This document shows, piece after piece, positions 1-64,000 of a stretch of DNA of 64,000 nt. Origin of the DNA: Clostridiaceae bacterium (GTDB lineage Bacteria > Bacillota > Clostridia > DSM-8532). The stretch covers positions 1 to 64,000 of the forward strand of contig DULR01000091.1 of the NCBI GenBank assembly GCA_012840245.1. Reading direction: 5' to 3'. Within the stretch, counting starts at the first letter, position 1, and the number at the start of each line of letters is the position of its first letter. The notes under the pieces are model-generated. The model did not search any database. It worked only from the letters and a program-made list of their open reading frames with translations, and was not told where the DNA came from. A program made the translations under genes and the position numbers.

Positions 1-99
1 AGGAGGCTCATTGTCAAGAGGATCGTGGAATAAATGCGGAAACTTGGCACGTTCTTCACTTTTCAAGGTCCATTTCAGTCCAAAATTGCTAAATGTCAT
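1..99 (-). CDS. Unrecognised ORF, 3' part outside window
   Basis: An open frame on the minus strand starts with ATG at 97-99 and runs off the left edge, giving 33 visible residues (begins MTFSNFGLKW). It lies 11 bases beyond the stop of the CysQ-like gene. I do not recognise it, and no strong ribosome-binding site is visible because the preceding bases are A/T-rich. It could be the next gene or chance coding after a rearrangement that cut the CysQ-like gene. Confidence 0.35.
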   Translation of the reverse strand, partial: MTFSNFGLKWTLKSEERAKFPHLFHDPLDNEPP

Positions 100-110
100 T
101 TTTTCATAAG

Positions 111-518
111 TTACTTTACACTATCTTTTTCCGCATAATAAAGTTCCTCCAAAACAGGAACATAGATTACACCGGCAATGGGTCTGTTATCTTCAATCAA
201 TGCTATGTTGACAGTAAATTCCCCATTTTTATTAATGAATTCTTTTGTCCCGTCCAGAGGATCAACTATAAAACAATATTTTGCCCCAAGCCGGGAAGTA
301 TCGTCAGCCGATTCCTCTGCCAATATGGGAATTTCATTAAATTCACTTTTTAGGCTCCTTACAATAACATCATTTGCAACTTTATCGGCCTCTGTAACCG
401 GTGAGCTGTCCTCCTTGTATTCCACCTGAACACCTTTTTTATACCGCTTTAGTATCTCATGTCCCGCCACTATTGATATTTCTTTCATGGTCTTTAGGGC
501 TTTTTCCACATTCAACAA
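111..518 (-). pseudogene. CysQ-like 3'(2'),5'-bisphosphate nucleotidase, N-terminal half only
   Basis: The product is 135 residues, about half the usual 240-280 of CysQ/inositol-monophosphatase enzymes, which remove a phosphate from 3'-phosphoadenosine 5'-phosphate. Visible metal-site motifs are EE in 'ILAEES' and the hallmark 'DPLDGTKEFI'. The frame then stops after 'LYYAEKDSVK', before the second half that carries the C-terminal Asp motif. I found no continuation in the other frames downstream, so this looks like a truncation rather than a simple frameshift. The probable start is TTG at 516-518, preceded by an AAAAGGGGATG stretch. It probably makes no working phosphatase. Confidence 0.6.
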
Positions 519-536
519 TACAACATCCCCTTTTAC

Positions 537-821
537 TTACTTAATCCTTATGTAATTTTTTCGGCCATTGTAAACTTCAATTTTATAGGCTTCCCTGACA
601 GGACACCCATATGTTTGGCTTAGAGATATAACCTGTTGAAGATAACCATAGGGGAATAACAGGCTATATCCGCATCCTGTCTTTGAAACCTTGCAGGGGG
701 TTGCAATTACCTCAAAATATAGTCCGCGCTGTTCGAAAACATGGCGCATTCTATAGGCATAATTCCCTGAATCATAAATTGCAATGCAGTCCACAACATC
801 CTCCATGTATGTATTATTCAT
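537..821 (-). CDS. DUF3343 family protein (putative Se/S carrier-like)
   Basis: A 94-residue protein whose core matches the DUF3343 pattern: an N-terminal strand and helix ('AIYDSGNYAYRM'), then a segment with two cysteines ('TPCKVSKTGCGYSL') and a final 'Y.I' strand. The family is small and often annotated as a putative selenium/sulfur carrier because of the conserved cysteines; its function is not established. It lies just upstream of the CysQ-like remnant in the same direction, 18 bases apart, so the two were probably co-transcribed. The start ATG at 819-821 is only weakly supported by a ribosome-binding site, and a second ATG lies five codons in. Confidence 0.65.
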   Translation of the reverse strand: MNNTYMEDVVDCIAIYDSGNYAYRMRHVFEQRGLYFEVIATPCKVSKTGCGYSLLFPYGYLQQVISLSQTYGCPVREAYKIEVYNGRKNYIRIK

Positions 822-874
822 ATTATATGCTATTCCGGATTATCTTCCACTGTCACAAAAGTGCACATTATGGG

Positions 875-921
875 AAAATGCACCGCATAAAGCTTGTTTA
901 TAAGCTTTAAGGGTGCATTTT
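875..921. terminator. Nested hairpin, probable terminator
   Basis: AAAATGCACC (875-884) pairs with GGTGCATTTT (912-921). An inner stem AAAGCTT (889-895) pairs with AAGCTTT (902-908). T runs follow on both strands. It separates the zinc-ribbon gene (ending 992) from the DUF3343 gene (starting 821), so it most likely ends transcripts arriving from the right on the minus strand. Confidence 0.55.
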
Positions 922-991
922 TACCGGAAACAGTCAACATTTACTCATTCATTTATAAGTTTTCATTACTTTTAATATACCGAATAACTGA

Positions 992-1204
992 CTAATCGAA
1001 TTCAGTTATTCTTTTCATCATGCTTTTATATCGAAATCTGCACATCTCATTTAACCTTAGGACATCCTCCTCTTTTCCCGTGAACTGGCACCTTAGGCAG
1101 TAATATTCATCCTTTTCCCTGTCATAGAACATGTCTATGTCCAAATCTCTCATAAAGCATGACGGGCACCTGTAATTCAATTTGCCTTTTCCAGCCTGAG
1201 GCAT
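992..1204 (-). CDS. Small zinc-ribbon protein
   Basis: A 70-residue protein with two CxxC knuckles, 'CPSC' near residue 14 and 'CLRC' near residue 36, separated by about 20 residues, as expected for a four-cysteine zinc ribbon. The ATG at 1202-1204 is preceded by GAGGAGA, a good ribosome-binding site. Its start lies inside the end of the large upstream gene (28-base overlap in another frame), so translation is probably coupled to it. No specific family is recognised; the role could be nucleic-acid or protein binding. Confidence 0.6.
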   Translation of the reverse strand: MPQAGKGKLNYRCPSCFMRDLDIDMFYDREKDEYYCLRCQFTGKEEDVLRLNEMCRFRYKSMMKRITEFD

Positions 1205-3009
1205 GTAATCATCTCCTCATTCTTTGATAATTCATTTGTAAGTCCAAGAGTATACATGGGTGAGAAGGCATAACCTTCCCTGATATACCCTGTCATCTCC
1301 CCATTTAGAGGCATCATTGTTACACGGGTGTTCACCTGAGGTACAACTGCCTGTACAATGACAACCCTTTCAACTGTTTCTTCACGGCACCTGTACCGGT
1401 AATTTATTTCTTTGGTTTCATTTTCGCCTTTGCATATGAGCCTGATGCCCGTCATATCCTCGGGATACTCTGTTGTGCCATAGCAAGCTGTCATATACTC
1501 ATTTACAGTAACCTTCGCCTCAGGATTGCTGCTTTCAATTATTTTTCTCGATATCTTTATTTCACCGGTGTTTTCTGTAAAGGTAAAGGTTGATGCAAGT
1601 TTAATGGTCAGGTCGCTGAACTCAATGTCCACAGGATCAAGGGTTAATATTCTGTCTTTCCCGTCTTTTGTAAATCTTGCCTTGGTACGGCACAGGCAAA
1701 GGTCCACTTCTTCACCTTTATAGCTTATTTTGCAGCTTTTAATGGAACCTTCCCCCGCATAGTGGGTAAAATAGCCTGCTCTGTACATGGACTGTATAAG
1801 ATACGGATATGAGGCGTCATGAACATTTCCTGTATCTATTCCCACCGGTCTTTTAAGCTTTGCCACATAGGGCCTTAAATCTATAAGGGCTCCGCCCTGA
1901 TTCATGTCAACACAGGTACGCATAAAGGGATCTGCATACCAGAAAAGCTGTTTTTCCGAGCCATACAGAATATCCTTCCAAAGAGCGCACTGGGGCTCAG
2001 TATAGGATTTATTTTCCCTGAACCAGTCGGCAAACTCGCTCATGGTCATGTCCACCAGTTCGCCCTTTTCCTTAAGTGATGCATAGTATGCCATACCGTC
2101 TCTGTAACTTTTTACAAGAAGCTCGTAGGGTGCCTCCCAGCGCCCCATCTTATTCATCCAGCCAGGGCCGACAAACATCATGTTATAGGCAAAGCCGTTA
2201 TTGTATTTTTCCAGGGATCTGTACTGGTCTATGAGATTGTACAGGTATGGGTATTCTCCATCCTTATAAATCATGCCTCTTAATACATTCTGGGGGTGAG
2301 TTCCGAAGTTGGAACCATTTCCGTCAAAGCAGGCCAAAAGATCCCTGGAAAGATGAGGGATAGCTACTATTCCGCTGTCTTCCGATTCATTTGCCGCCGG
2401 GGCATGGGTGTTTTGTTTTGAAGGGATCCACGGATTCCATGGACCTCCGTCAAGAAATGTGTACCAGGAGTTATTGCAGGTTCTGTAGGCCTTTGGTCCT
2501 TCCTCCCAGCAGCTTGCAACTGCACATTTTACCGTTGGGTACTTTTCTTTTATGTAGTTTATCAGCTCAGCATCCATATAATATGAGCCCGTAGACTCGG
2601 GGTAAAAGCCAAATACCTCATAAAATTTTTCAAACACGTCATTTACTATGGATTTTTTGTCCTCCGGTGAAAACATCCAGATGCAGAAGTCCTTGGTTTT
2701 GTACTTTTCCCGGAACTCCCTGCAGGGAAGTCCAAGAAGTGTCAGTCCAATTTCATCCCCATATTTTTCATGGTGTTCTTTGGCAAGCTCAATTGCCTCA
2801 TCATTGAAAAGGCTGGAATACGTCATTTGAATTGTGGTTTTCAAGCCGTTTTCATGGGCAATTTCCTGCTGAAGCTTAAAAATATCGAGGGATTCTGTAA
2901 GAAGGCTCTTTCTTGAAATGTCTTCTTTTTTTCCGTGTCCGGTTATCTTTTCGGCATATTCCGGAACCATTTCAGGTCTGTGTATAATATTAAGAATAAA
3001 CTTTCCCAT
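1177..3009 (-). CDS. Large uncharacterised protein, possibly carbohydrate-active (DUF3863/DUF3864-like)
   Basis: A 610-residue cytoplasmic protein with no signal peptide. ATG at 3007-3009 is chosen over an upstream in-frame ATG because GGAGGATAAAA sits directly before it. The N-terminal ~330 residues ('FILNIIHRPEMVPEYAEK', 'IGLTLLGLPC', 'FGFYPESTGSYYMDAEL') look like a seven-stranded-barrel fold related to polysaccharide-deacetylase/GH57-type enzymes; the C-terminal half is rich in beta strands. From memory it resembles the clostridial DUF3863/DUF3864 proteins, which I could not verify. It lies downstream of the galactanase and sugar transporter, which suggests a sugar-related role, but no activity can be assigned. 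Confidence 0.6.
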   Translation of the reverse strand: MGKFILNIIHRPEMVPEYAEKITGHGKKEDISRKSLLTESLDIFKLQQEIAHENGLKTTIQMTYSSLFNDEAIELAKEHHEKYGDEIGLTLLGLPCREFREKYKTKDFCIWMFSPEDKKSIVNDVFEKFYEVFGFYPESTGSYYMDAELINYIKEKYPTVKCAVASCWEEGPKAYRTCNNSWYTFLDGGPWNPWIPSKQNTHAPAANESEDSGIVAIPHLSRDLLACFDGNGSNFGTHPQNVLRGMIYKDGEYPYLYNLIDQYRSLEKYNNGFAYNMMFVGPGWMNKMGRWEAPYELLVKSYRDGMAYYASLKEKGELVDMTMSEFADWFRENKSYTEPQCALWKDILYGSEKQLFWYADPFMRTCVDMNQGGALIDLRPYVAKLKRPVGIDTGNVHDASYPYLIQSMYRAGYFTHYAGEGSIKSCKISYKGEEVDLCLCRTKARFTKDGKDRILTLDPVDIEFSDLTIKLASTFTFTENTGEIKISRKIIESSNPEAKVTVNEYMTACYGTTEYPEDMTGIRLICKGENETKEINYRYRCREETVERVVIVQAVVPQVNTRVTMMPLNGEMTGYIREGYAFSPMYTLGLTNELSKNEEMITCLRLEKAN

Positions 3010-3137
3010 TTTTATCCTCCAATTAATGCATAGCAAGGCTGGCAGCACATTATAGTGCTGCACAAAAGAAAAGATAGTCTTCAAATTGCTGCATCGTTTT
3101 TGAGAAAAAACATGTATACAGAGAATTTTCAGAAATG

Positions 3138-3173
3138 GCCTGGAGGAGCCTTTTTGATTGAGTGTCTCCAGGC
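3138..3173 (-). terminator. Stem-loop after the galactanase gene
   Basis: GCCTGGAG (3138-3145) pairs perfectly with CTCCAGGC (3166-3173). It lies 11 bases beyond the galactanase stop codon. The T run on the minus strand is poor, so this may be a weak terminator or an mRNA 3'-end stabiliser ahead of the gene at 3009. Confidence 0.45.
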
Positions 3174-3183
3174 ATTTAAATAA

Positions 3184-4732
3184 TTAATTAACCTTTACAA
3201 AGTACCACATCTGACTATATGCGCCACTGTCTGAATTCTGAACGCTCAATGCACCGTTTGATGTTGATGAATTGCTTATATCCAGAACCTTGCCGCTGTT
3301 GCGGTTCTTGATTTTATAATAGCCGTTTCCTGCATCAATAAGCTGCCATTGCTGGTTGTAGCCGCCATTGTCGCTCCACTGTATGTTGTTTGCGCCATCG
3401 CTGGTTGACCTTCTATTGATGTCCATGATTTTTCCGCTGTTTACATTTTTGATTTTATAGTAGCCGTTTCCTGCACTTACAAACTGCCACTTCTGGCTGT
3501 TCCAGCCGCCATATTCCCATTGCTCGATGTTGGCGCCGTCCGATGTTGAGCCGCCGGCTACATTGAGAGCTTTGCCGCTGTTGCGGTTATATATTACATA
3601 TGTGGCTGAGGTGTCAGGGAATGTACCTGAACCTGTCTCACTGTCCTTAAAGGCATTAAGAGCAGTTGTAAATCTTAAAACATTGCTGGATATTTTTGTG
3701 GTAGCTCCTAGTGGATATGCATCGGGCAGAACTCCTGAATTTGCCTCAGGCTCCCAGTAGAATACACCAAGCCCTTTATTTCCGGGAACTGACTTTACTT
3801 TCTCTACTACGGCTTTGAGCATGTTGTATGTATTTGTCGGGTTGGACTCAAGTCCGCCTACCTCTACAACCATAACCTCCTTGCCGTAGCGCGATACCAT
3901 ATCATTCAGATTGCTTGCCAGAGAATTTATGCTCTGTGTATAGTCCGTACCTATCCAGTATGGGTAGTAAGACATTCCTATAACATCTGTTTTGCCGCCG
4001 TAGGTTGTAATGAAATTATCAAAGAACCATCTGAAGGTGCTGTTATTATGGCCGTTGGCAAGATGAGTAACTACCTTGGAGGAAGGGCTGACAGCTTTTA
4101 CGGCATCATATCCGCTGTTGAGAAGCTGTGTCATCTGGCTGAAATTATCATATCTTCCATCGGGCCACAAAAGACCTAAATTTATTTCATTGCCAACCTG
4201 CACCCATTCAGGGTAAACTCCCACATTGGCAAGAGCCGACATAACATCATAGGTATGGTTATACACTGCGGTTTTGAGCTGATTAAATGAGTAATTTGCC
4301 CAAGCCGCAGGTTTGTCCTGATAAGCAGGATCTGCAAAGTGATCACTGTAATGGAAATCTATCATGATTTTCATTCCCAGAGCCTTTGCCCTTTGAGCCA
4401 TCCATACCACGCCTGTTTTATCAGCATATCCTAAAAGGCATGTTTCGGTAGGTGTCTTCTGCCATGTGTAGGATGAAGGAGGATTGACAAATACTCTGAG
4501 TCTTATGGCGTTAACCCCAAATTCACTCAATATCTGGAGTGCGTCTTTCTCAACTCCGCTGGGGTTCTGCCACTTTATTCCCATATCTTCAAGCTGATTA
4601 AGCCAGCCAATGTCTGCACCATAGACAAAAATTTGAAGCTGCATTGGATTTTACAGGCGCTCCCGGTACTATAATCCCCAGCCCCAGTATCAGTGAAGTA
4701 CATAACAGCAAAGCAAACATCCTTTTTAACAT
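3184..4732 (-). pseudogene. Secreted GH53 endo-beta-1,4-galactanase with ricin-type lectin domain; frameshifted
   Basis: Cleaves beta-1,4-galactan side chains of pectin outside the cell. The true start is ATG at 4730-4732 (AAGGAGG upstream), encoding a signal peptide 'MLKRMFALLLCTSLILGLG' ending near 'SNAASNF'. The frame is then lost at an A5 run (4627-4631 on the plus strand); removing one base rejoins 'AASNF' to 'VYGADIGWLNQLED', the normal start of GH53. The remaining frame (3184-4644) holds the catalytic barrel with 'WVQVGNEINLGLLW' (acid/base Glu) and 'VMVVEVGG' (nucleophile Glu), then about 140 residues with three QxW-type repeats of a ricin-B/CBM13 lectin. It sits downstream of a sugar ABC transporter. 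It is either a real pseudogene or a homopolymer sequencing error. Confidence 0.85.
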
Positions 4733-4804
4733 AATCGCTACCTCCTTATGGGTTATCAAAGAAATTTTGGCATCCTTTGAGGAACGCTGAAACAAGATGT
4801 ACCT

Positions 4805-4838
4805 TGTGGAACAGGAGGATATTTTCTCCTGTTCCACA
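4805..4838 (-). promoter_or_regulatory. 13-bp perfect stem-loop between solute-binding protein and galactanase genes
   Basis: TGTGGAACAGGAG (4805-4817) pairs with CTCCTGTTCCACA (4826-4838) around an 8-base loop, starting 10 bases past the solute-binding-protein stop. There is no U run on the minus strand, so it is more likely an mRNA-stabilising or partial-read-through hairpin than a strong terminator. Such a structure would allow more binding protein than galactanase to be made from one transcript (inference). Confidence 0.5.
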
Positions 4839-4848
4839 TAAAAGCGGG

Positions 4849-6444
4849 CTATTTAAGGCTGTTGAGGTAAGCATCAATCTGTGCCTGCTGTTCTGCTATT
4901 ATTGCATCGTTTCCGGCAGTCTTATATTTTTCAATTAATTTTGCCACTTCGGCTTCAGGATCGTTTGTGAAGCCTAATACCACTACCTTGAAATCTGTCT
5001 TCCAGAGGTTTGTTACTGTGGCAACCTCGTTCTTGACCTTGGAATCGTCAAATGTAAAGTTCTGTACCGGATGAGTCAGAGCAACCTTTTCCCAATTGCT
5101 TCTGATTTCATTGTAATTCGGGATTCCGCCCTGAACCTGTCTGAAGAGCCTGTCATCCCTCCAGCCCCAGTTACAGTTGCCGTCAATGGGGTAATTGGCA
5201 GAATTTTCAAGGGGAACAACATATCCTTCAGGGGTTAAATCATAATGAACTCCCTTAATACCGTATGTTACAAGATCCGCATATCTCTGTTCGTTCTTTA
5301 CAAGATCCAGGAACATAAGAGCTCTTTCAGGATTCTTGCTGTTGGCGTTTATTCCCATTCCGTTCTGTATGTATGGCTTAATAGGTATACCTTTACCGTT
5401 CATGCCGTCAAATACCTTTACGTCCCATTCCGGATGAGAAGCAACTACTGAGGTGTATGTGCCGTTGGCTGTGGAAAGGTTCATAATGGCAGATGCGCTC
5501 TTTCCGTTGATGAAGGATTCCTTGGAAGAAACCTTGTTAACAAGTGCGCTCTTGGACCAGTAGCCTTTGTCCTTCCATTCCTTCATTTTCTTTGCAAACT
5601 CAAGGAATTCAGGTGTTTCTATTATGTTGACAATCTTTCCGGAGCTCTTGTCTGCCAGGTTAAAGAAGTGGTTCAACTGCTGAGGTTCAAGGTAATCAAG
5701 ATTTTGCGGTGCCAAGACTTCAAACCTCAACAATGTGTCAAAGTCCATATCTGATCCGATATCAAGAGGAATGAGGTGTTTTTCATTCTTTGCAACGGCA
5801 TCAAGATACTTTTCAAAATCGTCCTGATTCTTAATTTCACTTATGCCGTACTTGGCCATGAGGTCGCCTCTTACCATGTAAACATAAGCATTAAGTTCTT
5901 TATAGTTCATAGGAAGCATGTATACCTTGCCGTTAACCTTTGCCTGCTCCCAGGCTTCCTCATACATTGATTCATAGGTTCTTGGTGCATATTTTTTGAG
6001 CATATCCTTTGTTATTTCAAGGAATCCGCCCTTTGTTGCCTGGCTGTTATAGAAAGCCCAGTTTGCTGTATAGATAAGATCAAAGTCATCACCTGAGGCA
6101 AATACCAGCGGATATTTCTGCGTATAGTCGCCCCATCCCATGAAACTTACTTCGACAGTGGCATTGATATCTTCTTTAAGCATTTTGTTAAGCTCGCCAT
6201 ATACCAGATTGAAATCTTTAGCCATGTCGCCAAGTAAGTACATTTTAAGGGTAACTTCTTTGGAGATATCAATTTTTTCCTCTTTTTGTGAATTATCTGA
6301 ATTGCTGGCCGGAGTTGGAGACTGAGAAGCTACCTGTTTGTTGTCATCGCCTGCGGCAGGTTTTTCTTGGCCGCAGCCTGCAAGTATGGCACTAAAAAGC
6401 ATTAACATTGCCATAACTAAACAAATGGCTCTTACCTTTCGCAT
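4849..6444 (-). CDS. Extracellular sugar-binding lipoprotein of a carbohydrate ABC transporter
   Basis: A 531-residue lipoprotein that captures an oligosaccharide and delivers it to the permeases encoded just upstream. The N-terminus is a lipoprotein signal with lipobox 'LAGC' (Cys about residue 24), followed by a low-complexity linker. The body matches the large LplA-like group of family 1 solute-binding proteins (motifs 'INATVEVSFMGWGDY', 'VFASGDDFDLIYTANW') with a C-terminal part like DUF3502. The start ATG at 6442-6444 has GGAGGCAATTTC before it. The neighbouring galactanase suggests galactan or other pectic oligosaccharides as ligand (inference). No ATPase gene is present here; such transporters usually share a distant MsmX-type ATPase. 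Confidence 0.85.
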   Translation of the reverse strand: MRKVRAICLVMAMLMLFSAILAGCGQEKPAAGDDNKQVASQSPTPASNSDNSQKEEKIDISKEVTLKMYLLGDMAKDFNLVYGELNKMLKEDINATVEVSFMGWGDYTQKYPLVFASGDDFDLIYTANWAFYNSQATKGGFLEITKDMLKKYAPRTYESMYEEAWEQAKVNGKVYMLPMNYKELNAYVYMVRGDLMAKYGISEIKNQDDFEKYLDAVAKNEKHLIPLDIGSDMDFDTLLRFEVLAPQNLDYLEPQQLNHFFNLADKSSGKIVNIIETPEFLEFAKKMKEWKDKGYWSKSALVNKVSSKESFINGKSASAIMNLSTANGTYTSVVASHPEWDVKVFDGMNGKGIPIKPYIQNGMGINANSKNPERALMFLDLVKNEQRYADLVTYGIKGVHYDLTPEGYVVPLENSANYPIDGNCNWGWRDDRLFRQVQGGIPNYNEIRSNWEKVALTHPVQNFTFDDSKVKNEVATVTNLWKTDFKVVVLGFTNDPEAEVAKLIEKYKTAGNDAIIAEQQAQIDAYLNSLK

Positions 6445-6495
6445 GAAATTGCCTCCTTTTATAACAATTTTATAATAATATCCGGAAAACCGGTA

Positions 6496-7377
6496 TTATC
6501 CTTTTACTGCGCCTACAGTAATGCCTTTTACGAAATATTTTTGCACGAAGGGATAAAGAAGGACTATGGGACCGGTGGCTACAACTGTCATTGCCAGCTT
6601 CATGGGCTCTGAGGGCATCTGGGGAACCGGAACACCTGATCTGGAAGCTGTCTGGTTTATAAAATCCAGCTTGCTAAGAATCTGGTACAAAAAGTACTGC
6701 AGAGGAAACATGCTTTGCTTGTCGACAAACAGCATGGCATTATACCAGTCATTCCAGTAGTTCAGGGCAATGAACAGGCCGATTGTTGCAAGAGAAGGCT
6801 TTGATAAAGGTAGTACAAGTCTTAAGAATATGGTGAAATCTCCTGCCCCGTCCAGCTTTGCCGACTCAAATATGGCATCGGGAATGGACTTCATAAAGTT
6901 TCTCTTTATGAGTATGTATATGACATTCATAAGAAGGGGGAAAATCAAAGCCATGTATGTATCCTTCATCTTAAGGTACTTAACCATCATTATGTACCAG
7001 GGCACAAGACCGCCGCCAAAAATGGTTGTAAAGTAGAAATAGAAGCTGAAATGGTTTCTGTATTTAAAATCCTTGCTGTTAAGAACATAGGCGGTCATGG
7101 CGGTAAAGAAAAGCCCTGTAAGAGTACCTATCACTGTCACCATTATTGTGACTCCATATGCTTTTAAAAGCATGTCCGGCGATTCAAAAATTATCTGATA
7201 CGCCTGGAAGGATATTTCCTTTGGGATAAACCTGTACCCATCCCGCAGTATTGAGCCCTGTGATGTAATGGAACCTGTCAATATAAGCAGGAACGGGAGA
7301 ACGCAGAATAATGTAATAAGAAGTATTACGACAACACCAAGAATATTAAATACCAGCCTGTCTTTTCTTATTTTCAT
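6496..7377 (-). CDS. Carbohydrate ABC transporter permease (YtcP/LplC type, MalG-like)
   Basis: A 293-residue inner-membrane protein with about six transmembrane helices. The cytoplasmic EAA loop that docks the ATPase is visible as 'AIFESAKLDGAGDFTIFLRLVLPLS' near residues 185-210, including the conserved G of 'DGAG'. The C-terminal 'PFVQKYFVKGITVGAVKG' is typical of the YtcP/LplC subgroup. It is 51 bases upstream of the solute-binding-protein gene and 11 bases after the partner permease, so the three form one operon. It imports the same sugar as its partner; the exact substrate is not shown by the sequence. Confidence 0.88.
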   Translation of the reverse strand: MKIRKDRLVFNILGVVVILLITLFCVLPFLLILTGSITSQGSILRDGYRFIPKEISFQAYQIIFESPDMLLKAYGVTIMVTVIGTLTGLFFTAMTAYVLNSKDFKYRNHFSFYFYFTTIFGGGLVPWYIMMVKYLKMKDTYMALIFPLLMNVIYILIKRNFMKSIPDAIFESAKLDGAGDFTIFLRLVLPLSKPSLATIGLFIALNYWNDWYNAMLFVDKQSMFPLQYFLYQILSKLDFINQTASRSGVPVPQMPSEPMKLAMTVVATGPIVLLYPFVQKYFVKGITVGAVKG

Positions 7378-7388
7378 TGTACTTCCCC

Positions 7389-8312
7389 CTAGAACAATGC
7401 ATAGTCATTGTCAATTATCTTAATAAGCTTATTGGCACCCAGGATGATAAATAGTGACAGTACGGATTGGTACAAGCCTGCCGCAGCAGTCATGCCAAAT
7501 TCCTGCAGATCCATAAGGGAGCGGACCACATATGTGTCAATAACGTCTGTTGCGTCAAGGACAAGTCCGTTGTTGCCAACAACCTGGTAGAACATTTGAA
7601 AATCGCCCTTCATAATATTTCCGAGACTTAGGAGCAAAAGGATTATCACCGTTGCTTTTAAGGAAGGCAAGGTTATATGCCATATTTTTTTAAATATGTT
7701 TGCCCCGTCAATATCGGCGGCTTCGTAAATTTCCGAATCAATACCCAAAATTGCAGCAAGATACAGGACTGATCCATAGCCCACCCATTTCCAAGCGCTT
7801 ACTGCGACAAGTATGTATTTCCATGCCGACGGATTGGAATATACGTCAATGGGTTCCATACCCATAGAATTCAATAATGTGTTGACGGCTCCGAACTCAT
7901 AATTGAATAAATTATAGATAAATGCGCCTACAACAACCCATGAAATGAAGTAAGGAAGGAACATAAGGGACTGGGATATTTTTTTAAAGCATTTTCCGGC
8001 AAGTTCGGATAAAATTATTGCCACGGTTATCTGCAGAAAATTGTTTATTATCAGGAAGGCTATATTGTAGAGTATTGTATTTTTTGTTACCAGAAACGCT
8101 TTTCCGGAATTGAAGAAAAATTTGAAATTGTTAAAGCCTACCCAGGGGCTCTTGAATATTCCCCCCGTATATGTATAATTCTTGAAGGCCAGAACTATTC
8201 CCGTCATGGGAACATAGCACATTATGAAAAAATACAGAACCGCTGGCATAATCATAAGAAATTTAACTTTGTTCTTGTTTAGTTCGTATAGAATTCCATT
8301 TTTCTTTTTCAT
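7389..8312 (-). CDS. Carbohydrate ABC transporter permease (LplB/YteP type, MalF-like)
   Basis: A 307-residue permease with about six membrane helices and the EAA-loop signature 'EIYEAADIDGANIFKKIWHI' near residues 190-210. The N-terminal 'YFFIMCYVPMTGIVLAFKNY' is characteristic of the LplB/YteP branch that imports complex oligosaccharides. As the first gene of the minus-strand operon, its promoter should lie in 8313-8530, shared with the divergent response-regulator gene. It pairs with the YtcP-like permease to form the channel. I find no ATP-binding protein in the locus. Confidence 0.88.
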   Translation of the reverse strand: MKKKNGILYELNKNKVKFLMIMPAVLYFFIMCYVPMTGIVLAFKNYTYTGGIFKSPWVGFNNFKFFFNSGKAFLVTKNTILYNIAFLIINNFLQITVAIILSELAGKCFKKISQSLMFLPYFISWVVVGAFIYNLFNYEFGAVNTLLNSMGMEPIDVYSNPSAWKYILVAVSAWKWVGYGSVLYLAAILGIDSEIYEAADIDGANIFKKIWHITLPSLKATVIILLLLSLGNIMKGDFQMFYQVVGNNGLVLDATDVIDTYVVRSLMDLQEFGMTAAAGLYQSVLSLFIILGANKLIKIIDNDYALF

Positions 8313-8530
8313 ATACCTTTACCTCTGAAGAAATGGAATAATGCTTAAATCATGTTGACACCTCAATAATACTTGCTCTGAATGTCCATAAAAATAGTAC
8401 AAAATTATAATTATGAGTAAATTTCTACTCTGTTTATCCGTTTATCCAAATGAATAGCTTCAAAATCTTGTAAACGGGTAGTAAAGATAATATGATGGAT
8501 ATATAATCGTTCTTTTTGGGGGTTCATAAA

Positions 8531-10129
8531 GTGATAAAACTTTTGCTTGTGGACGATGAGAAAACTACCAGAGACGGCTTACTGGAGTACATACCTTGGA
8601 AAGAACTCGGAATAGATGCGGTAAAGGCTGCGGAAGACGGTATAAAAGCTCTTGAGCTGGCAATGGAATTTAATCCTCATATCATTCTCACCGACGTAAG
8701 GATGCCTAAGATGAACGGAATAGAACTGGCTGAGCAAATAAAGGTGCAGTTGCCCCAATGCAAGGTTATCTTTTTGAGCGGCTATACCGACAAGGAATAC
8801 CTTAAATCAGCCATCAGGCTCCAGGCAATGAACTATATCGAAAAACCAGTAAATATTGATGAAGTTAAGGAAGTTATCACCAAGACTGTTTCCCTTTGCA
8901 GGATGGAGGAAGAAAAAAAGCAAAACGAAATAGGCCTTGCCAATAAAATAAATGAGAGCCTTCCAATTCTTAAAGAAAAGCTGTGTCTTGAACTTACCGT
9001 CCCGAATTTCAACAGTGCTTCCATACAGGAAAAATTTGATTTTCTCGGGATTACCATACGTGAACAATGCTTTTGTACATCAGTAATAATCAATTTGGAT
9101 ATTGATGCTTCTGAGAACATTAGTATCCCCCAGGACCAGAGGGATAGTTTAATAAAAGTCACTGAACAAATATTTGAAAATGAAAAGGTACATTGCTTAT
9201 GTGCAGTAAAAGAACCCGGTCTTTTAGTAATTCATATTCTGGGGGACACTGTAAAAAGCAGAGCCTTTCTTGAAAACTTACTTGGAAAGGTTAAATCAGA
9301 AATTGAGCAGATTTCCGGCATAGGACAAAAACTTTTCATAGCCGCAGGTTCAGTAGTAAACAGCGTCCATGGTATTCATACGGCATATCAGAGGGCGGCA
9401 ATAACGCTTCAAAAGCAGTTTTTCCTCGGACACGGCAACATTGTATTTTTTGAAGAGGACAACAGCCCCGTATTTGACTTCGGCAAGTACAATATTCAGG
9501 ATTTTCTGGACCTATTAATAGCTGAAAAAAAGAATGAAGCAGAAATTTATATAAAGAAAATAGTAAGCGAACTTAAGCTTTGCACCAATACCCTTGTAGA
9601 TAATATAAAGAATTATTTTTTCAATATGCTGACGGGCTTATCAAAAATAGCCGACGACAGAAATATTGTAATTGTTGAGTCCGAACATAAGAAGGAATAT
9701 TTCTGGGATATTATTTCAAAGGCAAAAACAATTTATGAGATAGAAGCTTATCTTTTGGAGAAATTAAATATCTTCTTTGGCGCTCTTGCAGAAAAAGAGC
9801 AGAGTAATTCAATAGTTTACAGCGTCATTAAGTATGTCAGGAACAATTATAAGGATCCCAATTTATCCATTAAAACTATTGCCTCCTACGCCTTTGTAAC
9901 GCCCAATTACCTGTCACTGGTATTTAAAAAAGGAACGGGCAAAACAATAAATCAGTTCATCACCGAAACTAGAATTGAAAAAGCAAAAGAGCTTTTAAAA
10001 GACAGACGGATAAAGCTGTATGAAATTGCCTCACTTGTTGGATTCAGCGACGCCAATTATTTTGCCAAAATCTTTAAAAAGATTGAAGGCATGAATCCGT
10101 CCGATTACAGGGAGAAACATATATTATGA
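8531..10129 (+). CDS. YesN-type AraC-family response regulator
   Basis: A cytoplasmic two-component regulator of 532 residues. An N-terminal receiver domain carries acidic residues D8-D9 and phospho-acceptor D55 ('ILTDVRMPKMNG'). The central ~250 residues resemble the linker of YesN proteins, and the last ~100 form an AraC-type double helix-turn-helix ending 'GMNPSDYREKHIL'. I place the start at GTG 8531, with GGGGG nine bases upstream, rather than at the in-frame TTG 8516. Its stop overlaps the start of the histidine-kinase gene (ATGA), so the pair is co-translated. It is divergent from the sugar-transport operon, its likely target. The intergenic region 8313-8530 should hold its sites, but I could not pick out a clear repeat there. 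Confidence 0.9.
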   Translation: MIKLLLVDDEKTTRDGLLEYIPWKELGIDAVKAAEDGIKALELAMEFNPHIILTDVRMPKMNGIELAEQIKVQLPQCKVIFLSGYTDKEYLKSAIRLQAMNYIEKPVNIDEVKEVITKTVSLCRMEEEKKQNEIGLANKINESLPILKEKLCLELTVPNFNSASIQEKFDFLGITIREQCFCTSVIINLDIDASENISIPQDQRDSLIKVTEQIFENEKVHCLCAVKEPGLLVIHILGDTVKSRAFLENLLGKVKSEIEQISGIGQKLFIAAGSVVNSVHGIHTAYQRAAITLQKQFFLGHGNIVFFEEDNSPVFDFGKYNIQDFLDLLIAEKKNEAEIYIKKIVSELKLCTNTLVDNIKNYFFNMLTGLSKIADDRNIVIVESEHKKEYFWDIISKAKTIYEIEAYLLEKLNIFFGALAEKEQSNSIVYSVIKYVRNNYKDPNLSIKTIASYAFVTPNYLSLVFKKGTGKTINQFITETRIEKAKELLKDRRIKLYEIASLVGFSDANYFAKIFKKIEGMNPSDYREKHIL

Positions 10130-11928
10130 TTCGGGAGCTTGCAGGTAGAATTGTTCAGTTTCTCAACAACATAACTTTAAGGACCAAGCTCATGCTGTCC
10201 TTTTCAATCCTCATTGCAATTCCTATGAGCCTTTTGACGTTTATTGGCTATAACCAGATATCCATGACTGTTGAAAACCTGGTGCTTTTCTCAGTTAGGC
10301 AGAACTTTGATCAGACAATTTCCTTTCTTGACTATAAAATCAGTAAGGTCATTGACATATCCAATATTATTTCAGTGGATAAAAATTTAACTTCAATACT
10401 TACCAAAGACATAGATACATACGAAATAGCAGAACAAGTCAAGGATGCACATGAGATAAACGCAATTTACCTTACTCCCTATCAGAAAGACAATGATGTT
10501 TACAGGTTAAGGCTCTTTGTGCGGGACGAGCTTATATACTCAAAAGAACGTGTCAACATTTTCAGCTTCAATGATATTAAAGAAACACAATGGTATGATT
10601 CCCTGATGGCAAGAAACCAAAAAATACTCTGGTGTCCTCCCCAATACTTTGTGGATGATTTTGGAAGAAAAGCAGAGGTTGTGTCTGCAATGCGGGTTAT
10701 TCTTGATCCCAACCGCTATGACAGGATAATCGGCATTTTTAGTATTGATATTCTTGAAAGTGATATAAGGAACATTATTAAGAACGCCAATACCACAGAA
10801 AAGGGAGTCGCCTACCTTATTAATTCCAATGGAGAAATAATATCAAGCTCCGATGAAAATGCCCTTAATAACCTTGCCGCCTACAAACTGAAAATCATGC
10901 CCGAAAATGCAGACGATACATGGGAAGACACGGTGCTGGACGGCAAAAGAATTATGGTTGTACGTAAAAACATTAAAGGAACCGACTGGACTCTTGTTTC
11001 CATCATTCCCTACGAAGAGATTTTGTCCTCCAGCAATGTTCTTAAGGAGCAGATGTTTTTCCTTCTTTTGGCCATGATCCTGGTGGCATATGCCCTTGCG
11101 TATTTTATATCAGACTTGAGCACCAAGAGAATTGGTCATCTCATTAAAAGAATGCGAAAGGCCCAGACAGGAGAATTGGAGATTATCAAAGCACCTCCTG
11201 GAAAAGACGAGGTTGGAGAACTTATAGCCAACTTTAATTTTATGATCCAGAGAATAAGGATCTTAATTGAGGAACAGTATAGAACGGGTCAGGAGATAAA
11301 AAATTCAGAGCTTAGGGCTCTTCAGGCACAAATTAATCCCCATTTTTTGTACAATACTCTGGATCTGATTAACTGGACCGCTATAAGGAACAATGTGCCT
11401 GATATCTCATCCGTTGTCCAGTCACTTGCCAAATTCTACAAACTTAGCCTCAGCAAGGGCAATGATATAGTCCTTGTATCCGATGAACTGATGCATGTAA
11501 AACTCTATGTGGATATTCAGAACAGAAGATTTGAAAATAAGGTTAATTTGAATATAGATGTAGACGAAAGCTTGCTCAACTGCAGGATACTTAAAATTAT
11601 TCTTCAGCCCATTGTAGAAAATTCAATAATCCACGGAATTCTTGAAAAGGAAGAGAAGTCGGGAAATATCAATATTACGGGAAGAGAGGAAAACGGAGAT
11701 ATAGTATTTAAAATAACCGATGACGGTGTCGGAATGGATGAAAAAACACTGAATTCACTATTACAGGATTCAACAACCCGTGAGAGCCATGGCTACGGGG
11801 TAAGAAATATAAATGACAGAATAAAGCTGCGCTATGGTGAAGCCTATGGCTTAAAATACAAAAGCGAGCCCGGCAAAGGCACAGAGGTTGAAATAAGGCT
11901 TCCTAAGACACCTTCCTCCGATTCATAG
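10126..11928 (+). CDS. YesM-type sensor histidine kinase
   Basis: A 600-residue membrane sensor. A transmembrane helix near residues 20-40 precedes an extracellular Cache-like sensing domain (about 45-300); a second helix near 305-325 leads into a HAMP linker. The His-kinase domain follows, with phosphorylation motif 'LQAQINPHFLYNTLD' (His about 406), and an HATPase_c domain with 'EKTLNSLL' and the glycine box 'SHGYGVRNINDR'. This is the LytS/YesM class (His_kinase family), which pairs with YesN-type regulators. It probably senses an extracellular oligosaccharide, perhaps through the binding protein, and switches on the divergent transporter/galactanase operon (inference). It overlaps the regulator gene by four bases. 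Confidence 0.9.
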   Translation: MIRELAGRIVQFLNNITLRTKLMLSFSILIAIPMSLLTFIGYNQISMTVENLVLFSVRQNFDQTISFLDYKISKVIDISNIISVDKNLTSILTKDIDTYEIAEQVKDAHEINAIYLTPYQKDNDVYRLRLFVRDELIYSKERVNIFSFNDIKETQWYDSLMARNQKILWCPPQYFVDDFGRKAEVVSAMRVILDPNRYDRIIGIFSIDILESDIRNIIKNANTTEKGVAYLINSNGEIISSSDENALNNLAAYKLKIMPENADDTWEDTVLDGKRIMVVRKNIKGTDWTLVSIIPYEEILSSSNVLKEQMFFLLLAMILVAYALAYFISDLSTKRIGHLIKRMRKAQTGELEIIKAPPGKDEVGELIANFNFMIQRIRILIEEQYRTGQEIKNSELRALQAQINPHFLYNTLDLINWTAIRNNVPDISSVVQSLAKFYKLSLSKGNDIVLVSDELMHVKLYVDIQNRRFENKVNLNIDVDESLLNCRILKIILQPIVENSIIHGILEKEEKSGNINITGREENGDIVFKITDDGVGMDEKTLNSLLQDSTTRESHGYGVRNINDRIKLRYGEAYGLKYKSEPGKGTEVEIRLPKTPSSDS

Positions 11929-11972
11929 CAAGCATTGATATCCGAGTAAATAAACAAGGAGAATAAATATTT

Positions 11973-12095
11973 GTGGATGTATTAAGGGTAATTGATAAAA
12001 TTCATGAACTGTCCCCTTGCCCAGCTGTTAAATACAAGATAAAAAGACTGCTTAAACAAGAGGTTGACGGAAGATTATTGTTGCAGCTGAACTAA
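11973..12095 (+). pseudogene. 40-codon gene remnant cut by the transposon's left end
   Basis: A GTG-started frame (GTG 11973-11975; AAGGAGA about 10 bases before) encodes 'VDVLRVIDKIHELSPCPAVK' and then a basic helix, and stops at 12093-12095. The proposed left end of the mobile element begins at 12065, so only the first ~31 codons belong to the original gene and the last ten are transposon sequence. The start of a longer protein seems to have been separated from its remainder. I do not recognise the family with confidence. Confidence 0.4.
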
Positions 12096-12132
12096 AGTGG
12101 CATAAAGCTGACGGAATTGCCTGACCGAGAAT
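12065..12132. repeat. Left end of transposon, three TGAC-type repeats
   Basis: Contains TGACGG at 12065, TGACGGA at 12109-12115 and TGACCGAGAA at 12122-12131. These are probably transposase-binding sites. Further copies of ACTGTAAAA and AAGATGAC occur just inside (12134-12190), which may be additional sub-terminal sites. Confidence 0.6.
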
Positions 12133-12212
12133 TACTGTAAAAGATGACCGTTGTTCCAGACAGGACAATAATGATAAGATGACTGTAAAAACGGAATAAC
12201 GGAGGAACGGTT

Positions 12213-12965
12213 GTGGAGAAGTACAAGAAAATTGATGAGAAGATTAGTGAAGGGTACAAATTACTTGAACGTGGTCAAACAATCGAGGCCTGCGATGTGT
12301 GGCTGGATGCCTGGGAAGATATAAAAACCGTAATGGCTGCAGATAAGGTCAAAGACTTACCCACCCTGCAAGAGAAATATAAGTGGACAGAATTTGTAAT
12401 GAACTATATGCAGGATCTTGACGAGCAGTTGTACAACGCGGCAATTGAGAAACCCCAATATTTCTCTAAACGAATCAGATATTGTGAGGAACTCCTTGAG
12501 TTATGCGGCAATAAGGATGAACTGATAATCGAAAACACCCGTCGGTCCATAGCGGAATCTCATTATGCCCTAGGCAACAAGCAAGAATGCGATCGGCTTT
12601 TTAAGATGTGGCTGACTGAGGACCCGGCCTGGGGCTGGGGCTACATCGGCTGGGCAGATTGCTATCGCTACGGTACCAAAAATATCACAGCCGACAATGT
12701 AAAAGCTGAAGAGATAATCAACAGAGCCCTGGAGGAAAAAAACCTGAGAGACAGGGCTGACGTAGTAGACAGAGCCATTGAAATATATACTGCTTTGGGC
12801 AAGAACCAACAGGCAGCAGAACTTGAAAAAGAGCTTAAAGAATTAAGGACAGCCTCCAAAGGCAAGACTGTAGCAAACACTCCGGTCACTGTAATTAAGA
12901 TTGGGCGCAATGAACCCTGTCCTTGTGGCAGCGGTAAAAAATACAAAAAGTGCTGCGGGAAATAA
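12213..12965 (+). CDS. SEC-C motif protein with TPR-like helical repeats (transposon cargo)
   Basis: A 250-residue soluble protein starting at GTG 12213 with GGAGGAACGG before it. Residues 1-215 are predicted all-helical and TPR-like ('[20 protein letters not shown]', '[19 protein letters not shown]', '[19 protein letters not shown]'). The C-terminal 22 residues are a classic SEC-C zinc-binding tail, '[19 protein letters not shown]', as found on SecA and many unrelated proteins. It lies between the left end of the transposon and the DUF6431 gene, which follows without a gap, so it is probably transcribed with the transposition genes. Whether it aids transposition, protects the host or is a passenger is unknown. 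Confidence 0.8.
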
Positions 12966-13514
12966 GTGCTTATGATCTGTCTTGCAAAGTACAGGTTGAT
13001 TTTAGACAAGGATAACAGCAACAAATACTATGTTAAAAGCGAAGAGAACAGCATCTGTCCGGTATGCGGCTGTTGTGAGCTTAAAGTAATCGGCAGCAGA
13101 AAGCGGAACACTCTCCAGGGAGACGGTGAAACAATCATTCTAATCATCCGCCGGCTCCGCTGCAGGAACTGCCGCAGAATCCACCATGAACTTCCTGACA
13201 TCCTGGTGCCGTACAAACGATATACCGGCACCGTTATTGAAGCAATAGTTGACGACACTGCTACTGAAGTCTGCTGTGAAAACAGCAGCATTTTCAGAAT
13301 TAAAAGATGGTTTGCGGAAATCTCGGAATATATTGCCGGATGCCTGTCTGCAATAGCTGCCCGGCTGGGTCTGGAAACTAAATTAAAAAGCGGTCCGGCC
13401 CGCCAAAGGATTAAAGATCTGGTGGGTGAAGCAACAGGCTGGCTGGCCAGAGTTGTCCGGACCATGGTAAATACAAATAACTGGGTACAGACCCGTTTGG
13501 CCTTTTTGTCCTGA
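12966..13514 (+). CDS. DUF6431-type zinc-finger protein of the transposon
   Basis: About 180 residues. The N-terminal part has a four-cysteine zinc site, 'CPVCGCCEL' near residue 33 and 'CRNCRRIHHELPDILVPYKR' near residue 70, followed by a helical region. This arrangement matches the DUF6431 proteins encoded beside DDE transposases in Firmicutes; DNA end recognition is a plausible role but unproven. The frame opens directly after the SEC-C gene's stop (GTG 12966, or ATG 12972), with no strong ribosome-binding site, so translation is probably coupled. A 54-base gap separates it from the transposase gene. Confidence 0.65.
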   Translation: MLMICLAKYRLILDKDNSNKYYVKSEENSICPVCGCCELKVIGSRKRNTLQGDGETIILIIRRLRCRNCRRIHHELPDILVPYKRYTGTVIEAIVDDTATEVCCENSSIFRIKRWFAEISEYIAGCLSAIAARLGLETKLKSGPARQRIKDLVGEATGWLARVVRTMVNTNNWVQTRLAFLS

Positions 13515-13568
13515 TGGAACAAGTTATACACTCATGTTGAATTCCGAATATTAGGGAGGTAATTCAAC

Positions 13569-14915
13569 ATGAGAGACCAAAAGAAAGCTGAGGCTATTGC
13601 CACACAAAGGGTACAACTGCTATCTCCGCTTCTGACAGAAGGGCTGGACCCTGCAAAAGCCAGACAAATTAAAAACCAAATTTGCGAGCAGGCCGGAATA
13701 TCGGAGCGCACCTTGCGCAGATACCTGTCCCAGTACAAAGAAAATGGCTTTGACGGACTTAAACCCAAGGGTAAGAATCGAAACAGAACCGAAGAAGCCA
13801 TTCCGCCACACATCCTGGAACAAGCAATATTATTGCGACGAGAGGTTCCCAAGCGCAGTGTGGCCCAAATCATCCAGATTTTAGAATGGGAAGGCCTGGC
13901 CCAGCCAGGACAAATCAAGCGCAGCACACTGCAGGAGAAACTGGCGGAGCGAGGATACAGCACCAGGCAGATGAAGATGTATATGAGTACCTGTGTCGCC
14001 ACCCGGCGATACCAGCAGAAGTATCGCAACAAACTTTGGCATTCCGACATCAAATACGGACCCTACTTGCCTATTGGTGTAGATGGCTCCAAGAAACAGG
14101 TCTACCTAGTAACCTTTGTTGACGATGCCACCCGTTATGTTCTCCATGGGCAATTTTATCCAACATTGGATCAGGTTATTGTCGAAGACTGTTTCCGCCA
14201 GGCTATCTTAAAATATGGAGTGCCGGAAGCAGTATTCTTCGACAACGGCAGCCAATATCGGACGAAATGGATGGGACGAGCCTGCGCCAAAATGGGCATC
14301 AGGCTGCTATTCGCCAGGCCATTTTCCCCAGAGGCTACCGGCAAGGTAGAAAGGTTTAACCGGGTGGTTGACGCTTTCCTTAGTGAAGCCGCCTTGGAAA
14401 AACCGCAAACATTAGATAAGCTCAATGAACTGTTTTGGGTCTGGCTAGAAGAGTGTTACCAGAACAAGCCCCACTCTGCGCTGGAGGGCAAAGCCAGTCC
14501 CGCCAGCGCCTATCGCAGCGACAAGAAAGCCCTCAGATTTCTGGATCCCCAAACAATAGCCAACGCCTTTCTTCATTGCGAAGAACGCAAAGTTGATAAG
14601 GCCGGCTGCATTAGCTTCCAGGGTAAAAAGTATGAAGTGGGCCTTAGCTTTATCGGGTGCACCGTGGATGTCATTTATGATCCCGCTGACATTACGGAAC
14701 TGACCATTGAATATGAGGGGCATACCCCTTGGAAGGCCCGGGAACTGGTTATCGGAGAAAGGGTAGGACAGCGCCCCGAACTACCTGAACATTTAGGGAC
14801 AAAACCCGCTGAATCCTCAAGACTCCTCGTTGCTGCTCTGGAAAAGAACAAGCAGCGAATCCAACAACAGGCTCCTGCCGTTTCCTACAGAACCGTAAGA
14901 AAGGCAGGGGACTAA
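13569..14915 (+). CDS. DDE-type transposase/integrase (Mu/IS481-like core)
   Basis: A 448-residue transposase that should cut and join the element's ends. An N-terminal helix-turn-helix region ('GISERTLRRYLSQYKENGFD') precedes a retroviral-integrase-type core. The catalytic triad is visible as D160 ('HSDIKYG'), D225 ('FFDNGSQY') and E261 ('GKVERFN'), with 35 residues between the last two. A C-terminal beta-barrel like Mu_transpos_C follows (about 345-400). GGGAGGT stands before ATG 13569. The gene ends one base before the ATPase gene. Local base composition is visibly more G+C-rich than in the surrounding chromosome. Confidence 0.9.
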   Translation: MRDQKKAEAIATQRVQLLSPLLTEGLDPAKARQIKNQICEQAGISERTLRRYLSQYKENGFDGLKPKGKNRNRTEEAIPPHILEQAILLRREVPKRSVAQIIQILEWEGLAQPGQIKRSTLQEKLAERGYSTRQMKMYMSTCVATRRYQQKYRNKLWHSDIKYGPYLPIGVDGSKKQVYLVTFVDDATRYVLHGQFYPTLDQVIVEDCFRQAILKYGVPEAVFFDNGSQYRTKWMGRACAKMGIRLLFARPFSPEATGKVERFNRVVDAFLSEAALEKPQTLDKLNELFWVWLEECYQNKPHSALEGKASPASAYRSDKKALRFLDPQTIANAFLHCEERKVDKAGCISFQGKKYEVGLSFIGCTVDVIYDPADITELTIEYEGHTPWKARELVIGERVGQRPELPEHLGTKPAESSRLLVAALEKNKQRIQQQAPAVSYRTVRKAGD

Positions 14916-14916
14916 G

Positions 14917-15717
14917 ATGTTTGAGTCTTTCTACGGTTTATCTCAAACTCCCTTTTCACGGGATATTCCAACAGATCAGTTGTATCAGTCACTCATGTTG
15001 GAAGAGATATTAGGCCGCCTGGAATTTGCTGCAGAGCGTCAATTGTTTGCCGTTGTTACCGGTGACTGTGGGACGGGCAAGACTACCGCCATCCGTCGAT
15101 TCAGGGATTCCTTAGACCCGGCTAAATTCATGGTGATGTACCTGGCGGATTCCAAGCTGACACCCAGACATTTCTACAAGGGTCTCTTGGAACAGTTAGG
15201 CTGTGAATCCAAATTCTATCGTGGTGATGCCAAGCGTCAATTGCATCGGGAAATTGAGCTTATGCGGGGCATTCACCACCTTCAGCCGGTGGTTATTGTA
15301 GATGAAGCCCATCTTTTAGACCGGGAAATGCTGGAGGAAGTCAGGTTTTTGCTTAACTTTAAAATGGATGCCCAAAGTCCTATGTCGCTGATCCTCGTTG
15401 GTCAGACTGAACTCTGGGAGAAGTTCAAGTTTCAGACATACGCCGCCATCCGGCAGCGTATCGATCTCCAGTGTAAACTGCCTCACTTGGACCGTTCCCA
15501 GGTAGGGGAATATGTTAAACGTCACCTTGCTTACGCCGGTTCAGACCACGATATATTCTCAGACGGCGCTTTGGACGAAATATTTAGATTCTCCAGTGGC
15601 ATCCCCAGGCTGGTAAACAAGGTATGTACCCACTGCCTGCTATACGGGGCACAAAATGGCCGCCGGATCATTGATGATCATATGGTGAAGCTGGTTATCC
15701 AGGGAGAATTGTCATGA
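14917..15717 (+). CDS. ExeA/TniB-family AAA+ ATPase of the transposon
   Basis: A 266-residue AAA+ ATPase. It begins with the family's typical 'MFESFYGLSQTPFSRDI' and has Walker A 'GDCGTGKTT' (about 49-57), Walker B 'VVIVDEAHLL' (about 124-133) and a sensor-like 'SLILVGQTEL'. Relatives of this ATPase (MuB, TnsC, TniB, IstB) activate a DDE transposase and select the target site, so this is the likely partner of the transposase one base upstream. Its stop overlaps the start of the DUF5348 gene (ATGA). The GspA/ExeA secretion-type relatives are excluded by gene context. Confidence 0.85.
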   Translation: MFESFYGLSQTPFSRDIPTDQLYQSLMLEEILGRLEFAAERQLFAVVTGDCGTGKTTAIRRFRDSLDPAKFMVMYLADSKLTPRHFYKGLLEQLGCESKFYRGDAKRQLHREIELMRGIHHLQPVVIVDEAHLLDREMLEEVRFLLNFKMDAQSPMSLILVGQTELWEKFKFQTYAAIRQRIDLQCKLPHLDRSQVGEYVKRHLAYAGSDHDIFSDGALDEIFRFSSGIPRLVNKVCTHCLLYGAQNGRRIIDDHMVKLVIQGELS

Positions 15718-15938
15718 AGCATCAATGGAGCAAGATGACATACGACCACGAACAAAACCGCTGGATGGTGGATACGGGAGATTACAGCTACGAACTCCAT
15801 TGTGGAGATGTTTTTGATTTATTAATCGGTTCAAACAGTATTCCTTGCCGCATAGAGTACGATTATCAGTGGTATGTGATTATGCCGGGAGCCCGCTTCA
15901 ATTTGCGGATTGGGAATTCGTACAAGGTGGAAATCTAA
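15714..15938 (+). CDS. DUF5348 family small protein of the transposon
   Basis: A 74-residue, beta-rich protein with many aromatic residues ('WMVDTGDYSYELHCGDVFDL', 'RIEYDYQWYVIM', 'FNLRIGNSYKVEI'). This is the usual look of DUF5348 proteins, which accompany ExeA-like ATPases in Firmicute mobile elements. It overlaps the ATPase gene by four bases and is the last gene before the right end. Function unknown; possibly an accessory or regulatory factor of transposition. Confidence 0.7.
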   Translation: MKHQWSKMTYDHEQNRWMVDTGDYSYELHCGDVFDLLIGSNSIPCRIEYDYQWYVIMPGARFNLRIGNSYKVEI

Positions 15939-15974
15939 CATCATCCGGGAAGGTGGCGACAAAGCAGTCTCACC

Positions 15975-16051
15975 TTCTCGGTCACTGGCCAGTATGTCCG
16001 TCATAATCTGGACACCATATACTGGCAGTTACAGGTCATTATGATGCGTCA
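15975..16051. repeat. Right end of transposon, inverted copies of the left-end repeats
   Basis: On the minus strand, reading inward from 16051: TGACGC, then TGACGGA (16003-15997), then TGACCGAGAA (15984-15975). This mirrors the left end. The outermost CA dinucleotide directly abuts the ISLre2 remnant. Confidence 0.6.
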
Positions 16052-16769
16052 GTAACACTTTGAATTCCTCCGGCTTCATATACCCAGCAAAAGCTGTCTT
16101 TTCTACAGTTTTGTATTCTTTCGACGAAGGGTACCTCTTTGTCCATCCCTCATATACTACACCTATCTTCAGTTCTTTTTTCCCTTTTGAGGAATTTTTC
16201 CTGCTCTTGCCCTGCATGGGAAGCCACAGCCCATCTGCTTCTTCAAACAATACAGGCACTTCCTTACTCCCTGATAACTCATTATTCTCATATGCCTCTA
16301 CTAAGCAACTTTCAGCCTCTGCTTGCTTTTCTCCAACCGCTTGGACTATGTTCCACACTCCCTGGTGGCTTATAGTCTGGCCCGTAAAATCTGTCACTGC
16401 CTGGGATACTTCTCTGAAAGACATTTCACAGCTGTGCTCCAGAATTTTCTCTACAAGATTTGGTGATATGAAGCCTATCGTATCCAAACCTAATGCTTCG
16501 TCAAGAAGATATACATGCTCAATTCCGCCGTCATTCTTAATTCTTTTATATATGCTCCTGTTTACCGTTACTTCTCCCATTAGCGTTTTAATAGTAGTTG
16601 CCCTAGTTCCTTTATGCCTCAATTCAGCCTTGTTTCTATCCTCCGCAAGCTCTTTATCTACTTTTCCCAGGAATTGCTGCATAAGCATCTTTGCCACTTC
16701 ACAGCCTATCTCAAAAAAACTTCTCTCAATTTCCTTGAATGTTACCTTATTACCAGTTAAACTATTCAT
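16029..16769 (-). pseudogene. ISLre2-family (UPF0236) transposase, C-terminal half missing
   Basis: The N-terminal 240 residues match ISLre2 transposases ('NSLTGNKVTFKEIERSFFEI', 'RGTRATTI'-like 'KGTRATTIKTLMGEVTVNRS', 'MSFREVSQAVTDFTGQTISH'). Full-length members are about 450-490 residues. Here the match ends after 'EEFKVL', and the last six codons (up to the stop at 16029-16031) lie in the right end of the neighbouring transposon, which begins at 16051. So the insertion or an associated deletion removed the second half, including most catalytic residues. It cannot transpose itself. Confidence 0.8.
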
Positions 16770-16827
16770 ATCACGATCCCTTTCGTTTGGTTTTTAGACA
16801 ATTCTCAAACTACAGGAAAATCGTGAT

Positions 16828-16859
16828 TATGGGAAGACCTATTTTTAGTTCTTCCCATA
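16828..16859. repeat. Hairpin at the outer end of the ISLre2 remnant
   Basis: TATGGGAAGA (16828-16837) pairs with TCTTCCCATA (16850-16859), followed by a T-rich stretch on the plus strand. It may be part of the surviving ISLre2 terminus or a terminator; it marks the outer limit of recognisable insertion-sequence material before the blaI promoter. Confidence 0.4.
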
Positions 16860-16914
16860 TTTTTTATTTAATTTGCCTACGATAATTTTACTCTAAGGAT
16901 GATAGAAATATTTC

Positions 16915-16969
16915 TTGACACACCCAGACTATCGTGATAGTCTAAAATTACAAACTACTGCGATAGTCT
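16915..16969 (+). promoter_or_regulatory. blaI promoter with twin BlaI-type operators
   Basis: A -35 box TTGACA (16915-16920) is followed 17 bases later by TAGTCT (16938-16943) as the probable -10. The palindrome AGACTATCGTGATAGTCT (16926-16943) covers the spacer and -10. A second, imperfect copy AAACTACTGCGATAGTCT lies at 16952-16969, 26 bases on. BlaI/MecI/CopY repressors bind such dyads, so the gene immediately downstream should repress its own promoter. Confidence 0.8.
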
Positions 16970-16979
16970 GAGGTAAGTC

Positions 16980-17351
16980 ATGGATAAGATCAAGCTGTTT
17001 GAAGGTGAACTTAAACTGATGGAGCTCTTATGGGAGCATGAAGGCTCAAGCGCGAAGGAGCTCTCGCTTATGGCAGCAAAAAAAATAGGCTGGAACAAAA
17101 ACACTACATATACCGTTATAAAGAAGCTGATCAAAAAGGGAGCGATAAAGCGCTCAGAGCCCGGTTTCATCTGTCACAGCCTGATAAGCCGTGAAAAAGC
17201 GGGGCTTGAAGAAGCAAAGGAACTTATCGACTCTTTTTTTGACGGTTCACTGAAAGCATTTTTCTCATCATTCATGTCCGAAAGGAAGATATCAGCAGGA
17301 GAGGCTGAAGAACTGCGGAAGCTGATCGACGAATATGGGACTGAGGGGTGA
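16980..17351 (+). CDS. BlaI/MecI/CopY-family transcriptional repressor
   Basis: A 123-residue dimeric winged-helix repressor: 'LFEGELKLMELLWEHEGSSA' (first helices), 'AAKKIGWNKNTTYTVIKKLI' (recognition helix region with the family's 'W..NT.YT....L'), then a C-terminal dimerisation part. Two matching operator dyads lie within its promoter, implying autorepression. The next gene (10 bases on) encodes an M56 metallopeptidase, the usual partner that inactivates BlaI on an envelope signal. ATG 16980 has GAGG upstream. The target need not be a beta-lactamase; downstream genes suggest envelope stress or antimicrobial-peptide response. Confidence 0.9.
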   Translation: MDKIKLFEGELKLMELLWEHEGSSAKELSLMAAKKIGWNKNTTYTVIKKLIKKGAIKRSEPGFICHSLISREKAGLEEAKELIDSFFDGSLKAFFSSFMSERKISAGEAEELRKLIDEYGTEG

Positions 17352-17360
17352 GAAAAGAGA

Positions 17361-18323
17361 ATGGACAATGCATTCTACCTTATACTGAACATGAGTCTGT
17401 CATCTATAGTCGTGATCGCTGCCCTGATGCTCGTGAAGCTTATCAGGTCCTTGTCTAAACGAGTCGTCTATCCTCTGTGGGGACTGGCATTCATAAGGCT
17501 CATATTTCCTTTTGCATTGTCCACCCGCTGGAGCCTGTTCAATTTTACCGGAAACCTGGTAAAACGCCTTATTACAGCTGAGACCATCATCCGGACCGAG
17601 ATCCCGATTCCAGGGCTGGACAAATGGTCTGTAATGAATATGATAGGAGCGGCCCAAAGCTATTTTCCGTTTGAATATAGGACCGAATCCTATAAACGTT
17701 TTTTCACCATAAGCTCGTTAGTGTGGGCGGTCATTGCAGTTGCAGCGCTTTTGGCGGCGTGCGCTCTTTATATGCTGACCATGACCGAGCTCAGGAAAGC
17801 ACAACCTTTGAAAGATGATATTTTCCGTTCCGATATGCTTTTATCTCCAGTACTTGCGGGCGTATTCCGTTCCAGGATAATACTTCCCGAAGGTCTCGAC
17901 CCTGACAGCCCTGAAGGGAAAATGGTTATTGCCCATGAGAATGTACACCAAAAGAGGTTGGATAATCTGTGGCGGGTGCTTGCAATAAGCGTTGCCTGCA
18001 TCCACTGGTTCAATCCTTTCGTATGGCTTATGGTCAGAATGTTTTTTGCCGACATGGAGCTCTCCTGTGATGAAAAGGTCCTGGCTGAAGGCAAATATGG
18101 CATTGAGGAACGAAAGGCGTATGCAAGAACTCTTCTGAGCTTTTCAGAGGATAAAAGTTTTTTGATCTCCACCGCTTTTGGTCAATCGGGAGTAAAGGTA
18201 CGCATCATAAATATTCTTAATTACAGGCGGCTTACCGCGATAGGCGCTGTTTCATCCGCGATCTTCCTGTTTGTGCTTGTATTGCTCCTTATAACTAATC
18301 CCGGCGTCGGAGGTGGATTTTAG
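17361..18323 (+). CDS. M56-family (BlaR1-like) membrane metallopeptidase
   Basis: A 320-residue membrane zinc protease. It has helices near residues 5-25, 35-55 and 115-140, then the cytosolic protease domain with H192-E-N-V-H196 and the downstream 'FADMELSCDEKVL' Glu ligand, and a final helix near the C-terminus ('AIFLFVLVLLLIT'). It lacks the extracellular penicillin-binding sensor domain of true BlaR1, so the signal must come from elsewhere, perhaps from the membrane protein encoded next, whose start overlaps this stop. The expected role is cleavage of the BlaI repressor made from the preceding gene. Confidence 0.85.
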   Translation: MDNAFYLILNMSLSSIVVIAALMLVKLIRSLSKRVVYPLWGLAFIRLIFPFALSTRWSLFNFTGNLVKRLITAETIIRTEIPIPGLDKWSVMNMIGAAQSYFPFEYRTESYKRFFTISSLVWAVIAVAALLAACALYMLTMTELRKAQPLKDDIFRSDMLLSPVLAGVFRSRIILPEGLDPDSPEGKMVIAHENVHQKRLDNLWRVLAISVACIHWFNPFVWLMVRMFFADMELSCDEKVLAEGKYGIEERKAYARTLLSFSEDKSFLISTAFGQSGVKVRIINILNYRRLTAIGAVSSAIFLFVLVLLLITNPGVGGGF

Positions 18324-20029
18324 TGTTCAAAGAAGCTTACAGACGGTTTTGTATATTCTCCCTCCTGATACTGCTTGTAATATCGGCCTATCCTGTTGTG
18401 AACGGCCTGCGCATAGCATATATCAGTATCGTGAACGGAGCTTTGAAGCCCGAGCAATATGCAAAGTATGTGGTGCCCTATATGGCCATATGCCTGGCAT
18501 TGATACTTTTTACGGCCTTTCAGCCTTTATTGCTGAAATTGGGGCGTTTTGCCCTGCCGGCAGGTCTGCTGATCTCATATATTATATTTTTTCTGGCTGA
18601 ACTATATTTTGAGGGAATAAAAATACATACCACCGAAATGTCTCTGGTGGATACATCCACACTCTCCATTGAAGAACTGAAAGATATTCCGCCTGATGCT
18701 ACTGTCGACATCTGGCAGGCCAGTCTCTGTATAGTTTCCCCGTCTGCCCGGGAACGATCGGTCGTTTTTGCTTCAAGGGATCGATATTATTATGTAATGG
18801 CCAACGACAGCTACAAGATCCATTATTATTTCATTTCTTTCATACTCATAACCATGGTGTGCGGCCTTGTATACGGCATGGGACGAATGATCCTGTCAGG
18901 CAGCAAACTTAAGGCAAAGCCTCTCGCCATGCAGGGCATCTCGACATCACTGATCGTTTCCCTCTGTATTTTTGCCAATACCACAGCCTTTTTCCGTAAG
19001 GCCCAGCCTATTCAGACACCGGTAGCATCGATCCTGACATGCATGTTTTTCGTTGCTTTGGGTGCGGCTGTCGGGATATATGCAGGAAGCTTCCTTCTCT
19101 TAAAGAAAAAATGGTTTGGGCTCGGATTTCCCGTACTCCTTTCCATGTCAGCCGTTATCCTTATGTATATAGGTGAGGCAGCAATGATGGGCGGAAATCT
19201 GTATCGGTTCGGCACAGGCTGTTTTTTTGCCGGACTACCGGTGATTTCGCTGGCTCCTGTGGATATACTGGTCATTATCCTTTCAGGCATTGCAACATTC
19301 CTGATGCTCAGCAGGGCACGAAAGAAGGAAAACTGGCCCGGAAAGCGTATAACAGCTGTGTTTCTGATAATTTGCACCATGATCGCTGTTTCAGGGATAT
19401 TCCTTTCTTTTGATCCAGCCAGTGCAGAGAATGATATATACGGTTGTTATGAGTTCGATGAATGCATCTATATGAACCCTTTGAGTTCTTTTTTAGCACG
19501 GAAGGAAAGCATGCCATATGTTTATTATATAAACGAAGACTTTTTTATAACAGTAAACACGAAAACCGGGGATACCGAAAAGTTTGAGGCTCATTATGAA
19601 AAAACACACGTAACCGAAGATGAGTTCTCAAAATTATCGGAATTCAGAGACGACCCGTTCCTGTTCAGAATACCTGATCTTTCATACTATAAGGAGCGCT
19701 GGCTGCGGGCTGTATTTACCCATGATGACCTGCAGGGCTATGGTCTGTATCAGATGGATGATGAAATCTGGCTGGTCAGTCTTCGTGGCGGAAGATTGTG
19801 GAGCATTTACAGGCTGGTCAAGACCGATAAATATGACCCTGCAGACATAGAGCGGATAGCTGAAGCGCAGGATAACAAGCCGGAAGGTCTGAAGCGTATG
19901 ACTATAAGAGATGTATATGATTTATCCAGGCTGGGAGAAAAGCTCACACATGAAGATTTTGAGGGATTTGACGGCAATGAGATAGGTGCAGGGTTTTATA
20001 TAATGCGGTGTGTATATGGAGCCGGCTGA
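18323..20029 (+). CDS. Uncharacterised polytopic membrane protein, main frame of a frameshifted gene
   Basis: Starts at GTG 18323, overlapping the last base of the M56 stop, with GGAGGTGG upstream. The 568 visible residues begin with several membrane helices (about 10-30, 50-70, 75-95), a short outside segment (95-165), then five or six more helices to about residue 355. A soluble C-terminal domain follows ('FSKLSEFRDDPFLFRIPDLS'). The last residues, 'EIGAGFYIMRCVYGAG', break off within a motif I know as 'G.YIMRY.ID...' in related clostridial proteins. The rest of that domain continues in the next frame at 20010-20366. It is probably the signal-sensing or effector partner of the BlaI/M56 pair (inference). 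Confidence 0.65.
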   Translation: MFKEAYRRFCIFSLLILLVISAYPVVNGLRIAYISIVNGALKPEQYAKYVVPYMAICLALILFTAFQPLLLKLGRFALPAGLLISYIIFFLAELYFEGIKIHTTEMSLVDTSTLSIEELKDIPPDATVDIWQASLCIVSPSARERSVVFASRDRYYYVMANDSYKIHYYFISFILITMVCGLVYGMGRMILSGSKLKAKPLAMQGISTSLIVSLCIFANTTAFFRKAQPIQTPVASILTCMFFVALGAAVGIYAGSFLLLKKKWFGLGFPVLLSMSAVILMYIGEAAMMGGNLYRFGTGCFFAGLPVISLAPVDILVIILSGIATFLMLSRARKKENWPGKRITAVFLIICTMIAVSGIFLSFDPASAENDIYGCYEFDECIYMNPLSSFLARKESMPYVYYINEDFFITVNTKTGDTEKFEAHYEKTHVTEDEFSKLSEFRDDPFLFRIPDLSYYKERWLRAVFTHDDLQGYGLYQMDDEIWLVSLRGGRLWSIYRLVKTDKYDPADIERIAEAQDNKPEGLKRMTIRDVYDLSRLGEKLTHEDFEGFDGNEIGAGFYIMRCVYGAG

Positions 20030-20366
20030 CAACCCGATGTGCGGCTGGTTTCCGATCCTCCATCATACGCATAGATTTACCTTTGACGATGAGTCGTTTT
20101 ACCCTTCTGCTTCCTTTATGTATATTGTTCACAGTGATTTCTACACAACATATTTCGATATTGACGAACTTATAAATATCCTCGGATTCCGGGGCAGAGA
20201 ACATATTGCTGAAAAGCTTCGCCAAATCAGGATCAAAGGTGGTCTTCCGGTTATTTCGGGCAAGACTTATATTATGGAAAGTGGATTGGCAGAGGCCGGC
20301 ATTTCTGTAGAGATCGGCTGGCAATTTAGCTCCCATACACCGGTGACTTTTACTTCCGGAAATTGA
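20010..20366 (+). CDS. Out-of-frame C-terminal piece of the preceding membrane protein
   Basis: This frame reads 'VYMEPADNPMCGW' and later 'FMYIVHSDFYTTYFDIDELI', which fits the expected continuation ('PMYI.L......ID...DEFI' type) of the domain cut off at 20029. The switch is one frame forward within the short repeat TGTGTATAT near 20008-20016; a lost GT or gained single base would explain it. It has no ribosome-binding site of its own, which argues against a separate gene. It is either a true frameshift mutation or a sequencing slip. Confidence 0.5.
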   Translation: MYMEPADNPMCGWFPILHHTHRFTFDDESFYPSASFMYIVHSDFYTTYFDIDELINILGFRGREHIAEKLRQIRIKGGLPVISGKTYIMESGLAEAGISVEIGWQFSSHTPVTFTSGN

Positions 20367-20438
20367 ATATTGTAAATATCCTGAACTGAGCAGAACTATG
20401 TTATAATATTGTCAAACTTTTTGTTTTGGAAGGTACTT

Positions 20439-21110
20439 ATGATGCCAAGGATTTTGCTGGTTGAAGATGATTTGAATATAGTTGCAAATCTTACCGAATT
20501 TTTGCGTAGCGAAGGCTTTGAAACAGACTCCGCAAACGGTCAGAGCCTTGCCGTTGCCAAAATGGAGGAAAATAAATACGATATGCTTCTGGTCGATATT
20601 TCTCTGAAGGAAGGCAATGGCTTTGCCGTATGCGCGGCCGCTAAGGCAAGAGGGATACCTGTAATCTTCCTGTCTGCATCAGACGATGAATACAGCGTTG
20701 TCACCGGTCTTGACATGGGGGCTGATGATTATGTCAGCAAGCCTTTCAGACCAAGAGAACTTTTATCGCGCATAAGGAATGTTTTGAGACGCAGCGGCAG
20801 GAACCAGACAACCATTGAAGTCGACAATATAAAGGTGGATACGGTCAAGGGTGTAGTGACAAAGAACGGTTCGGAGATTTTTTTGTCGGCCCTTGAATAC
20901 AAATTGCTTCTCGTATTTCTGAACAACAGAGGAGTTATATTGTCCCGCAGCAGGCTTCTTGAGGAAATCTACGATATAGCAGGGGAATTCGTTAACGACA
21001 ATACTTTGACAGTGTATATAAAACGACTGCGTGACAAAATCGAGGATGATCCTCAGAATCCAGCCTTTATCAAGACAGTCCGCGGCCTGGGCTATAAGGT
21101 CGGTGATTAA
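20439..21110 (+). CDS. OmpR-family response regulator (BceR-like)
   Basis: A receiver domain with acidic pair E9-D10, phospho-acceptor D53 ('LLVDISLKEGNG') and 'VSKPFRPREL' Lys, then an OmpR-type winged helix ending 'TVRGLGYKVGD'. ATG 20439 is chosen because GGAAGG stands just before it; the frame is open further upstream but without support. The histidine-kinase gene starts directly after the stop. With the ABC transporter at 22305-25755 it resembles the BceRS-BceAB arrangement that senses and detoxifies cell-wall-active peptides in Firmicutes. Confidence 0.9.
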   Translation: MMPRILLVEDDLNIVANLTEFLRSEGFETDSANGQSLAVAKMEENKYDMLLVDISLKEGNGFAVCAAAKARGIPVIFLSASDDEYSVVTGLDMGADDYVSKPFRPRELLSRIRNVLRRSGRNQTTIEVDNIKVDTVKGVVTKNGSEIFLSALEYKLLLVFLNNRGVILSRSRLLEEIYDIAGEFVNDNTLTVYIKRLRDKIEDDPQNPAFIKTVRGLGYKVGD

Positions 21111-22133
21111 GTGAGCTTTTTCAGAAATCCTGAAATCAAAAAGAGCATTATCATATATTTAATTGCGGCGATTGTCCTGACCGGTGCAGGATTTTTTTTC
21201 GGAACAGGCACCGGGATTTTTGTGCTGATAATATCGGTTTTGTACACGACCGCGCATTTCATCGTGACATATTCAAGATACCGTAAGATAGCCGGACTGG
21301 CGGGAGAGATCGACAAGATCCTTCACGGAAAGGAAAAAACAGATCTCCAGGAGTATTCGGAGGGAGAGCTGTCCATCCTGCGAAGCGAGATCCTCAAGCT
21401 GACTGTCAGGTTCAGGGAGCAATCCCTGGCATTGAAGCAAGACAAGGTTTATCTTGCAGATTCATTGGCTGATATTTCACATCAGATAAGAACACCGTTG
21501 ACCTCCATCAATATATTGCTGTCCCTTCTGTCGAACCCTGACTTGTCTGACCAGCGCAGGATGGAGCTGATAAAAGAGACCGATATGCTTCTTTCAAGGA
21601 TAGACTGGCTTATTACAGCTCTCCTGAAGATATCCAAACTTGATACCGGGACTGTTAAGCTCAAGAGCGAGACTGTCTATGTTGCCGAATTGATCAAAAA
21701 GGCTGTCGATCCCATTGCCATACCTATTGAACTTCGCGGACAGGAGCTGGATATCCGTATCCAGGAGGGTGCAAAATATAAGGGCGATTTGTCCTGGTCA
21801 GTGGAAGCAATTGAGAATATACTGAAAAACTGTATGGAGCATACGCAAAATGGCGGGAAGATAAGCATACAGGCACAGGAAAATTCGATCTTTACCGAAA
21901 TAATGATATGTGACAATGGCCCCGGCATAGATCCTCAGGATCTGCCTCACTTGTTCGAAAGATTCTATAAAGGCAAAAATTCAGGCAGCAGCAGTTTTGG
22001 AATAGGGCTAGCTCTTGCCCGTATGATAATAACAAACCAGAACGGTACCATAAAGGCCGAGAACCGCAAGGAAGGCGGTGCCAGATTCATAATAAGGTTC
22101 TATCACGAGTATGCCGACAGTCTCCACAGTTAA
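21111..22133 (+). CDS. Sensor histidine kinase (HisKA type)
   Basis: A 340-residue kinase starting at GTG immediately after the regulator's stop. Two membrane helices at about 10-28 and 30-48 have almost no loop between them, so it senses within the membrane or through a partner, as BceS kinases do. The phospho-acceptor His is H124 ('DISHQIRTPLTSI'). N box 'ENILKNCMEHTQ', G1 'ICDNGPGID' and G2 'SFGIGLALARMI' are all present. The predicted partners are the adjacent regulator and the ABC transporter downstream. Confidence 0.9.
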   Translation: MSFFRNPEIKKSIIIYLIAAIVLTGAGFFFGTGTGIFVLIISVLYTTAHFIVTYSRYRKIAGLAGEIDKILHGKEKTDLQEYSEGELSILRSEILKLTVRFREQSLALKQDKVYLADSLADISHQIRTPLTSINILLSLLSNPDLSDQRRMELIKETDMLLSRIDWLITALLKISKLDTGTVKLKSETVYVAELIKKAVDPIAIPIELRGQELDIRIQEGAKYKGDLSWSVEAIENILKNCMEHTQNGGKISIQAQENSIFTEIMICDNGPGIDPQDLPHLFERFYKGKNSGSSSFGIGLALARMIITNQNGTIKAENRKEGGARFIIRFYHEYADSLHS

Positions 22134-22149
22134 ATGGGGACTGTTTTTT
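22117..22149 (+). terminator. Intrinsic terminator after the histidine kinase
   Basis: ACAGTCTCC (22117-22125) pairs with GGGGACTGT (22136-22144, one G-T pair), followed by TTTTTT. It overlaps the end of the kinase gene and separates it from the ABC-transporter genes, which would then need their own promoter in 22150-22304. Confidence 0.65.
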
Positions 22150-22189
22150 CTTTAAAAACACGTAATGTGTCATTCTGTTTTTCCCTTAT

Positions 22190-22217
22190 GTCATTCTGAG
22201 CGAAGCGAAGAATCTGA
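22190..22217. repeat. Dispersed GTCATTCTGAGCGAAG-type intergenic repeat
   Basis: The segment starting GTCATTCTGAGCGAAG and ending GAATCTGA belongs to a repeat family that occurs between genes in many bacteria. A diverged copy lies at 50864-50901 in this window, and the sister form GTCATCCTGAG at 50906. A partial copy, GTCATTCTG, precedes it near 22169. Confidence 0.6.
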
Positions 22218-22304
22218 AAAGTGACGTTTTTGTTATTTTTCAGTCACCTGCATGTCACTTAATTTGGGTAGAATTAGGGTGAGTTATTTATACGGAGGTA
22301 TACC

Positions 22305-23057
22305 ATGGAAATATTAAGAGTTGAGAACCTTACAAAGATATACGGAAAAGACGAGAATATGGTAAAAGCGCTCGACGATGTGTCTTTTTCAGTACAAAAG
22401 GGTGAATTCATAGCGGTGATCGGTCCTTCTGGATCGGGCAAGTCCACCCTTCTCCATATAATAGGCGGTGTCGATAAGCCGACAAGCGGAAAAGTATACA
22501 TGAACGGCCAGGACGTTTACGCCCAGAATGACGAGAATCTGGCCATATTCCGGCGCAGACAGGTCGGTTTGATATATCAGTTTTATAACCTCATTCCCGT
22601 GCTGACAGTAACAGAAAACATCACCCTCCCGGTCCTTCTTGATGGCAGGAAGGTGAACAATGAAAGGCTGGAAGAGCTTTTAAGGATACTTGATCTGAAG
22701 GATCGTGAAAATCACCTGCCCAACCAGCTTTCAGGAGGCCAGCAGCAGAGGGTGTCGATCGGACGTGCCCTTATGAATGCGCCTGCGGTAGTCCTTGCCG
22801 ATGAACCTACCGGTAATCTGGATTCAAAAAACAGTCAGGAAATAGTGGAGCTTCTGAAGCTGTCAAACAAAAAATACGGCCAGACCATAATCATAATCAC
22901 CCATGATGAAAACATCGCTCTTCAGGCAGACAGGATCCTGTCCATAGAAGACGGCAGGATAATCCGTGATGAGACCATAAGAAAGACGTCAGCACTCAGA
23001 GAGGTGTCGGCTGCAGGTGAGCAGCAGGCAGCCGATGGATTGGCTGAAGGGCGGTGA
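22305..23057 (+). CDS. ABC transporter ATP-binding protein (BceA/MacB type)
   Basis: A 250-residue ATPase: Walker A 'GPSGSGKST' (about 39-47), Q-loop '[11 protein letters not shown]', signature '[15 protein letters not shown]', Walker B '[12 protein letters not shown]', switch His 'IIITHDENI'. It energises the FtsX-type permease encoded two bases downstream. This subfamily (LolD/MacB/BceA) performs mechanotransmission rather than classical import, and in Firmicutes commonly removes antimicrobial peptides from their lipid targets. ATG 22305 has GGAGGT upstream. The C-terminal ~20 residues are an Ala/Glu/Gln-rich extension. Confidence 0.93.
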
Positions 23058-23058
23058 A

Positions 23059-25755
23059 ATGATGAACATAATCAATAAGGTCACATTGAAGTTCCTGTGG
23101 AAAAATAAGGTACGGACCCTGGTTACGATTATAGGCATAATACTGTCTGCCGCTATGGTCACAGCGGTGACGACCAGTATATCAAGCCTTAAAAATTACG
23201 TGCTGGAGATGTTTATCGAAATTGACGGGGACTGGCATGGATCTGCTTTTGGAATTTCATCGGAAAAACTGGATGAACTTAAAAGCAATACAGAGATAAA
23301 GAGTATGACGACCATTCAGAATATAGGATATGCTTTGCTGGAGGACTCTGTAAATTCGTACAAGCCATATCTGTTTATTGCAGGTATGGACAGCTCTTTT
23401 GCAGAAACGATGCCGGTACGGCTCACAGCCGGCAGGCTTCCCATGAACGGGTCTGAGATCATACTGCCAAATCACCTGGACACAAACGGAGGCATAGTAC
23501 ATTCTATCGGAGATGTTCTCAGGCTGGATATTGGCGTCAGGACAGCAGAGGGTTTTGATTTTGAATTAAAACAGTCTGATTCTCTTGTGACATCTGAAGA
23601 TGAAATTGCTGAAAGCCTGACAATTAAAGAGCATAGGGAATTTACCGTTGTCGGATTTTATGAAAGGCCCAGCTTTGAGCCCTATTCCGCACCCGGCTTT
23701 ACAGCCCTTACTCTGGATAACGGGGAGAGAACTTACAGCTATGATGTGTATTTGAAGGTTAAAGACCTGAAAAGCATATTTAATTTTATGGATGATACTT
23801 TCCGCGATTACAGGCGTATGACCAACAATGATTACCTGCGCATTCAGGGTGTATCGGATATGGGCAGTTATCTTGCCGTATTTTATAGTCTTGGAGCTAT
23901 TCTCATCGGGATAATAATGTTTGGTTCCATATCGCTGATTTATAACGCCTTTTCAATATCTGTCAGTGAGCGGACGAAACAGTTCGGCCTGCTGTCATCA
24001 ATAGGGGCTACCAGAAAGCAGATGACGAAAGGTGTACTGTTTGAAGCCTTTTCATTGAGCATAATCGGAATTCCGCTTGGTATTCTTGCAGGCATGGCGG
24101 GCATAGGCATAACCTTCATATTTACTGAGGATCTGTTCAAATCCTTTATTGGAGGCGGATACGATACGGTACTGCATCTGTCGGTCACGTGGCAGGCCAT
24201 TGTCATTGCTGCTGTTATAGGAATCATAACCGTTCTTATCTCGGCATACATTCCTGCCAAAAGAGCTGAAAAAGTGTCAGCCATAGATGCCATCAGGCAA
24301 TCGAAGGATGTCAGGATAGACACCAGAAAAGTCAGGACCTCAAAGCTTATTTACAAGCTGTTCGGATTTGAAGGGATGCTTGCGAGGAAAAACTTCAAGC
24401 GGAACAAAAAGAAATACCGTGCTACAGTTATTTCCCTGTTTTTGAGCATAGTCCTGTTTATTTCAGCCTCCAGCTTTTCAGCCTACCTTAAGAAGAGTGC
24501 AGGTAGTGTAATGGAACCGCCCGGATATGACATCTTTTATTCTTATACGTCTGATCCGAATTACAGGTACACTTTTGATGAAGTTTTTAATACCCTGAAA
24601 AATCTGAGCGGTGTTAAAGAAGGCGGATATGCAGTAGTCAATAATTCTGAGTATGCTGAGATATCTGCAGATAACTTAAGTCAGGAATATATAAAATATG
24701 CGGCCAAGGCATACAATCAGGAGCTGAAGGAAGGACAATACACCCAGGTCAGTGCCCAGTTGTTTTTTATTGATGATGCATCCTTTGAGAAGTATTTGAG
24801 GGATAATTCTATAAAGGCTGACATTCATACCGACACGGCTGATCCTTTGCCGGTGGTTTACGATTACAGCAAAATATTTGACTATAATGAAGGGCGGTAT
24901 TACACAATCGATCTTCTGAGAAAAAACCTTGACAGAGTCGATTTAAGAATACTTGCTAAGAAGGAAGGTCTGTATTATTCAGGTGAAACCCAGGTGGTCG
25001 ATGGCCGGACATATTACATTTATGTGGATAAAGACGGAAATAAAAAGCAGTTTACTGCTCAGGAGGCGGTCGTTGATTACCCGGTCAAAGGCGGAACAAT
25101 AACTGATAAAAAACCGTTTATGATCAGTGCCAATCAGGGGCTCCAGATCACATTTATATACCCGTTCAATGCAATAAACAAGGTATTGGGTGAGGATTTC
25201 AAAGTAAATAATACGGCCATGTATTTCAGAGCTAATGATCACAAGGCTGTTTATGAAAAAATGGTCAAGACCTTGAGCAGTATGGGGTTAAGCTCCAACA
25301 GCCTGATCGATTACGCTGCGTTTTCTGAGTCAGACAGGGCAGTTATAACCGTATTGGATGTTTTCTCATACGGATTCATAACTCTGATATCCCTGATAGC
25401 TGCAGCTAACGTATTCAATACCATTTCCACGAATATAGGGCTTCGCCGCCGAGAGTTTGCCATGCTTAAGTCAATTGGAATGACACAGAAAATGTTCAAC
25501 AAAATGATGAACTATGAATGCCTGCTGTATGGCATAAAAGGATTGTTGTACGGCATCCCTGTATCTTTTGGGGTCACCTGGCTGATTTACAGAAGCATAC
25601 TTAACGGTCTTGAAACAGAGTTTTTTATCCCCTGGTACAGCATTGTCATAGCCGTGGGAAGTGTTTTTGCGGTCGTTTTCGCGACCATGCTCTACTCAAT
25701 GGATAAAATCAAAAAGGACAATCCAATAGATGCACTGAAGGCTGAAACCCTGTGA
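23059..25755 (+). CDS. FtsX-family ABC transporter permease
   Basis: An 898-residue membrane protein with a duplicated layout. Helix 1 (about 19-40), extracellular domain (41-280), three helices ending with a canonical FtsX segment ('YNAFSISVSERTKQFGLLSS', about 280-420), helix (~465-485), second extracellular domain (~490-760), three final helices ('RRREFAMLKSIGMTQKMFNK'). ATG 23059 is preferred over an upstream in-frame ATG inside the ATPase gene. It works with the ATPase just upstream. Two large outside domains make it closer to the YtrF/MacB pattern than to ten-helix BceB, so peptide detoxification is likely but not certain. Confidence 0.88.
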   Translation: MMNIINKVTLKFLWKNKVRTLVTIIGIILSAAMVTAVTTSISSLKNYVLEMFIEIDGDWHGSAFGISSEKLDELKSNTEIKSMTTIQNIGYALLEDSVNSYKPYLFIAGMDSSFAETMPVRLTAGRLPMNGSEIILPNHLDTNGGIVHSIGDVLRLDIGVRTAEGFDFELKQSDSLVTSEDEIAESLTIKEHREFTVVGFYERPSFEPYSAPGFTALTLDNGERTYSYDVYLKVKDLKSIFNFMDDTFRDYRRMTNNDYLRIQGVSDMGSYLAVFYSLGAILIGIIMFGSISLIYNAFSISVSERTKQFGLLSSIGATRKQMTKGVLFEAFSLSIIGIPLGILAGMAGIGITFIFTEDLFKSFIGGGYDTVLHLSVTWQAIVIAAVIGIITVLISAYIPAKRAEKVSAIDAIRQSKDVRIDTRKVRTSKLIYKLFGFEGMLARKNFKRNKKKYRATVISLFLSIVLFISASSFSAYLKKSAGSVMEPPGYDIFYSYTSDPNYRYTFDEVFNTLKNLSGVKEGGYAVVNNSEYAEISADNLSQEYIKYAAKAYNQELKEGQYTQVSAQLFFIDDASFEKYLRDNSIKADIHTDTADPLPVVYDYSKIFDYNEGRYYTIDLLRKNLDRVDLRILAKKEGLYYSGETQVVDGRTYYIYVDKDGNKKQFTAQEAVVDYPVKGGTITDKKPFMISANQGLQITFIYPFNAINKVLGEDFKVNNTAMYFRANDHKAVYEKMVKTLSSMGLSSNSLIDYAAFSESDRAVITVLDVFSYGFITLISLIAAANVFNTISTNIGLRRREFAMLKSIGMTQKMFNKMMNYECLLYGIKGLLYGIPVSFGVTWLIYRSILNGLETEFFIPWYSIVIAVGSVFAVVFATMLYSMDKIKKDNPIDALKAETL

Positions 25756-25785
25756 TCAAATAGGGCATATAGGTTCACAAAGAAA

Positions 25786-25818
25786 AAGCGGAACGAAAGA
25801 TCCTCTCTCGTTCCGCTT
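25786..25818. terminator. Bidirectional terminator
   Basis: AAGCGGAACGA (25786-25796) pairs perfectly with TCGTTCCGCTT (25808-25818). It lies between the convergent permease gene (stop 25755) and aldo/keto reductase gene (stop 25829), flanked by A-rich sequence on the left and TTAAT on the right, so it can serve both strands. Confidence 0.75.
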
Positions 25819-25828
25819 AATAATACCA

Positions 25829-26983
25829 TTAATCCTTCGGTTTCAGCTCATTTTGTATGATCTTCAATGTTTCAATGATTGGCAGATGCTGTGGGCATGC
25901 TCCTTCACACTGACCGCATTCGACGCACTGTGCCGCATCATTGTTACTGGAGATCAGGTTCTTGTAATCCTTGCGACCTTTGCCTTCAGCATCGGGGTTG
26001 GTGGAGTGGAAGTAATTATAAATACTGAAACATTCGGGTATATTTACGCCATTAGGACAGGGCATGCAGTATTTGCAGCAGGTGCAGCCGATCTGTTTCA
26101 TGGATTTCCACCTGTCGGCCAGATCAAGTATGAAGTCGACTTCCTCTTTGCTCATTTTGTTGGGTCCCATATCAGGAGAACTGCACAGCTTTATGTTTTC
26201 CTCCACTTGCTCGAAAGTGCTCATACCTGAAAGGATCGTTGAGACACCGGGCAGGTTTGCGAGCCAGCGCAAAGCCCAGTCTACAGGATTGCGCTTGACA
26301 GGGTATTCCTCCATGCTCCTGATGATGAAGTCAGGAAGACCGTTTGCAAGACGTCCTCCCCGCAACGGTTCCATAATAACGACTCCGATGTTCTTTGAAG
26401 CAGCTTTTTCAAGCCCCTTAAGTCCTGCCTGATAATCAGTGTCGAGATAATTGAGCTGGATCTGGCAGAAATCCCAGTCATATGTATCGAGGATATCGGC
26501 AAAAACCTCATAGTCATCATGGAAGCTGAAACCGATATATTTTATCTTGCCGGCTTTTTTAGCCTCCATGGCTTTTTCCCATAATCCAAGCCTTTTGAAT
26601 TTTTCCCAGCCGTTTTTGTCCAGCGCATGCTGGAGATAAAAATCTATATGATCTGTCTCAAGTCTTTTAAGCTGCTCATTCAGGTAATAATCCCAGTCTT
26701 CTGTTTTATGGATATGCCAGGTCGGATTTTTGGTAGCAAGCATGACCTTTTCACGATAGCCATCCTTGAGCGCCATACCGACCAGCGGTTCCGACTTTCC
26801 GTCATGATACCCCCAGGCCGTGTCGATATAATTTACACCATTATCTATCGCATAGCGAATCATACGGATTGCTTCATCAATATTGATCTGGTCATACTTG
26901 CCGTCTATGACGGGCATGCGCATAGCACCAAAACCCAATACAGAAGGTTTCAAATTCAACTTGCCGAAATGACGATACTGCAT
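25829..26983 (-). CDS. Aldo/keto reductase with C-terminal 4Fe-4S domain
   Basis: A 384-residue oxidoreductase. The AKR barrel (1-290) has 'MIRYAIDNGVNYIDTAWGYH' (catalytic Asp and Tyr), 'LATKNPTWH' (Lys) and 'YLQHALDKNGW' (His). The tail has ferredoxin-like cysteines: 'CTCCKYCMPCPNGVNIPECF' and 'CVECGQCEGACPQHLPI'. Such AKR-ferredoxin fusions are common in anaerobes; their natural substrate is unknown. The start at 26983 has AAGGAGG upstream. Monocistronic, convergent with the ABC permease. Confidence 0.88.
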   Translation of the reverse strand: MQYRHFGKLNLKPSVLGFGAMRMPVIDGKYDQINIDEAIRMIRYAIDNGVNYIDTAWGYHDGKSEPLVGMALKDGYREKVMLATKNPTWHIHKTEDWDYYLNEQLKRLETDHIDFYLQHALDKNGWEKFKRLGLWEKAMEAKKAGKIKYIGFSFHDDYEVFADILDTYDWDFCQIQLNYLDTDYQAGLKGLEKAASKNIGVVIMEPLRGGRLANGLPDFIIRSMEEYPVKRNPVDWALRWLANLPGVSTILSGMSTFEQVEENIKLCSSPDMGPNKMSKEEVDFILDLADRWKSMKQIGCTCCKYCMPCPNGVNIPECFSIYNYFHSTNPDAEGKGRKDYKNLISSNNDAAQCVECGQCEGACPQHLPIIETLKIIQNELKPKD

Positions 26984-26996
26984 ACTTTACCTCCTT

Positions 26997-27108
26997 GGGA
27001 CACGGGGACAGGATCTTGTCCCACTTCTGATTTTCATTAAATAAAATTATATACCGCTTTGCCGTGATCATCAAGGCTGGGACACAGGGAAGGATATTTG
27101 TCCTTATA
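26997..27108. repeat. Two direct copies of a GGGACA...TGTCC intergenic repeat
   Basis: Copy one (26997-27022) begins GGGACACGGGGACAGGATC and ends TTGTCCC. Copy two (about 27079-27105) begins GGGACACAGGGAAGGATAT and ends TTGTCC. Each can form a hairpin. The first abuts the ribosome-binding site of the aldo/keto reductase gene. Sequences of this look are common between clostridial genes. Confidence 0.55.
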
Positions 27109-27109
27109 T

Positions 27110-27415
27110 TTATTTCATTATGCCGGCCAGAGATATGCTCAGACCAACTGAAACTATAAAGATCCCAACTATATTGCTTCCGGTGAAGCTTATTCCCTCA
27201 CTTAAAAGTAGAATACCTCCGATGATCGTAACTTCAATACCGAATAAGATAATGTCTGCAGGATTCTTTTTCTTCAGCAGTATTTTTAAAATGAAAGCCA
27301 TCAATATGATACCTATCAAAACTGCGGGTGCAAAAACAAGACTCGTCATTCCATCGACCTCTGTATTCACTTTATATTCATATCCATTATATACCATGGA
27401 TGGTGCTATCATCAA
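27110..27415 (-). CDS. Small membrane protein, function unknown
   Basis: A 101-residue frame with three probable membrane helices ('LVFAPAVLIGIILMAFILKI', 'IILFGIEVTIIGGILLLSEG', 'IVGIFIVSVGLSISLAGIM') joined by a short basic loop. No convincing ribosome-binding site is visible before ATG 27415 or the next ATG (codon 7). It lies alone between the repeat at 26997-27108 and a divergent kinase-like gene. The regular helix pattern makes a real gene likely; I recognise no family. Confidence 0.5.
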   Translation of the reverse strand: MMIAPSMVYNGYEYKVNTEVDGMTSLVFAPAVLIGIILMAFILKILLKKKNPADIILFGIEVTIIGGILLLSEGISFTGSNIVGIFIVSVGLSISLAGIMK

Positions 27416-27506
27416 TAAAAAACCGTTATTCTTGTATCACATGCTTCTGCGTGTTATTTTATTAATATAGCTTATTAGATTAATTTCATGAATATGAAGA
27501 GGGATC

Positions 27507-28088
27507 ATGTTGGATAATAGATTTTTCGGTGAGATACTTGACAAAATAGATTCGCTTTTGCAGAAACGTTCTTCCGTAATCGTTGCGATCGACGGAAACA
27601 GCGGAGCGGGGAAAAGCTCTCTGTCAGACTGGATAGAGAAGCAAAGGGACTGCAATGTTTTTCATATGGATCATTTTTTCCTGACTCCTGAACTGAGGAC
27701 AAGGGAAAGGCTTTCAGAGATCGGCGGCAATGTGGATTATGAGAGATTCAGAGATGAAGTTGCAGCAGGGCTTTTGAGCGGCAGGGAGTTCAGCTACCGC
27801 ATATTCGACTGCGGGAAGATGGCTTTTGAAGATGAACCTGTGCGAGTTATCCCAAAGAAGCTCAATATCGTTGAGGGAGTTTACAGTATGCACCCCACTC
27901 TGATTGATATATACGATTTAAAAATTTTCCTTGGCATCAGCAGGGAAGAGCAGAACAGAAGATTGCTGGAACGATCAGGACCTGAACTCTATGAAAAGTT
28001 TCAAAACATATGGATCCCTATGGAGGATCGATATTTCGAAGCCTTTAAAATAAAAGAAAAGAGCGATTTGATTTACGTTGGAGAATGA
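27507..28088 (+). CDS. P-loop kinase of the uridine kinase/phosphoribulokinase family
   Basis: A 193-residue cytoplasmic ATP-binding protein. Walker A 'IDGNSGAGKSSLSDWI' (about 30-45) is followed by 'HMDHFFL', the position where uridine kinases carry their catalytic 'D.FY' motif, and 'VEGVYSMHPTL' (Walker-B-like). The lid region has 'RRLLERSGPEL'. The substrate is probably a nucleoside or small metabolite but cannot be read off. It lies directly upstream of addB, almost touching (stop 28088, addB start 28090), so it is co-transcribed. Functional linkage to recombination is not established. Confidence 0.75.
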   Translation: MLDNRFFGEILDKIDSLLQKRSSVIVAIDGNSGAGKSSLSDWIEKQRDCNVFHMDHFFLTPELRTRERLSEIGGNVDYERFRDEVAAGLLSGREFSYRIFDCGKMAFEDEPVRVIPKKLNIVEGVYSMHPTLIDIYDLKIFLGISREEQNRRLLERSGPELYEKFQNIWIPMEDRYFEAFKIKEKSDLIYVGE

Positions 28089-28089
28089 T

Positions 28090-31000
28090 ATGGGTTTGAG
28101 GATAGTTTATGGCAGGGCAGGCAGTGGCAAAACACACCGATTCTTAAATGAAATAAAGGAACAGATAGAAAATGGCACTGCAAATAAGCTTGTTCTGCTT
28201 GTTCCGGAGCAGTTTTCCTTCCAGGCTGAGAAAAGCCTCATATCTGCTGTCGGAACCGGCGGGATAATAAATACCGAGGTTCTGAGCTTTCAAAGAATGG
28301 CATACCGGATCTTCAACAAGGAGGGTGGAATAACATACCCGCATATACATCCGGCCGGCAAATCCATGATCATATACAGGATCCTGGATAAGTTGAGAGA
28401 CAAATTCAAGGTGTTTTCAGGCTCATGTGAACAGGATGGCTTTGTTAATACCATTTCAGCCCTTATAACCGAATTCAAGAGATATAACGTTACCCCGGAA
28501 CATTTAGTGCAGGTGAGCGATGAACTGCCCGGGGGAACACTCCTAAAGGATAAGCTTACAGAACTTGGACTTATATATGGAGAATTCGAGTCGACCCTTG
28601 CCAGACGGTACAGGGATACCGACGATGATCTTGCACTGGCAGCAAGAAAGCTGTCTGAATCCGATCTGTATGATGGCGCGGATATCTGGATCGATGGCTT
28701 CAACAGCTTTACACCACAGGAATACAAAATGATCGGGGAGCTATTGAAAAAGGCAAGGAGTGTCAGTGTCAGCCTGTGTTGCGATCTTCCCGGGAATAAT
28801 GCTTTATCCCGCGGAAAATTAGCCGTTTCCCGTGAAACCGATGTATTCTCTCCCATAAAACACACATGGAAAAAGCTTGTCAGTCTTGCGGAAGCAAATG
28901 GGACAGCTGTTTCAGAACCTGTTTTTACAGGAAATCAACCTTATCGTTTCAGAGAAAGCCCTGAACTGGCACATCTGGAAAAGAATTTTTTCGCATATCC
29001 GTTTGAGGTTCATGATGGGGCAACAGAAGCCATATCATTGTTTTCGGCCATGAACATGTTCACCGAGATAGAATCGGCCGCCCGTGAAATAGTAAGACTT
29101 TGCAGGGATGAAAAACTGCGCTTCCGTGATATAGCCGTTGTAACCAGGAATCTTCCCGCTTATGAAAAGCTTGCAGGGATAATTTTCTCAGAGTATGAGA
29201 TCCCGTACCACATCGACAGGAAGGTAGATATCAGCAATCATCCGCTGGTAAGACTCATTCTTTCAATGATGGACATATTCATAGACAACTGGTCTTATGA
29301 GAGTGTTTTCCGTTATCTTAAGACCGGTTTTGCAAATATTGGCCGGAGTGACACAGATAAGCTTGAAAACTATGTTCTGGCATGCGGCATCAGAGGAAGC
29401 AAATGGTTGGATGAAAGCCCCTGGGATATGAGCATAGACCTTATACCCGACGACAGATATTTTGATGACAGGAGAAAAGAGCTGGATGAGATCAACAGGA
29501 TCCGCGATACTGTTGTAAAACCTCTGGTTGAGTTCAGGAACAAAACAAAAGGAAGGAAAAATGCCAGGGAATTCTGTGAAAGCCTGTATGATTTCCTGTG
29601 TGAGCTTGATATACCCCGGAAAATGGAGGAATGGATCGAAAAATTCAGGCAAAAGGGTGAATTGGCCACAGCCAGCGAGTATTCGCAGGTATGGAATACG
29701 GTCATGGAGGTCCTCGATCAGGCTGTCGAAGTCATGGGAGATGAGACCTTCGGGATCGAACGCTTCAGCAAGATCCTGAAAATAGGACTTGGGGAATATA
29801 AGATAGGAACCATTCCGGCAGCTTTGGACCAGGTTTTTGTTGGGAGTGTCGAAAGGTCAAGGAGCCATGAAATAAAAGCGTTGTTCATATTGGGTGCAAA
29901 TGACGGGATCTTTCCTTCAACAGCAATGAAGGAAGGGATCTTATCAGATCAGGACCGTTTCGTTTTGAACCATCTGGGGCTCGAACTGGCTGGCGATACA
30001 AGGATGCAAGCCTTTGACGAGCAATATCTCGTTTACAGGACCCTTTCGGTTCCGAGCCGTTACCTTAGAATAAGCTGGCCTATAGCCGATGATGAGGGAA
30101 GGTCCATGAGACCATCTATAATCGTGTCCCGCATAAAGAAGATATTTCCGAAGGTCGTTCAGAAAAGCGACATACCCGGCACATCGGACCGATTCGATAT
30201 GGAGTCGGTATCAAGGGCATATCCTGCATTCAGAAAGACTGTAGCCGCCATACGGCAAAAAGCTGACGGAAACGAAATCCATGACGCATGGAAGGAGGTT
30301 TACAGGTGGTTTTCGGGAAAAGATGAATGGAAAGACCGGTGTGAGGCTATCAGGGATGCGTTTACATACAGAAATGTAGCTCAAAAAGTAAGCGAAGAAA
30401 AAGTAAGGCTTCTTTACGGGGATCCGGTTTACTCAAGTGTCTCAAGACTCGAAAGATACACGTCCTGTCCCTTTGCCTTCTATGTCCAGTATGGTTTGGG
30501 CGCAAAGGAACGAAAAATATACCGTCTGACTCCTCCCGACATCGGGACCTTTATACATGCAGTGATCGAACGATTTTCCCGAATGGTCGAAAAAGGTGAT
30601 GTGACATGGCGAAGCTTTGACAGGGAATGGTGCAGGGAACAGGTATCAAGAATTGTTGATGAAATGCTTGAAAAGATGCAGGGCAGAGGGATCGCTGCAT
30701 CAAGAAGGTTTACCGTTCTGACCTCAAGACTTAAACGGGTGGTGGCAAGAACGGTATGGCTCATTGCCGAGTATATCAGAAGAAGCAGATTTGATCCCAT
30801 TGATTACGAGGTCGGATTTGGTGACAGGGAAAAATATCCGCCTATAATTATCGAGCTTGATTCGGGAAAGCAAATAAAATTAAGCGGCAGAATCGACAGG
30901 ATAGACGCTTTGAAGACTCAGGATGGTACATACTTGAGCATCATCGATTATAAATCGGGAACCAAGGATTTCAGACTGTCCGATTTGTACTATGGCCTTC

Positions 31001-31554
31001 AGATCCAGCTGATAACATACATGGATGCCATATGGGACAGCGAAGAAAAGAAGAACGGCACCCCCGTTCTCCCGGGCGGCATGCTGTATTTCAGGGTTGA
31101 CGATCCTCTGATCAGGGACAGAAAAGGCTTGAGCGAAGAAGAGATCGAAAAGGCCATAATGAAGAAGCTTAGAATGAAAGGACTTATACTGGCCGATGTC
31201 AAACTGATCAGGGATATGGATAGCACCATTGAAGGAGCATCCCTTACCATTCCGGCCACCCTGAACAAAGGTGATGTTATCGGCAAGAACTCATCATGCG
31301 CTACTCTGGATCAGTTCAGAATCATGCGCAGATACATCCGAAGCCTGCTTAAAAAAATAGGAGCTGAGATAGCTGAAGGAAGGGTGGATATAAGACCGTG
31401 CAAAAAGAAGGGCATTACAGCCTGCGCATACTGCGGATTTCTTTCCATATGCCAGTTTGATGCCGCAAGAAGGGAAAATTCCTACAGGCTTTTGTTCGAC
31501 AAGCCTGATGATGAGATATGGAACCTTTTGAACAAGGAGACTTGCGATGAGTGA
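28090..31554 (+). CDS. addB: AddB subunit of the AddAB helicase-nuclease
   Basis: Large subunit that, with AddA, resects double-strand breaks and generates 3' tails for RecA. About 1154 residues, normal for AddB. Walker A 'GRAGSGKTHRFL' is at the N-terminus. The C-terminal RecB-family nuclease has 'LSIIDYKSGT', and the 4Fe-4S cluster is expected from 'YTSCPFAFY' (about 790) and 'CAYCGFLSICQF' (about 1111). ATG 28090 is chosen because GGAG lies 6 bases before it. The last four codons overlap addA, which starts at 31547, so production of the two subunits is coupled. Confidence 0.93.
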   Translation: MGLRIVYGRAGSGKTHRFLNEIKEQIENGTANKLVLLVPEQFSFQAEKSLISAVGTGGIINTEVLSFQRMAYRIFNKEGGITYPHIHPAGKSMIIYRILDKLRDKFKVFSGSCEQDGFVNTISALITEFKRYNVTPEHLVQVSDELPGGTLLKDKLTELGLIYGEFESTLARRYRDTDDDLALAARKLSESDLYDGADIWIDGFNSFTPQEYKMIGELLKKARSVSVSLCCDLPGNNALSRGKLAVSRETDVFSPIKHTWKKLVSLAEANGTAVSEPVFTGNQPYRFRESPELAHLEKNFFAYPFEVHDGATEAISLFSAMNMFTEIESAAREIVRLCRDEKLRFRDIAVVTRNLPAYEKLAGIIFSEYEIPYHIDRKVDISNHPLVRLILSMMDIFIDNWSYESVFRYLKTGFANIGRSDTDKLENYVLACGIRGSKWLDESPWDMSIDLIPDDRYFDDRRKELDEINRIRDTVVKPLVEFRNKTKGRKNAREFCESLYDFLCELDIPRKMEEWIEKFRQKGELATASEYSQVWNTVMEVLDQAVEVMGDETFGIERFSKILKIGLGEYKIGTIPAALDQVFVGSVERSRSHEIKALFILGANDGIFPSTAMKEGILSDQDRFVLNHLGLELAGDTRMQAFDEQYLVYRTLSVPSRYLRISWPIADDEGRSMRPSIIVSRIKKIFPKVVQKSDIPGTSDRFDMESVSRAYPAFRKTVAAIRQKADGNEIHDAWKEVYRWFSGKDEWKDRCEAIRDAFTYRNVAQKVSEEKVRLLYGDPVYSSVSRLERYTSCPFAFYVQYGLGAKERKIYRLTPPDIGTFIHAVIERFSRMVEKGDVTWRSFDREWCREQVSRIVDEMLEKMQGRGIAASRRFTVLTSRLKRVVARTVWLIAEYIRRSRFDPIDYEVGFGDREKYPPIIIELDSGKQIKLSGRIDRIDALKTQDGTYLSIIDYKSGTKDFRLSDLYYGLQIQLITYMDAIWDSEEKKNGTPVLPGGMLYFRVDDPLIRDRKGLSEEEIEKAIMKKLRMKGLILADVKLIRDMDSTIEGASLTIPATLNKGDVIGKNSSCATLDQFRIMRRYIRSLLKKIGAEIAEGRVDIRPCKKKGITACAYCGFLSICQFDAARRENSYRLLFDKPDDEIWNLLNKETCDE

Positions 31555-34500
31555 AACAAGATGGACAAACGAGCAACTGGATGCGATAACTGCAAGGGAC
31601 TGCAACCTGCTGGTTGCCGCTGCGGCAGGTGCCGGAAAGACCGCAGTCCTGGTTGAACGCATAATAAAAAAGATAACAGACGCCAATGATCCTGTCGATA
31701 TCGACAGGCTGCTGATCGTAACATTTACCAATGCAGCTGCTGCTGAAATGAGGGAAAGGATTGCCTCAGCCATCTCAGACGCTCTGGACAAAGACCCCGG
31801 ATCAGGTCTCGTTCAAAGGCAAATGGCGCTTTTGGGGAAAGCAAGCATAATGACCATCCATTCCTTTTGCATGGATGTGATAAGGTCCAATTTTCAGGCC
31901 ATCGATATCGACCCCAATTTCAGGATCGCCGATGAGACTGAAAGCTCTCTCATGAAGCTTGAAGCTCTTGAAGAGCTTTTTGAGGAGCAGTACGAAAAAC
32001 AGGACAACGAGGAGTTTTTCGAGCTTCTGGAAAGCTACGGAGGGAACCGCGATGACCGGTCAGTCATGGATATGGTTCTGGATCTTTATAGCTTTATCCT
32101 GAGCAGTCCCTGGCCTGGAAAATGGCTTTTGGAAAAAACAGAGGCGTTGAATGTTCCCGAGGGAACCGATTTTGCTGATACCATATGGGGCAGGGTGCTT
32201 CTTGATTCTGTGAAAATAGAGCTTAAAGGCATGATCCACATGCTGGTTCTGGCCATGGATATATTGAGATCAAAAGGACCGGACAAGTATTTGCCGGTTT
32301 TACAGGAAGATCTGTCCAATATCGGAAACCTTGAGATGATCATCGAAAAGAACTTGTATCAGAAGTCAGGTGCGGTCTGGGACAATATATATGATGCACT
32401 GAATGCCATAAGCTTTTCGGCTCTTCCCAGATTATCGAAAAATGATGATGCTGATGAAGAAAGCACTGAACGGGTAAAGAAAATACGTGACAATGTCAAA
32501 TCCCGCATAAAAAAGATAAAGGAAAGACTGGTGACTTCACGTTCGGCAGATTGCGTCAGTGATCTTAAGCTGGTTTATCCAAGAATAAAAGCTCTTGCAT
32601 CTCTTGTATCGGGGCTTTCATCAAAGTATGAGGAAAAGAAAAGGAAAAAAGCTGTAGTTGATTTTAACGATCTGGAGCATTTTTGTCTTAAGATCCTTAC
32701 CAAGACAGACGAGGATGGCAATATTGGACCTTCCGACATTGCTCTGAGCTACAGGGAACGCTTTGATGAGATAATGGTGGACGAATACCAGGACAGCAAC
32801 CTGGTTCAGGAGATAATAATAAGTATGATCTCGAAGGTCGACACAGGCAAGCCCAACATTTTCATGGTAGGCGACGTGAAGCAGAGCATATACCGATTCA
32901 GGCAGGCAAGACCTGAGCTTTTCATGGATAAATACAACAGATATTCCACTGAAAAAGGAGCACTGTTCAGAAAGATCCTTCTTTACAAGAACTTCAGAAG
33001 CCGCAGCAGTGTAGTTAATGCAGTGAATTTTATTTTCAGTCAGATAATGTCGGTCAACGCCGGCGAGCTTGATTACACCGAAGAAGAAGCTCTGAATCCG
33101 GGAGCCAGCTTCCCTGAACTTGAAACAGAGAATGCGGTATGCGGTGGAACGGCAGAGCTTCATCTGATCCAGACAGGTGCTGAGACGGGTACGACCGCAG
33201 ATTTACAGAATGAAAGCTCTGAAACAGAATCAGATACCGATGGGCCGGAAGATGAAATGCTGGACAATATCCAGTGCGAGGCCCGTATGGTTGCCCTCAG
33301 GATACATAGACTGATGAATCCCGATGAAGAAGGAAGAAGCTTCTATGTCTATGATAAGATCCTGAAGGGATACAGAAAGGTCGAATACAGGGATATCGTG
33401 ATCCTGTTGAGGACCACAAGAAAATGGGCAGATGTTTTTACAGAAGAGCTTTTGTTGTCGGGGATCCCCGTATTTGCCGACACCGGGAGCGGATTCTTCA
33501 AAACTACAGAGGTTCAGGTAATGCTGTCCCTTCTTCAGATAATTGACAATCCGTATCAGGATATCCCGCTTCTTTCTGTACTTCGTTCGCCTATAGTATC
33601 ATTTTCCACCGATGATCTGACAGATTTGAGACTTCTGGAGCCAAAAGGTCCCCTTTTCGACGGTCTTGTAAAACTGGCCGGGAAAAAAGAGGAGAAAGCA
33701 TCGGGCAAAGCCGGAGCATTTCTGGAAAAGCTCAATGAATGGAGGGAATTATCTCTTTATCTTCCGACAGATCAGCTCATCTGGAAACTGTATGATGATA
33801 CAGGGTACTACGGTATCGTCGGCGCAATGCCCGGCGGAGAGCAAAGACAGGCAAATCTCAGGATACTTTTTGAAAGAGCAAAGCAATTCGAGCAAACAAG
33901 CTATAAAGGCCTGTTCAATTTTATCAGCTTTATTGACAGGATCAAGAGCAGCAGGGGGGATCTGGGAAGTGCAAAAACCTTAAGTGAAAATGATAATGTG
34001 GTAAGGATCATGAGTATCCATAAGAGCAAAGGTCTTGAATTTCCCGTCGTCATCCTTTCTGGCTGCGGCAAAAGGTTCAACCTGCAGGATATGAACGACA
34101 ATATTCTGTATCATCAGGATCTGGGGTTCGGCCCCGATGTGGTGGACTGCAAAACAAGGCTCTCATGGCCGTCGGCCGCCAAAGAGGCTATAAAAGAGAA
34201 GATCAGGGCAGAGACTCTTTCGGAAGAAATGCGCATTTTGTATGTAGCCCTTACACGCGCAAGGGAAAAACTGATCATTACAGGAGCTGTGGGTGACGCT
34301 GCAAAAATGTTCGGTAAATGGATTTTTGTCTCAGGCGGCAACAGCGGGAAGATCCCTGCCTATGATATACTGAACGGCAGCAGTTATCTGGACTGGATAT
34401 GCCCCGCTCTGGCAAGGCACAAGGACTGCGGTCTTTTCCATGAATCATCAGGAAACGATAACAAGGGCAGGATGCAGATGATGGAGGATCCTTCCCGCTG

Positions 34501-35338
34501 GTACATAGAGCTGTGGAACAAAAGCGATATAACCGTGATAAAAGAGCCTGAGCAGCTTGCCGACAACGAAATCCTTAAATGGCTGGACAGCACGGACAGC
34601 AACAGGGATGAGACTTTGACCGATGAAATTGAAAGACGTCTGACATGGGAGTACCCTCATATCCAGGCTTCAGAAATACCGGCCAAGATTTCAGTTACCG
34701 AGCTGAAAAGACGTTTCAATGTCCAGGCCGGTCTGGATGATGCCTTTATGCCGGCTTATGATACCGGTCTGGTTAAGAAACCAGGGTTCCTGGAGGAAAA
34801 GAAGGGCTTAAGCAGCGCAGAAAAGGGAACCGTCATGCATTTTATCATGCAGCATCTTGATTTGCATGCATTGAGGGAAAATCCTGTGCAGGATGCTTTG
34901 ACCGAGCAGGTGAAACGTATGGAGGGAAAAGACTTATTGACCCGGACGCAGATCGAAAGCACAGATCTTTCGCTGATATGCGGTTTTTTCAGCTCCCAAC
35001 TGGGAAAAAGGATGCTAAGGTCGGCTCACGTTTCAAGAGAAGTCCCGTTCAATATCGAGATATCTTGCGGGGAGCTCGGTATGGGATGCAGCGATTCAGT
35101 AAAGGGAGAAAAGGTGCTTCTTCAGGGAGTGATAGACTGCTTTTTCGAAGAGGATGACGGAGTGGTCCTCGTTGATTACAAGACCGATCATATCGAGGCC
35201 GACCGTGAAAATATAGTTAAGAAGAGATACCAGGTTCAGATGGATTACTATGCAAAAGCTCTTGAAAAGCTAACAGGCAAAAAGGTGAAAGAAAAGTGCA
35301 TTTTCCTGTTAAAAACAGGTGAGACGATAAAAGTATAG
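31547..35338 (+). CDS. addA: AddA subunit of the AddAB helicase-nuclease
   Basis: A 1263-residue UvrD-type helicase with a nuclease tail, the second half of the AddAB recombination machine. Motif I 'AAAGAGKTAVLVERI' (about 24-38), Ia 'LLIVTFTNAAAAEM', Walker B/motif II 'IMVDEYQDSN', motif III 'MVGDVKQSIYRFRQA', motif V 'IMSIHKSKGLEFPVV', VI 'LYVALTRAREKL'. The RecB-like nuclease motif 'VVLVDYKTDHIE' is near the C-terminus. An 8-base overlap with addB. A short acidic insert ('SSETETDTDGPEDE'-like, about 545-570) is family-specific variation. Confidence 0.95.
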   Translation: MSETRWTNEQLDAITARDCNLLVAAAAGAGKTAVLVERIIKKITDANDPVDIDRLLIVTFTNAAAAEMRERIASAISDALDKDPGSGLVQRQMALLGKASIMTIHSFCMDVIRSNFQAIDIDPNFRIADETESSLMKLEALEELFEEQYEKQDNEEFFELLESYGGNRDDRSVMDMVLDLYSFILSSPWPGKWLLEKTEALNVPEGTDFADTIWGRVLLDSVKIELKGMIHMLVLAMDILRSKGPDKYLPVLQEDLSNIGNLEMIIEKNLYQKSGAVWDNIYDALNAISFSALPRLSKNDDADEESTERVKKIRDNVKSRIKKIKERLVTSRSADCVSDLKLVYPRIKALASLVSGLSSKYEEKKRKKAVVDFNDLEHFCLKILTKTDEDGNIGPSDIALSYRERFDEIMVDEYQDSNLVQEIIISMISKVDTGKPNIFMVGDVKQSIYRFRQARPELFMDKYNRYSTEKGALFRKILLYKNFRSRSSVVNAVNFIFSQIMSVNAGELDYTEEEALNPGASFPELETENAVCGGTAELHLIQTGAETGTTADLQNESSETESDTDGPEDEMLDNIQCEARMVALRIHRLMNPDEEGRSFYVYDKILKGYRKVEYRDIVILLRTTRKWADVFTEELLLSGIPVFADTGSGFFKTTEVQVMLSLLQIIDNPYQDIPLLSVLRSPIVSFSTDDLTDLRLLEPKGPLFDGLVKLAGKKEEKASGKAGAFLEKLNEWRELSLYLPTDQLIWKLYDDTGYYGIVGAMPGGEQRQANLRILFERAKQFEQTSYKGLFNFISFIDRIKSSRGDLGSAKTLSENDNVVRIMSIHKSKGLEFPVVILSGCGKRFNLQDMNDNILYHQDLGFGPDVVDCKTRLSWPSAAKEAIKEKIRAETLSEEMRILYVALTRAREKLIITGAVGDAAKMFGKWIFVSGGNSGKIPAYDILNGSSYLDWICPALARHKDCGLFHESSGNDNKGRMQMMEDPSRWYIELWNKSDITVIKEPEQLADNEILKWLDSTDSNRDETLTDEIERRLTWEYPHIQASEIPAKISVTELKRRFNVQAGLDDAFMPAYDTGLVKKPGFLEEKKGLSSAEKGTVMHFIMQHLDLHALRENPVQDALTEQVKRMEGKDLLTRTQIESTDLSLICGFFSSQLGKRMLRSAHVSREVPFNIEISCGELGMGCSDSVKGEKVLLQGVIDCFFEEDDGVVLVDYKTDHIEADRENIVKKRYQVQMDYYAKALEKLTGKKVKEKCIFLLKTGETIKV

Positions 35339-35360
35339 AAATAACGTGAGATAACATTGC

Positions 35361-35389
35361 TTGACAAAACATGTTATAATGAATAATCT
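35361..35389 (+). promoter_or_regulatory. Probable trkA promoter
   Basis: TTGACA (35361-35366) is followed after 17 bases by TAATCT (35384-35389), 40 bases before the trkA start. A perfect TATAAT also lies at 35375-35380 but only 8 bases from that TTGACA, so it would need another -35 box that I do not see. Confidence 0.45.
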
Positions 35390-35428
35390 TAATTTGCCGG
35401 ACAATTATTGAGAGAAGAAGGTTTTTCA

Positions 35429-36796
35429 ATGAAAATCATCATCGTAGGGGACGGCAAGGTTGGATACAGCCTGGCGGAGCATTTATCACAGGAAGATCAT
35501 GCCGTCACTATTATAGACAAAAATCCTGAAGCGCTGAGGAAGGCGAATGAAAACCTTGATGTTATGTGTATCAGGGGAAACGGAGTAAGCACAAAGATAA
35601 TGATGGAAGCAGGAATAAAAAACGCAGACCTGCTTATTGCGGCCACCTCCAGCGATGAGATGAATATGGTATGCGCCCTTACAGGCAAAAAACTGGGGGC
35701 AAAGCATACTGTGGCAAGGATCCGGGACCCTGAATATGCCAATGAACTGACAGTGCTCAAAACAGAACTGGGGCTGGATCTGGTCATCAATCCCGAGCAG
35801 GCGGCATCCCGCGAAGTCGGCCGTCTGCTGAGATTCCCTTCAGCAACTGATGTCGAGCATTTTGCCAAAGGCCGTATCGAATTTATTGAGATAAGGGTAA
35901 ACAACAGCATGCCGATAGTGGGCATACCTCTGAAAGATTTGCATACAAAAATACACGGCGATATTCTTATTGGCGCAGTCGAACGGGGAGACGATGTGAT
36001 CATTCCCAACGGCAGCTTTGAGATCCGGGCTGGTGATAATTTATATATAATAGGAAAACCCAATGATGTCACGGGTTTCTGCAAACAGTTGGGAATGCTG
36101 ACCCAGAAAATAAAAAATGTAATGGTGGTCGGCGGAGGACGGGTCGCCCATTACCTTTCTTTATTGCTCAGACAGAGCGATATGAAGGTAAAGATCATCG
36201 AAATCGACAGGCAAAGGTGCATAGAGTTATCCGAGATGCTGCCTGAAGCGCTCATAATAAATGCTGACGGGACCGATCAGTCAGTTCTCGAATCAGAGAA
36301 CCTGTGCGATATGGATGCTTTTATCGCGCTTACCGGCAGGGATGAGGAAAATCTTATATCAGCTCTTCTGGCAAAACAGTGCGGGGTAAAGAAAGTTATT
36401 GCCAAAATAACAAGAATAAATAACCCCGCTGTATTAACGCTGCTTGGAGTGGACAGCATTGTCAATCCAAAGCTTATAACGACCAATTATATCTTAAGAT
36501 ATGTGAGAGGTCTTAACAGCGCTTTGGATAATCCTGCCGAGACAGTTTACAGGATCATCAACGGAAAGGCTGAGGTTCTTGAATTTACTGCCAATAAAAC
36601 GCTGAAGCTTCTGAATGTTCCCCTTAAAAAGCTCAAACTGGCGGATGGCGTCATTATAGGCGCGATTGCCAGAAGGAATGAGATCATAATCCCTCATGGC
36701 GATGACTGTGTGAAACTCGGTGACAATGTTATTGTTATTGCAGTAGGCAAAAGAATATTCGATCTGGATGAAATAGCAGTTGCTGTAAAAAATTGA
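35429..36796 (+). CDS. trkA: Trk potassium uptake system, cytosolic TrkA subunit
   Basis: A 456-residue regulator made of two RCK modules. The first NAD-binding Rossmann fold begins 'MKIIIVGDGKVGYSLAEHL' and the second 'NVMVVGGGRVAHYLSLLL' (about 230); each is followed by a TrkA_C domain. It gates the TrkH channel in response to nucleotides. ATG 35429 is used because it aligns with the Rossmann start and has AGAAGAAGG before it. The trkH gene follows 31 bases downstream in the same operon. Confidence 0.93.
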   Translation: MKIIIVGDGKVGYSLAEHLSQEDHAVTIIDKNPEALRKANENLDVMCIRGNGVSTKIMMEAGIKNADLLIAATSSDEMNMVCALTGKKLGAKHTVARIRDPEYANELTVLKTELGLDLVINPEQAASREVGRLLRFPSATDVEHFAKGRIEFIEIRVNNSMPIVGIPLKDLHTKIHGDILIGAVERGDDVIIPNGSFEIRAGDNLYIIGKPNDVTGFCKQLGMLTQKIKNVMVVGGGRVAHYLSLLLRQSDMKVKIIEIDRQRCIELSEMLPEALIINADGTDQSVLESENLCDMDAFIALTGRDEENLISALLAKQCGVKKVIAKITRINNPAVLTLLGVDSIVNPKLITTNYILRYVRGLNSALDNPAETVYRIINGKAEVLEFTANKTLKLLNVPLKKLKLADGVIIGAIARRNEIIIPHGDDCVKLGDNVIVIAVGKRIFDLDEIAVAVKN

Positions 36797-36827
36797 CCGG
36801 CATCTGAAAGGTGTATTGGAGGATAAG

Positions 36828-38279
36828 ATGAATTTCAGGCTCATATTGAAAAATCTTGGGATTGTAATGATGATAGGGGCGGCAGCCATGCTGCCTTCTT
36901 TGATTGTATCGGTCATATATGCCCAGAATGATATGATTGCCTTCTTGATAACCATATTTTTAATGGTTGCCCTGGGTTATTGTATGTTCAGAATACCTGT
37001 AAGGAATAAAAATATATATACCAGGGACGGGTTCGCCATTGCTTCCATGGCATGGATACTCCTTTCATTTTTTGGAGCACTTCCATTTTTCCTGAGCGGA
37101 TGCATTCCTTCATTTGTCGATGCGTTTTTTGAGTCAGTATCAGGATTTACTACGACAGGGTCATCCATATTGAGGGAGGTTGAAAGCCTTCCAAAAGGCA
37201 TTTTGTTCTGGAGAAGCTTCACCAACTGGATCGGAGGTATGGGCATTCTTGTAATGATGCTGGCTGTTCTACCTGAAGCAGGAGCAACCACAGTTCAGAT
37301 TATGAAAGCAGAAAGTCCAGGTCCCGATCCCGGAAAACTGGTTCCTAAAATAGGGCAGAGCGCTAAAATACTTTATAATATGTATACTGTTTTGACATTC
37401 ATACTGATCATCCTGTTACTTATCGGAGGAATGCCGCTGTACGATACGCTTGTCCATGCATTTTCAACTGCAGGAACAGGCGGCTTTTCAAACAGGAATC
37501 TTAGTGTGGGAGCCTATGATAATGCATATTATGAGATAGTTATAGCAGTGTTTATGTTCATTTTTGGTGTTAATTTCTCCCTTTATTATCAAGCCATAAA
37601 GGGTAACATAAAGAACCTGTTCAAGGATGAAGAGTTCCGCTTCTATTTATTTGCATTTATCGGAGCAGTTTTACTGATGTCCTGGAATATCTATGGCAGC
37701 ATATTTGATAATATCTGGGAAAGCCTCAGACACTCTTTGTTCCAGGCAAGCACAATAATGACGACTACCGGCTTTTCTTCCACAAACTTTGACCTGTGGC
37801 CGTCATTCAGCAAATCAATTCTTGTTATGCTGATGTTCATAGGTGCAAGCGCAGGATCTACCGCAGGCGGGATCAAATGTGTACGTTTTGTATTGCTTTT
37901 TAAGACAATAAAGCGTGAGGTAGGCAGGATCATTCATCCCAGATCGGTATATACGGTCAAATATGGCGGGAAAACAGTGGACAATGATGTCCTGTCGGGA
38001 ATCATGAATTATTTCTTCGTTTATATTGTTGTTTTTTCAGCAGCCCTGCTGATAATATCTCTGGATGGGTTCGATTTTGTATCAAATTTCACAGCCGTTG
38101 CGGCGACTATTGGAAATGTCGGTCCTGGTTTGGGCATTGTAGGTCCCATGGGAAGCTTTGCCGACTATTCGGATTTAAGTAAGATTGTATTTTCATTCGC
38201 AATGCTCTTTGGAAGACTCGAAATTTATCCGATGCTGATACTATTTACACCCATGTTCTGGAAGAGAGTCAACATATAG
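36828..38279 (+). CDS. trkH: Trk potassium uptake system, membrane subunit TrkH
   Basis: A 483-residue ion-conducting subunit with four pore-loop repeats. Selectivity loops are visible as 'SGFTTTGSSI', 'STAGTGGFSN', 'TTTGFSSTNF' and 'AATIGNVGPGLG', and the helix 'AGSTAGGIKCVRFVLLFK' is the intramembrane gate region. ATG 36828 has GGAGGATAAG before it; an ATG four codons earlier lacks this support. Works with TrkA encoded just upstream to import K+ coupled to the membrane potential. Confidence 0.93.
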   Translation: MNFRLILKNLGIVMMIGAAAMLPSLIVSVIYAQNDMIAFLITIFLMVALGYCMFRIPVRNKNIYTRDGFAIASMAWILLSFFGALPFFLSGCIPSFVDAFFESVSGFTTTGSSILREVESLPKGILFWRSFTNWIGGMGILVMMLAVLPEAGATTVQIMKAESPGPDPGKLVPKIGQSAKILYNMYTVLTFILIILLLIGGMPLYDTLVHAFSTAGTGGFSNRNLSVGAYDNAYYEIVIAVFMFIFGVNFSLYYQAIKGNIKNLFKDEEFRFYLFAFIGAVLLMSWNIYGSIFDNIWESLRHSLFQASTIMTTTGFSSTNFDLWPSFSKSILVMLMFIGASAGSTAGGIKCVRFVLLFKTIKREVGRIIHPRSVYTVKYGGKTVDNDVLSGIMNYFFVYIVVFSAALLIISLDGFDFVSNFTAVAATIGNVGPGLGIVGPMGSFADYSDLSKIVFSFAMLFGRLEIYPMLILFTPMFWKRVNI

Positions 38280-38287
38280 CCGCCGAT

Positions 38288-38321
38288 AAACGAAAACCGC
38301 CCATATCGGACGGTTTCGTTT
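38288..38321. terminator. Terminator after trkH
   Basis: AAACGAAAACCG (38288-38299) pairs with CGGTTTCGTTT (38311-38321) with one bulged A. It lies 9 bases after the trkH stop and just beyond the stop of the tiny minus-strand gene, so it can serve both. Confidence 0.7.
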
Positions 38322-38339
38322 AAGGTGTTTCTTGAGATA

Positions 38340-38426
38340 TTACTCTCTGTTTTCGCAGTTTTCTTTATTGTTTTCCCTGTTGTTTTCCCTGTTGTCGTTC
38401 CTGTTGTTTTTTCTGTTTTCGTCCAT
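38340..38426 (-). CDS. 28-residue Asn/Glu/Arg-rich microprotein
   Basis: ATG at 38424-38426 follows AAAGGAG with ideal spacing and opens a 28-codon frame ending TAA at 38340-38342. It encodes 11 Asn, 6 Glu, 5 Arg, 2 Asp, 2 Lys, one Cys and the initiator Met, with the repeated unit 'ENNRENN'. It lies 27 bases downstream of the SASP gene on the same strand, before the shared terminator. Very hydrophilic and disordered by composition. A role in spores is suggested only by the neighbour. The strong ribosome-binding site is the main evidence that it is translated. Confidence 0.5.
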   Translation of the reverse strand: MDENRKNNRNDNRENNRENNKENCENRE

Positions 38427-38453
38427 TATTGTGCTCCTTTCAGTAGATTTTAG

Positions 38454-38675
38454 TTATTTCAAGCTTTCCTCAGCCATCTGTATCATACGTTTTACCATCT
38501 GACCGCCTATAGGGCCACCTTCGCGACCGTTCTGGGCTGAAGGCAGATCGCCCTTATCGTGATCATTGTACTCTTTGCAAAACTGCAGATGGCCGATCTC
38601 TTTGGCACATTCCAGTTTGAATCTGGTCAAAGCTTCACGGCTCGAAGGCACAATAGGCGTTTTAGGTCTGGACAC
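38454..38675 (-). CDS. Small acid-soluble spore protein, alpha/beta type
   Basis: A 73-residue DNA-coating protein of dormant spores. The two conserved segments are present: 'ALTRFKLECAKEIGHL' (first helix) and 'NGREGGPIGGQMVKRMIQMA' (second helix with the G-x-x-GG-x-MV core). The start is GTG at 38673-38675, with AAGGAGGTGAT upstream. The middle 'FCKEYNDHDKGDLPSAQ' is more divergent than in major SASPs, and two cysteines are unusual for the family, so this may be a minor SASP. Expected to be expressed in the forespore under sigma-G; I did not find a clear promoter. Confidence 0.88.
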   Translation of the reverse strand: MSRPKTPIVPSSREALTRFKLECAKEIGHLQFCKEYNDHDKGDLPSAQNGREGGPIGGQMVKRMIQMAEESLK

Positions 38676-38871
38676 TGTTTATCACCTCCTTACCGCAAAG
38701 ATTTGGCCATCAAAAAGGATGTCCATATGATATTGTGAGCAGAATGATAAAAATCTTGCATGTTAAAATGCGGAAATATTAATAATAATAAAAATCGATA
38801 TTAATATAGATTTCGCGATATTTCTTCTGCTATGCGATTATAAAGCGAATCAGAAAGCCGGAGAGAGGAAA

Positions 38872-40407
38872 TTGAAGAAGGTATTGAAGGTTTTGTTCAG
38901 TCGAATAGTTACCATGGCCGTGCTTTTGATCATTCAGATCGCCATTTTGATCTATTTGATACTGAAGCTTCGGTCTTCATATCTGTTCCTATATTCATTG
39001 TTCGGCATACTGAGCCTGACGGTGGTGTTCTTTATCACAAGCCAGCGAAGCAATCCTTCACATAAGCTGGCCTGGGTCATACCCATCATGGTTTTTCCTG
39101 TGTTCGGCGCTCTTTTGTATATTATCCTGCGGACCAACGGGACCGGCAGAAAGTTCCGGAAAACCATCAACGATATTTATAAAAGGATGCTGCCGCTTAT
39201 GCAGCAGGAAAAAAGCATCATGGAAGAGCTTGAAAGCAAGGACAGATGTGCCGCGAACCAGGCCCGATATATACTTAATTCTTCGGGGTTTCCGATTTAT
39301 AAAAACACAGAGACCAGATATTTCCCTTCGGGTGAGGAGTTTTTTGTTTCGTTTATCGAGGAACTGAAAAAAGCAAAGAAATTCATTTTTATCGAAACAT
39401 TCATAATCCGTGAAGGCCTGATGTGGAATACCGTTTTGTCTATCCTTGAGAAAAAAGCCAGGCAGGGGCTGGATATCCGCGTCATGTACGACGATGCCGG
39501 GTGCATGGCCACGCTTCCCAACAAGTACTATGAAAAACTGAGGGCAAAAGGCATAAAATGCTATGCCTTCAATCCTTTTGCCCCGCTTCTGGACATCCGT
39601 CTGAATCACCGGGATCACCGGAAGATCATAGTGATCGACGGGCATACGGCATTTACCGGGGGGATCAATCTGGCTGATGAATATATTAACGCATATGAAA
39701 GGTTTGGTTATTGGAAGGATGCAGCCATTCTCGTAAAGGGAGCGGCGGTCTGGAGCATGACCCTGATGTTCCTGCATCTGTGGGAGTATATATCCAATAC
39801 ACAGGAGGATTATCTGAAATTCAGGCCTGAAGAGTCAGAATTGGAAGATCTGACTGCCGAAGGCTATGTACAGCCCTTCGGGGACAATCCCCTCGATAAT
39901 GAGCCTGTAGGAGAGTTCACCTATATAAACATGATAGGAAGGGCAAAAAAATATGTGTATATATACACACCTTATTTGGTGCTGGACAATGAGCTGACTA
40001 CCGTGCTCATACTTGCTGCGAAGAGCGGAGTGGATGTGAGGATCGTGACACCTCACATTCCTGATAAATGGTATGTCTTTATTGTCACCCAATCCTACTA
40101 CGAGATACTTATTGAAGCAGGCGTGAAGATTTATGAATACGATCCGGGATTCCTGCATTCAAAAGCTTTTGTATGTGATGATGAGATGGGGATAGTGGGA
40201 TCCATCAATCTTGACTACAGAAGCCTTTATTTTCATTTCGAATGCGGTGTGTGGCTTTATAAGACCGAATCGGTAAGAAAAATCAAGGATGATTTTGACG
40301 CAACGTTTGAACATTGTCGTCAAATCACCCTTGATGACTGCAGGAATATAAATTTGCCTAAACGTATCATAAGAGGCTTTTTCAGGCTTTTTGCCCCGCT
40401 TATGTAA
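38872..40407 (+). CDS. cls: Cardiolipin synthase (phospholipase D superfamily)
   Basis: A 511-residue membrane enzyme that condenses two phosphatidylglycerols into cardiolipin. The N-terminal ~70 residues contain two membrane helices. Two HKD motifs are present, the first as 'HRDHRKIIVIDGHTAFTGG' (about 245) and the second as 'HSKAFVCDDEMGIVGS' (about 430). The start is TTG 38872, with GAGAGAGGAAA before it. 'NLDYRSLYFHFE' is typical of the family's C-terminal part. Monocistronic, with an A/T-rich upstream region (38684-38871) in which no sharp promoter could be fixed. Confidence 0.92.
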   Translation: MKKVLKVLFSRIVTMAVLLIIQIAILIYLILKLRSSYLFLYSLFGILSLTVVFFITSQRSNPSHKLAWVIPIMVFPVFGALLYIILRTNGTGRKFRKTINDIYKRMLPLMQQEKSIMEELESKDRCAANQARYILNSSGFPIYKNTETRYFPSGEEFFVSFIEELKKAKKFIFIETFIIREGLMWNTVLSILEKKARQGLDIRVMYDDAGCMATLPNKYYEKLRAKGIKCYAFNPFAPLLDIRLNHRDHRKIIVIDGHTAFTGGINLADEYINAYERFGYWKDAAILVKGAAVWSMTLMFLHLWEYISNTQEDYLKFRPEESELEDLTAEGYVQPFGDNPLDNEPVGEFTYINMIGRAKKYVYIYTPYLVLDNELTTVLILAAKSGVDVRIVTPHIPDKWYVFIVTQSYYEILIEAGVKIYEYDPGFLHSKAFVCDDEMGIVGSINLDYRSLYFHFECGVWLYKTESVRKIKDDFDATFEHCRQITLDDCRNINLPKRIIRGFFRLFAPLM

Positions 40408-40438
40408 CCGGCGGGCTATTTGAAACCTGCATGCCTTG

Positions 40439-43400
40439 TCATTCGATCGACGCTGTGATTGAAGCCGCTTCACCTGAACGGATGAGTTCTGCGATCGGGG
40501 AAGGTATAATACTTCCGGCATATCCGTAGACCTCGCCGTTCTTCATGGTCACCCTGATATTCGAAATTACTCCCCTGTTTTCCCCGTAGGTATCTTTTCT
40601 GGCGGGATTGACATAGGTGATGTCGGTTTTCCCCAGGAATCTGAAGCTTACTTTTCCGTCATCATCGAACAGCCAGCCTGGAAGACTGGGGTTCAGCTCA
40701 AGGACGAGATTTCGGTCAGCGATCCTGAAGGGATTCCTGCCGATCATCATCACTGTCCACATGCTGAGCACTTCTGCTGTCGAACCGCTGAGACGTGCAA
40801 CATAACCCTTGCCATGAGTTGATGGATCAGGGTTTGCCGACGATGCGATGAATGAGGAATTTTCCAGGGTGCTCCTGCCATAAACAGCCGGATCAAGGAA
40901 CGGAACGAACACGTTCTTCATATCGTTGAAAAATTCATCGCACAGGCCTGCTTTCAGCACTTCGAGGATATACTTGTATTCCATATGGGTAAATACAGAT
41001 TCATTCTCGAGCCAGCCCGGCGTAAATGCCCTGCCGCGTCCCAGTTCCATCGACTCGTTTGTCAACGGAGCGTTGGTCTTGTACATCTTAAGCTTCCTGT
41101 CAAAGAGCTCGCTGGCTCTGACCTTATCATAGATTTCCTTTGCTGACTGCTGATCCTTTGACAGTTTAATAGCCTTTACAGGCCCTTCCAGGTAGTGAGT
41201 GACAGGACGGGCTTCAAACTTAAGCACTCTCACGCATTCTCTGCCATGCCTGTTTAATTTGATGCTGCCATCCGGATTCTTGATGTACTCCCACTCTGTC
41301 GCTTCAAAGGTGAAATATGTGGGAACAAGGCCGCCGCCAAGAGCGGTCGCTCTTTCGATGCCCTTGTCGATTTTAGTGATGAACTTTTTCAGTATATCCA
41401 TTACTGTTGCGAACGGGATATCCTTTTTGTCGCCGCTGAATCCGAAACGGGTCTTTTCACGGTAAATTTCCCTCTGTGTCGTGACTTTGTCCCAGTATTC
41501 AAAATCCTTGCAGGGATGGTCAGAGCTGTTGTACTCATCAAGGAGTCTCGCAGTTTCAGTCAAAAGTGTATGAACTTCCTCGGGCAGTGATATGATTTCG
41601 ATATTTTCGGCCTCTGTGCCTGTCAGGAACTGAAGGATCCTCTTGACTTCAAAAGTTTCGGACATGCCTGAGCCAAACATTCCGGGAAGTCCGTTGAGAC
41701 TGTCGTTCCAGCCTGGCCTGTCTGCCTCCATCTCCACACCCATTCCGTATGAGTCCAGAGAGGTAAATTTGATCAACGAAAGCGTCAAAAGCTTTTCAAA
41801 CAGGGTGGTGTGATATATTTCGCCTTTTCCGTGCTTAGTCCTGACCCATGTTTTGTCACAGGTCCTTTTGTCCATGAGTTCTTTTTTGGCCTTGTCTTCG
41901 GTTATGGCGTTGTATTGCCTTACCTTTGTGCCGTTTAAAACATATTTCTCGGATCTGGGCAGCACGAAAACGTGACTGTCAAAATACCTGTAATCAGCAT
42001 CCCCGAACAGCAGATCCTTTTTGTTTTCCGGATATACAGCCAGGTAGCTGTCTATAAGATCCATATTATATGTCCAGTGATCGCTCCAATAACCCTCTCC
42101 GTACTCTGCCTCGATGTCCTGGGTCGAATGGCTGAGAGCAAGTTTCAGCACTTCGTCTGCAGAAACCGAAGGAGTGTATTTGTTGTCCAGGATCAGCTTT
42201 ATAAGCTTGCCGGGAGTAAAGGGCTTTTTGAAGAAAGCTTTTATTTTGTCCTGGACTGAAGGGTCAAACAAACCGGCAACCTCGTCGATACCTTCGGGAG
42301 ATATCCTGAATGTGCAGCCTTTCACTACCAGAGGATTGTATCCGTCGGTCTGGATAAGGTTCATGAATAACTTGATATTGAAGTCTCCGACACCCGGGTG
42401 GATAAGGGTGTCGTTTCTCCTGTTCTGGTTAGCGTCGCGGAAATTGCCGTTGCCCTGGGAATAGAACTCAGCAGCCAGAGAGAAGAAATTGTAATCCCTC
42501 TCCAGATCTCCGTGCTTTCGGGAGTAAACATGATAAACGAAGGGTTTCTTCCCGTTCTCAAGGAGCAAAGGATATCCGCCTCGCAGCAGGTTATCAAGAT
42601 AGCATTGCTTGATGTAATCGTCGAACATGGCTGATGAAGTATGGGTTTCAACATCCATAGTGATATCGGAAACAAGCTTGTTTGCAGCCGCGCGTTTTTC
42701 ATCGAAAAAGGCTGAGCGTGCAAGGCGGGGAAGGTCATCCTGGATGATGCTTATTTTTGAAACATGGCCGAAATAGCTCATGATCTTTATTTCTTCTCCG
42801 GCATCAAGGGTTTTTGAAAACCCGGAAAATGCGCAGGGCTTTTTATTCACAACGACCTGCTCCTTGCTGAAAAGTTCTTCTATATTGTTTTCCATAAAGG
42901 AAGCAGGCCAGGCGAAGGAGGTATTGTTGCCGAAGATCAGATCGCTGTCAACTATTGCTCTGGAGGCCGAACCTTCATTATCTGAGATAAAGCATAAATA
43001 AAAGTGGCCGGAGGTGACTTCCGACATCTCAGCAGAATCTTCAGTACCGTTGCGGACTTTGTAGAATGGTATATTATTCTCAAGATTGAAAACATGCATC
43101 CAGGCTCTGAGTGTATGCCCCAGCTCTTTGTATGCGCCATTGCTTATACCGTACGGTATTATTCCGGGAAGACCATCCAGGACCTCCATACTGACAGGCT
43201 TGTCTGAGATATTTGCAATGGTGACCTGCCTCAACAGAGCCGCAAAGTTTTCGTGCGGAAGTGTGAAATAGTCTACTGTGACAGATAAGCCTTTATCTTT
43301 ATTTATGTACTCAAGGGATAATTCATTGGGTCTGATAAGCATGCGTTCGGAGGCAGAGGTTTTTCCGTACAATTGCGAGAATGGCTCAATAAGTTCTGAT

Positions 43401-43669
43401 CTGCCATTGTCAACAAGCTTTATGAAAGTGCGGAATCCGTTATAGGATACTGCCTGGTATGACTTGTCGGCGGGAAGGAACTCAAGGATGCTGCCGTCCT
43501 TGTTTTCCACGCCGAAGCTTGCTATACCCTGTCCACGATTGACATAGAATACCCAGAGAGGAATACCGTCCAGTCCGGCTATCCCGGGCAGAAAAGATGC
43601 GAAAGGCCTTTGGTCATTGTAATTTTCAACAACAAATCTTTTCTGATCATCGAAATATAATTTTTCCAT
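40439..43669 (-). CDS. Large glycoside-phosphorylase-like enzyme (GH94/GH149/GH161 group)
   Basis: A 1076-residue cytoplasmic protein without a signal peptide. ATG 43667-43669 has GGAGGAGG upstream. The central (alpha/alpha)6 part includes 'EYGEGYWSDHWTYN' and 'DRPGWNDSLNGLPGMFGSGM', where the Asp at about 656 sits at the position of the general acid in inverting beta-glucoside phosphorylases; a beta-rich N-terminal domain precedes it. The length is nearer beta-1,2- or beta-1,3-oligoglucan phosphorylases (about 1080-1200) than cellobiose phosphorylase (about 810). It would phosphorolyse a beta-glucan oligosaccharide in the cytosol; the linkage cannot be read from sequence alone. A LacI/CcpA-like palindrome lies 19 bases upstream. 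Confidence 0.75.
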   Translation of the reverse strand: MEKLYFDDQKRFVVENYNDQRPFASFLPGIAGLDGIPLWVFYVNRGQGIASFGVENKDGSILEFLPADKSYQAVSYNGFRTFIKLVDNGRSELIEPFSQLYGKTSASERMLIRPNELSLEYINKDKGLSVTVDYFTLPHENFAALLRQVTIANISDKPVSMEVLDGLPGIIPYGISNGAYKELGHTLRAWMHVFNLENNIPFYKVRNGTEDSAEMSEVTSGHFYLCFISDNEGSASRAIVDSDLIFGNNTSFAWPASFMENNIEELFSKEQVVVNKKPCAFSGFSKTLDAGEEIKIMSYFGHVSKISIIQDDLPRLARSAFFDEKRAAANKLVSDITMDVETHTSSAMFDDYIKQCYLDNLLRGGYPLLLENGKKPFVYHVYSRKHGDLERDYNFFSLAAEFYSQGNGNFRDANQNRRNDTLIHPGVGDFNIKLFMNLIQTDGYNPLVVKGCTFRISPEGIDEVAGLFDPSVQDKIKAFFKKPFTPGKLIKLILDNKYTPSVSADEVLKLALSHSTQDIEAEYGEGYWSDHWTYNMDLIDSYLAVYPENKKDLLFGDADYRYFDSHVFVLPRSEKYVLNGTKVRQYNAITEDKAKKELMDKRTCDKTWVRTKHGKGEIYHTTLFEKLLTLSLIKFTSLDSYGMGVEMEADRPGWNDSLNGLPGMFGSGMSETFEVKRILQFLTGTEAENIEIISLPEEVHTLLTETARLLDEYNSSDHPCKDFEYWDKVTTQREIYREKTRFGFSGDKKDIPFATVMDILKKFITKIDKGIERATALGGGLVPTYFTFEATEWEYIKNPDGSIKLNRHGRECVRVLKFEARPVTHYLEGPVKAIKLSKDQQSAKEIYDKVRASELFDRKLKMYKTNAPLTNESMELGRGRAFTPGWLENESVFTHMEYKYILEVLKAGLCDEFFNDMKNVFVPFLDPAVYGRSTLENSSFIASSANPDPSTHGKGYVARLSGSTAEVLSMWTVMMIGRNPFRIADRNLVLELNPSLPGWLFDDDGKVSFRFLGKTDITYVNPARKDTYGENRGVISNIRVTMKNGEVYGYAGSIIPSPIAELIRSGEAASITASIE

Positions 43670-43687
43670 AAGGTCCTCCTCCAAAAA

Positions 43688-43703
43688 TCGTAAACGTTTT
43701 CGA
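43688..43703 (-). promoter_or_regulatory. LacI/CcpA-type operator upstream of the phosphorylase gene
   Basis: TCGTAAACGTTTTCGA is a near-perfect palindrome with the central CG and AAACGTTT core characteristic of LacI-family sites, including catabolite-responsive elements. It lies 18 bases upstream of the phosphorylase ATG, where bound protein would block transcription. No LacI-family gene is in the window, so the regulator is encoded elsewhere. Confidence 0.65.
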
Positions 43704-43851
43704 TAAATCTATAATACAATTAATACCTCAAAAAATCTATACAAAAACTTTACTGAAATCTAAAATATTTATACTTTTGTCATGATTCATCTGCATTTTA
43801 TTCATTTGAAAATCACAAAATAATCAAAACGTTATTAAGGAGAGTACTGAT

Positions 43852-45360
43852 ATGAATACACCATACTGGATCTCAAGCTCGGAACAGAGAAATTTTGATT
43901 CATTGAAAGAGGATATAACGACAGATTACCTCATAATCGGAGGTGGCATCACCGGAATTACATGTCTGTATCTTTTGACGAAGGCGGGACTTAATGCTGT
44001 CCTGATCGACGCAAACCGGGTCGGTTACGGAACTACAGGCAGAAACACCGGAAAAGCGACAGCCCAGCATGGCTATATCTATTCGCGCATCGAAAAGCGG
44101 TATGGCCTCGAATGGGCAAAAAAGTATTATAAAGCAAACAGTGAAGCCATCGATTTTATTGAAAACGTATCAAAGCAGCATAACATAGACTGCCAGTTCA
44201 AAAGACTTCCGGCATATCTGTTCACTCAGGATGAGAGTTTCGTCGGAAAACTGGAAAAGGAATTTGAGATCTATCAGCAGATGGGGCTGGATTGCTCTTT
44301 TGAAAAGGAAATACCGGTCCCACTGGATGTTTTATGCGCCCTAAAAATGAATAACCAGGCCCAGTTCCATCCCAAGCGTTTTCTGGACGGACTGACAGAG
44401 CATGCAATAAAGCAGGGGGCAAGGATTTATGAAAACACCCGGGTGATAGATTTTCAACCCGGTAAGGAATGCATTATAAAAACAAAGAACGATAAACGTA
44501 TTGCTGCCAAAAATGTCATCATCGCGTCCCATTATCCGTGCTATGACGGCAAAGGCTTTTATTTTGCACGTCTTAAGCCCGACAGAAGCTATATCATAGG
44601 TATAGAAATGGAATCCTTCCCCGACGCTCATTTCATCAATGTCGAAGAACCGGCCATATCGCTGAGACATATCCCCGAAGAAAAGATTCTTCTTATCTCA
44701 GGCGAGAACCATAAGGTGGGGCACAAGGATGACGACCATTATCAGAAGCTGAAGGATTTCGCCAAAAAAGTGTTCAACAATGATAATGTAAAATATGAAT
44801 GGTCCGCGCAGGATTATATCTCCCATGATTATCTGCCATATGCGGGCTATATCAACTCTGACTACAGGAATATTTTCATTGCGACAGGATACAGAAAATG
44901 GGGGCTTACTAACGGTATAGTTGCGGCAATGATCATAAAAGACCTCATACTTGACGGCACTTCACCCTATGAGGAGCTTTATGGGCATCTCAGGGTCATG
45001 GATATCGTCAATTTCAACTTCCTGAAGGAAAACGCCGATGTGGCAGTACAGCTCATCTCCGGAAAGCTTAAAATCGGAGAGACCGAGATCCCTGATGAAA
45101 CAGGCACGGGAATAGTGGTAAATGTGGGTGGAAAACGCTGTGGCTATTACAGGGAAGAAGAGGGCGATTTTTATCTGGTCGATATCACGTGCCCCCACAT
45201 GGGATGCGAGCTTAAATGGAATTCCCAGGAGAGATCATGGGATTGCCCATGCCACGGCTCGAGATTCGACTATAAGGGCAATGTGCTCGAAGGACCTGCC
45301 GAATACAGTCTTAACAGCTACAACGAGCCCAAAAACAAGATCAACCCGCAGATAATGTAA
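43852..45360 (+). CDS. FAD-dependent oxidoreductase fused to a Rieske [2Fe-2S] domain
   Basis: A 502-residue protein. Residues 25-370 form a DAO-type FAD-binding oxidoreductase with 'DYLIIGGGITGITCLYLL' and 'GTTGRNTGKATAQHG'. Residues about 410-500 form a Rieske domain with ligands in 'CPHMGCEL' and 'CPCHGSRFD'. Fusions of this kind occur in Bacillus (YhfW-like) and clostridia; the substrate is unknown, and electron transfer from an amine or similar donor through FAD to the Rieske centre is the usual suggestion. ATG 43852 has AAGGAG upstream (AAGGAGAGTACTGAT). Divergent from the phosphorylase gene. Confidence 0.88.
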   Translation: MNTPYWISSSEQRNFDSLKEDITTDYLIIGGGITGITCLYLLTKAGLNAVLIDANRVGYGTTGRNTGKATAQHGYIYSRIEKRYGLEWAKKYYKANSEAIDFIENVSKQHNIDCQFKRLPAYLFTQDESFVGKLEKEFEIYQQMGLDCSFEKEIPVPLDVLCALKMNNQAQFHPKRFLDGLTEHAIKQGARIYENTRVIDFQPGKECIIKTKNDKRIAAKNVIIASHYPCYDGKGFYFARLKPDRSYIIGIEMESFPDAHFINVEEPAISLRHIPEEKILLISGENHKVGHKDDDHYQKLKDFAKKVFNNDNVKYEWSAQDYISHDYLPYAGYINSDYRNIFIATGYRKWGLTNGIVAAMIIKDLILDGTSPYEELYGHLRVMDIVNFNFLKENADVAVQLISGKLKIGETEIPDETGTGIVVNVGGKRCGYYREEEGDFYLVDITCPHMGCELKWNSQERSWDCPCHGSRFDYKGNVLEGPAEYSLNSYNEPKNKINPQIM

Positions 45361-45362
45361 TC

Positions 45363-45495
45363 GAGAACACAAGGGGACGGTTCCTCTGTGCACTTTTTTA
45401 CCGAAATGTTTTAATGAAAACACCCCAAGATTTAAGTATCTTGGGGGTGTTTATTAGTGCACAGAGGAACCGTCCCCTTGTGCTTTTGTGTTCTC
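45363..45495. repeat. Long inverted repeat (MITE-like) surrounding a terminator
   Basis: Outer arms GAGAACACAA (45363-45372) and TTGTGTTCTC (45486-45495). Perfect inner arms of 24 bases (45371-45394 and 45456-45479) contain GGGGACGGTTCCTCTGTGC and its complement. At the centre is a strong hairpin, AACACCCCAAGAT (45419-45431) with ATCTTGGGGGTGTT (45438-45452, one bulge), followed by TTATT. The element lies between the convergent Rieske-fusion and multicopper-oxidase genes, and its right arm covers the first two bases of the latter's stop codon. The GGGACGGTTC core recurs at 50550 and 51008. Confidence 0.75.
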
Positions 45496-46885
45496 AGACC
45501 GGGACAAGATCTTTATATTCCTGATCGGTATCCTCCATGTACCTCCAGTCATATTTCGGGTCATTGTCGTCCTCAAATACATGGTCTTTCCAGTAGTACT
45601 TCTTGTCGTAAATTTCATCATCCGCTTCGTCAGGATCCTTTACGCATACTTTCGGATCATCGTATCTTATCCTGTCATGCTTCCTGCAATCCTTGCAGCC
45701 CGGAGTAAAAAGGTTTTTCCTGACTACCTCTAAAGGCCTCATCATATCGTGATCTTCGTGCTCAAGTATATGGCAGTGGAAAACATACCTGCCGGTATAA
45801 GGCCCGAAGCGAATCAGCAGCCGGGTAACATATCCCGGAAAAGCCTGAACTGTGTCGAACCAGCCTCTCAGTTCGGGTGGAAGCGGCTCAGGATCACCTG
45901 TATACCTTATCTGTCCTGTCTGATTATAAGCTGCAGTATCGAATGGTATACGGTCGAGGATCTGGAACTGGATCTGATGGATATGGATAGGATGCACTCC
46001 CAGTCCCGGGTTGATTATCCTCCAGCATTCCAGTTCTCCGACAACGGGATCTTCTGTGACACCACCTATGAATTCACGATTGTTGAGCATGAACATAAGT
46101 CTTCCGAATCTGTCAGCGCCTACGTCAAGAGAAATGTCTCTTACCTTGCAGACATCTTTTTCCTTGTATCTCTTTATTCTGCTCAGGACTTCAGGTACAG
46201 TGCTGGTATCTTCGCCTGAGGTATTTTCTTTGACTCTGAACTGCATGATGAGTCCGTCGGTGTTGGGATCAGGCGGAGCGCCAAAATCGAAGGGCGTTCT
46301 GGCTGAGTTGGTCAGTATGATGTTGGTACCGACGGGCTGGTCTGTAAAGTCGATAATAACGTCAACACGCTGGGAAGGAGCTATAGTTATTTCCTTCAGC
46401 CGGACGGGCCTTTCCATAAGTCCCCCGTCTGTGCCGATCTGGATGAAATCCTGATCAGATGAAAGCCTCATTCTGTAAAATCTCTCATTGGAGCCGTTCA
46501 GTATGCGGAAACGATATTTTCTCTGTTCTACATCCAGATATGGCCAGGCTTTACCGTTGACGATTATGGTATCACCGGCAAAACCAGGGGTAATGGACAC
46601 CTCCGGGTATGTAGGAGGAGGGTTGTCTACATTTCTGGGATAAAAAAGAGAACCATCCTCGTTGAAAGACTTGTCCTGGATGACCAGTGGTATCTCATAG
46701 ACCCCGGAAGGTAAATTGAGAGACCGTTCCTCATTGCTGCGGATTATGTACAATCCTGCCAGCCCGGCATAGACATTCAGTCTGGTTATTCCGAGAGCAT
46801 GATCGTGATACCAGAGCATAGAAGCCCAGGGCTTCATGGGAAGGATCACGACCAGCAATGTGGGATATGTGGCTTCCAGGACCAT
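45494..46885 (-). pseudogene. Multicopper oxidase (CotA-like), N-terminal domain missing
   Basis: 463 residues of a laccase/CotA-type oxidase. Copper ligands of the middle and C-terminal parts are present: 'LWYHDHALGITRLNVYAG', 'HPIHIHQIQF' and 'YVFHCHILEHEDHDMM' (trinuclear and type 1 sites). The first HxHG motif and about 100 preceding residues are absent: homology starts near 'KPWASML' (about 46834), and a stop codon lies just before the ATG at 46885. Upstream DNA instead encodes the tail of a plus-strand dehydrogenase. The enzyme should lack a complete trinuclear centre and is probably inactive. The C-terminal ~60 residues are an unusual Asp/Lys/Tyr-rich tail. Confidence 0.75.
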
Positions 46886-47057
46886 AGATCACGCACTTAA
46901 AGGGAAAGCTGTTTATATTCCCGGCTATGCCAACCGTGTCCTGCGTTTTCTGGGGCGATGCGTCCCTCAGACCGCCATAGCCCGGACGCTGCTTACACGA
47001 TGGAGAGAAGCTTATAAAAAAAGCCATGGGACATTAACAATGGAGGTATTGTTATGA
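46869..47057 (+). pseudogene. C-terminal remnant of a short-chain dehydrogenase
   Basis: Plus-strand frame encoding 'VASRTIDHALKGKAVYIPGY', 'ANRVLRFLGR' and 'TRWREAYKKS', the typical tail of DltE-like SDR enzymes, without any Rossmann fold or catalytic Tyr-x-x-x-Lys. The frame upstream runs into the multicopper-oxidase sequence. Its stop (TGA 47055-47057) overlaps the ATG of the intact SDR gene at 47054, and the GGAGG for that gene lies within its end, so the two were once a translationally coupled pair. Confidence 0.6.
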
Positions 47058-47944
47058 AGGGCAAAATAGTCGCAGTGACCGGCGCTACTTCAGGCATCGG
47101 CCTGGCAACAGTAAAGGCTTTATGCAGCAAAGGTGCATATGTGATAGGAACAGGCAGATCCCAGGAAAAATGTGCTCAAATCAGGAAAGATATTTTTAAA
47201 AGCTTTCCGCAGGCCCGGACAGAATATCTTGTGGCAGACTTCTCATCATTGGGCAATGTCAGGAAGCTTGCCCGGGATATAGCAAAAACCATTGAAGCTT
47301 GGGGCAGAAATCACCTGGATGTACTTATAAACAACGCGGGGACCTTTACAAGCTGGTACATGTCTTCTGCTGAAGGTTTTGAGATGCAGTTTGCTGTAAA
47401 TCACCTTGCGCCTTTTTTGCTGACGAATCTGCTCTTTCCATTGTTGAAGAATGCTCCTGATGCAAGGATCATAACGGTCAGCTCAGGCTCACATTACCAT
47501 ACGAGGATGCATTGGGATGATCTGCTTTTAAGAAAACACTATAACTGCTTATTGGCATACAAGCAGTCAAAGCTTGCGAATGTGCTTTTCACGAGGGAAC
47601 TCAGAAGAAGGTTGGGAGGAGGATCGAAGATAAGCGCCATTGCAGCCGATCCTGGTCTCGTCAACACCGAGATGGGACTTAAAAATACGGTCGGAATAGC
47701 CAAGCTGGTATGGAGCATAAGGAAAAACAGCGGACGTACACCGTCGGAAGCAGCCGAAACCATCGTATATCTGGCTGAAGATAAGACTGTCAGAAATTCC
47801 GGGGATATTTATTTTAAAGATTGCAGGGCCAAAAAGCCCAACCCGAGGGGATTGGATGAAGAGAACGCCAGGCGTCTCTGGAAAATATCGGAGAAGATGT
47901 GTGGGATAAGATCGGAAGATTATGGATTGAAGGACGAGCAATAG
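47054..47944 (+). CDS. Short-chain dehydrogenase/reductase (SDR family)
   Basis: A 296-residue NAD(P)-dependent oxidoreductase of the classical SDR fold, closest in look to retinol-dehydrogenase/WWOX-type members. Cofactor motif 'VTGATSGIGLATVKAL' (about 8-23), 'LINNAGTFTS', catalytic Ser in 'ITVSSGSH' and 'YKQSKLANVLF' (Tyr-x-x-x-Lys). GGAGG precedes the ATG and overlaps the remnant SDR gene upstream. The substrate cannot be assigned. The original promoter was probably lost with the front of the remnant gene. Confidence 0.88.
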   Translation: MKGKIVAVTGATSGIGLATVKALCSKGAYVIGTGRSQEKCAQIRKDIFKSFPQARTEYLVADFSSLGNVRKLARDIAKTIEAWGRNHLDVLINNAGTFTSWYMSSAEGFEMQFAVNHLAPFLLTNLLFPLLKNAPDARIITVSSGSHYHTRMHWDDLLLRKHYNCLLAYKQSKLANVLFTRELRRRLGGGSKISAIAADPGLVNTEMGLKNTVGIAKLVWSIRKNSGRTPSEAAETIVYLAEDKTVRNSGDIYFKDCRAKKPNPRGLDEENARRLWKISEKMCGIRSEDYGLKDEQ

Positions 47945-48009
47945 ACATTGATGACCGTGGATTTAAGTTATAAAATTGAAATATCACGGTGAGAAATGGG
48001 GTAGTTATA

Positions 48010-48330
48010 TTGGATGCCCAAATGAAAAAAGGGCTTTTGGATGTATGCGTTTTACATGTGTTAAAAAACGGGGATACGTACGGCTATAAACTGACTCAGG
48101 AAATTACAGAGCTGCTGGAGGTCTCAGAGTCTGCGCTTTATCCCGTATTGAGGCGCCTTGAGAATCAGGGGTATCTGATAACTTATTCCGGGGAGTTTTC
48201 GGGCAGGCTGAGAAAATATTACCGTATCACCGATCTTGGAATACGCCGCCTGAATGAATATATACAGGAGCTCATGGAGTTGAAAAGAGTCATAGATGCC
48301 GTAACAGGAGGGAATCAAAATGGAGAATAA
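48010..48330 (+). CDS. PadR-family transcriptional regulator
   Basis: A winged-helix regulator of about 106 residues: 'DAQMKKGLLDVCVLHVLKNG', 'TYGYKLTQEI', then 'ESALYPVLRRLENQGYL' (recognition helix and wing) and a short C-terminal helix. I prefer TTG 48010 as start because family members begin 'MDAQMKKG' and GGGGT lies before it; an upstream GTG (47989) is possible. The next gene starts inside its 3' end and encodes a HAAS-domain protein, the standard companion of this PadR subtype, which probably modulates the regulator's activity from the membrane. Confidence 0.88.
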   Translation: MDAQMKKGLLDVCVLHVLKNGDTYGYKLTQEITELLEVSESALYPVLRRLENQGYLITYSGEFSGRLRKYYRITDLGIRRLNEYIQELMELKRVIDAVTGGNQNGE

Positions 48331-49609
48331 AGCTGCTGATTTTATAAACAGTCTTAAAGAAAACCTGTCAGAGCTTCCGGAAGACGAAAGATTGAACGTG
48401 ATCCTGTACTATGAGGAATATCTGAACGATGCCCGTGATTCAGGAAAGGATGTGGATGAAGTAATAAAAAGCCTGGGAAATCCCTCTGACATTGCGGCAG
48501 TCATTATGGCAGAAGTATCTTTCAATCAGGCCAGAAACAAGCCGGGAATTAAAAATTTCAACAAGGTCATAAAGAACATATTTCTCGGAGTGTCCGGTCC
48601 TTTCGGATACTTTATCAGAACAATATATCTTATTATTGCGTACGGCCTGATAATCATTTTCACAGGAGCGTCCCTGGCATCATTATTATGCGCGGTTACG
48701 GGATTTGCAGGACTTTTGTATGAAGCATTCAAAATCCCGTCAGCTTTTGCGGGAGAACGGCTGGGAACGATCGGCATGTCTTTGTTCGCCCTTGGAGTAT
48801 TTGCCCTTCTGAGCTATGCTTTCTTCATATTCAGCAAATGGCTTGTTTCCAGGGCTACCGAAACTATCAGAAAAATGGTCAGGAAGAATATCCATCAGAA
48901 GTCTTATAAAGCGATGGCTGAAAAGAAAAAGCAGGGCTCAGGGAAGCTCATTCCTCTTGCATTGTCTGTGGTGATAATTGCGGGACTTATCTTGTCGGTA
49001 GCTTCAGGACTTCCCATAAAACTCTTTTATATATTCAACAGCATGAAGCCTGAGAATTTCAAACTGGCCGTAAGTGAGTACAGTGCAGACGGAGTCAGAA
49101 AAATAAAAATAACCACTGAGCATTCCTGCGTAAAACTGGTGAATGACAATACGAAGCCCGGCAAGATAGTCATTACCTACGAACAGCCTGACTGGCTGGT
49201 TTACCAGGAAACAAGCAAAGACGGTGAGATTGCTTTCATAGAATCCTCCAATGGACGGCTTCCTTTGTTCAACCTTGTTTCCCTGCATGAAAGCCGTACC
49301 GATGTTACAGTTTACATGCCCGATGATATCGATCTGGATCAGATTGAAATCGGGAGCAGGGGAGGATACGTATATATAAGCGATATCCTGCAAAATATCG
49401 ATGTCAGGACTTATTCGGGCAGTATTTATCTTGACAATTCACAGACAGAAGAACCATATAACATAAATGCGAAAACAGAATCAGGCAAAATAAAAGCAGA
49501 CTGGATCCCGGATAAGTATAAAGGTAATTCCGAAATATCATACAGGCAGCAGAACGCTGAAAAAACCATCGGGCTGTTCAGTTCAAGAGGAAACATCGAT
49601 ATAGATTAG
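48320..49609 (+). CDS. HAAS (DUF1700)-domain membrane protein with DUF4097-like C-terminal domain
   Basis: A 429-residue protein. The N-terminal 70 residues are a HAAS/DUF1700 helical domain ('FINSLKENLSELPEDERLNV', 'VIKSLGNPSDIAAVI'), which is expected to contact the PadR regulator. Four membrane helices follow (about 95-120, 125-145, 155-180, 215-235). The C-terminal ~180 residues form a beta-rich, DUF4097-like outside domain ('VTVYMPDDIDLDQIEIGSRG', 'VRTYSGSIYLDNS'). It overlaps padR by 11 bases. Such pairs typically sense membrane or envelope state. Confidence 0.85.
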   Translation: MENKAADFINSLKENLSELPEDERLNVILYYEEYLNDARDSGKDVDEVIKSLGNPSDIAAVIMAEVSFNQARNKPGIKNFNKVIKNIFLGVSGPFGYFIRTIYLIIAYGLIIIFTGASLASLLCAVTGFAGLLYEAFKIPSAFAGERLGTIGMSLFALGVFALLSYAFFIFSKWLVSRATETIRKMVRKNIHQKSYKAMAEKKKQGSGKLIPLALSVVIIAGLILSVASGLPIKLFYIFNSMKPENFKLAVSEYSADGVRKIKITTEHSCVKLVNDNTKPGKIVITYEQPDWLVYQETSKDGEIAFIESSNGRLPLFNLVSLHESRTDVTVYMPDDIDLDQIEIGSRGGYVYISDILQNIDVRTYSGSIYLDNSQTEEPYNINAKTESGKIKADWIPDKYKGNSEISYRQQNAEKTIGLFSSRGNIDID

Positions 49610-49661
49610 GAAACGTTTATTAAAGACTATAAAGAAACTCTGGCATAAGAAGGTATTCATA

Positions 49662-50534
49662 ATGAACGAAAGAAACAGTAAAAGCAGTGCGGTCATTCTG
49701 CTGATCATAACAGCAGTCATGTGGAGCTTAGGAGGTATACTGATAAAATCCATCAATGCGCATTCGCTGGCTATTGCAGGTGTCAGGTCAGCCATCTCAT
49801 GCGTCATCATCTCACTGTATGTCAGGAAGCCGAAGTTTACGTGGTCTTTTACCCAGCTGGGCGCAGCCGTTGCCTATGCATTGACTGTGATCCTTTTCGT
49901 TGCAGGGACAAAACTGACAACAGCCGCTAATGCAATATTGCTTCAATATACGGCACCTGTTTTTGTCGCATTGCTTGGAGCATGGCTTCTCAAAGAAAAG
50001 CCCGGATTGGTCGACTGGTTGACTATATTGGTGGTCATAGGCGGAATGATCCTGTTTTTCATGGATAGTATCGATATCAGGGGCTTTTTGGGAAACATAT
50101 TAGCATTATCGAGCGGTGTCAGCTTCGCGCTTTTTACCATATTGATGAGGATGCAGAAAGACGGCTCTCCCATAGAATCAGTGATCCTTGGCAATGCCAT
50201 CACTGCTGTTGCGGGTGTTCCGTTTATCTTTACGGCTGTTCACGATACAAAAGGCTGGGTGTGTCTGATTATCCTTGGCGTGGTCCAGCTGGGGATACCA
50301 TATATTCTTTTCAGCAAAGCCATAAAAAGTTCCAGAGCGATAGAAGCCAGCCTGATCACAATGATTGAGCCTGTACTGAACCCTGTCTGGGTCAGCATCA
50401 TAATCGGTGAAGTGCCAGGGATCCTTTCCATAGCTGGCGGAGTCATCGTAATTACAGCAGTGGCAGTAAGATGTATCATCGTTGCATCAGGCCGTTTCAA
50501 CAGTAAAGAAAGCCACAAACACGCAGTGTGTTAA
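49662..50534 (+). CDS. EamA-family (DMT superfamily) transporter
   Basis: A 290-residue membrane exporter with ten helices in two EamA repeats ('SSAVILLIITAVMWSLGGIL' at the start; second repeat from about 145, 'FLGNILALSSGVSFALFTIL'). Conserved 'LLQYTAPVFVALLGAWLLKE' and 'SLITMIEPVLNPVWVSIIIG' mark the family. AGAAGG precedes ATG 49662. Substrate unknown; relatives export amino acids or small metabolites. Followed by the repeat block at 50550-51017. Confidence 0.9.
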   Translation: MNERNSKSSAVILLIITAVMWSLGGILIKSINAHSLAIAGVRSAISCVIISLYVRKPKFTWSFTQLGAAVAYALTVILFVAGTKLTTAANAILLQYTAPVFVALLGAWLLKEKPGLVDWLTILVVIGGMILFFMDSIDIRGFLGNILALSSGVSFALFTILMRMQKDGSPIESVILGNAITAVAGVPFIFTAVHDTKGWVCLIILGVVQLGIPYILFSKAIKSSRAIEASLITMIEPVLNPVWVSIIIGEVPGILSIAGGVIVITAVAVRCIIVASGRFNSKESHKHAVC

Positions 50535-50549
50535 TATACCGGTATACCA

Positions 50550-51017
50550 GAGGGACGGTTCTTTTGGTTAACTCGGCAGGCGCAAGATTCTCGCTCTGTT
50601 CGCCTTTAAGCACCTGTGTCAATATGATACATTATCTCTATGATGCGACATTCCTCCGCTTACGCTCCGTCATGTCCCAAAGTGTGGTCTTTTTCTAACG
50701 GGTCGCTCAAACTTTTCCCATTCAGTCGATGCTCGGTGGTCATTTCCTTCGAAGCATATCGCGCTCCCAAAGCGAAAATTACGCAAGCGAATTTTCGCTT
50801 ACGAGAAACCTTGTACCAGCCTTAAATAAACCAGGAGGACGAGCCTTTGGCTTATGGGAAAATGTCATTCTGAATGGAGCAAAGCGGAAAGAAGAATCTG
50901 ACTTTGTCATCCTGAGGAAGGAAACGACCGAAGGATCTTAAAACCTGCGTAGTAAGCAAAAAAGATCCTTCGCCTCGCTCAGGATGACAAAAAAATGAAC
51001 CAGAAGAACCGTCCCTC
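50550..51017. repeat. 468-bp repeat block with 20-bp terminal inverted repeats
   Basis: GAGGGACGGTTCTTTTGGTT (50550-50569) matches the complement of AACCAGAAGAACCGTCCCTC (50998-51017) at 19 of 20 positions. No convincing protein frame fills the interior. It holds a palindromic segment around 50776-50804 (GCGAAAATT...AATTTTCGC), a GTCATTCTGA repeat (50864-50901), and a long hairpin with arms GTCATCCTGAG (50906-50916) and CTCAGGATGAC (50978-50988), plus inner arms GAAGGATCTT and AAGATCCTTC. The terminal core GGGACGGTTC also forms the arms of the 45363-45495 element. It is probably a non-autonomous mobile element or nested repeats. The right arm ends 4 bases before the hydrogenase-like gene's stop. 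Confidence 0.65.
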
Positions 51018-51021
51018 CGGT

Positions 51022-52278
51022 TCATTCAAATTTCCTTATAAACAGGTTATCTCCTTCAAGAAAATCGGTTATGGTTGCAAATCCGAGACGGTTCAGAAGC
51101 TCAATAACATGGGGATTGTCGATGGGGGACTTATATCTTGCCAGTTCAGCATACTCGTTGACATGCCCGGTTCCCTCTTTGTATGGGATTATAGCCTTTG
51201 GACCGCCTACACAACCGCCCACACAGCCCATTCCTTCCATGAAATTCGCTTTGATATTGCCATCGGCGATATCCTTCAGAAGCCGCTTGCATTCAATCGC
51301 CCCATTTGCCTGAGTCGCTTTCAGCTTGATCTTCCTGTCGGGGTTAAGACGGTCAAGAGTACGCTGGACCGCCTCGCTGACACCTCCGGTCCTGGCGTAT
51401 AGTCTTCCTGCCATTGAGGAATGATCTCTGAGGTCCTCAGGTAGCTTTGAAAAATCGATTTCAGCCAGATCGAAAAGCTCCTTGATTTCCTGGAATGTCA
51501 GGACATAATCTACAGCGTCACTGATGTCAGGCTCCTTTGCTTCGGCCTTTTTTGCTATGCAGGGTCCGATAAAGACCGTAACGGCTTCGGGATGTATCTT
51601 TTTTATGGCTCTACCGCAGGCGACCATAGGCGAAACCGAAGGGGGCATATGAGGGATCAGATCATGGTATATCTTTTTTATCATTGCCACCCATATAGGA
51701 CAGCAGCAGCTTGTAAGCATGAAATCCTTATCGTCGTGGATGGTCCTGTCGAACTCAAGAGCTTCCTTCAAAGTCAATATGTCGGCAAACATGGCTACCT
51801 CTAGCATGCCGTAGAATCCAAGGCACTTAAATGCCGACCTTAATTTTCCGGCAGTAACGTCAAGAGTGAACTGTCCGTTGAAGGCAGGGGCGATCATGGC
51901 GTATACAGGAGCTGATTTGGTATTCAAAAGTTCAAGGATCGGGATAAGATCCTTTCTTTCGATCAGCCTGTTGTTCCTGCATACTTCAACGCATCGGCCG
52001 CAGCCGGTGCAGTCTTTCTGGTCGATAACCACTTTTCCTTCTTCGTCACGTTTTATGGCCGAAAACAGGCATGCGACTTCGCAGGCAGGGCTTTCCTCAT
52101 TTGGACAGCCTTCACATGATTCTTTGCAGATCAACGGATGCTTCTCAGGATGGAGAAACCGGTCCAGCACCTCCTCGTTATATCCTTCCTCGGATTTGAT
52201 CAGTTGGACTTCGGCTTCAAGTCTTTTATTGAAGGAAGCCCTGACCAGTCTGTCGTACAGATCTCTGAATGTTTCCAC
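51022..52278 (-). CDS. [FeFe]-hydrogenase-like iron-sulfur protein
   Basis: A 418-residue protein starting at GTG 52276-52278 (GAGGAGGTAAAC upstream). A ferredoxin-like N-terminal part has cysteine groups around 51-70 ('CKESCEGC', 'CEVAC') and 'CTGCGRCVEVC' (about 89-99). The hydrogenase large-domain follows with variants of the three H-cluster motifs: 'TSCCCPIWV' (about 190), 'GPCIAKKAE' (about 238) and 'EGMGCVGGCVGG' (about 346). Four ligand cysteines seem present, but the sequences differ from catalytic enzymes (TSCCPGW, MPCxxKxxE, ExMACPGGC). This suggests a sensory or divergent group (C/D-type), or a non-hydrogenase role. No maturation genes are nearby. Confidence 0.8.
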   Translation of the reverse strand: METFRDLYDRLVRASFNKRLEAEVQLIKSEEGYNEEVLDRFLHPEKHPLICKESCEGCPNEESPACEVACLFSAIKRDEEGKVVIDQKDCTGCGRCVEVCRNNRLIERKDLIPILELLNTKSAPVYAMIAPAFNGQFTLDVTAGKLRSAFKCLGFYGMLEVAMFADILTLKEALEFDRTIHDDKDFMLTSCCCPIWVAMIKKIYHDLIPHMPPSVSPMVACGRAIKKIHPEAVTVFIGPCIAKKAEAKEPDISDAVDYVLTFQEIKELFDLAEIDFSKLPEDLRDHSSMAGRLYARTGGVSEAVQRTLDRLNPDRKIKLKATQANGAIECKRLLKDIADGNIKANFMEGMGCVGGCVGGPKAIIPYKEGTGHVNEYAELARYKSPIDNPHVIELLNRLGFATITDFLEGDNLFIRKFE

Positions 52279-52404
52279 GTTTACCTCCTCGTGCGGTCGG
52301 TCAAATTATTTTTATTGAATTAGATACGTTAGTTATTCTGATAAAAACAAACGGTATTTATTAGAATTTTCTTTCAGATTTGATCCATATGAAAGAAATG
52401 CTGA

Positions 52405-54072
52405 TCATACGACGACCTGGATCACTTTCTGAGTCTCTTTGTTATTGTACATTGCTTTATCTGCCCGAACAAACAAACTGTGGATATCCTTGTCCAGTTC
52501 GGGATGGTATGTGGCCATGCCATAGGCTATACTCAATTTGGGTTGTTCGTTTTTTGAATTGAAGCTGTCGACCTGTTCGAACATTTCAGAAACATATTCG
52601 TTGATGACCGATTCATCGGTGTTCCTTATAATACAGGCGAATTCATCTCCGCCTATCCTGTACACATCGCCCAGCTGCCCTATCGTAACTTTTAGGATTT
52701 TGGCGCTCTCTACCAGGATATCGTCCCCACGTTTATGTCCATAAGTATCATTTATCGTTTTAAGATTATTGATATCAAGGATTATCAGATGGACCGATGA
52801 TTCCTGTTTGAGTCTGTTGTTGATGGCATTCATCATTACGTCGAAAGAGGTGCGGTTTTTGAGTCGTGTCAGGGTGTCTGTATAAGCAAGGGACAAAAGC
52901 AGTCTGTTTTTTATGTTCATATCTCTTATGAGGAACAGATTTTCACCCAGATTTCCGATGTTTATAACTATGAACAGAAGCATGCTGATCTGGAAATAGC
53001 CGAAATAATCTATTTTATATATGTATGAGGCATAGAACAATACAAGATCCAGCAGTAAAAAGGAGAAAAGGGCGACACAGCTTATCATGAAAATGACCGG
53101 CGGTTTTTTCCCTTTTTTGGTTTCATTATAGAAAATGGTACAGACGCATACGGCGGTAGCCAGAGACATAAGATGGAAAACAGGCAGTACCGTCGTAAAG
53201 TCAATAATGTTCAAAAGCTGCATGATTGCTGACGACAGAGCAAATAACAAAAACAGCCATGACAGAAGATCCAGCAGCCTGTTTCGTTTCAGCCGGCAGA
53301 TGGATTTGATGTAAAGCAAAAAGGGTACCGGAAGCAAGTACATCGACATATAGCAAATGTTCAGGTTGAAGACAGGATCATTGAAGAAAAGCAATGTCAG
53401 TATTCTGTCCGATGTCATCCAAAGACCGCCGAATATGGAGAACAGCGCCAGATAAAAAGTACCCGAATCATTGATTTTAAAAAAGCTCATAAGTGAGAAG
53501 AGGAAAAACAGGATCATGCCCAGGATAAGTATCAGCAGTGAAAAGATAAGAGGCAGGATATCTTTTTTAATCAGATTCAGCAAAAGCGCATCCCTGCTGC
53601 CGATATGGATGCTGTTTACAAGTCCGGAGAAAATTTTGCTCGGTGAGGTAAGTTCAATCGTAATGATACTGTTTCTGCAGTTTTCTCTCAATGATATGAA
53701 GTGGAAGCTGTTGCCGGGATACCAGCCATATTTGGGCTCTGATCCGAAATCATATATCAGTTCATCATCCAGATACACTTTTACCTTTTGCTGTCTGGTC
53801 ATGAAGAACAGTGCCAGGTTGCTGATATCATAATCGGGAACCATATGTGTCAATCTGACGGGCGCGTTTCCGGGCACATCAATAAATGCGGGCAAATCAA
53901 CCACGCCTGATTTTCCCGTAGCCGGGTCAAAAAATTTCCAGTTGCTGTTGAATTCGATTATTTCATTCTCCTGTACATACGGGCCGAGAGTCAAAGAGTA
54001 AACCAACAATATTGCAAACACAGGAATAACTATGTAAATTAGAACGATACCCAAAATCTTTTCGCTTTTCAA
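52405..54072 (-). CDS. Membrane diguanylate cyclase (7TM sensor plus GGDEF)
   Basis: A 555-residue protein that should make cyclic di-GMP. TTG 54070-54072 is the start (AAAGGGAGAAG upstream). Residues 8-28 form an anchor helix, and residues 30-175 an extracellular sensing domain with a beta-sandwich look, as in 7TMR-DISM proteins. Seven or eight helices span about 180-400. The C-terminal 160 residues are a GGDEF domain with intact active site 'YRIGGDEFACII' (about 475) and 'DINNLKTINDTYGHKRGDDI'. An RxxD-type inhibitory site is not evident before it. No EAL domain. The signal is unknown. Monocistronic. Confidence 0.88.
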   Translation of the reverse strand: MKSEKILGIVLIYIVIPVFAILLVYSLTLGPYVQENEIIEFNSNWKFFDPATGKSGVVDLPAFIDVPGNAPVRLTHMVPDYDISNLALFFMTRQQKVKVYLDDELIYDFGSEPKYGWYPGNSFHFISLRENCRNSIITIELTSPSKIFSGLVNSIHIGSRDALLLNLIKKDILPLIFSLLILILGMILFFLFSLMSFFKINDSGTFYLALFSIFGGLWMTSDRILTLLFFNDPVFNLNICYMSMYLLPVPFLLYIKSICRLKRNRLLDLLSWLFLLFALSSAIMQLLNIIDFTTVLPVFHLMSLATAVCVCTIFYNETKKGKKPPVIFMISCVALFSFLLLDLVLFYASYIYKIDYFGYFQISMLLFIVINIGNLGENLFLIRDMNIKNRLLLSLAYTDTLTRLKNRTSFDVMMNAINNRLKQESSVHLIILDINNLKTINDTYGHKRGDDILVESAKILKVTIGQLGDVYRIGGDEFACIIRNTDESVINEYVSEMFEQVDSFNSKNEQPKLSIAYGMATYHPELDKDIHSLFVRADKAMYNNKETQKVIQVVV

Positions 54073-54369
54073 GAGACTTCTCCCTTTAGCTTTATATTTC
54101 GAGTTTTTATATAATTTGTATTTTTAGGATAGCATTATTGGATTGATAAATCAATTCATACCGGGCCAAAGTTTTATTTCAGGATTTTTTTAGTTTTCTT
54201 TGCTTGTTGTTGTGAAATACTATAAATGCTTTGCTTTAGCCGGAATTAAAATTTCAGATATTTTTTGGCTTTTATTGTCGATTACCCTTTGGTATAATGT
54301 TATAGGTTTGTTAAGGGAAAATAAAGCAAGATAGCAAATCATCTCACTGAATATTGAAAGGGGAAATCT

Positions 54370-55368
54370 ATGTTTGCTTTAACTGTTGTAATCCTGTTAG
54401 TGTGTGCTTCGATATTTGTCAATGGTTGGACAGATGCCCCGAATGCTATTGCCACGGTCGTTTCTACTCGTGTTTTGAGCCCTAAAGCGGCAGTATTGCT
54501 AGCGTCAGTATTCAATTTGATCGGTGTTGTTATGATGGGAACAGCGGTTGCCAATACCACGGCGAAAATCGTTGAAATAGGAACCGGTCAGGATGCGCTG
54601 ATCACCCTGGCTGCAGCACAGCTTTCCATTGTGATCTGGGCTGTTTCGGCATGGAGATATGGGATACCTACAAGCGAAAGCCATGCCCTTGTTGCAGGAC
54701 TGATGGGCGCAGGTATTTCTTTCAAAGGTCTGGAGGCTTTTAACTGGAATGAGTTTAAAAAAGTTCTTATCGGGCTTGTAGTAGCAACGATACTCGGTTT
54801 CATATCAGGATTTTTTATGACCAGGGTCGTTGCTTTTTTGTTTAAAGGAGTTAACCGCTCAAAAGCGAACAGATTTTTTTCATGGGGACAGGTCGTTTCA
54901 GCCTCTCTGATGGCATTGAGCCACGGCGCGCAGGATGGGCAGAAATTTATGGGTGTCTTTGCGCTGGCACTGGTGGTGGGAGGTATTTACCCACCGAGCG
55001 AAAACCTGGTGATACCTCTCTGGATCATGCTCCTCTGCTCGGCATTGATGGCCATAGGAACATCTATCGGTGGCTATAAGATCATAAAAACCATGGGAAT
55101 GGATATGGTAAAAATAGAAAAATACCAGGGCTTCTCAGCCGAGATAGGTGCTTCAGCCTGCATGCTCGGAGCAACTGTTTTGGGCATACCATTAAGTACG
55201 ACCAACGCAAAAGCATCTGCCATTATGGGAGCGGCTGCGGCAAGAAGGATCTCAAATGTAAACTGGAATGTCGTGAAAGAAATGTTTGTCGCATGGGGGC
55301 TGACATTTCCCGCATGTCTGATATTAGGTTATTCGATGGCGAAACTGTTTTCATTCATATTCGGATAG
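54370..55368 (+). CDS. PiT-family inorganic phosphate transporter
   Basis: A 332-residue membrane carrier with the two PiT signatures 'VNGWTDAPNAIATVVSTRVL' (N-terminal) and 'ALSHGAQDGQKFMGVF' (about 178), plus 'GIPLSTTNAKASAIMGAAAA' near the C-terminus. Imports phosphate with a cation. AAAGGGGAAATCT precedes the ATG. The DUF47 gene follows 12 bases downstream, the usual partner. The 297 bases before it (54073-54369) contain no gene; a TATAAT at 54293-54298 is a possible -10 box, but I see no matching -35. Confidence 0.92.
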   Translation: MFALTVVILLVCASIFVNGWTDAPNAIATVVSTRVLSPKAAVLLASVFNLIGVVMMGTAVANTTAKIVEIGTGQDALITLAAAQLSIVIWAVSAWRYGIPTSESHALVAGLMGAGISFKGLEAFNWNEFKKVLIGLVVATILGFISGFFMTRVVAFLFKGVNRSKANRFFSWGQVVSASLMALSHGAQDGQKFMGVFALALVVGGIYPPSENLVIPLWIMLLCSALMAIGTSIGGYKIIKTMGMDMVKIEKYQGFSAEIGASACMLGATVLGIPLSTTNAKASAIMGAAAARRISNVNWNVVKEMFVAWGLTFPACLILGYSMAKLFSFIFG

Positions 55369-55380
55369 GAGGATTAAGCG

Positions 55381-56007
55381 ATGGGTTTGTTTTCAGGTAA
55401 AAATGTCGACTGTTTTGAATTATTCGAGATCTCTATTTCCTATTCCCACAAGGCGGCCGAAACTCTGGGGAAATCATTCGAAGATGGCATAGTAGATTAC
55501 AATGAGCTCCAAAACCTCAAATCGATCGAACATGAGGCTGATATCCATGTTCACCGCTGTCTGAAGCATATTGAGGAGGCATTTATAACACCGATAGACA
55601 GGTCGGACATAGTTGAGATAATCAAGGAAATCGAAAATATCACCGACAGCATCGACTCTATTGCCAACCACACTTATATGATGTGTGTGAAGAAAGTCAA
55701 CGAAGCAGCCAGGAATCTGATGTCACTTGTAGAGGAAGCGTGTAAAAAACTGGTGGATCTGTTCAAGATCCTGAAAGACTACAAGAAGGATTTCAAAAAA
55801 ATCAATGACCTGATAATCGAGATAAACAATATCGAAGAGGTCGGCGACAAGACTTATCAAAACGCAATGAGAAACCTGTTCGAATTTGAAAGCGACGCAA
55901 AAACTATCATTGTATGGAAACTCTTGTATGATCAGCTCGAGAACACTCTCGACAAGTGCGAAGACGTTGCTGATATAGTTCATAAGATCATAATCTCAAA
56001 AACATAA
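55381..56007 (+). CDS. DUF47 (PhoU-like) phosphate transport regulator
   Basis: A 208-residue all-helical cytoplasmic protein of the DUF47/PhoU-like type: 'YSHKAAETLGKSFEDGIVDY', 'LKSIEHEADIHVHRCLKHIE', 'TPIDRSDIVEIIKEIENITD', with acidic metal-binding E/D-x-x-x-D patterns in each helix pair. Encoded 12 bases after the PiT transporter, with which such proteins are almost always paired; it is thought to modulate the carrier. AGGAGGATTAAGCG precedes ATG 55381. A strong terminator closes the operon. Confidence 0.92.
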   Translation: MGLFSGKNVDCFELFEISISYSHKAAETLGKSFEDGIVDYNELQNLKSIEHEADIHVHRCLKHIEEAFITPIDRSDIVEIIKEIENITDSIDSIANHTYMMCVKKVNEAARNLMSLVEEACKKLVDLFKILKDYKKDFKKINDLIIEINNIEEVGDKTYQNAMRNLFEFESDAKTIIVWKLLYDQLENTLDKCEDVADIVHKIIISKT

Positions 56008-56015
56008 TGTATCAC

Positions 56016-56048
56016 AGCGGGTTATTTGGGAAATAACCCGCTTTTTTT
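56016..56048 (+). terminator. Strong intrinsic terminator of the phosphate operon
   Basis: AGCGGGTTATTT (56016-56027) pairs perfectly with AAATAACCCGCT (56031-56042) around a GGG loop, followed by seven T. Confidence 0.92.
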
Positions 56049-56214
56049 ATTCCATTTCTATGCCGTCTGTCATACCTCACAAAACAAAATCGTATTATTA
56101 CAGTTCAATTAGAGTAATATTAGAATTGGGCCATTCTGATTGATGCATGGACCAGACTGACATATAATTGCATTGTAAATAAATTATACATATATTTACC
56201 AGGGAGGTTTCCTT

Positions 56215-57393
56215 ATGAACCTAGTTGCCGGACAGTTCAGTGAATCCTTCCCGCCTATAATGGACGGAGTTGGCAATGTGGCAAAAAACTATGCTTATTG
56301 GCTCAATAAAAAATACGGAAAAGGATATGTGATCACCCCTGATTATCCCGGATATGTTGACGATACTGATTTCAGAGTATTGAGGTACAATTCGGTAAGG
56401 GTAATAACGAGATATCCTTACCGGACAGGGATTCCCAATCTGGATCCCATTTTCATGAAGGCAGTCAGAAGGGTGCCCTTCGACATAGTACATGCCCACA
56501 CCCCTTTCAGCTCCGGGAAGATCGCTCTGGATATAGCACGGAAAAGGAACATACCCATAATTGCATCATTTCATTCCAAATACTATGATGATTTTCTTGA
56601 GTCCTTCAAATTTGAGAGGATAGCGCGTTTTGGCGTTTCAAAAATAATAGAGTTCTATGACAGTGTGGATGCTGTCTGGACTGTGAACCATTCTACGGCA
56701 AAAACGCTGAGGGAATACGGATATAAAGGCCCGATAGAAGTCATGCAAAACGGGATAGAATATGATCCGCCTGTAAACAAGGGATCAGACAGGACGGAGG
56801 TGAACCGGCGGCTCAGACTCGATGATTCTGAACTTGTCTTTATCTATGTCGGGCAAATGGTATGGCAGAAGAATACCAGGGTGTTGCTGGAATCTTTGTC
56901 TGTTCTGAAGGAAAAAGGCCTGGACTTTAAAATGCTTATGGTTGGCGAAGGTTATGCTTTAAGTGAACTGAAGACCCTTGCAAAGGAACTGGAGTTAGGT
57001 GACAGGATCATCTTCACAGGTAATATAGAAGACAGGGAATTCCTGAGAAAGCTGTATTGCAGAGCTGATTTTCTCCTGTTCCCGTCTCTGTACGATACAT
57101 TTTCTCTGGTAGTGCGTGAAGCTGCATCCCAGGGCTGCCCTGCACTTCTAATAGAGAAATCCAACGCTTCAGAGGGAGTCACAGACGAAGTGAACGGAAT
57201 ACTAGCCGAAAACAGACCGGAAAGCATTGCCTCCAGGGTCCTGAAGGTTCTGGAGACTCCGGAGCTTTTGAAAAAAGTGGGGGAAAATGCGCAAAAAACC
57301 CTTTATGTAAGCTGGGAAAAGGTCGTGGATCGTGTTTACGAACGCTATCTCGATATAGTGAGAACGCACAGAAGAATGCATGCCTGCAACTGA
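56215..57393 (+). CDS. Glycosyltransferase family 4
   Basis: A 392-residue cytoplasmic glycosyltransferase with two Rossmann domains (GT-B). N-terminal 'SFPPIMDGVGNVAKNYAYWL' and 'FDIVHAHTPFSSGKIALDIA' are acceptor-side motifs, 'FIYVGQMVWQKNTRVLLESL' starts the donor domain, and 'LFPSLYDTFSLVVREAASQG' contains the E-x7-E type donor motif. Likely substrates are lipids or cell-surface glycans, but the sugar cannot be assigned. GGGAGG precedes ATG 56215. Upstream, CTGACA (56157-56162) and TAAATT (56180-56185), 17 bases apart, could be the promoter. Confidence 0.85.
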   Translation: MNLVAGQFSESFPPIMDGVGNVAKNYAYWLNKKYGKGYVITPDYPGYVDDTDFRVLRYNSVRVITRYPYRTGIPNLDPIFMKAVRRVPFDIVHAHTPFSSGKIALDIARKRNIPIIASFHSKYYDDFLESFKFERIARFGVSKIIEFYDSVDAVWTVNHSTAKTLREYGYKGPIEVMQNGIEYDPPVNKGSDRTEVNRRLRLDDSELVFIYVGQMVWQKNTRVLLESLSVLKEKGLDFKMLMVGEGYALSELKTLAKELELGDRIIFTGNIEDREFLRKLYCRADFLLFPSLYDTFSLVVREAASQGCPALLIEKSNASEGVTDEVNGILAENRPESIASRVLKVLETPELLKKVGENAQKTLYVSWEKVVDRVYERYLDIVRTHRRMHACN

Positions 57394-57397
57394 ATCT

Positions 57398-57802
57398 CTA
57401 TCGGGAGCATGAATCGCATATAAAATGCTGAGTGATTATTTCATATGCTTTATGGATGCTTTCGCTGATCTCCCTGCTTCGGAGGAACCGCAGCTGGATC
57501 CTGACGTTTCCCTGAAGAGTGAGCAATATTTCGGCATCGAGATCCAGTCCGCCGACTATGCCAACTTTATAAAAGGTTATACTGCTGTAAGGGATGGAAA
57601 CATACTGGATCTTTTTTCCGAATCCTTTTCTGTCAGCTATAAGGATCCTTTTTTCGGTCATGATCATTTCATCCCTTATGGATGCGAAGCATAGCAGCGG
57701 AGTCTCATTTTCGCATAGTTTTTCTCTTATGGTTTCGGTCGGTTCGGTTTCATTCAGGAAAAAAAATATGGTAGGTTTTAATCTCAGATATTTCAGAAGC
57801 AT
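57398..57802 (-). CDS. Bacterial PH-domain protein
   Basis: A 134-residue soluble protein whose central part matches bacterial PH-like domains: 'FASIRDEMIMTEKRILIADR', 'VSIPYSSITFYKVGI', 'LDLDAEILLTLQGNVRIQLR', then a C-terminal helix 'EISESIHKAYEIITQHF'. These domains form oligomeric rings in related proteins; cellular function unknown. AAAGGCGG precedes ATG 57800-57802. It is convergent with the glycosyltransferase gene, the stops lying four bases apart. Confidence 0.78.
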   Translation of the reverse strand: MLLKYLRLKPTIFFFLNETEPTETIREKLCENETPLLCFASIRDEMIMTEKRILIADRKGFGKKIQYVSIPYSSITFYKVGIVGGLDLDAEILLTLQGNVRIQLRFLRSREISESIHKAYEIITQHFICDSCSR

Positions 57803-57983
57803 ACGTATCCGCCTTTGTATTGGTTAAGATAGAATAATTTTTTGTATAATCCATAGAAAGTATTCAATAAACAGAGGAACAGGCATAATTTCCGCCAAAC
57901 AAAAATATATGGAAAATATACTAGGCATAAACAGTATTGCATGGTACAATAACTGTAAAATTTATGTAAAAGGGAGAAAGACA

Positions 57984-60401
57984 ATGAAGAGGTCTGTGAC
58001 TAAGTTGATGGTTATTATACTATGCGTTGCTCTGATGCTTGGAGTTCTGCCGGTGCAGGCCGAAAGCACGGGCAATGGTCTTGTATCCAGAGAACTAGCT
58101 GTTGTCAGCATATTGAGCACGGTAGGATACGGGGCTTTGAATGAGTACGGGAATGATTTAAGTTCTTTTACAGATGCGTCTGCAGTCACAGAGGATTACC
58201 GCGATGAAATCGGGATCGCTGTGACGAACGGTATTCTTTTCGGCTCGGGATCAAAGCTGGACCCCCACCGGAAGGTTACGAGACTGGAGTTTGCTTTGTT
58301 CCTGAGCCGTTCGATACGTGAACTGCCGACCATCAGAGAAGCCATAACATTTACAGATGTGCCGCAATCCGCTTCGGGAGACGTGAACAGGCTGGTCAAA
58401 GCCGGACTGATCAGCGGGTACGGAAACGGTCTGTTCGGTTCCAATGACTATCTGCTGAAGGAGCAGATGGAAGCGATACTTGACAGGGTACGCAACCTGA
58501 AAAATACGCGCAAACAGGATGATTTCTATTATTCGGTGAACAGTGAGTGGCTGGCGGGTACCAAACTGCCTGCCGGATATCCCGGATTAGGCACCTTTGA
58601 TGAGGTGGATCTGAGCAATAAAGCAAAGATCAGGCAGATCGCAGATGAACTGTACAGGAACGCAGACACATATGCAGACGGAACCATAGAACAGAAAATA
58701 GCCGATTTCTACAGCACGGTTCTTGATATGGAGAACAGGAACAAACAGGGTATAGGACCGATTAAAAAATATCTCCACATGATAGAAAGCGCAAAGACGG
58801 CTCAGGAGATACTGGACACTGCCGCTGAAATTGAAATCGAAACCGGTTATAATCCCTTGTTTTCATTCAGTCCATCCCTGGATCTGCTTGACAGCAGCAA
58901 ATACAGTCTTTATGGCACGGGTCTGAGTACCGGGCTCAATTCGTCATATCTTTTAAGTGATGATCCCAATATACAATTCATGTATGAAGGCTTCATCGCG
59001 CAGATCCTGAGCTGTGCGGGAATGACTCCCGAGCAGGCTGCAAAGGCGGCAAAGGATGTTTATGCTTTTGAAAGGAATCTTGCTGCAAATACACTCACTA
59101 ATGAGGAAAAAAGCGTGATCGGGAATCTTTACAATCCTGTATCGGCTGATGAGCTGGCCGGATTATTCAGTAATGCTGATCTTAAGAAATATCTGAACGA
59201 CCTTGGATATGGGGCAGTCGAAACGATAATCATAACCGATCTGAAACTGATGGGTGAGACTGCCCGTTTGCTGAGAGATGAGAACGCAGACATTATAAAA
59301 ACCTATGAAAAAGTCCATATGATAATAAATACGGCATCATTCCTGTCCAAGGATATGCTGGATCTGATCAACGGCTTCAATACTGTCTTTCTTGGTCTCA
59401 GCAGTTCCATGAGCGATGAGGATATTGCTTTCAACCTTCTTAATACGGTCATGAGCGGTCATCTGGGTAGGTTATATGTAGAAAAGCATTTCCCTCCCGA
59501 AGCCAAAAAAGATGTAGAGCAGATCGTCGCTGATATCATCAGCACTTTCAAAAAGCGTCTTGAGAGAAATGAATGGCTTGGCGAAAGCACCAAAAAGGCA
59601 GCGATGACAAAACTCGATGCGATAAATATAAAAATCGGGTATCCGGACACATGGGGAGATCCGTATCAGGATATAGTGATAAGATCCTATAAGGATGGAG
59701 GTTCGCTGATCGGAAACATCTTTGCCATATCATCAGCGCAGGCAAGAAATGCAAAAACCCTCCTGGATAAGCCCGTGGACAAATCGATGTGGCTGATGCC
59801 GCCACAGACAGTGAATGCTTATTATAACCCCTTGAATAACGAGATAGTTTTCCCGGCAGGCATCCTGCAGCCTCCGTTCTATGATGTCGATGCATCCCGT
59901 GAAGAGAATCTGGGCGGCATAGGTGCTGTTATAGCACATGAGATCATACACGCCTTCGATCTCAATGGGGCCAGATTCGATGAGAACGGTAATATGAGCG
60001 AATGGTGGGCTCAGGAGGATTACATCGCATTCATTCAGAAATGTCTGGGTGTCGCAGAGCTGTACAATGGGCTGGAGATAGCGCCAAACGCAATAGTCAA
60101 CGGAAATATGACCGTATCTGAGAATGTTGCAGATATCGGAGGCATGGCCTGTGTTCTCGAGATCATGAAAAGTATACCCAATGCGGATTATGAGGCGTTT
60201 TTCGAAAAGTATGCCACCATATGGCGTTTTACCGCCACTCCTAAGATGTACCAGCTTCTTACCTTGCAGGACACCCATGCACCGAACAAGCTGCGTGCCA
60301 ATATTGTGCTCAGCAATTTCCGGGAGTTTTACGACACATATGATGTACAACCGGGAGATCAGATGTATCTGGAACCGGAAAAGCGAGTCAGTATCTGGTA
60401 A
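57984..60401 (+). CDS. Secreted M13-family (neprilysin-like) metallopeptidase with S-layer homology domains
   Basis: An 805-residue exported zinc protease. ATG 57984 (AAAGGGAGAAAG upstream) starts a signal peptide 'MKRSVTKLMVIILCVALMLG' ending near 'VQAES'. Residues about 30-170 contain S-layer homology repeats ('EIGIAVTNGILFGSGSKLDP', 'VNRLVKAGLISGYGNGLFGS') that anchor proteins to the cell wall. The peptidase domain follows (about 175-805): 'NAYYNPLNNEIVFPAGILQP', zinc site H652-E-I-I-H656, 'ENVADIGGMA' (Glu ligand E713, with D717 in the same motif). The C-terminal Cys/Trp ending of eukaryotic homologues is replaced by 'RVSIW'. The protease is likely displayed on the cell surface; substrate unknown. 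Confidence 0.88.
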   Translation: MKRSVTKLMVIILCVALMLGVLPVQAESTGNGLVSRELAVVSILSTVGYGALNEYGNDLSSFTDASAVTEDYRDEIGIAVTNGILFGSGSKLDPHRKVTRLEFALFLSRSIRELPTIREAITFTDVPQSASGDVNRLVKAGLISGYGNGLFGSNDYLLKEQMEAILDRVRNLKNTRKQDDFYYSVNSEWLAGTKLPAGYPGLGTFDEVDLSNKAKIRQIADELYRNADTYADGTIEQKIADFYSTVLDMENRNKQGIGPIKKYLHMIESAKTAQEILDTAAEIEIETGYNPLFSFSPSLDLLDSSKYSLYGTGLSTGLNSSYLLSDDPNIQFMYEGFIAQILSCAGMTPEQAAKAAKDVYAFERNLAANTLTNEEKSVIGNLYNPVSADELAGLFSNADLKKYLNDLGYGAVETIIITDLKLMGETARLLRDENADIIKTYEKVHMIINTASFLSKDMLDLINGFNTVFLGLSSSMSDEDIAFNLLNTVMSGHLGRLYVEKHFPPEAKKDVEQIVADIISTFKKRLERNEWLGESTKKAAMTKLDAINIKIGYPDTWGDPYQDIVIRSYKDGGSLIGNIFAISSAQARNAKTLLDKPVDKSMWLMPPQTVNAYYNPLNNEIVFPAGILQPPFYDVDASREENLGGIGAVIAHEIIHAFDLNGARFDENGNMSEWWAQEDYIAFIQKCLGVAELYNGLEIAPNAIVNGNMTVSENVADIGGMACVLEIMKSIPNADYEAFFEKYATIWRFTATPKMYQLLTLQDTHAPNKLRANIVLSNFREFYDTYDVQPGDQMYLEPEKRVSIW

Positions 60402-60438
60402 TGAAACGGGGATGTTTCAGTCAGTACCGTCTATTGGA

Positions 60439-60462
60439 AGAGGGTTAACCACCCTCTTTTTT
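60439..60462. terminator. Shared terminator between convergent M13 peptidase and PanE-like genes
   Basis: AGAGGG (60439-60444) and CCCTCT (60452-60457) form a short stem with TTAACCA as loop, followed by TTTTTT on the plus strand. It overlaps the stop codon of the PanE-like gene. Confidence 0.7.
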
Positions 60463-61371
60463 GTTTTGCTCAAGCACACGGATCATCCGGTACAGCATTT
60501 CATTGACAGGAACAGGTATTCCATGCTTTTTACCCAGATTTATGACCGTAAGGGCAAAGCTTTCCACCTCGGTTTTCCTTCCGGCCTCCATATCCTGGAG
60601 CATGGATGTTTTTCCGTCAGGCGAGAGGACATTGATATAATCCATGTATTCGGTTATGTCACTCTCTGAAAGACTGACACCTTCTTTTTCGGCAAGGAGT
60701 ATGACTTCCCTGCAGGCAGAGGCCATGAGTTCCCTGGCTTCAGGGGTCTTCTGATATACTCCGTAAGGAGCCCTGAGTATGGCTGAGGTCTGGTTGATCC
60801 CAACATTCATCATGAATTTCCACCACATTTGCCGCCTGATGTTATCAGGGACCCAAAAGGGTACTCCGGTCCTGGTGAAAAAACCGGCAACCGGTTCAGC
60901 CTTGCCTTTTACCTCAGGGTAATGCTCGCCGAAAACTATTTTTCCCGCGTTATGAAAAATGACTTCGTTGTTCTCTCTGACAGCGTCGGTACCGACACAG
61001 AACCCATGGAGGATCTTTTCGGGGCCAAAGGCCCGGCTCAGGTAATCTTCGCTGGTTATCCCGTTAAGGAGGGATATGATTATGGTATCCTGTCCCACGA
61101 GTGGAGTTATCGATTTGATGGCTTCTTTGAGATGATGTCCTTTAACTGCTATCAAAATCAGTTCCGCGGGTTCATCGCCTGCCCTGGGAACAGTCAGATC
61201 AAAAAAATACCGTTTCCCGTTTATAACGGTACCATTCCTGTATCGCTCCAGTCTCTCACTGTCCAGAATTACTTTGATGCATTTATCGTTATACTGATGG
61301 ATTATTGAAGCATAAACTGAACCAATGGCTCCCAGACCGATCAGATGGGCTGTTTTTATTGCATTCTTCAT
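60445..61371 (-). CDS. 2-dehydropantoate 2-reductase-like protein (ApbA/PanE family)
   Basis: A 308-residue NADPH-dependent reductase. N-terminal 'LIGLGAIGSVYASI' binds NADPH; 'ELILIAVKGHHLKEAIKSI' contains the catalytic-helix Lys; 'SLLNGITSEDYL' and 'WWKFMMNVGINQTSAILRAP' are family motifs of the C-terminal helical domain. It could perform the ketopantoate step of coenzyme A synthesis, but genomes often carry several paralogues with other 2-keto acid substrates, and no other pan genes are nearby. ATG 61371 has GGGGGAAAT upstream and aligns with the Rossmann start; the frame extends further upstream without support. Confidence 0.85.
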   Translation of the reverse strand: MKNAIKTAHLIGLGAIGSVYASIIHQYNDKCIKVILDSERLERYRNGTVINGKRYFFDLTVPRAGDEPAELILIAVKGHHLKEAIKSITPLVGQDTIIISLLNGITSEDYLSRAFGPEKILHGFCVGTDAVRENNEVIFHNAGKIVFGEHYPEVKGKAEPVAGFFTRTGVPFWVPDNIRRQMWWKFMMNVGINQTSAILRAPYGVYQKTPEARELMASACREVILLAEKEGVSLSESDITEYMDYINVLSPDGKTSMLQDMEAGRKTEVESFALTVINLGKKHGIPVPVNEMLYRMIRVLEQNKKEGG

Positions 61372-61545
61372 ATTATTTCCCCCGGTGCTTATATAAGTTA
61401 TTGAGTAATAACTTGATACAGTAAGTATAGCTGTAAAAATGAGGTTTGTCATCAATTAAAACCTTATGCTCAATGGTTATACTTGATTAATGGTGGCCTG
61501 AAATATAAAATTAATATACATAATCATGCCAGTGGAGGTTCGGGG

Positions 61546-61659
61546 ATGAGAGCCAATTTTATCAATAATAGAGTAAAACGAATCGTAGCGTCAGTACTTG
61601 CAGTTCTTATCATTTTGTCCATGCTGGCTGGTACCATTGTCATGGCATTGCTTTATTAG
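61546..61659 (+). CDS. 37-residue single-span membrane peptide
   Basis: ATG 61546 follows GGAGGTTCGGGG. The 37 codons encode a basic head ('MRANFINNRVKRI') and one membrane helix ('VASVLAVLIILSMLAGTIVM') ending at TAG 61657-61659. A strong intrinsic terminator follows at 61690. The layout (positively charged N-terminus inside, single helix) resembles small Firmicute membrane proteins such as Prli42, but the similarity is general. A complete small transcription unit of its own supports a real gene. Confidence 0.6.
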   Translation: MRANFINNRVKRIVASVLAVLIILSMLAGTIVMALLY

Positions 61660-61689
61660 CAGGCTGAAATAAAGAGTATCGAAGAGAGG

Positions 61690-61716
61690 GAGGTGCTGGA
61701 GAGCACCTCTTTTTTA
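61690..61716. terminator. Intrinsic terminator
   Basis: GAGGTGCT (61690-61697) pairs with AGCACCTC (61702-61709), followed by a T run to 61715. It closes the 37-residue peptide gene on the plus strand and overlaps the stop codon of the convergent 61-residue gene. Confidence 0.85.
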
Positions 61717-61899
61717 CTTGAAGGTAGTGTTCCTTTTCCCGTCATATTTGACAGGATTCGCACGTTCCTTGGTATGCTTTGCTTTTCCCTGCAGCTCGGG
61801 AACCGGGAAAACTTCATTCTTATGAAAGTGCTGTTTCTTGTTGCTTTCAGTACCGTGAGGATCTTCAGGATCTGGTCTTCGCATGCCTTTTTTCGCCAT
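61714..61899 (-). CDS. 61-residue basic conserved small protein, function unknown
   Basis: ATG 61897-61899 follows AAGGAAGGAAGTAAACT, a good ribosome-binding site. The protein is hydrophilic, rich in Lys, Pro, His and Asn ('MAKKGMRRPDPEDPHGTESN', 'VPELQGKAKHTKERANP'). I recall similar short proteins in other clostridia, but no function is known to me. Another minus-strand frame through the same bases (61656-62012) lacks such support and is rejected. Composition suggests an unfolded or nucleic-acid/spore-associated protein (speculative). Confidence 0.6.
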   Translation of the reverse strand: MAKKGMRRPDPEDPHGTESNKKQHFHKNEVFPVPELQGKAKHTKERANPVKYDGKRNTTFK

Positions 61900-62165
61900 A
61901 GTTTACTTCCTTTCTTCCTTTTTTCGACGGGACGGGAGTTTTTGTCCCGGCCGGCTTTGTTATTATTCGTTTTTTTTCTTTCGTCTATTCCCTGAACGGT
62001 CTGAAAGAACATATTTTGATGGCCTGAACCGGAGAAACTGTCTGTAAATAGCTAATGGTAATGAGTTCACAGGGCCGTGTAGCAAGTTTGGACTAGCACG
62101 AATAGTATGTAATGGGCTTGTTCGACATGGGAACATGCAAGTAAAAACAGAAAGGAGGGAAAAAA

Positions 62166-62834
62166 TTGAAAAAGAAGGTTCTTCAGGTTCCGGTAATTGT
62201 AGGAAAAGGATCGGAGCAGTTTTTTGTCGAAAAGGATGTTAAGATTTCTCCGCCCAGCCCTGCAATATACAAAATCGAACACATTGATAAGAAGGTGATT
62301 ATCACCGATGCTCACGTAATTCCGGGTAAGGTTATTTTCAACGCCTACATATGGAAGAACGTGTTATACAAGACTGTTGAGGAGGTCCACGACGGTATCG
62401 TCAATGGTCCGATCTATCATGCCACCTTCAAGATTCCGTTCGGCGGGTTCGTTGAAATCAAGCCTATAGGATGCGAAAAGGTCAAGGAAGGCGACGTGGC
62501 TGAGCTCCTCGAGGCCTATGTAGAAGGTGAAAAGGACTTCCTGCACGACGAAACGATATGTCAGGGCCAGAAGGTTTATTGCAGTCTTCTTGAGAAGGAC
62601 GTTGTAAAGGTTGCCTTCAAAGTTGTCAGAACAGAGCACGTCGATGTATGCGTCGAAGAAGAAAAGGAAAAAGAGGAAGAGAAGAAAGACTTGTGCAAAT
62701 GCGACAAGGACGGCAAATGGGATGACAAGAAAGAAGACAAGAAGTTCTTCAAGGAAGACGAGAAGTACGAATGGGACAAGCGTTACGACTGCCGCGGAGA
62801 CTACTATGCCAAATATCGCGGAAAATATTATTGA
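62166..62834 (+). CDS. SPOCS-domain (DUF3794) protein with charged C-terminal tail
   Basis: A 222-residue protein starting at TTG 62166 (GAAAGGAGGGAAAAAA before it). Residues about 35-150 form a DUF3794/SPOCS domain ('PSPAIYKIEHIDKKVIITDA', 'KVIFNAYIWKNVLYKTVE', 'FGGFVEIKPIGCEKVKEGD'), as in the spore morphogenetic protein SipL, which links to SpoIVA. There is no LysM domain. From about 165 on, the tail is almost only Lys, Asp, Glu and Tyr with a few Cys ('KKDLCKCDKDGKWDDKKEDK'). It is probably a spore coat or exosporium component, the tail possibly serving assembly or metal binding (inference). Confidence 0.82.
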   Translation: MKKKVLQVPVIVGKGSEQFFVEKDVKISPPSPAIYKIEHIDKKVIITDAHVIPGKVIFNAYIWKNVLYKTVEEVHDGIVNGPIYHATFKIPFGGFVEIKPIGCEKVKEGDVAELLEAYVEGEKDFLHDETICQGQKVYCSLLEKDVVKVAFKVVRTEHVDVCVEEEKEKEEEKKDLCKCDKDGKWDDKKEDKKFFKEDEKYEWDKRYDCRGDYYAKYRGKYY

Positions 62835-62854
62835 TTGCTTGCCTCAAATAAAAG

Positions 62855-62886
62855 AACAGGGTTGCGATTCAGGCAACCCTGTTTTT
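62855..62886 (+). terminator. Intrinsic terminator after the SPOCS gene
   Basis: AACAGGGTTGC (62855-62866 region) pairs with GCAACCCTGTT (62873-62883), followed by TTTT. It lies about 25 bases after the stop codon. Confidence 0.88.
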
Positions 62887-62984
62887 CTCTCACGCTGCAG
62901 GTAAATGAGCTGAAACGGGCGGCCAATGGTCGCCCTGAATTTTATTTCACAGTATTGGTCGCTCATGTCAAGTAAAAATAAGGA

Positions 62985-64000
62985 CTAGGAAATGATCATT
63001 TTGACCAGACGGTATCCGCCTGACAGATTATATACATTTTCAAAACCGTTCTGGCCGAGGATCCTTGCCGCGATATACCCGCGGAATCCAACCTGGCAGA
63101 AGACATAAACAGGTTTGCTCTCGTCAAGCTCGGATATACGCTCACGGAGTTCATCCAAAGGAATGTTGACGGCTCCTTCCAGAGAGCCTTTTGCATATTC
63201 TTCCCTGGTTCTGACGTCAAGAAGGATGGCCTCGTCAGGGTTTATATCCTTAACATCATGCCAGTGGAAAACTTTCATCATGCCGCTGATAATATTGGAA
63301 GCCACATATCCTGCTATGTTGACAGGGTCTTTTGCCGAACCGAACGGAGGGGAATATGAAAGCTCAAGATTTGCAAGGCCATGAACGGTCATTCCTGCCT
63401 TGATAGCGGTGGCAATAATGTCGATCCGTTTGTCCACACCTTTGAACCCGGTGATCTGAGCACCCAGTATCCTGCCGCTCTGTTTTTCGAACATCAGCTT
63501 GATGGTCATGAAGGAAGCACCGGGGTAATAACTTGCGTTGGAAGGACTGAAGGTAAATGATTTTTCATAATCAACTCCTGATTCCTTAAGCGATCTTTCA
63601 TTGTTTCCGGTCATTGCCACGGTCATATCGAAAGCCTTCAGTATCGATGTACCCAGCGTACCGTCATAGGTGCTTTCGATACCGGCTATATTGTCGGCGG
63701 CTATACGTCCCTGACGATTGGCAGGAGAGGCAAGAGGAACGAATGCTTTTTTCCCTGAAACAAAATCGATAGTTTCGACCGCATCACCTGCGGCATAAAT
63801 GAACGGGTCGCTTGTTCTCATGTGATTGTCGGTAACGATGCAGCCTCTGATCCCCATTTCCAGGCCCACATCCTTTGCCAGGAAACTTTCCGGCCTTACT
63901 CCGACTGCAAGTATGACCATATCTGTCCTTAAGACAGATCCATCGTCCAGTACGACGTCATATACGCCTTCATCAGAACGAATTGCGGTAACGGCTCGGT
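62985..64000 (-). CDS. CoA-disulfide reductase-like FAD enzyme with C-terminal rhodanese domain, N-terminus outside window
   Basis: The frame is open from the stop at 62985-62987 to the right edge, so at least 338 residues are visible and the N-terminal FAD fold with its redox Cys is missing. Seen are the NADH/FAD-domain end ('MVILAVGVRPESFLAKDVGL', 'IYAAGDAVET'), the dimerisation domain ('LGTSILKAFDMTVAMTGNNE'), and a rhodanese domain in the last ~90 residues with active-site loop 'VFCQVGFRGYIAARIL' (Cys). This is the CoADR-RHD/Npsr type, which reduces CoA disulfides, persulfides or polysulfides in the cytosol. An ATG at 63918-63920 lies inside the gene and is not its start. Confidence 0.88.
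   Translation of the reverse strand, partial: RAVTAIRSDEGVYDVVLDDGSVLRTDMVILAVGVRPESFLAKDVGLEMGIRGCIVTDNHMRTSDPFIYAAGDAVETIDFVSGKKAFVPLASPANRQGRIAADNIAGIESTYDGTLGTSILKAFDMTVAMTGNNERSLKESGVDYEKSFTFSPSNASYYPGASFMTIKLMFEKQSGRILGAQITGFKGVDKRIDIIATAIKAGMTVHGLANLELSYSPPFGSAKDPVNIAGYVASNIISGMMKVFHWHDVKDINPDEAILLDVRTREEYAKGSLEGAVNIPLDELRERISELDESKPVYVFCQVGFRGYIAARILGQNGFENVYNLSGGYRLVKMIIS

Follow-up and report, generated by a model that had tools for sequence, protein, structure and literature searches.

Hairpin repeats filling convergent-gene gaps in a Clostridiaceae genome very probably belong to a Y1 transposase system of the REP type

The window analysed here, a 64,000-nucleotide stretch of a Clostridiaceae bacterium genome (assembly GCA_012840245.1, contig DULR01000091.1), contains two inverted-repeat elements, each of which makes up the entire gap between two convergent genes. 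Element 1 lies between stop codons at 45360 (plus-strand gene) and 45494 (minus-strand gene), which from their translations we take to belong to a Rieske-type oxidoreductase and a multicopper-oxidase-like gene, while element 2 lies between stops at 50534 (plus-strand gene) and 51022 (minus-strand gene), presumably, again from translations, those of an EamA-type transporter and an [Fe] hydrogenase-like gene. The preliminary description had placed both at the 3' ends of minus-strand genes, which is true, but the 3' ends of plus-strand genes adjoin them as well. The inverted pairing that it reported was real in both cases. The arms of element 1, slightly longer than first described, are 27 nt long, 100% complementary and separated by a 61-nt spacer, with outer nested repeats GAGAACACAA / TTGTGTTCTC, and the element as a whole folds at -78.6 kcal/mol against -32.5 in shuffles (z -12). 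The arms of element 2 span 24 nt, of which 22/24 (92%) are complementary. Both elements share a core, GGGACGGTTC, as had been claimed, but nothing more: the outer arms of element 1 are of the CACA/TGTG subfamily and those of element 2 of the ACCA/TGGT subfamily. The terminator-like hairpin said to be wrapped by element 1 was likewise found, and the CACCCC..GGGGTG hairpin of this element is the single such hairpin within the window. A search of the window against Rfam gave zero matches. Coordinates are collected in Table 1.

Table 1. Repeat features of the window and their coordinates
Feature	Position	Strand	Remarks
Element 1	45363..45496	.	Inverted pair (BIME/REPIN-like) of CACA-arm hairpins
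Element 1 REP unit CACAAGGGGACGGTTCCTCTGTGCACT	45368..45394	+	Core 45374-45383
Element 1 inverted REP copy	45456..45482	-	27/27 identical; core 45467-45476
Terminator-like hairpin CCCCAAGAT..ATCTTGGGG inside element 1	45423..45446	.	T tracts on both strands (bidirectional)
Element 2	50546..51021	.	Inverted pair of ACCA-arm hairpins around other interspersed repeats
Element 2 REP unit ACCAGAGGGACGGTTCTTTTGGTT	50546..50569	+	Core 50552-50561
Element 2 inverted REP copy	50998..51021	-	Core 51006-51015
Element 2 inner module, ~190-bp interspersed repeat	50573..50766	.	84-91% identical at ~7 other sites in the genome
Element 2 inner module(s), GTCATYCTGAG..GAAGGATCT palindromic repeats	50863..50993	.	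Common in the genus
Third REP of the window, same build: TGGGACA-cg-GGGACAGGATCT-TGTCCCA	26996..27023	+	

The core occurs in 77 exact copies in the 2.91-Mb genome, compared with 5 for the reversed control; the window holds 4 of these and 7 copies with at most one mismatch, a number reached by 0/100 shuffles. It had been proposed that a core found elsewhere only singly would speak against a family of paired ends, and instead many inverted pairs 30-110 bp apart were found, with examples on contigs C7, C17, C21, C84 and C99. Most of the core copies listed are imperfect palindromes in which the core sits off-centre, in the order ARM, ~2 nt, GGGACGGTTC, ~3 nt, ARM'. The repeat unit can thus be written as a 24-30 nt hairpin, ARM-x-GGGAC(G/A)GNYC-y-ARM', in which the apical core is constant and the outer arms vary; these arms fall into the subfamilies CACA/TGTG(CAC), ACCA/TGGT, TTGTCA/TGACAA and GTGCA/TGCAC with GGGACGGTCC. 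In the TTGTCA and GTGCA subfamilies a full unit is often followed 31-33 bp downstream by a half unit ending GGGAC(A/G)G(A/T)CCT, and such full and half pairs bound composites of 280-560 bp with terminal inverted repeats of ~50 bp. Since the variant GGGACRGWCC is on its own weakly enriched (66 copies against 44 in the reversed control), its copies were used as evidence where they bear arms. The unit of element 2 at 50546..50569 folds on the GGGAC strand (ACCAGAGGGACGGUUCUUUUGGU, -8.7 kcal/mol) and hardly at all on the complement (-1.8 kcal/mol), because its inner stem contains G-T pairs; strand specificity of this sort typifies Y1 transposases, which act on single strands (PMC8266576). A literature search for the core string returned unrelated papers only.

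A transposase with matching ends, which the preliminary description had recommended looking for, turned up both here and in dozens of further genomes. The genome encodes one intact Y1_Tnp gene of 260 aa (contig C69, 47188-47967), bracketed by inverted full and half units (1206-1262 and 2290-2345 of locus L043). The arms flanking it are of the GTGCA type, unlike the ACCA arms of element 2, and element 2 may therefore be the orphan of a lost enzyme. A second Y1 gene (contig C89, 107-550) is truncated at its 5' end; it retains the catalytic tyrosine region and the C-terminus, and its last codons run into a full and half unit of the TTGTCA type. The intact enzyme carries the motifs NHVH and YVHQNP, with H68, H70, Y127, N131 and P132 invariant in 35 relatives, as well as the FQ motif in the form GHLFQ; its tyrosine motif is Y[IV]HQNP, with Q for L as compared with Y[IV]HLNP. 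It scored 79.2 bits against the model NF047646, whose cut-off is 80. The structure predicted for it (pLDDT 89.6) has C-terminal helices at 201-259 and its best PDB match was 4er8, E. coli TnpA-REP on a REP hairpin (E 5.8e-8). A check for a C-terminal HTH or DnaA-C-like domain gave a weak match to HTH_29 (E 0.093), the C-terminus being helical in the model. A search for the enzyme on phages and plasmids returned distant matches only and identified no vehicle.

The flanks of related enzymes were then compared using 98 distinct homologues from the same class for which both flanks were available, mostly 35-50% identical to the enzyme of this genome. At 65/98 loci GGGAC[AG] was present in inverted orientation on each flank, no more than 300 bp from the gene, compared with 4 for the opposite strand and 9 for the reversed motif, and the exact GGGACGGTTC was present on both flanks at 31/98, compared with 0 and 0. 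At about a third of the 98 genes no core pair was detected. A search for inverted repeats across the enzyme genes that was blind to the core recovered the GGGAC hairpins in most loci, and classic IS200-type TnpA loci had no flanking GGGAC pairs. The units keep a rather constant distance from the gene, with medians of 65 nt upstream of the start and 23 nt downstream of the stop. The matched-arm stem was 5.4, against 2.9 (maximum 3.2) with swapped partners. For covariation, 44 flanking units were cut at fixed offsets irrespective of pairing and read as a 12-pair hairpin, in which 89% of cells were paired (69.9% in shuffles). The arms differ between genes yet co-vary: two-sided changes number 100, compared with 33 (sd 5) in shuffles, and the covariation score is 0.50 (0.16 in shuffles); column shuffles lose the relatedness of the sequences, but a slid-register control, which keeps it, agrees (at most 0.15). 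Arm sharing reached 5.2/6 between enzymes >70% identical, 3.1/6 at 55-70% and ~2/6 below 55%, and since enzymes >70% identical share their arms and those below 55% do not, the arms change faster than the enzyme. A Mantel test of enzyme against arm over 65 pairs gave rho 0.07 (p 0.07), and arm sharing is therefore visible among close enzymes only.

The abundance of the core also followed the enzyme. Among 391 genomes of the class, many of them fragmented assemblies, the enzyme is encoded by 37 of the 43 that hold 20 or more exact cores, compared with 88/348 of the others (p=8e-15); in 6 core-rich genomes, including one of the same genus (G003), it went undetected. Up to 458 exact-core copies were counted per Clostridia genome. 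The arms of dispersed copies tend to match those at the enzyme gene. GAAGCA-armed cores occur in 11/391 genomes, namely in 4/4 of those whose retrieved enzyme gene is GAAGCA-armed and in 7/387 of the rest (p=3e-7). In the congener G005 ~40/73 copies bear TGAAGCA arms like those at its enzyme gene, and in the congener G007 the ATGAGTA arms found at the enzyme gene recur among dispersed copies.

Taken with these data, the window elements are very probably REP-type hairpin repeats that belong to a Y1 transposase system and represent remnants of non-autonomous mobile DNA. The preliminary description had envisaged a MITE-like family mobilised by one enzyme, and a non-autonomous family sharing its ends with one kind of enzyme is indeed well supported. 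A classic MITE family, mobilised by a DDE transposase and marked by terminal inverted repeats and target duplications, would also show inverted ends around different interiors and could resemble the longer 280-560 bp composites with their ~50-bp terminal repeats. However, the ends belong to the gene of an HUH (Y1) single-strand enzyme, each end is a self-complementary hairpin with covarying arms whose conserved part is the apex and not the terminal sequence, and no target duplication was seen in comparison with diverged congeners, so that a DDE origin is highly improbable. The mobilising enzyme is thus very likely a Y1 (HUH) REP transposase rather than a DDE transposase.

A different explanation is that the units are primarily terminators or mRNA 3'-end stabilisers selected by the host, with the core as a signal for a host factor and the adjacency to transposase genes incidental. 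Both elements lie between convergent genes, and element 1 encloses a bidirectional terminator-like hairpin, which makes a terminator role of this element plausible. By a crude ORF call, in which the class inside ORFs includes spurious ORFs and chance core matches, 18/50 classifiable sites lay in convergent gaps, which hold 23% of window intergenic bases (p=0.03, a mild enrichment), and 4/50 in divergent gaps, which hold 27% (p=0.0008, a depletion). REPs are usually placed in this way, which is consistent with their being tolerated at 3' ends. Host selection leaves unexplained, however, why dozens of transposase genes have inverted cores at a fixed distance on either side, why the arms change with the enzyme gene and why copy number correlates with the enzyme; the inverted orientation on both sides of the gene speaks against units that are mere gene terminators, and element 2 and most units carry no T tract. 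It is thus an improbable account of the family.

In the transposase system that we favour, paired units stand in opposite orientation about an interior that varies, like those of BIMEs and REPINs. The transposase would recognise the folded hairpin on single-stranded DNA, cut near it and spread it with or without cargo, and copies would survive chiefly at sites where they cause hardly any damage, such as gaps between converging genes or 3' ends. Some copies, element 1 among them, have come to surround a terminator and may help to form the 3' ends of transcripts, as a secondary, putative role.

We infer movement of the elements from sequence comparison with congeners. The junction between the EamA-type and hydrogenase-like genes measures ~27 bp in G011 and ~518 bp here, the site of element 2 being empty in the former; the core is likewise absent from this junction in G006, G001, G013 and G009, while G007 has a different, shorter element with ACCA-type ends. 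Compared with the empty congeners, no target duplication was recognisable at the element 2 junction, the congeners being, at 70-85% identity, too diverged to give exact boundaries. The position of element 1 is taken in G005 by a GAAGCA-armed unit, and the corresponding junction of G007 holds a collapsed 16-bp palindrome; in the interval corresponding to the third REP of the window, G005 has a TTGTCA-type REP, and several other junctions hold differently armed units in different congeners. Such differences at one junction may reflect re-insertion into tolerated sites or replacement of arms by recombination. It is accordingly conceivable, with a substantial though lesser chance of being right, that the hairpins are those of a Y1 enzyme but that the present copies are immobile relics, maintained and reshuffled by recombination among themselves and not by current transposition. 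One intact enzyme gene stands against at least four arm subfamilies, the second enzyme gene is decayed, and the differently armed units at the same junctions in G005 and G007, together with the collapsed palindrome, agree with this reading. In contrast, most G005 copies hardly differ from the ends of the enzyme gene in that genome, as would be expected had they spread recently. More speculatively, and rather doubtfully as yet, this Clostridia system could be a large and so far undescribed one, its outer stem a changeable address that diversifies together with the transposase, the GGGAC(G/A)G apex an invariant catalytic signal, and the same intergenic sites could be re-occupied by units with new arms whenever a new enzyme is acquired.

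The repeats are high-copy, mostly extragenic palindromes, often in inverted dimers and found next to an enzyme gene that carries these units too, as is general for REP/BIME sequences, and the system would appear to work like REP/RAYT. Its nearest relatives, judged by motifs, seem to be RAYT/REP systems and specifically the TIRYTs, or TIRtrons (Di Nocera 2013, PMC3733652), which correspond to TnpAY1 subclass 2.1 (Corneloup 2018, PMC6006769), which ranks second in size among the classes of Y1 REP-like transposases surveyed there (PMC6006769). Shared with these are a Y1 HUH enzyme that carries the motifs NHVH, FQ and Y[IV]HxNP and is extended at its C-terminus by helices, possibly HTH-like, a similar size (~240 aa with the extension, against 260 aa here) and flanking inverted repeats. 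The repeats flanking TIRtrons were reported to have a GGGG-W-S core with the consensus GGGGWSAS and to form moderately abundant families in some genomes (PMC3733652), in a text that names neither Clostridia nor Firmicutes (PMC3733652); this motif, GGGG[AT][CG]A[CG], is exact in some of the relatives (GGGGACAG, loci L083 and L085), whereas most of them and the present genome have GGGGACGG. Unlike those ends, the ones described here are self-complementary hairpins whose apex is GGGACGG and whose arms covary. For subclass 2.1, automatic and manual searches had found no REP-like sequences (PMC6006769), and a limited search of later literature for either name yielded nothing beyond PMC3733652 and PMC6006769. 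If the enzymes belong to subclass 2.1, cognate REPs are thus supplied for Clostridia; the clearly recognisable core and the arms that vary naturally across dozens of enzyme-repeat pairs make recognition directly testable, and a common intergenic motif of Clostridia genomes and MAGs is accounted for.

Canonical REP/BIME sequences with a RAYT (E. coli TnpA-REP; Nunvar 2010, PMC2817692; Bertels 2011, PMC3116915) are likewise short, strand-specific extragenic hairpins that form inverted dimers, flank their own enzyme gene and occupy 3'-end and intergenic positions. They differ in that no GTAG/GTGG (GT[AG]G) tetranucleotide lies 5' of the hairpin foot here, nor any conserved foot motif, the conserved motif being at the apex and the outer stem variable. 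The CGTC-tagged REPs (Di Nocera 2013) resemble the present units in that CGTC is found on the complementary strand of the core; their tag, however, is unpaired at one end and has no associated transposase, whereas the motif here lies in the loop or upper stem and is associated with an enzyme.

Element 1, the inverted pair of REP hairpin units, forms the left edge of a block of about 4 kb carrying genes for a multicopper oxidase, an SDR, a PadR-like regulator and a membrane protein. This block is missing from three of the compared genomes (G001, G002 and G011), where the EamA gene comes immediately after the oxidoreductase gene. At corresponding gene junctions in different congeners, the arms of the unit were repeatedly found to differ (G005 and G007 versus the source genome).

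A third hairpin in the window is built like the units of elements 1 and 2 and is accompanied by a degenerate second copy; the matching interval of G005 holds a TTGTCA-type unit. Inside element 2 lies an interspersed repeat, found at about seven other places in the source genome with 84-91% identity and also present in G007 and G002.

Elsewhere in the source genome, one unit forms a tandem array of five head-to-tail cores with a period of 22 bp. The stop codon of a second, 5'-truncated REP transposase gene falls within the neighbouring TTGTCA-type hairpin. Composite elements of 280-560 bp have inverted ends of about 50 bp, each a full plus a half unit, and three of these elements share GTCATYCTGAG..GAAGGATC palindromes as interiors.

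Positions of the features in the window and in stretches and contigs of the source genome
Feature	Window	Stretch	Contig
Gene block	45494-49650		
Third hairpin, TGGGACA-cg-GGGACAGGATCT-TGTCCCA	26996-27023		
Degenerate copy	~27077		
Interspersed repeat, ~190 bp	50573-50766		
Tandem array		L141	C10:167-264
Second transposase gene		L184 1-600	C89:107-550
Composite element		L137 1490-2007	C50:35975-36500
Further composite elements		L138, L139, L130
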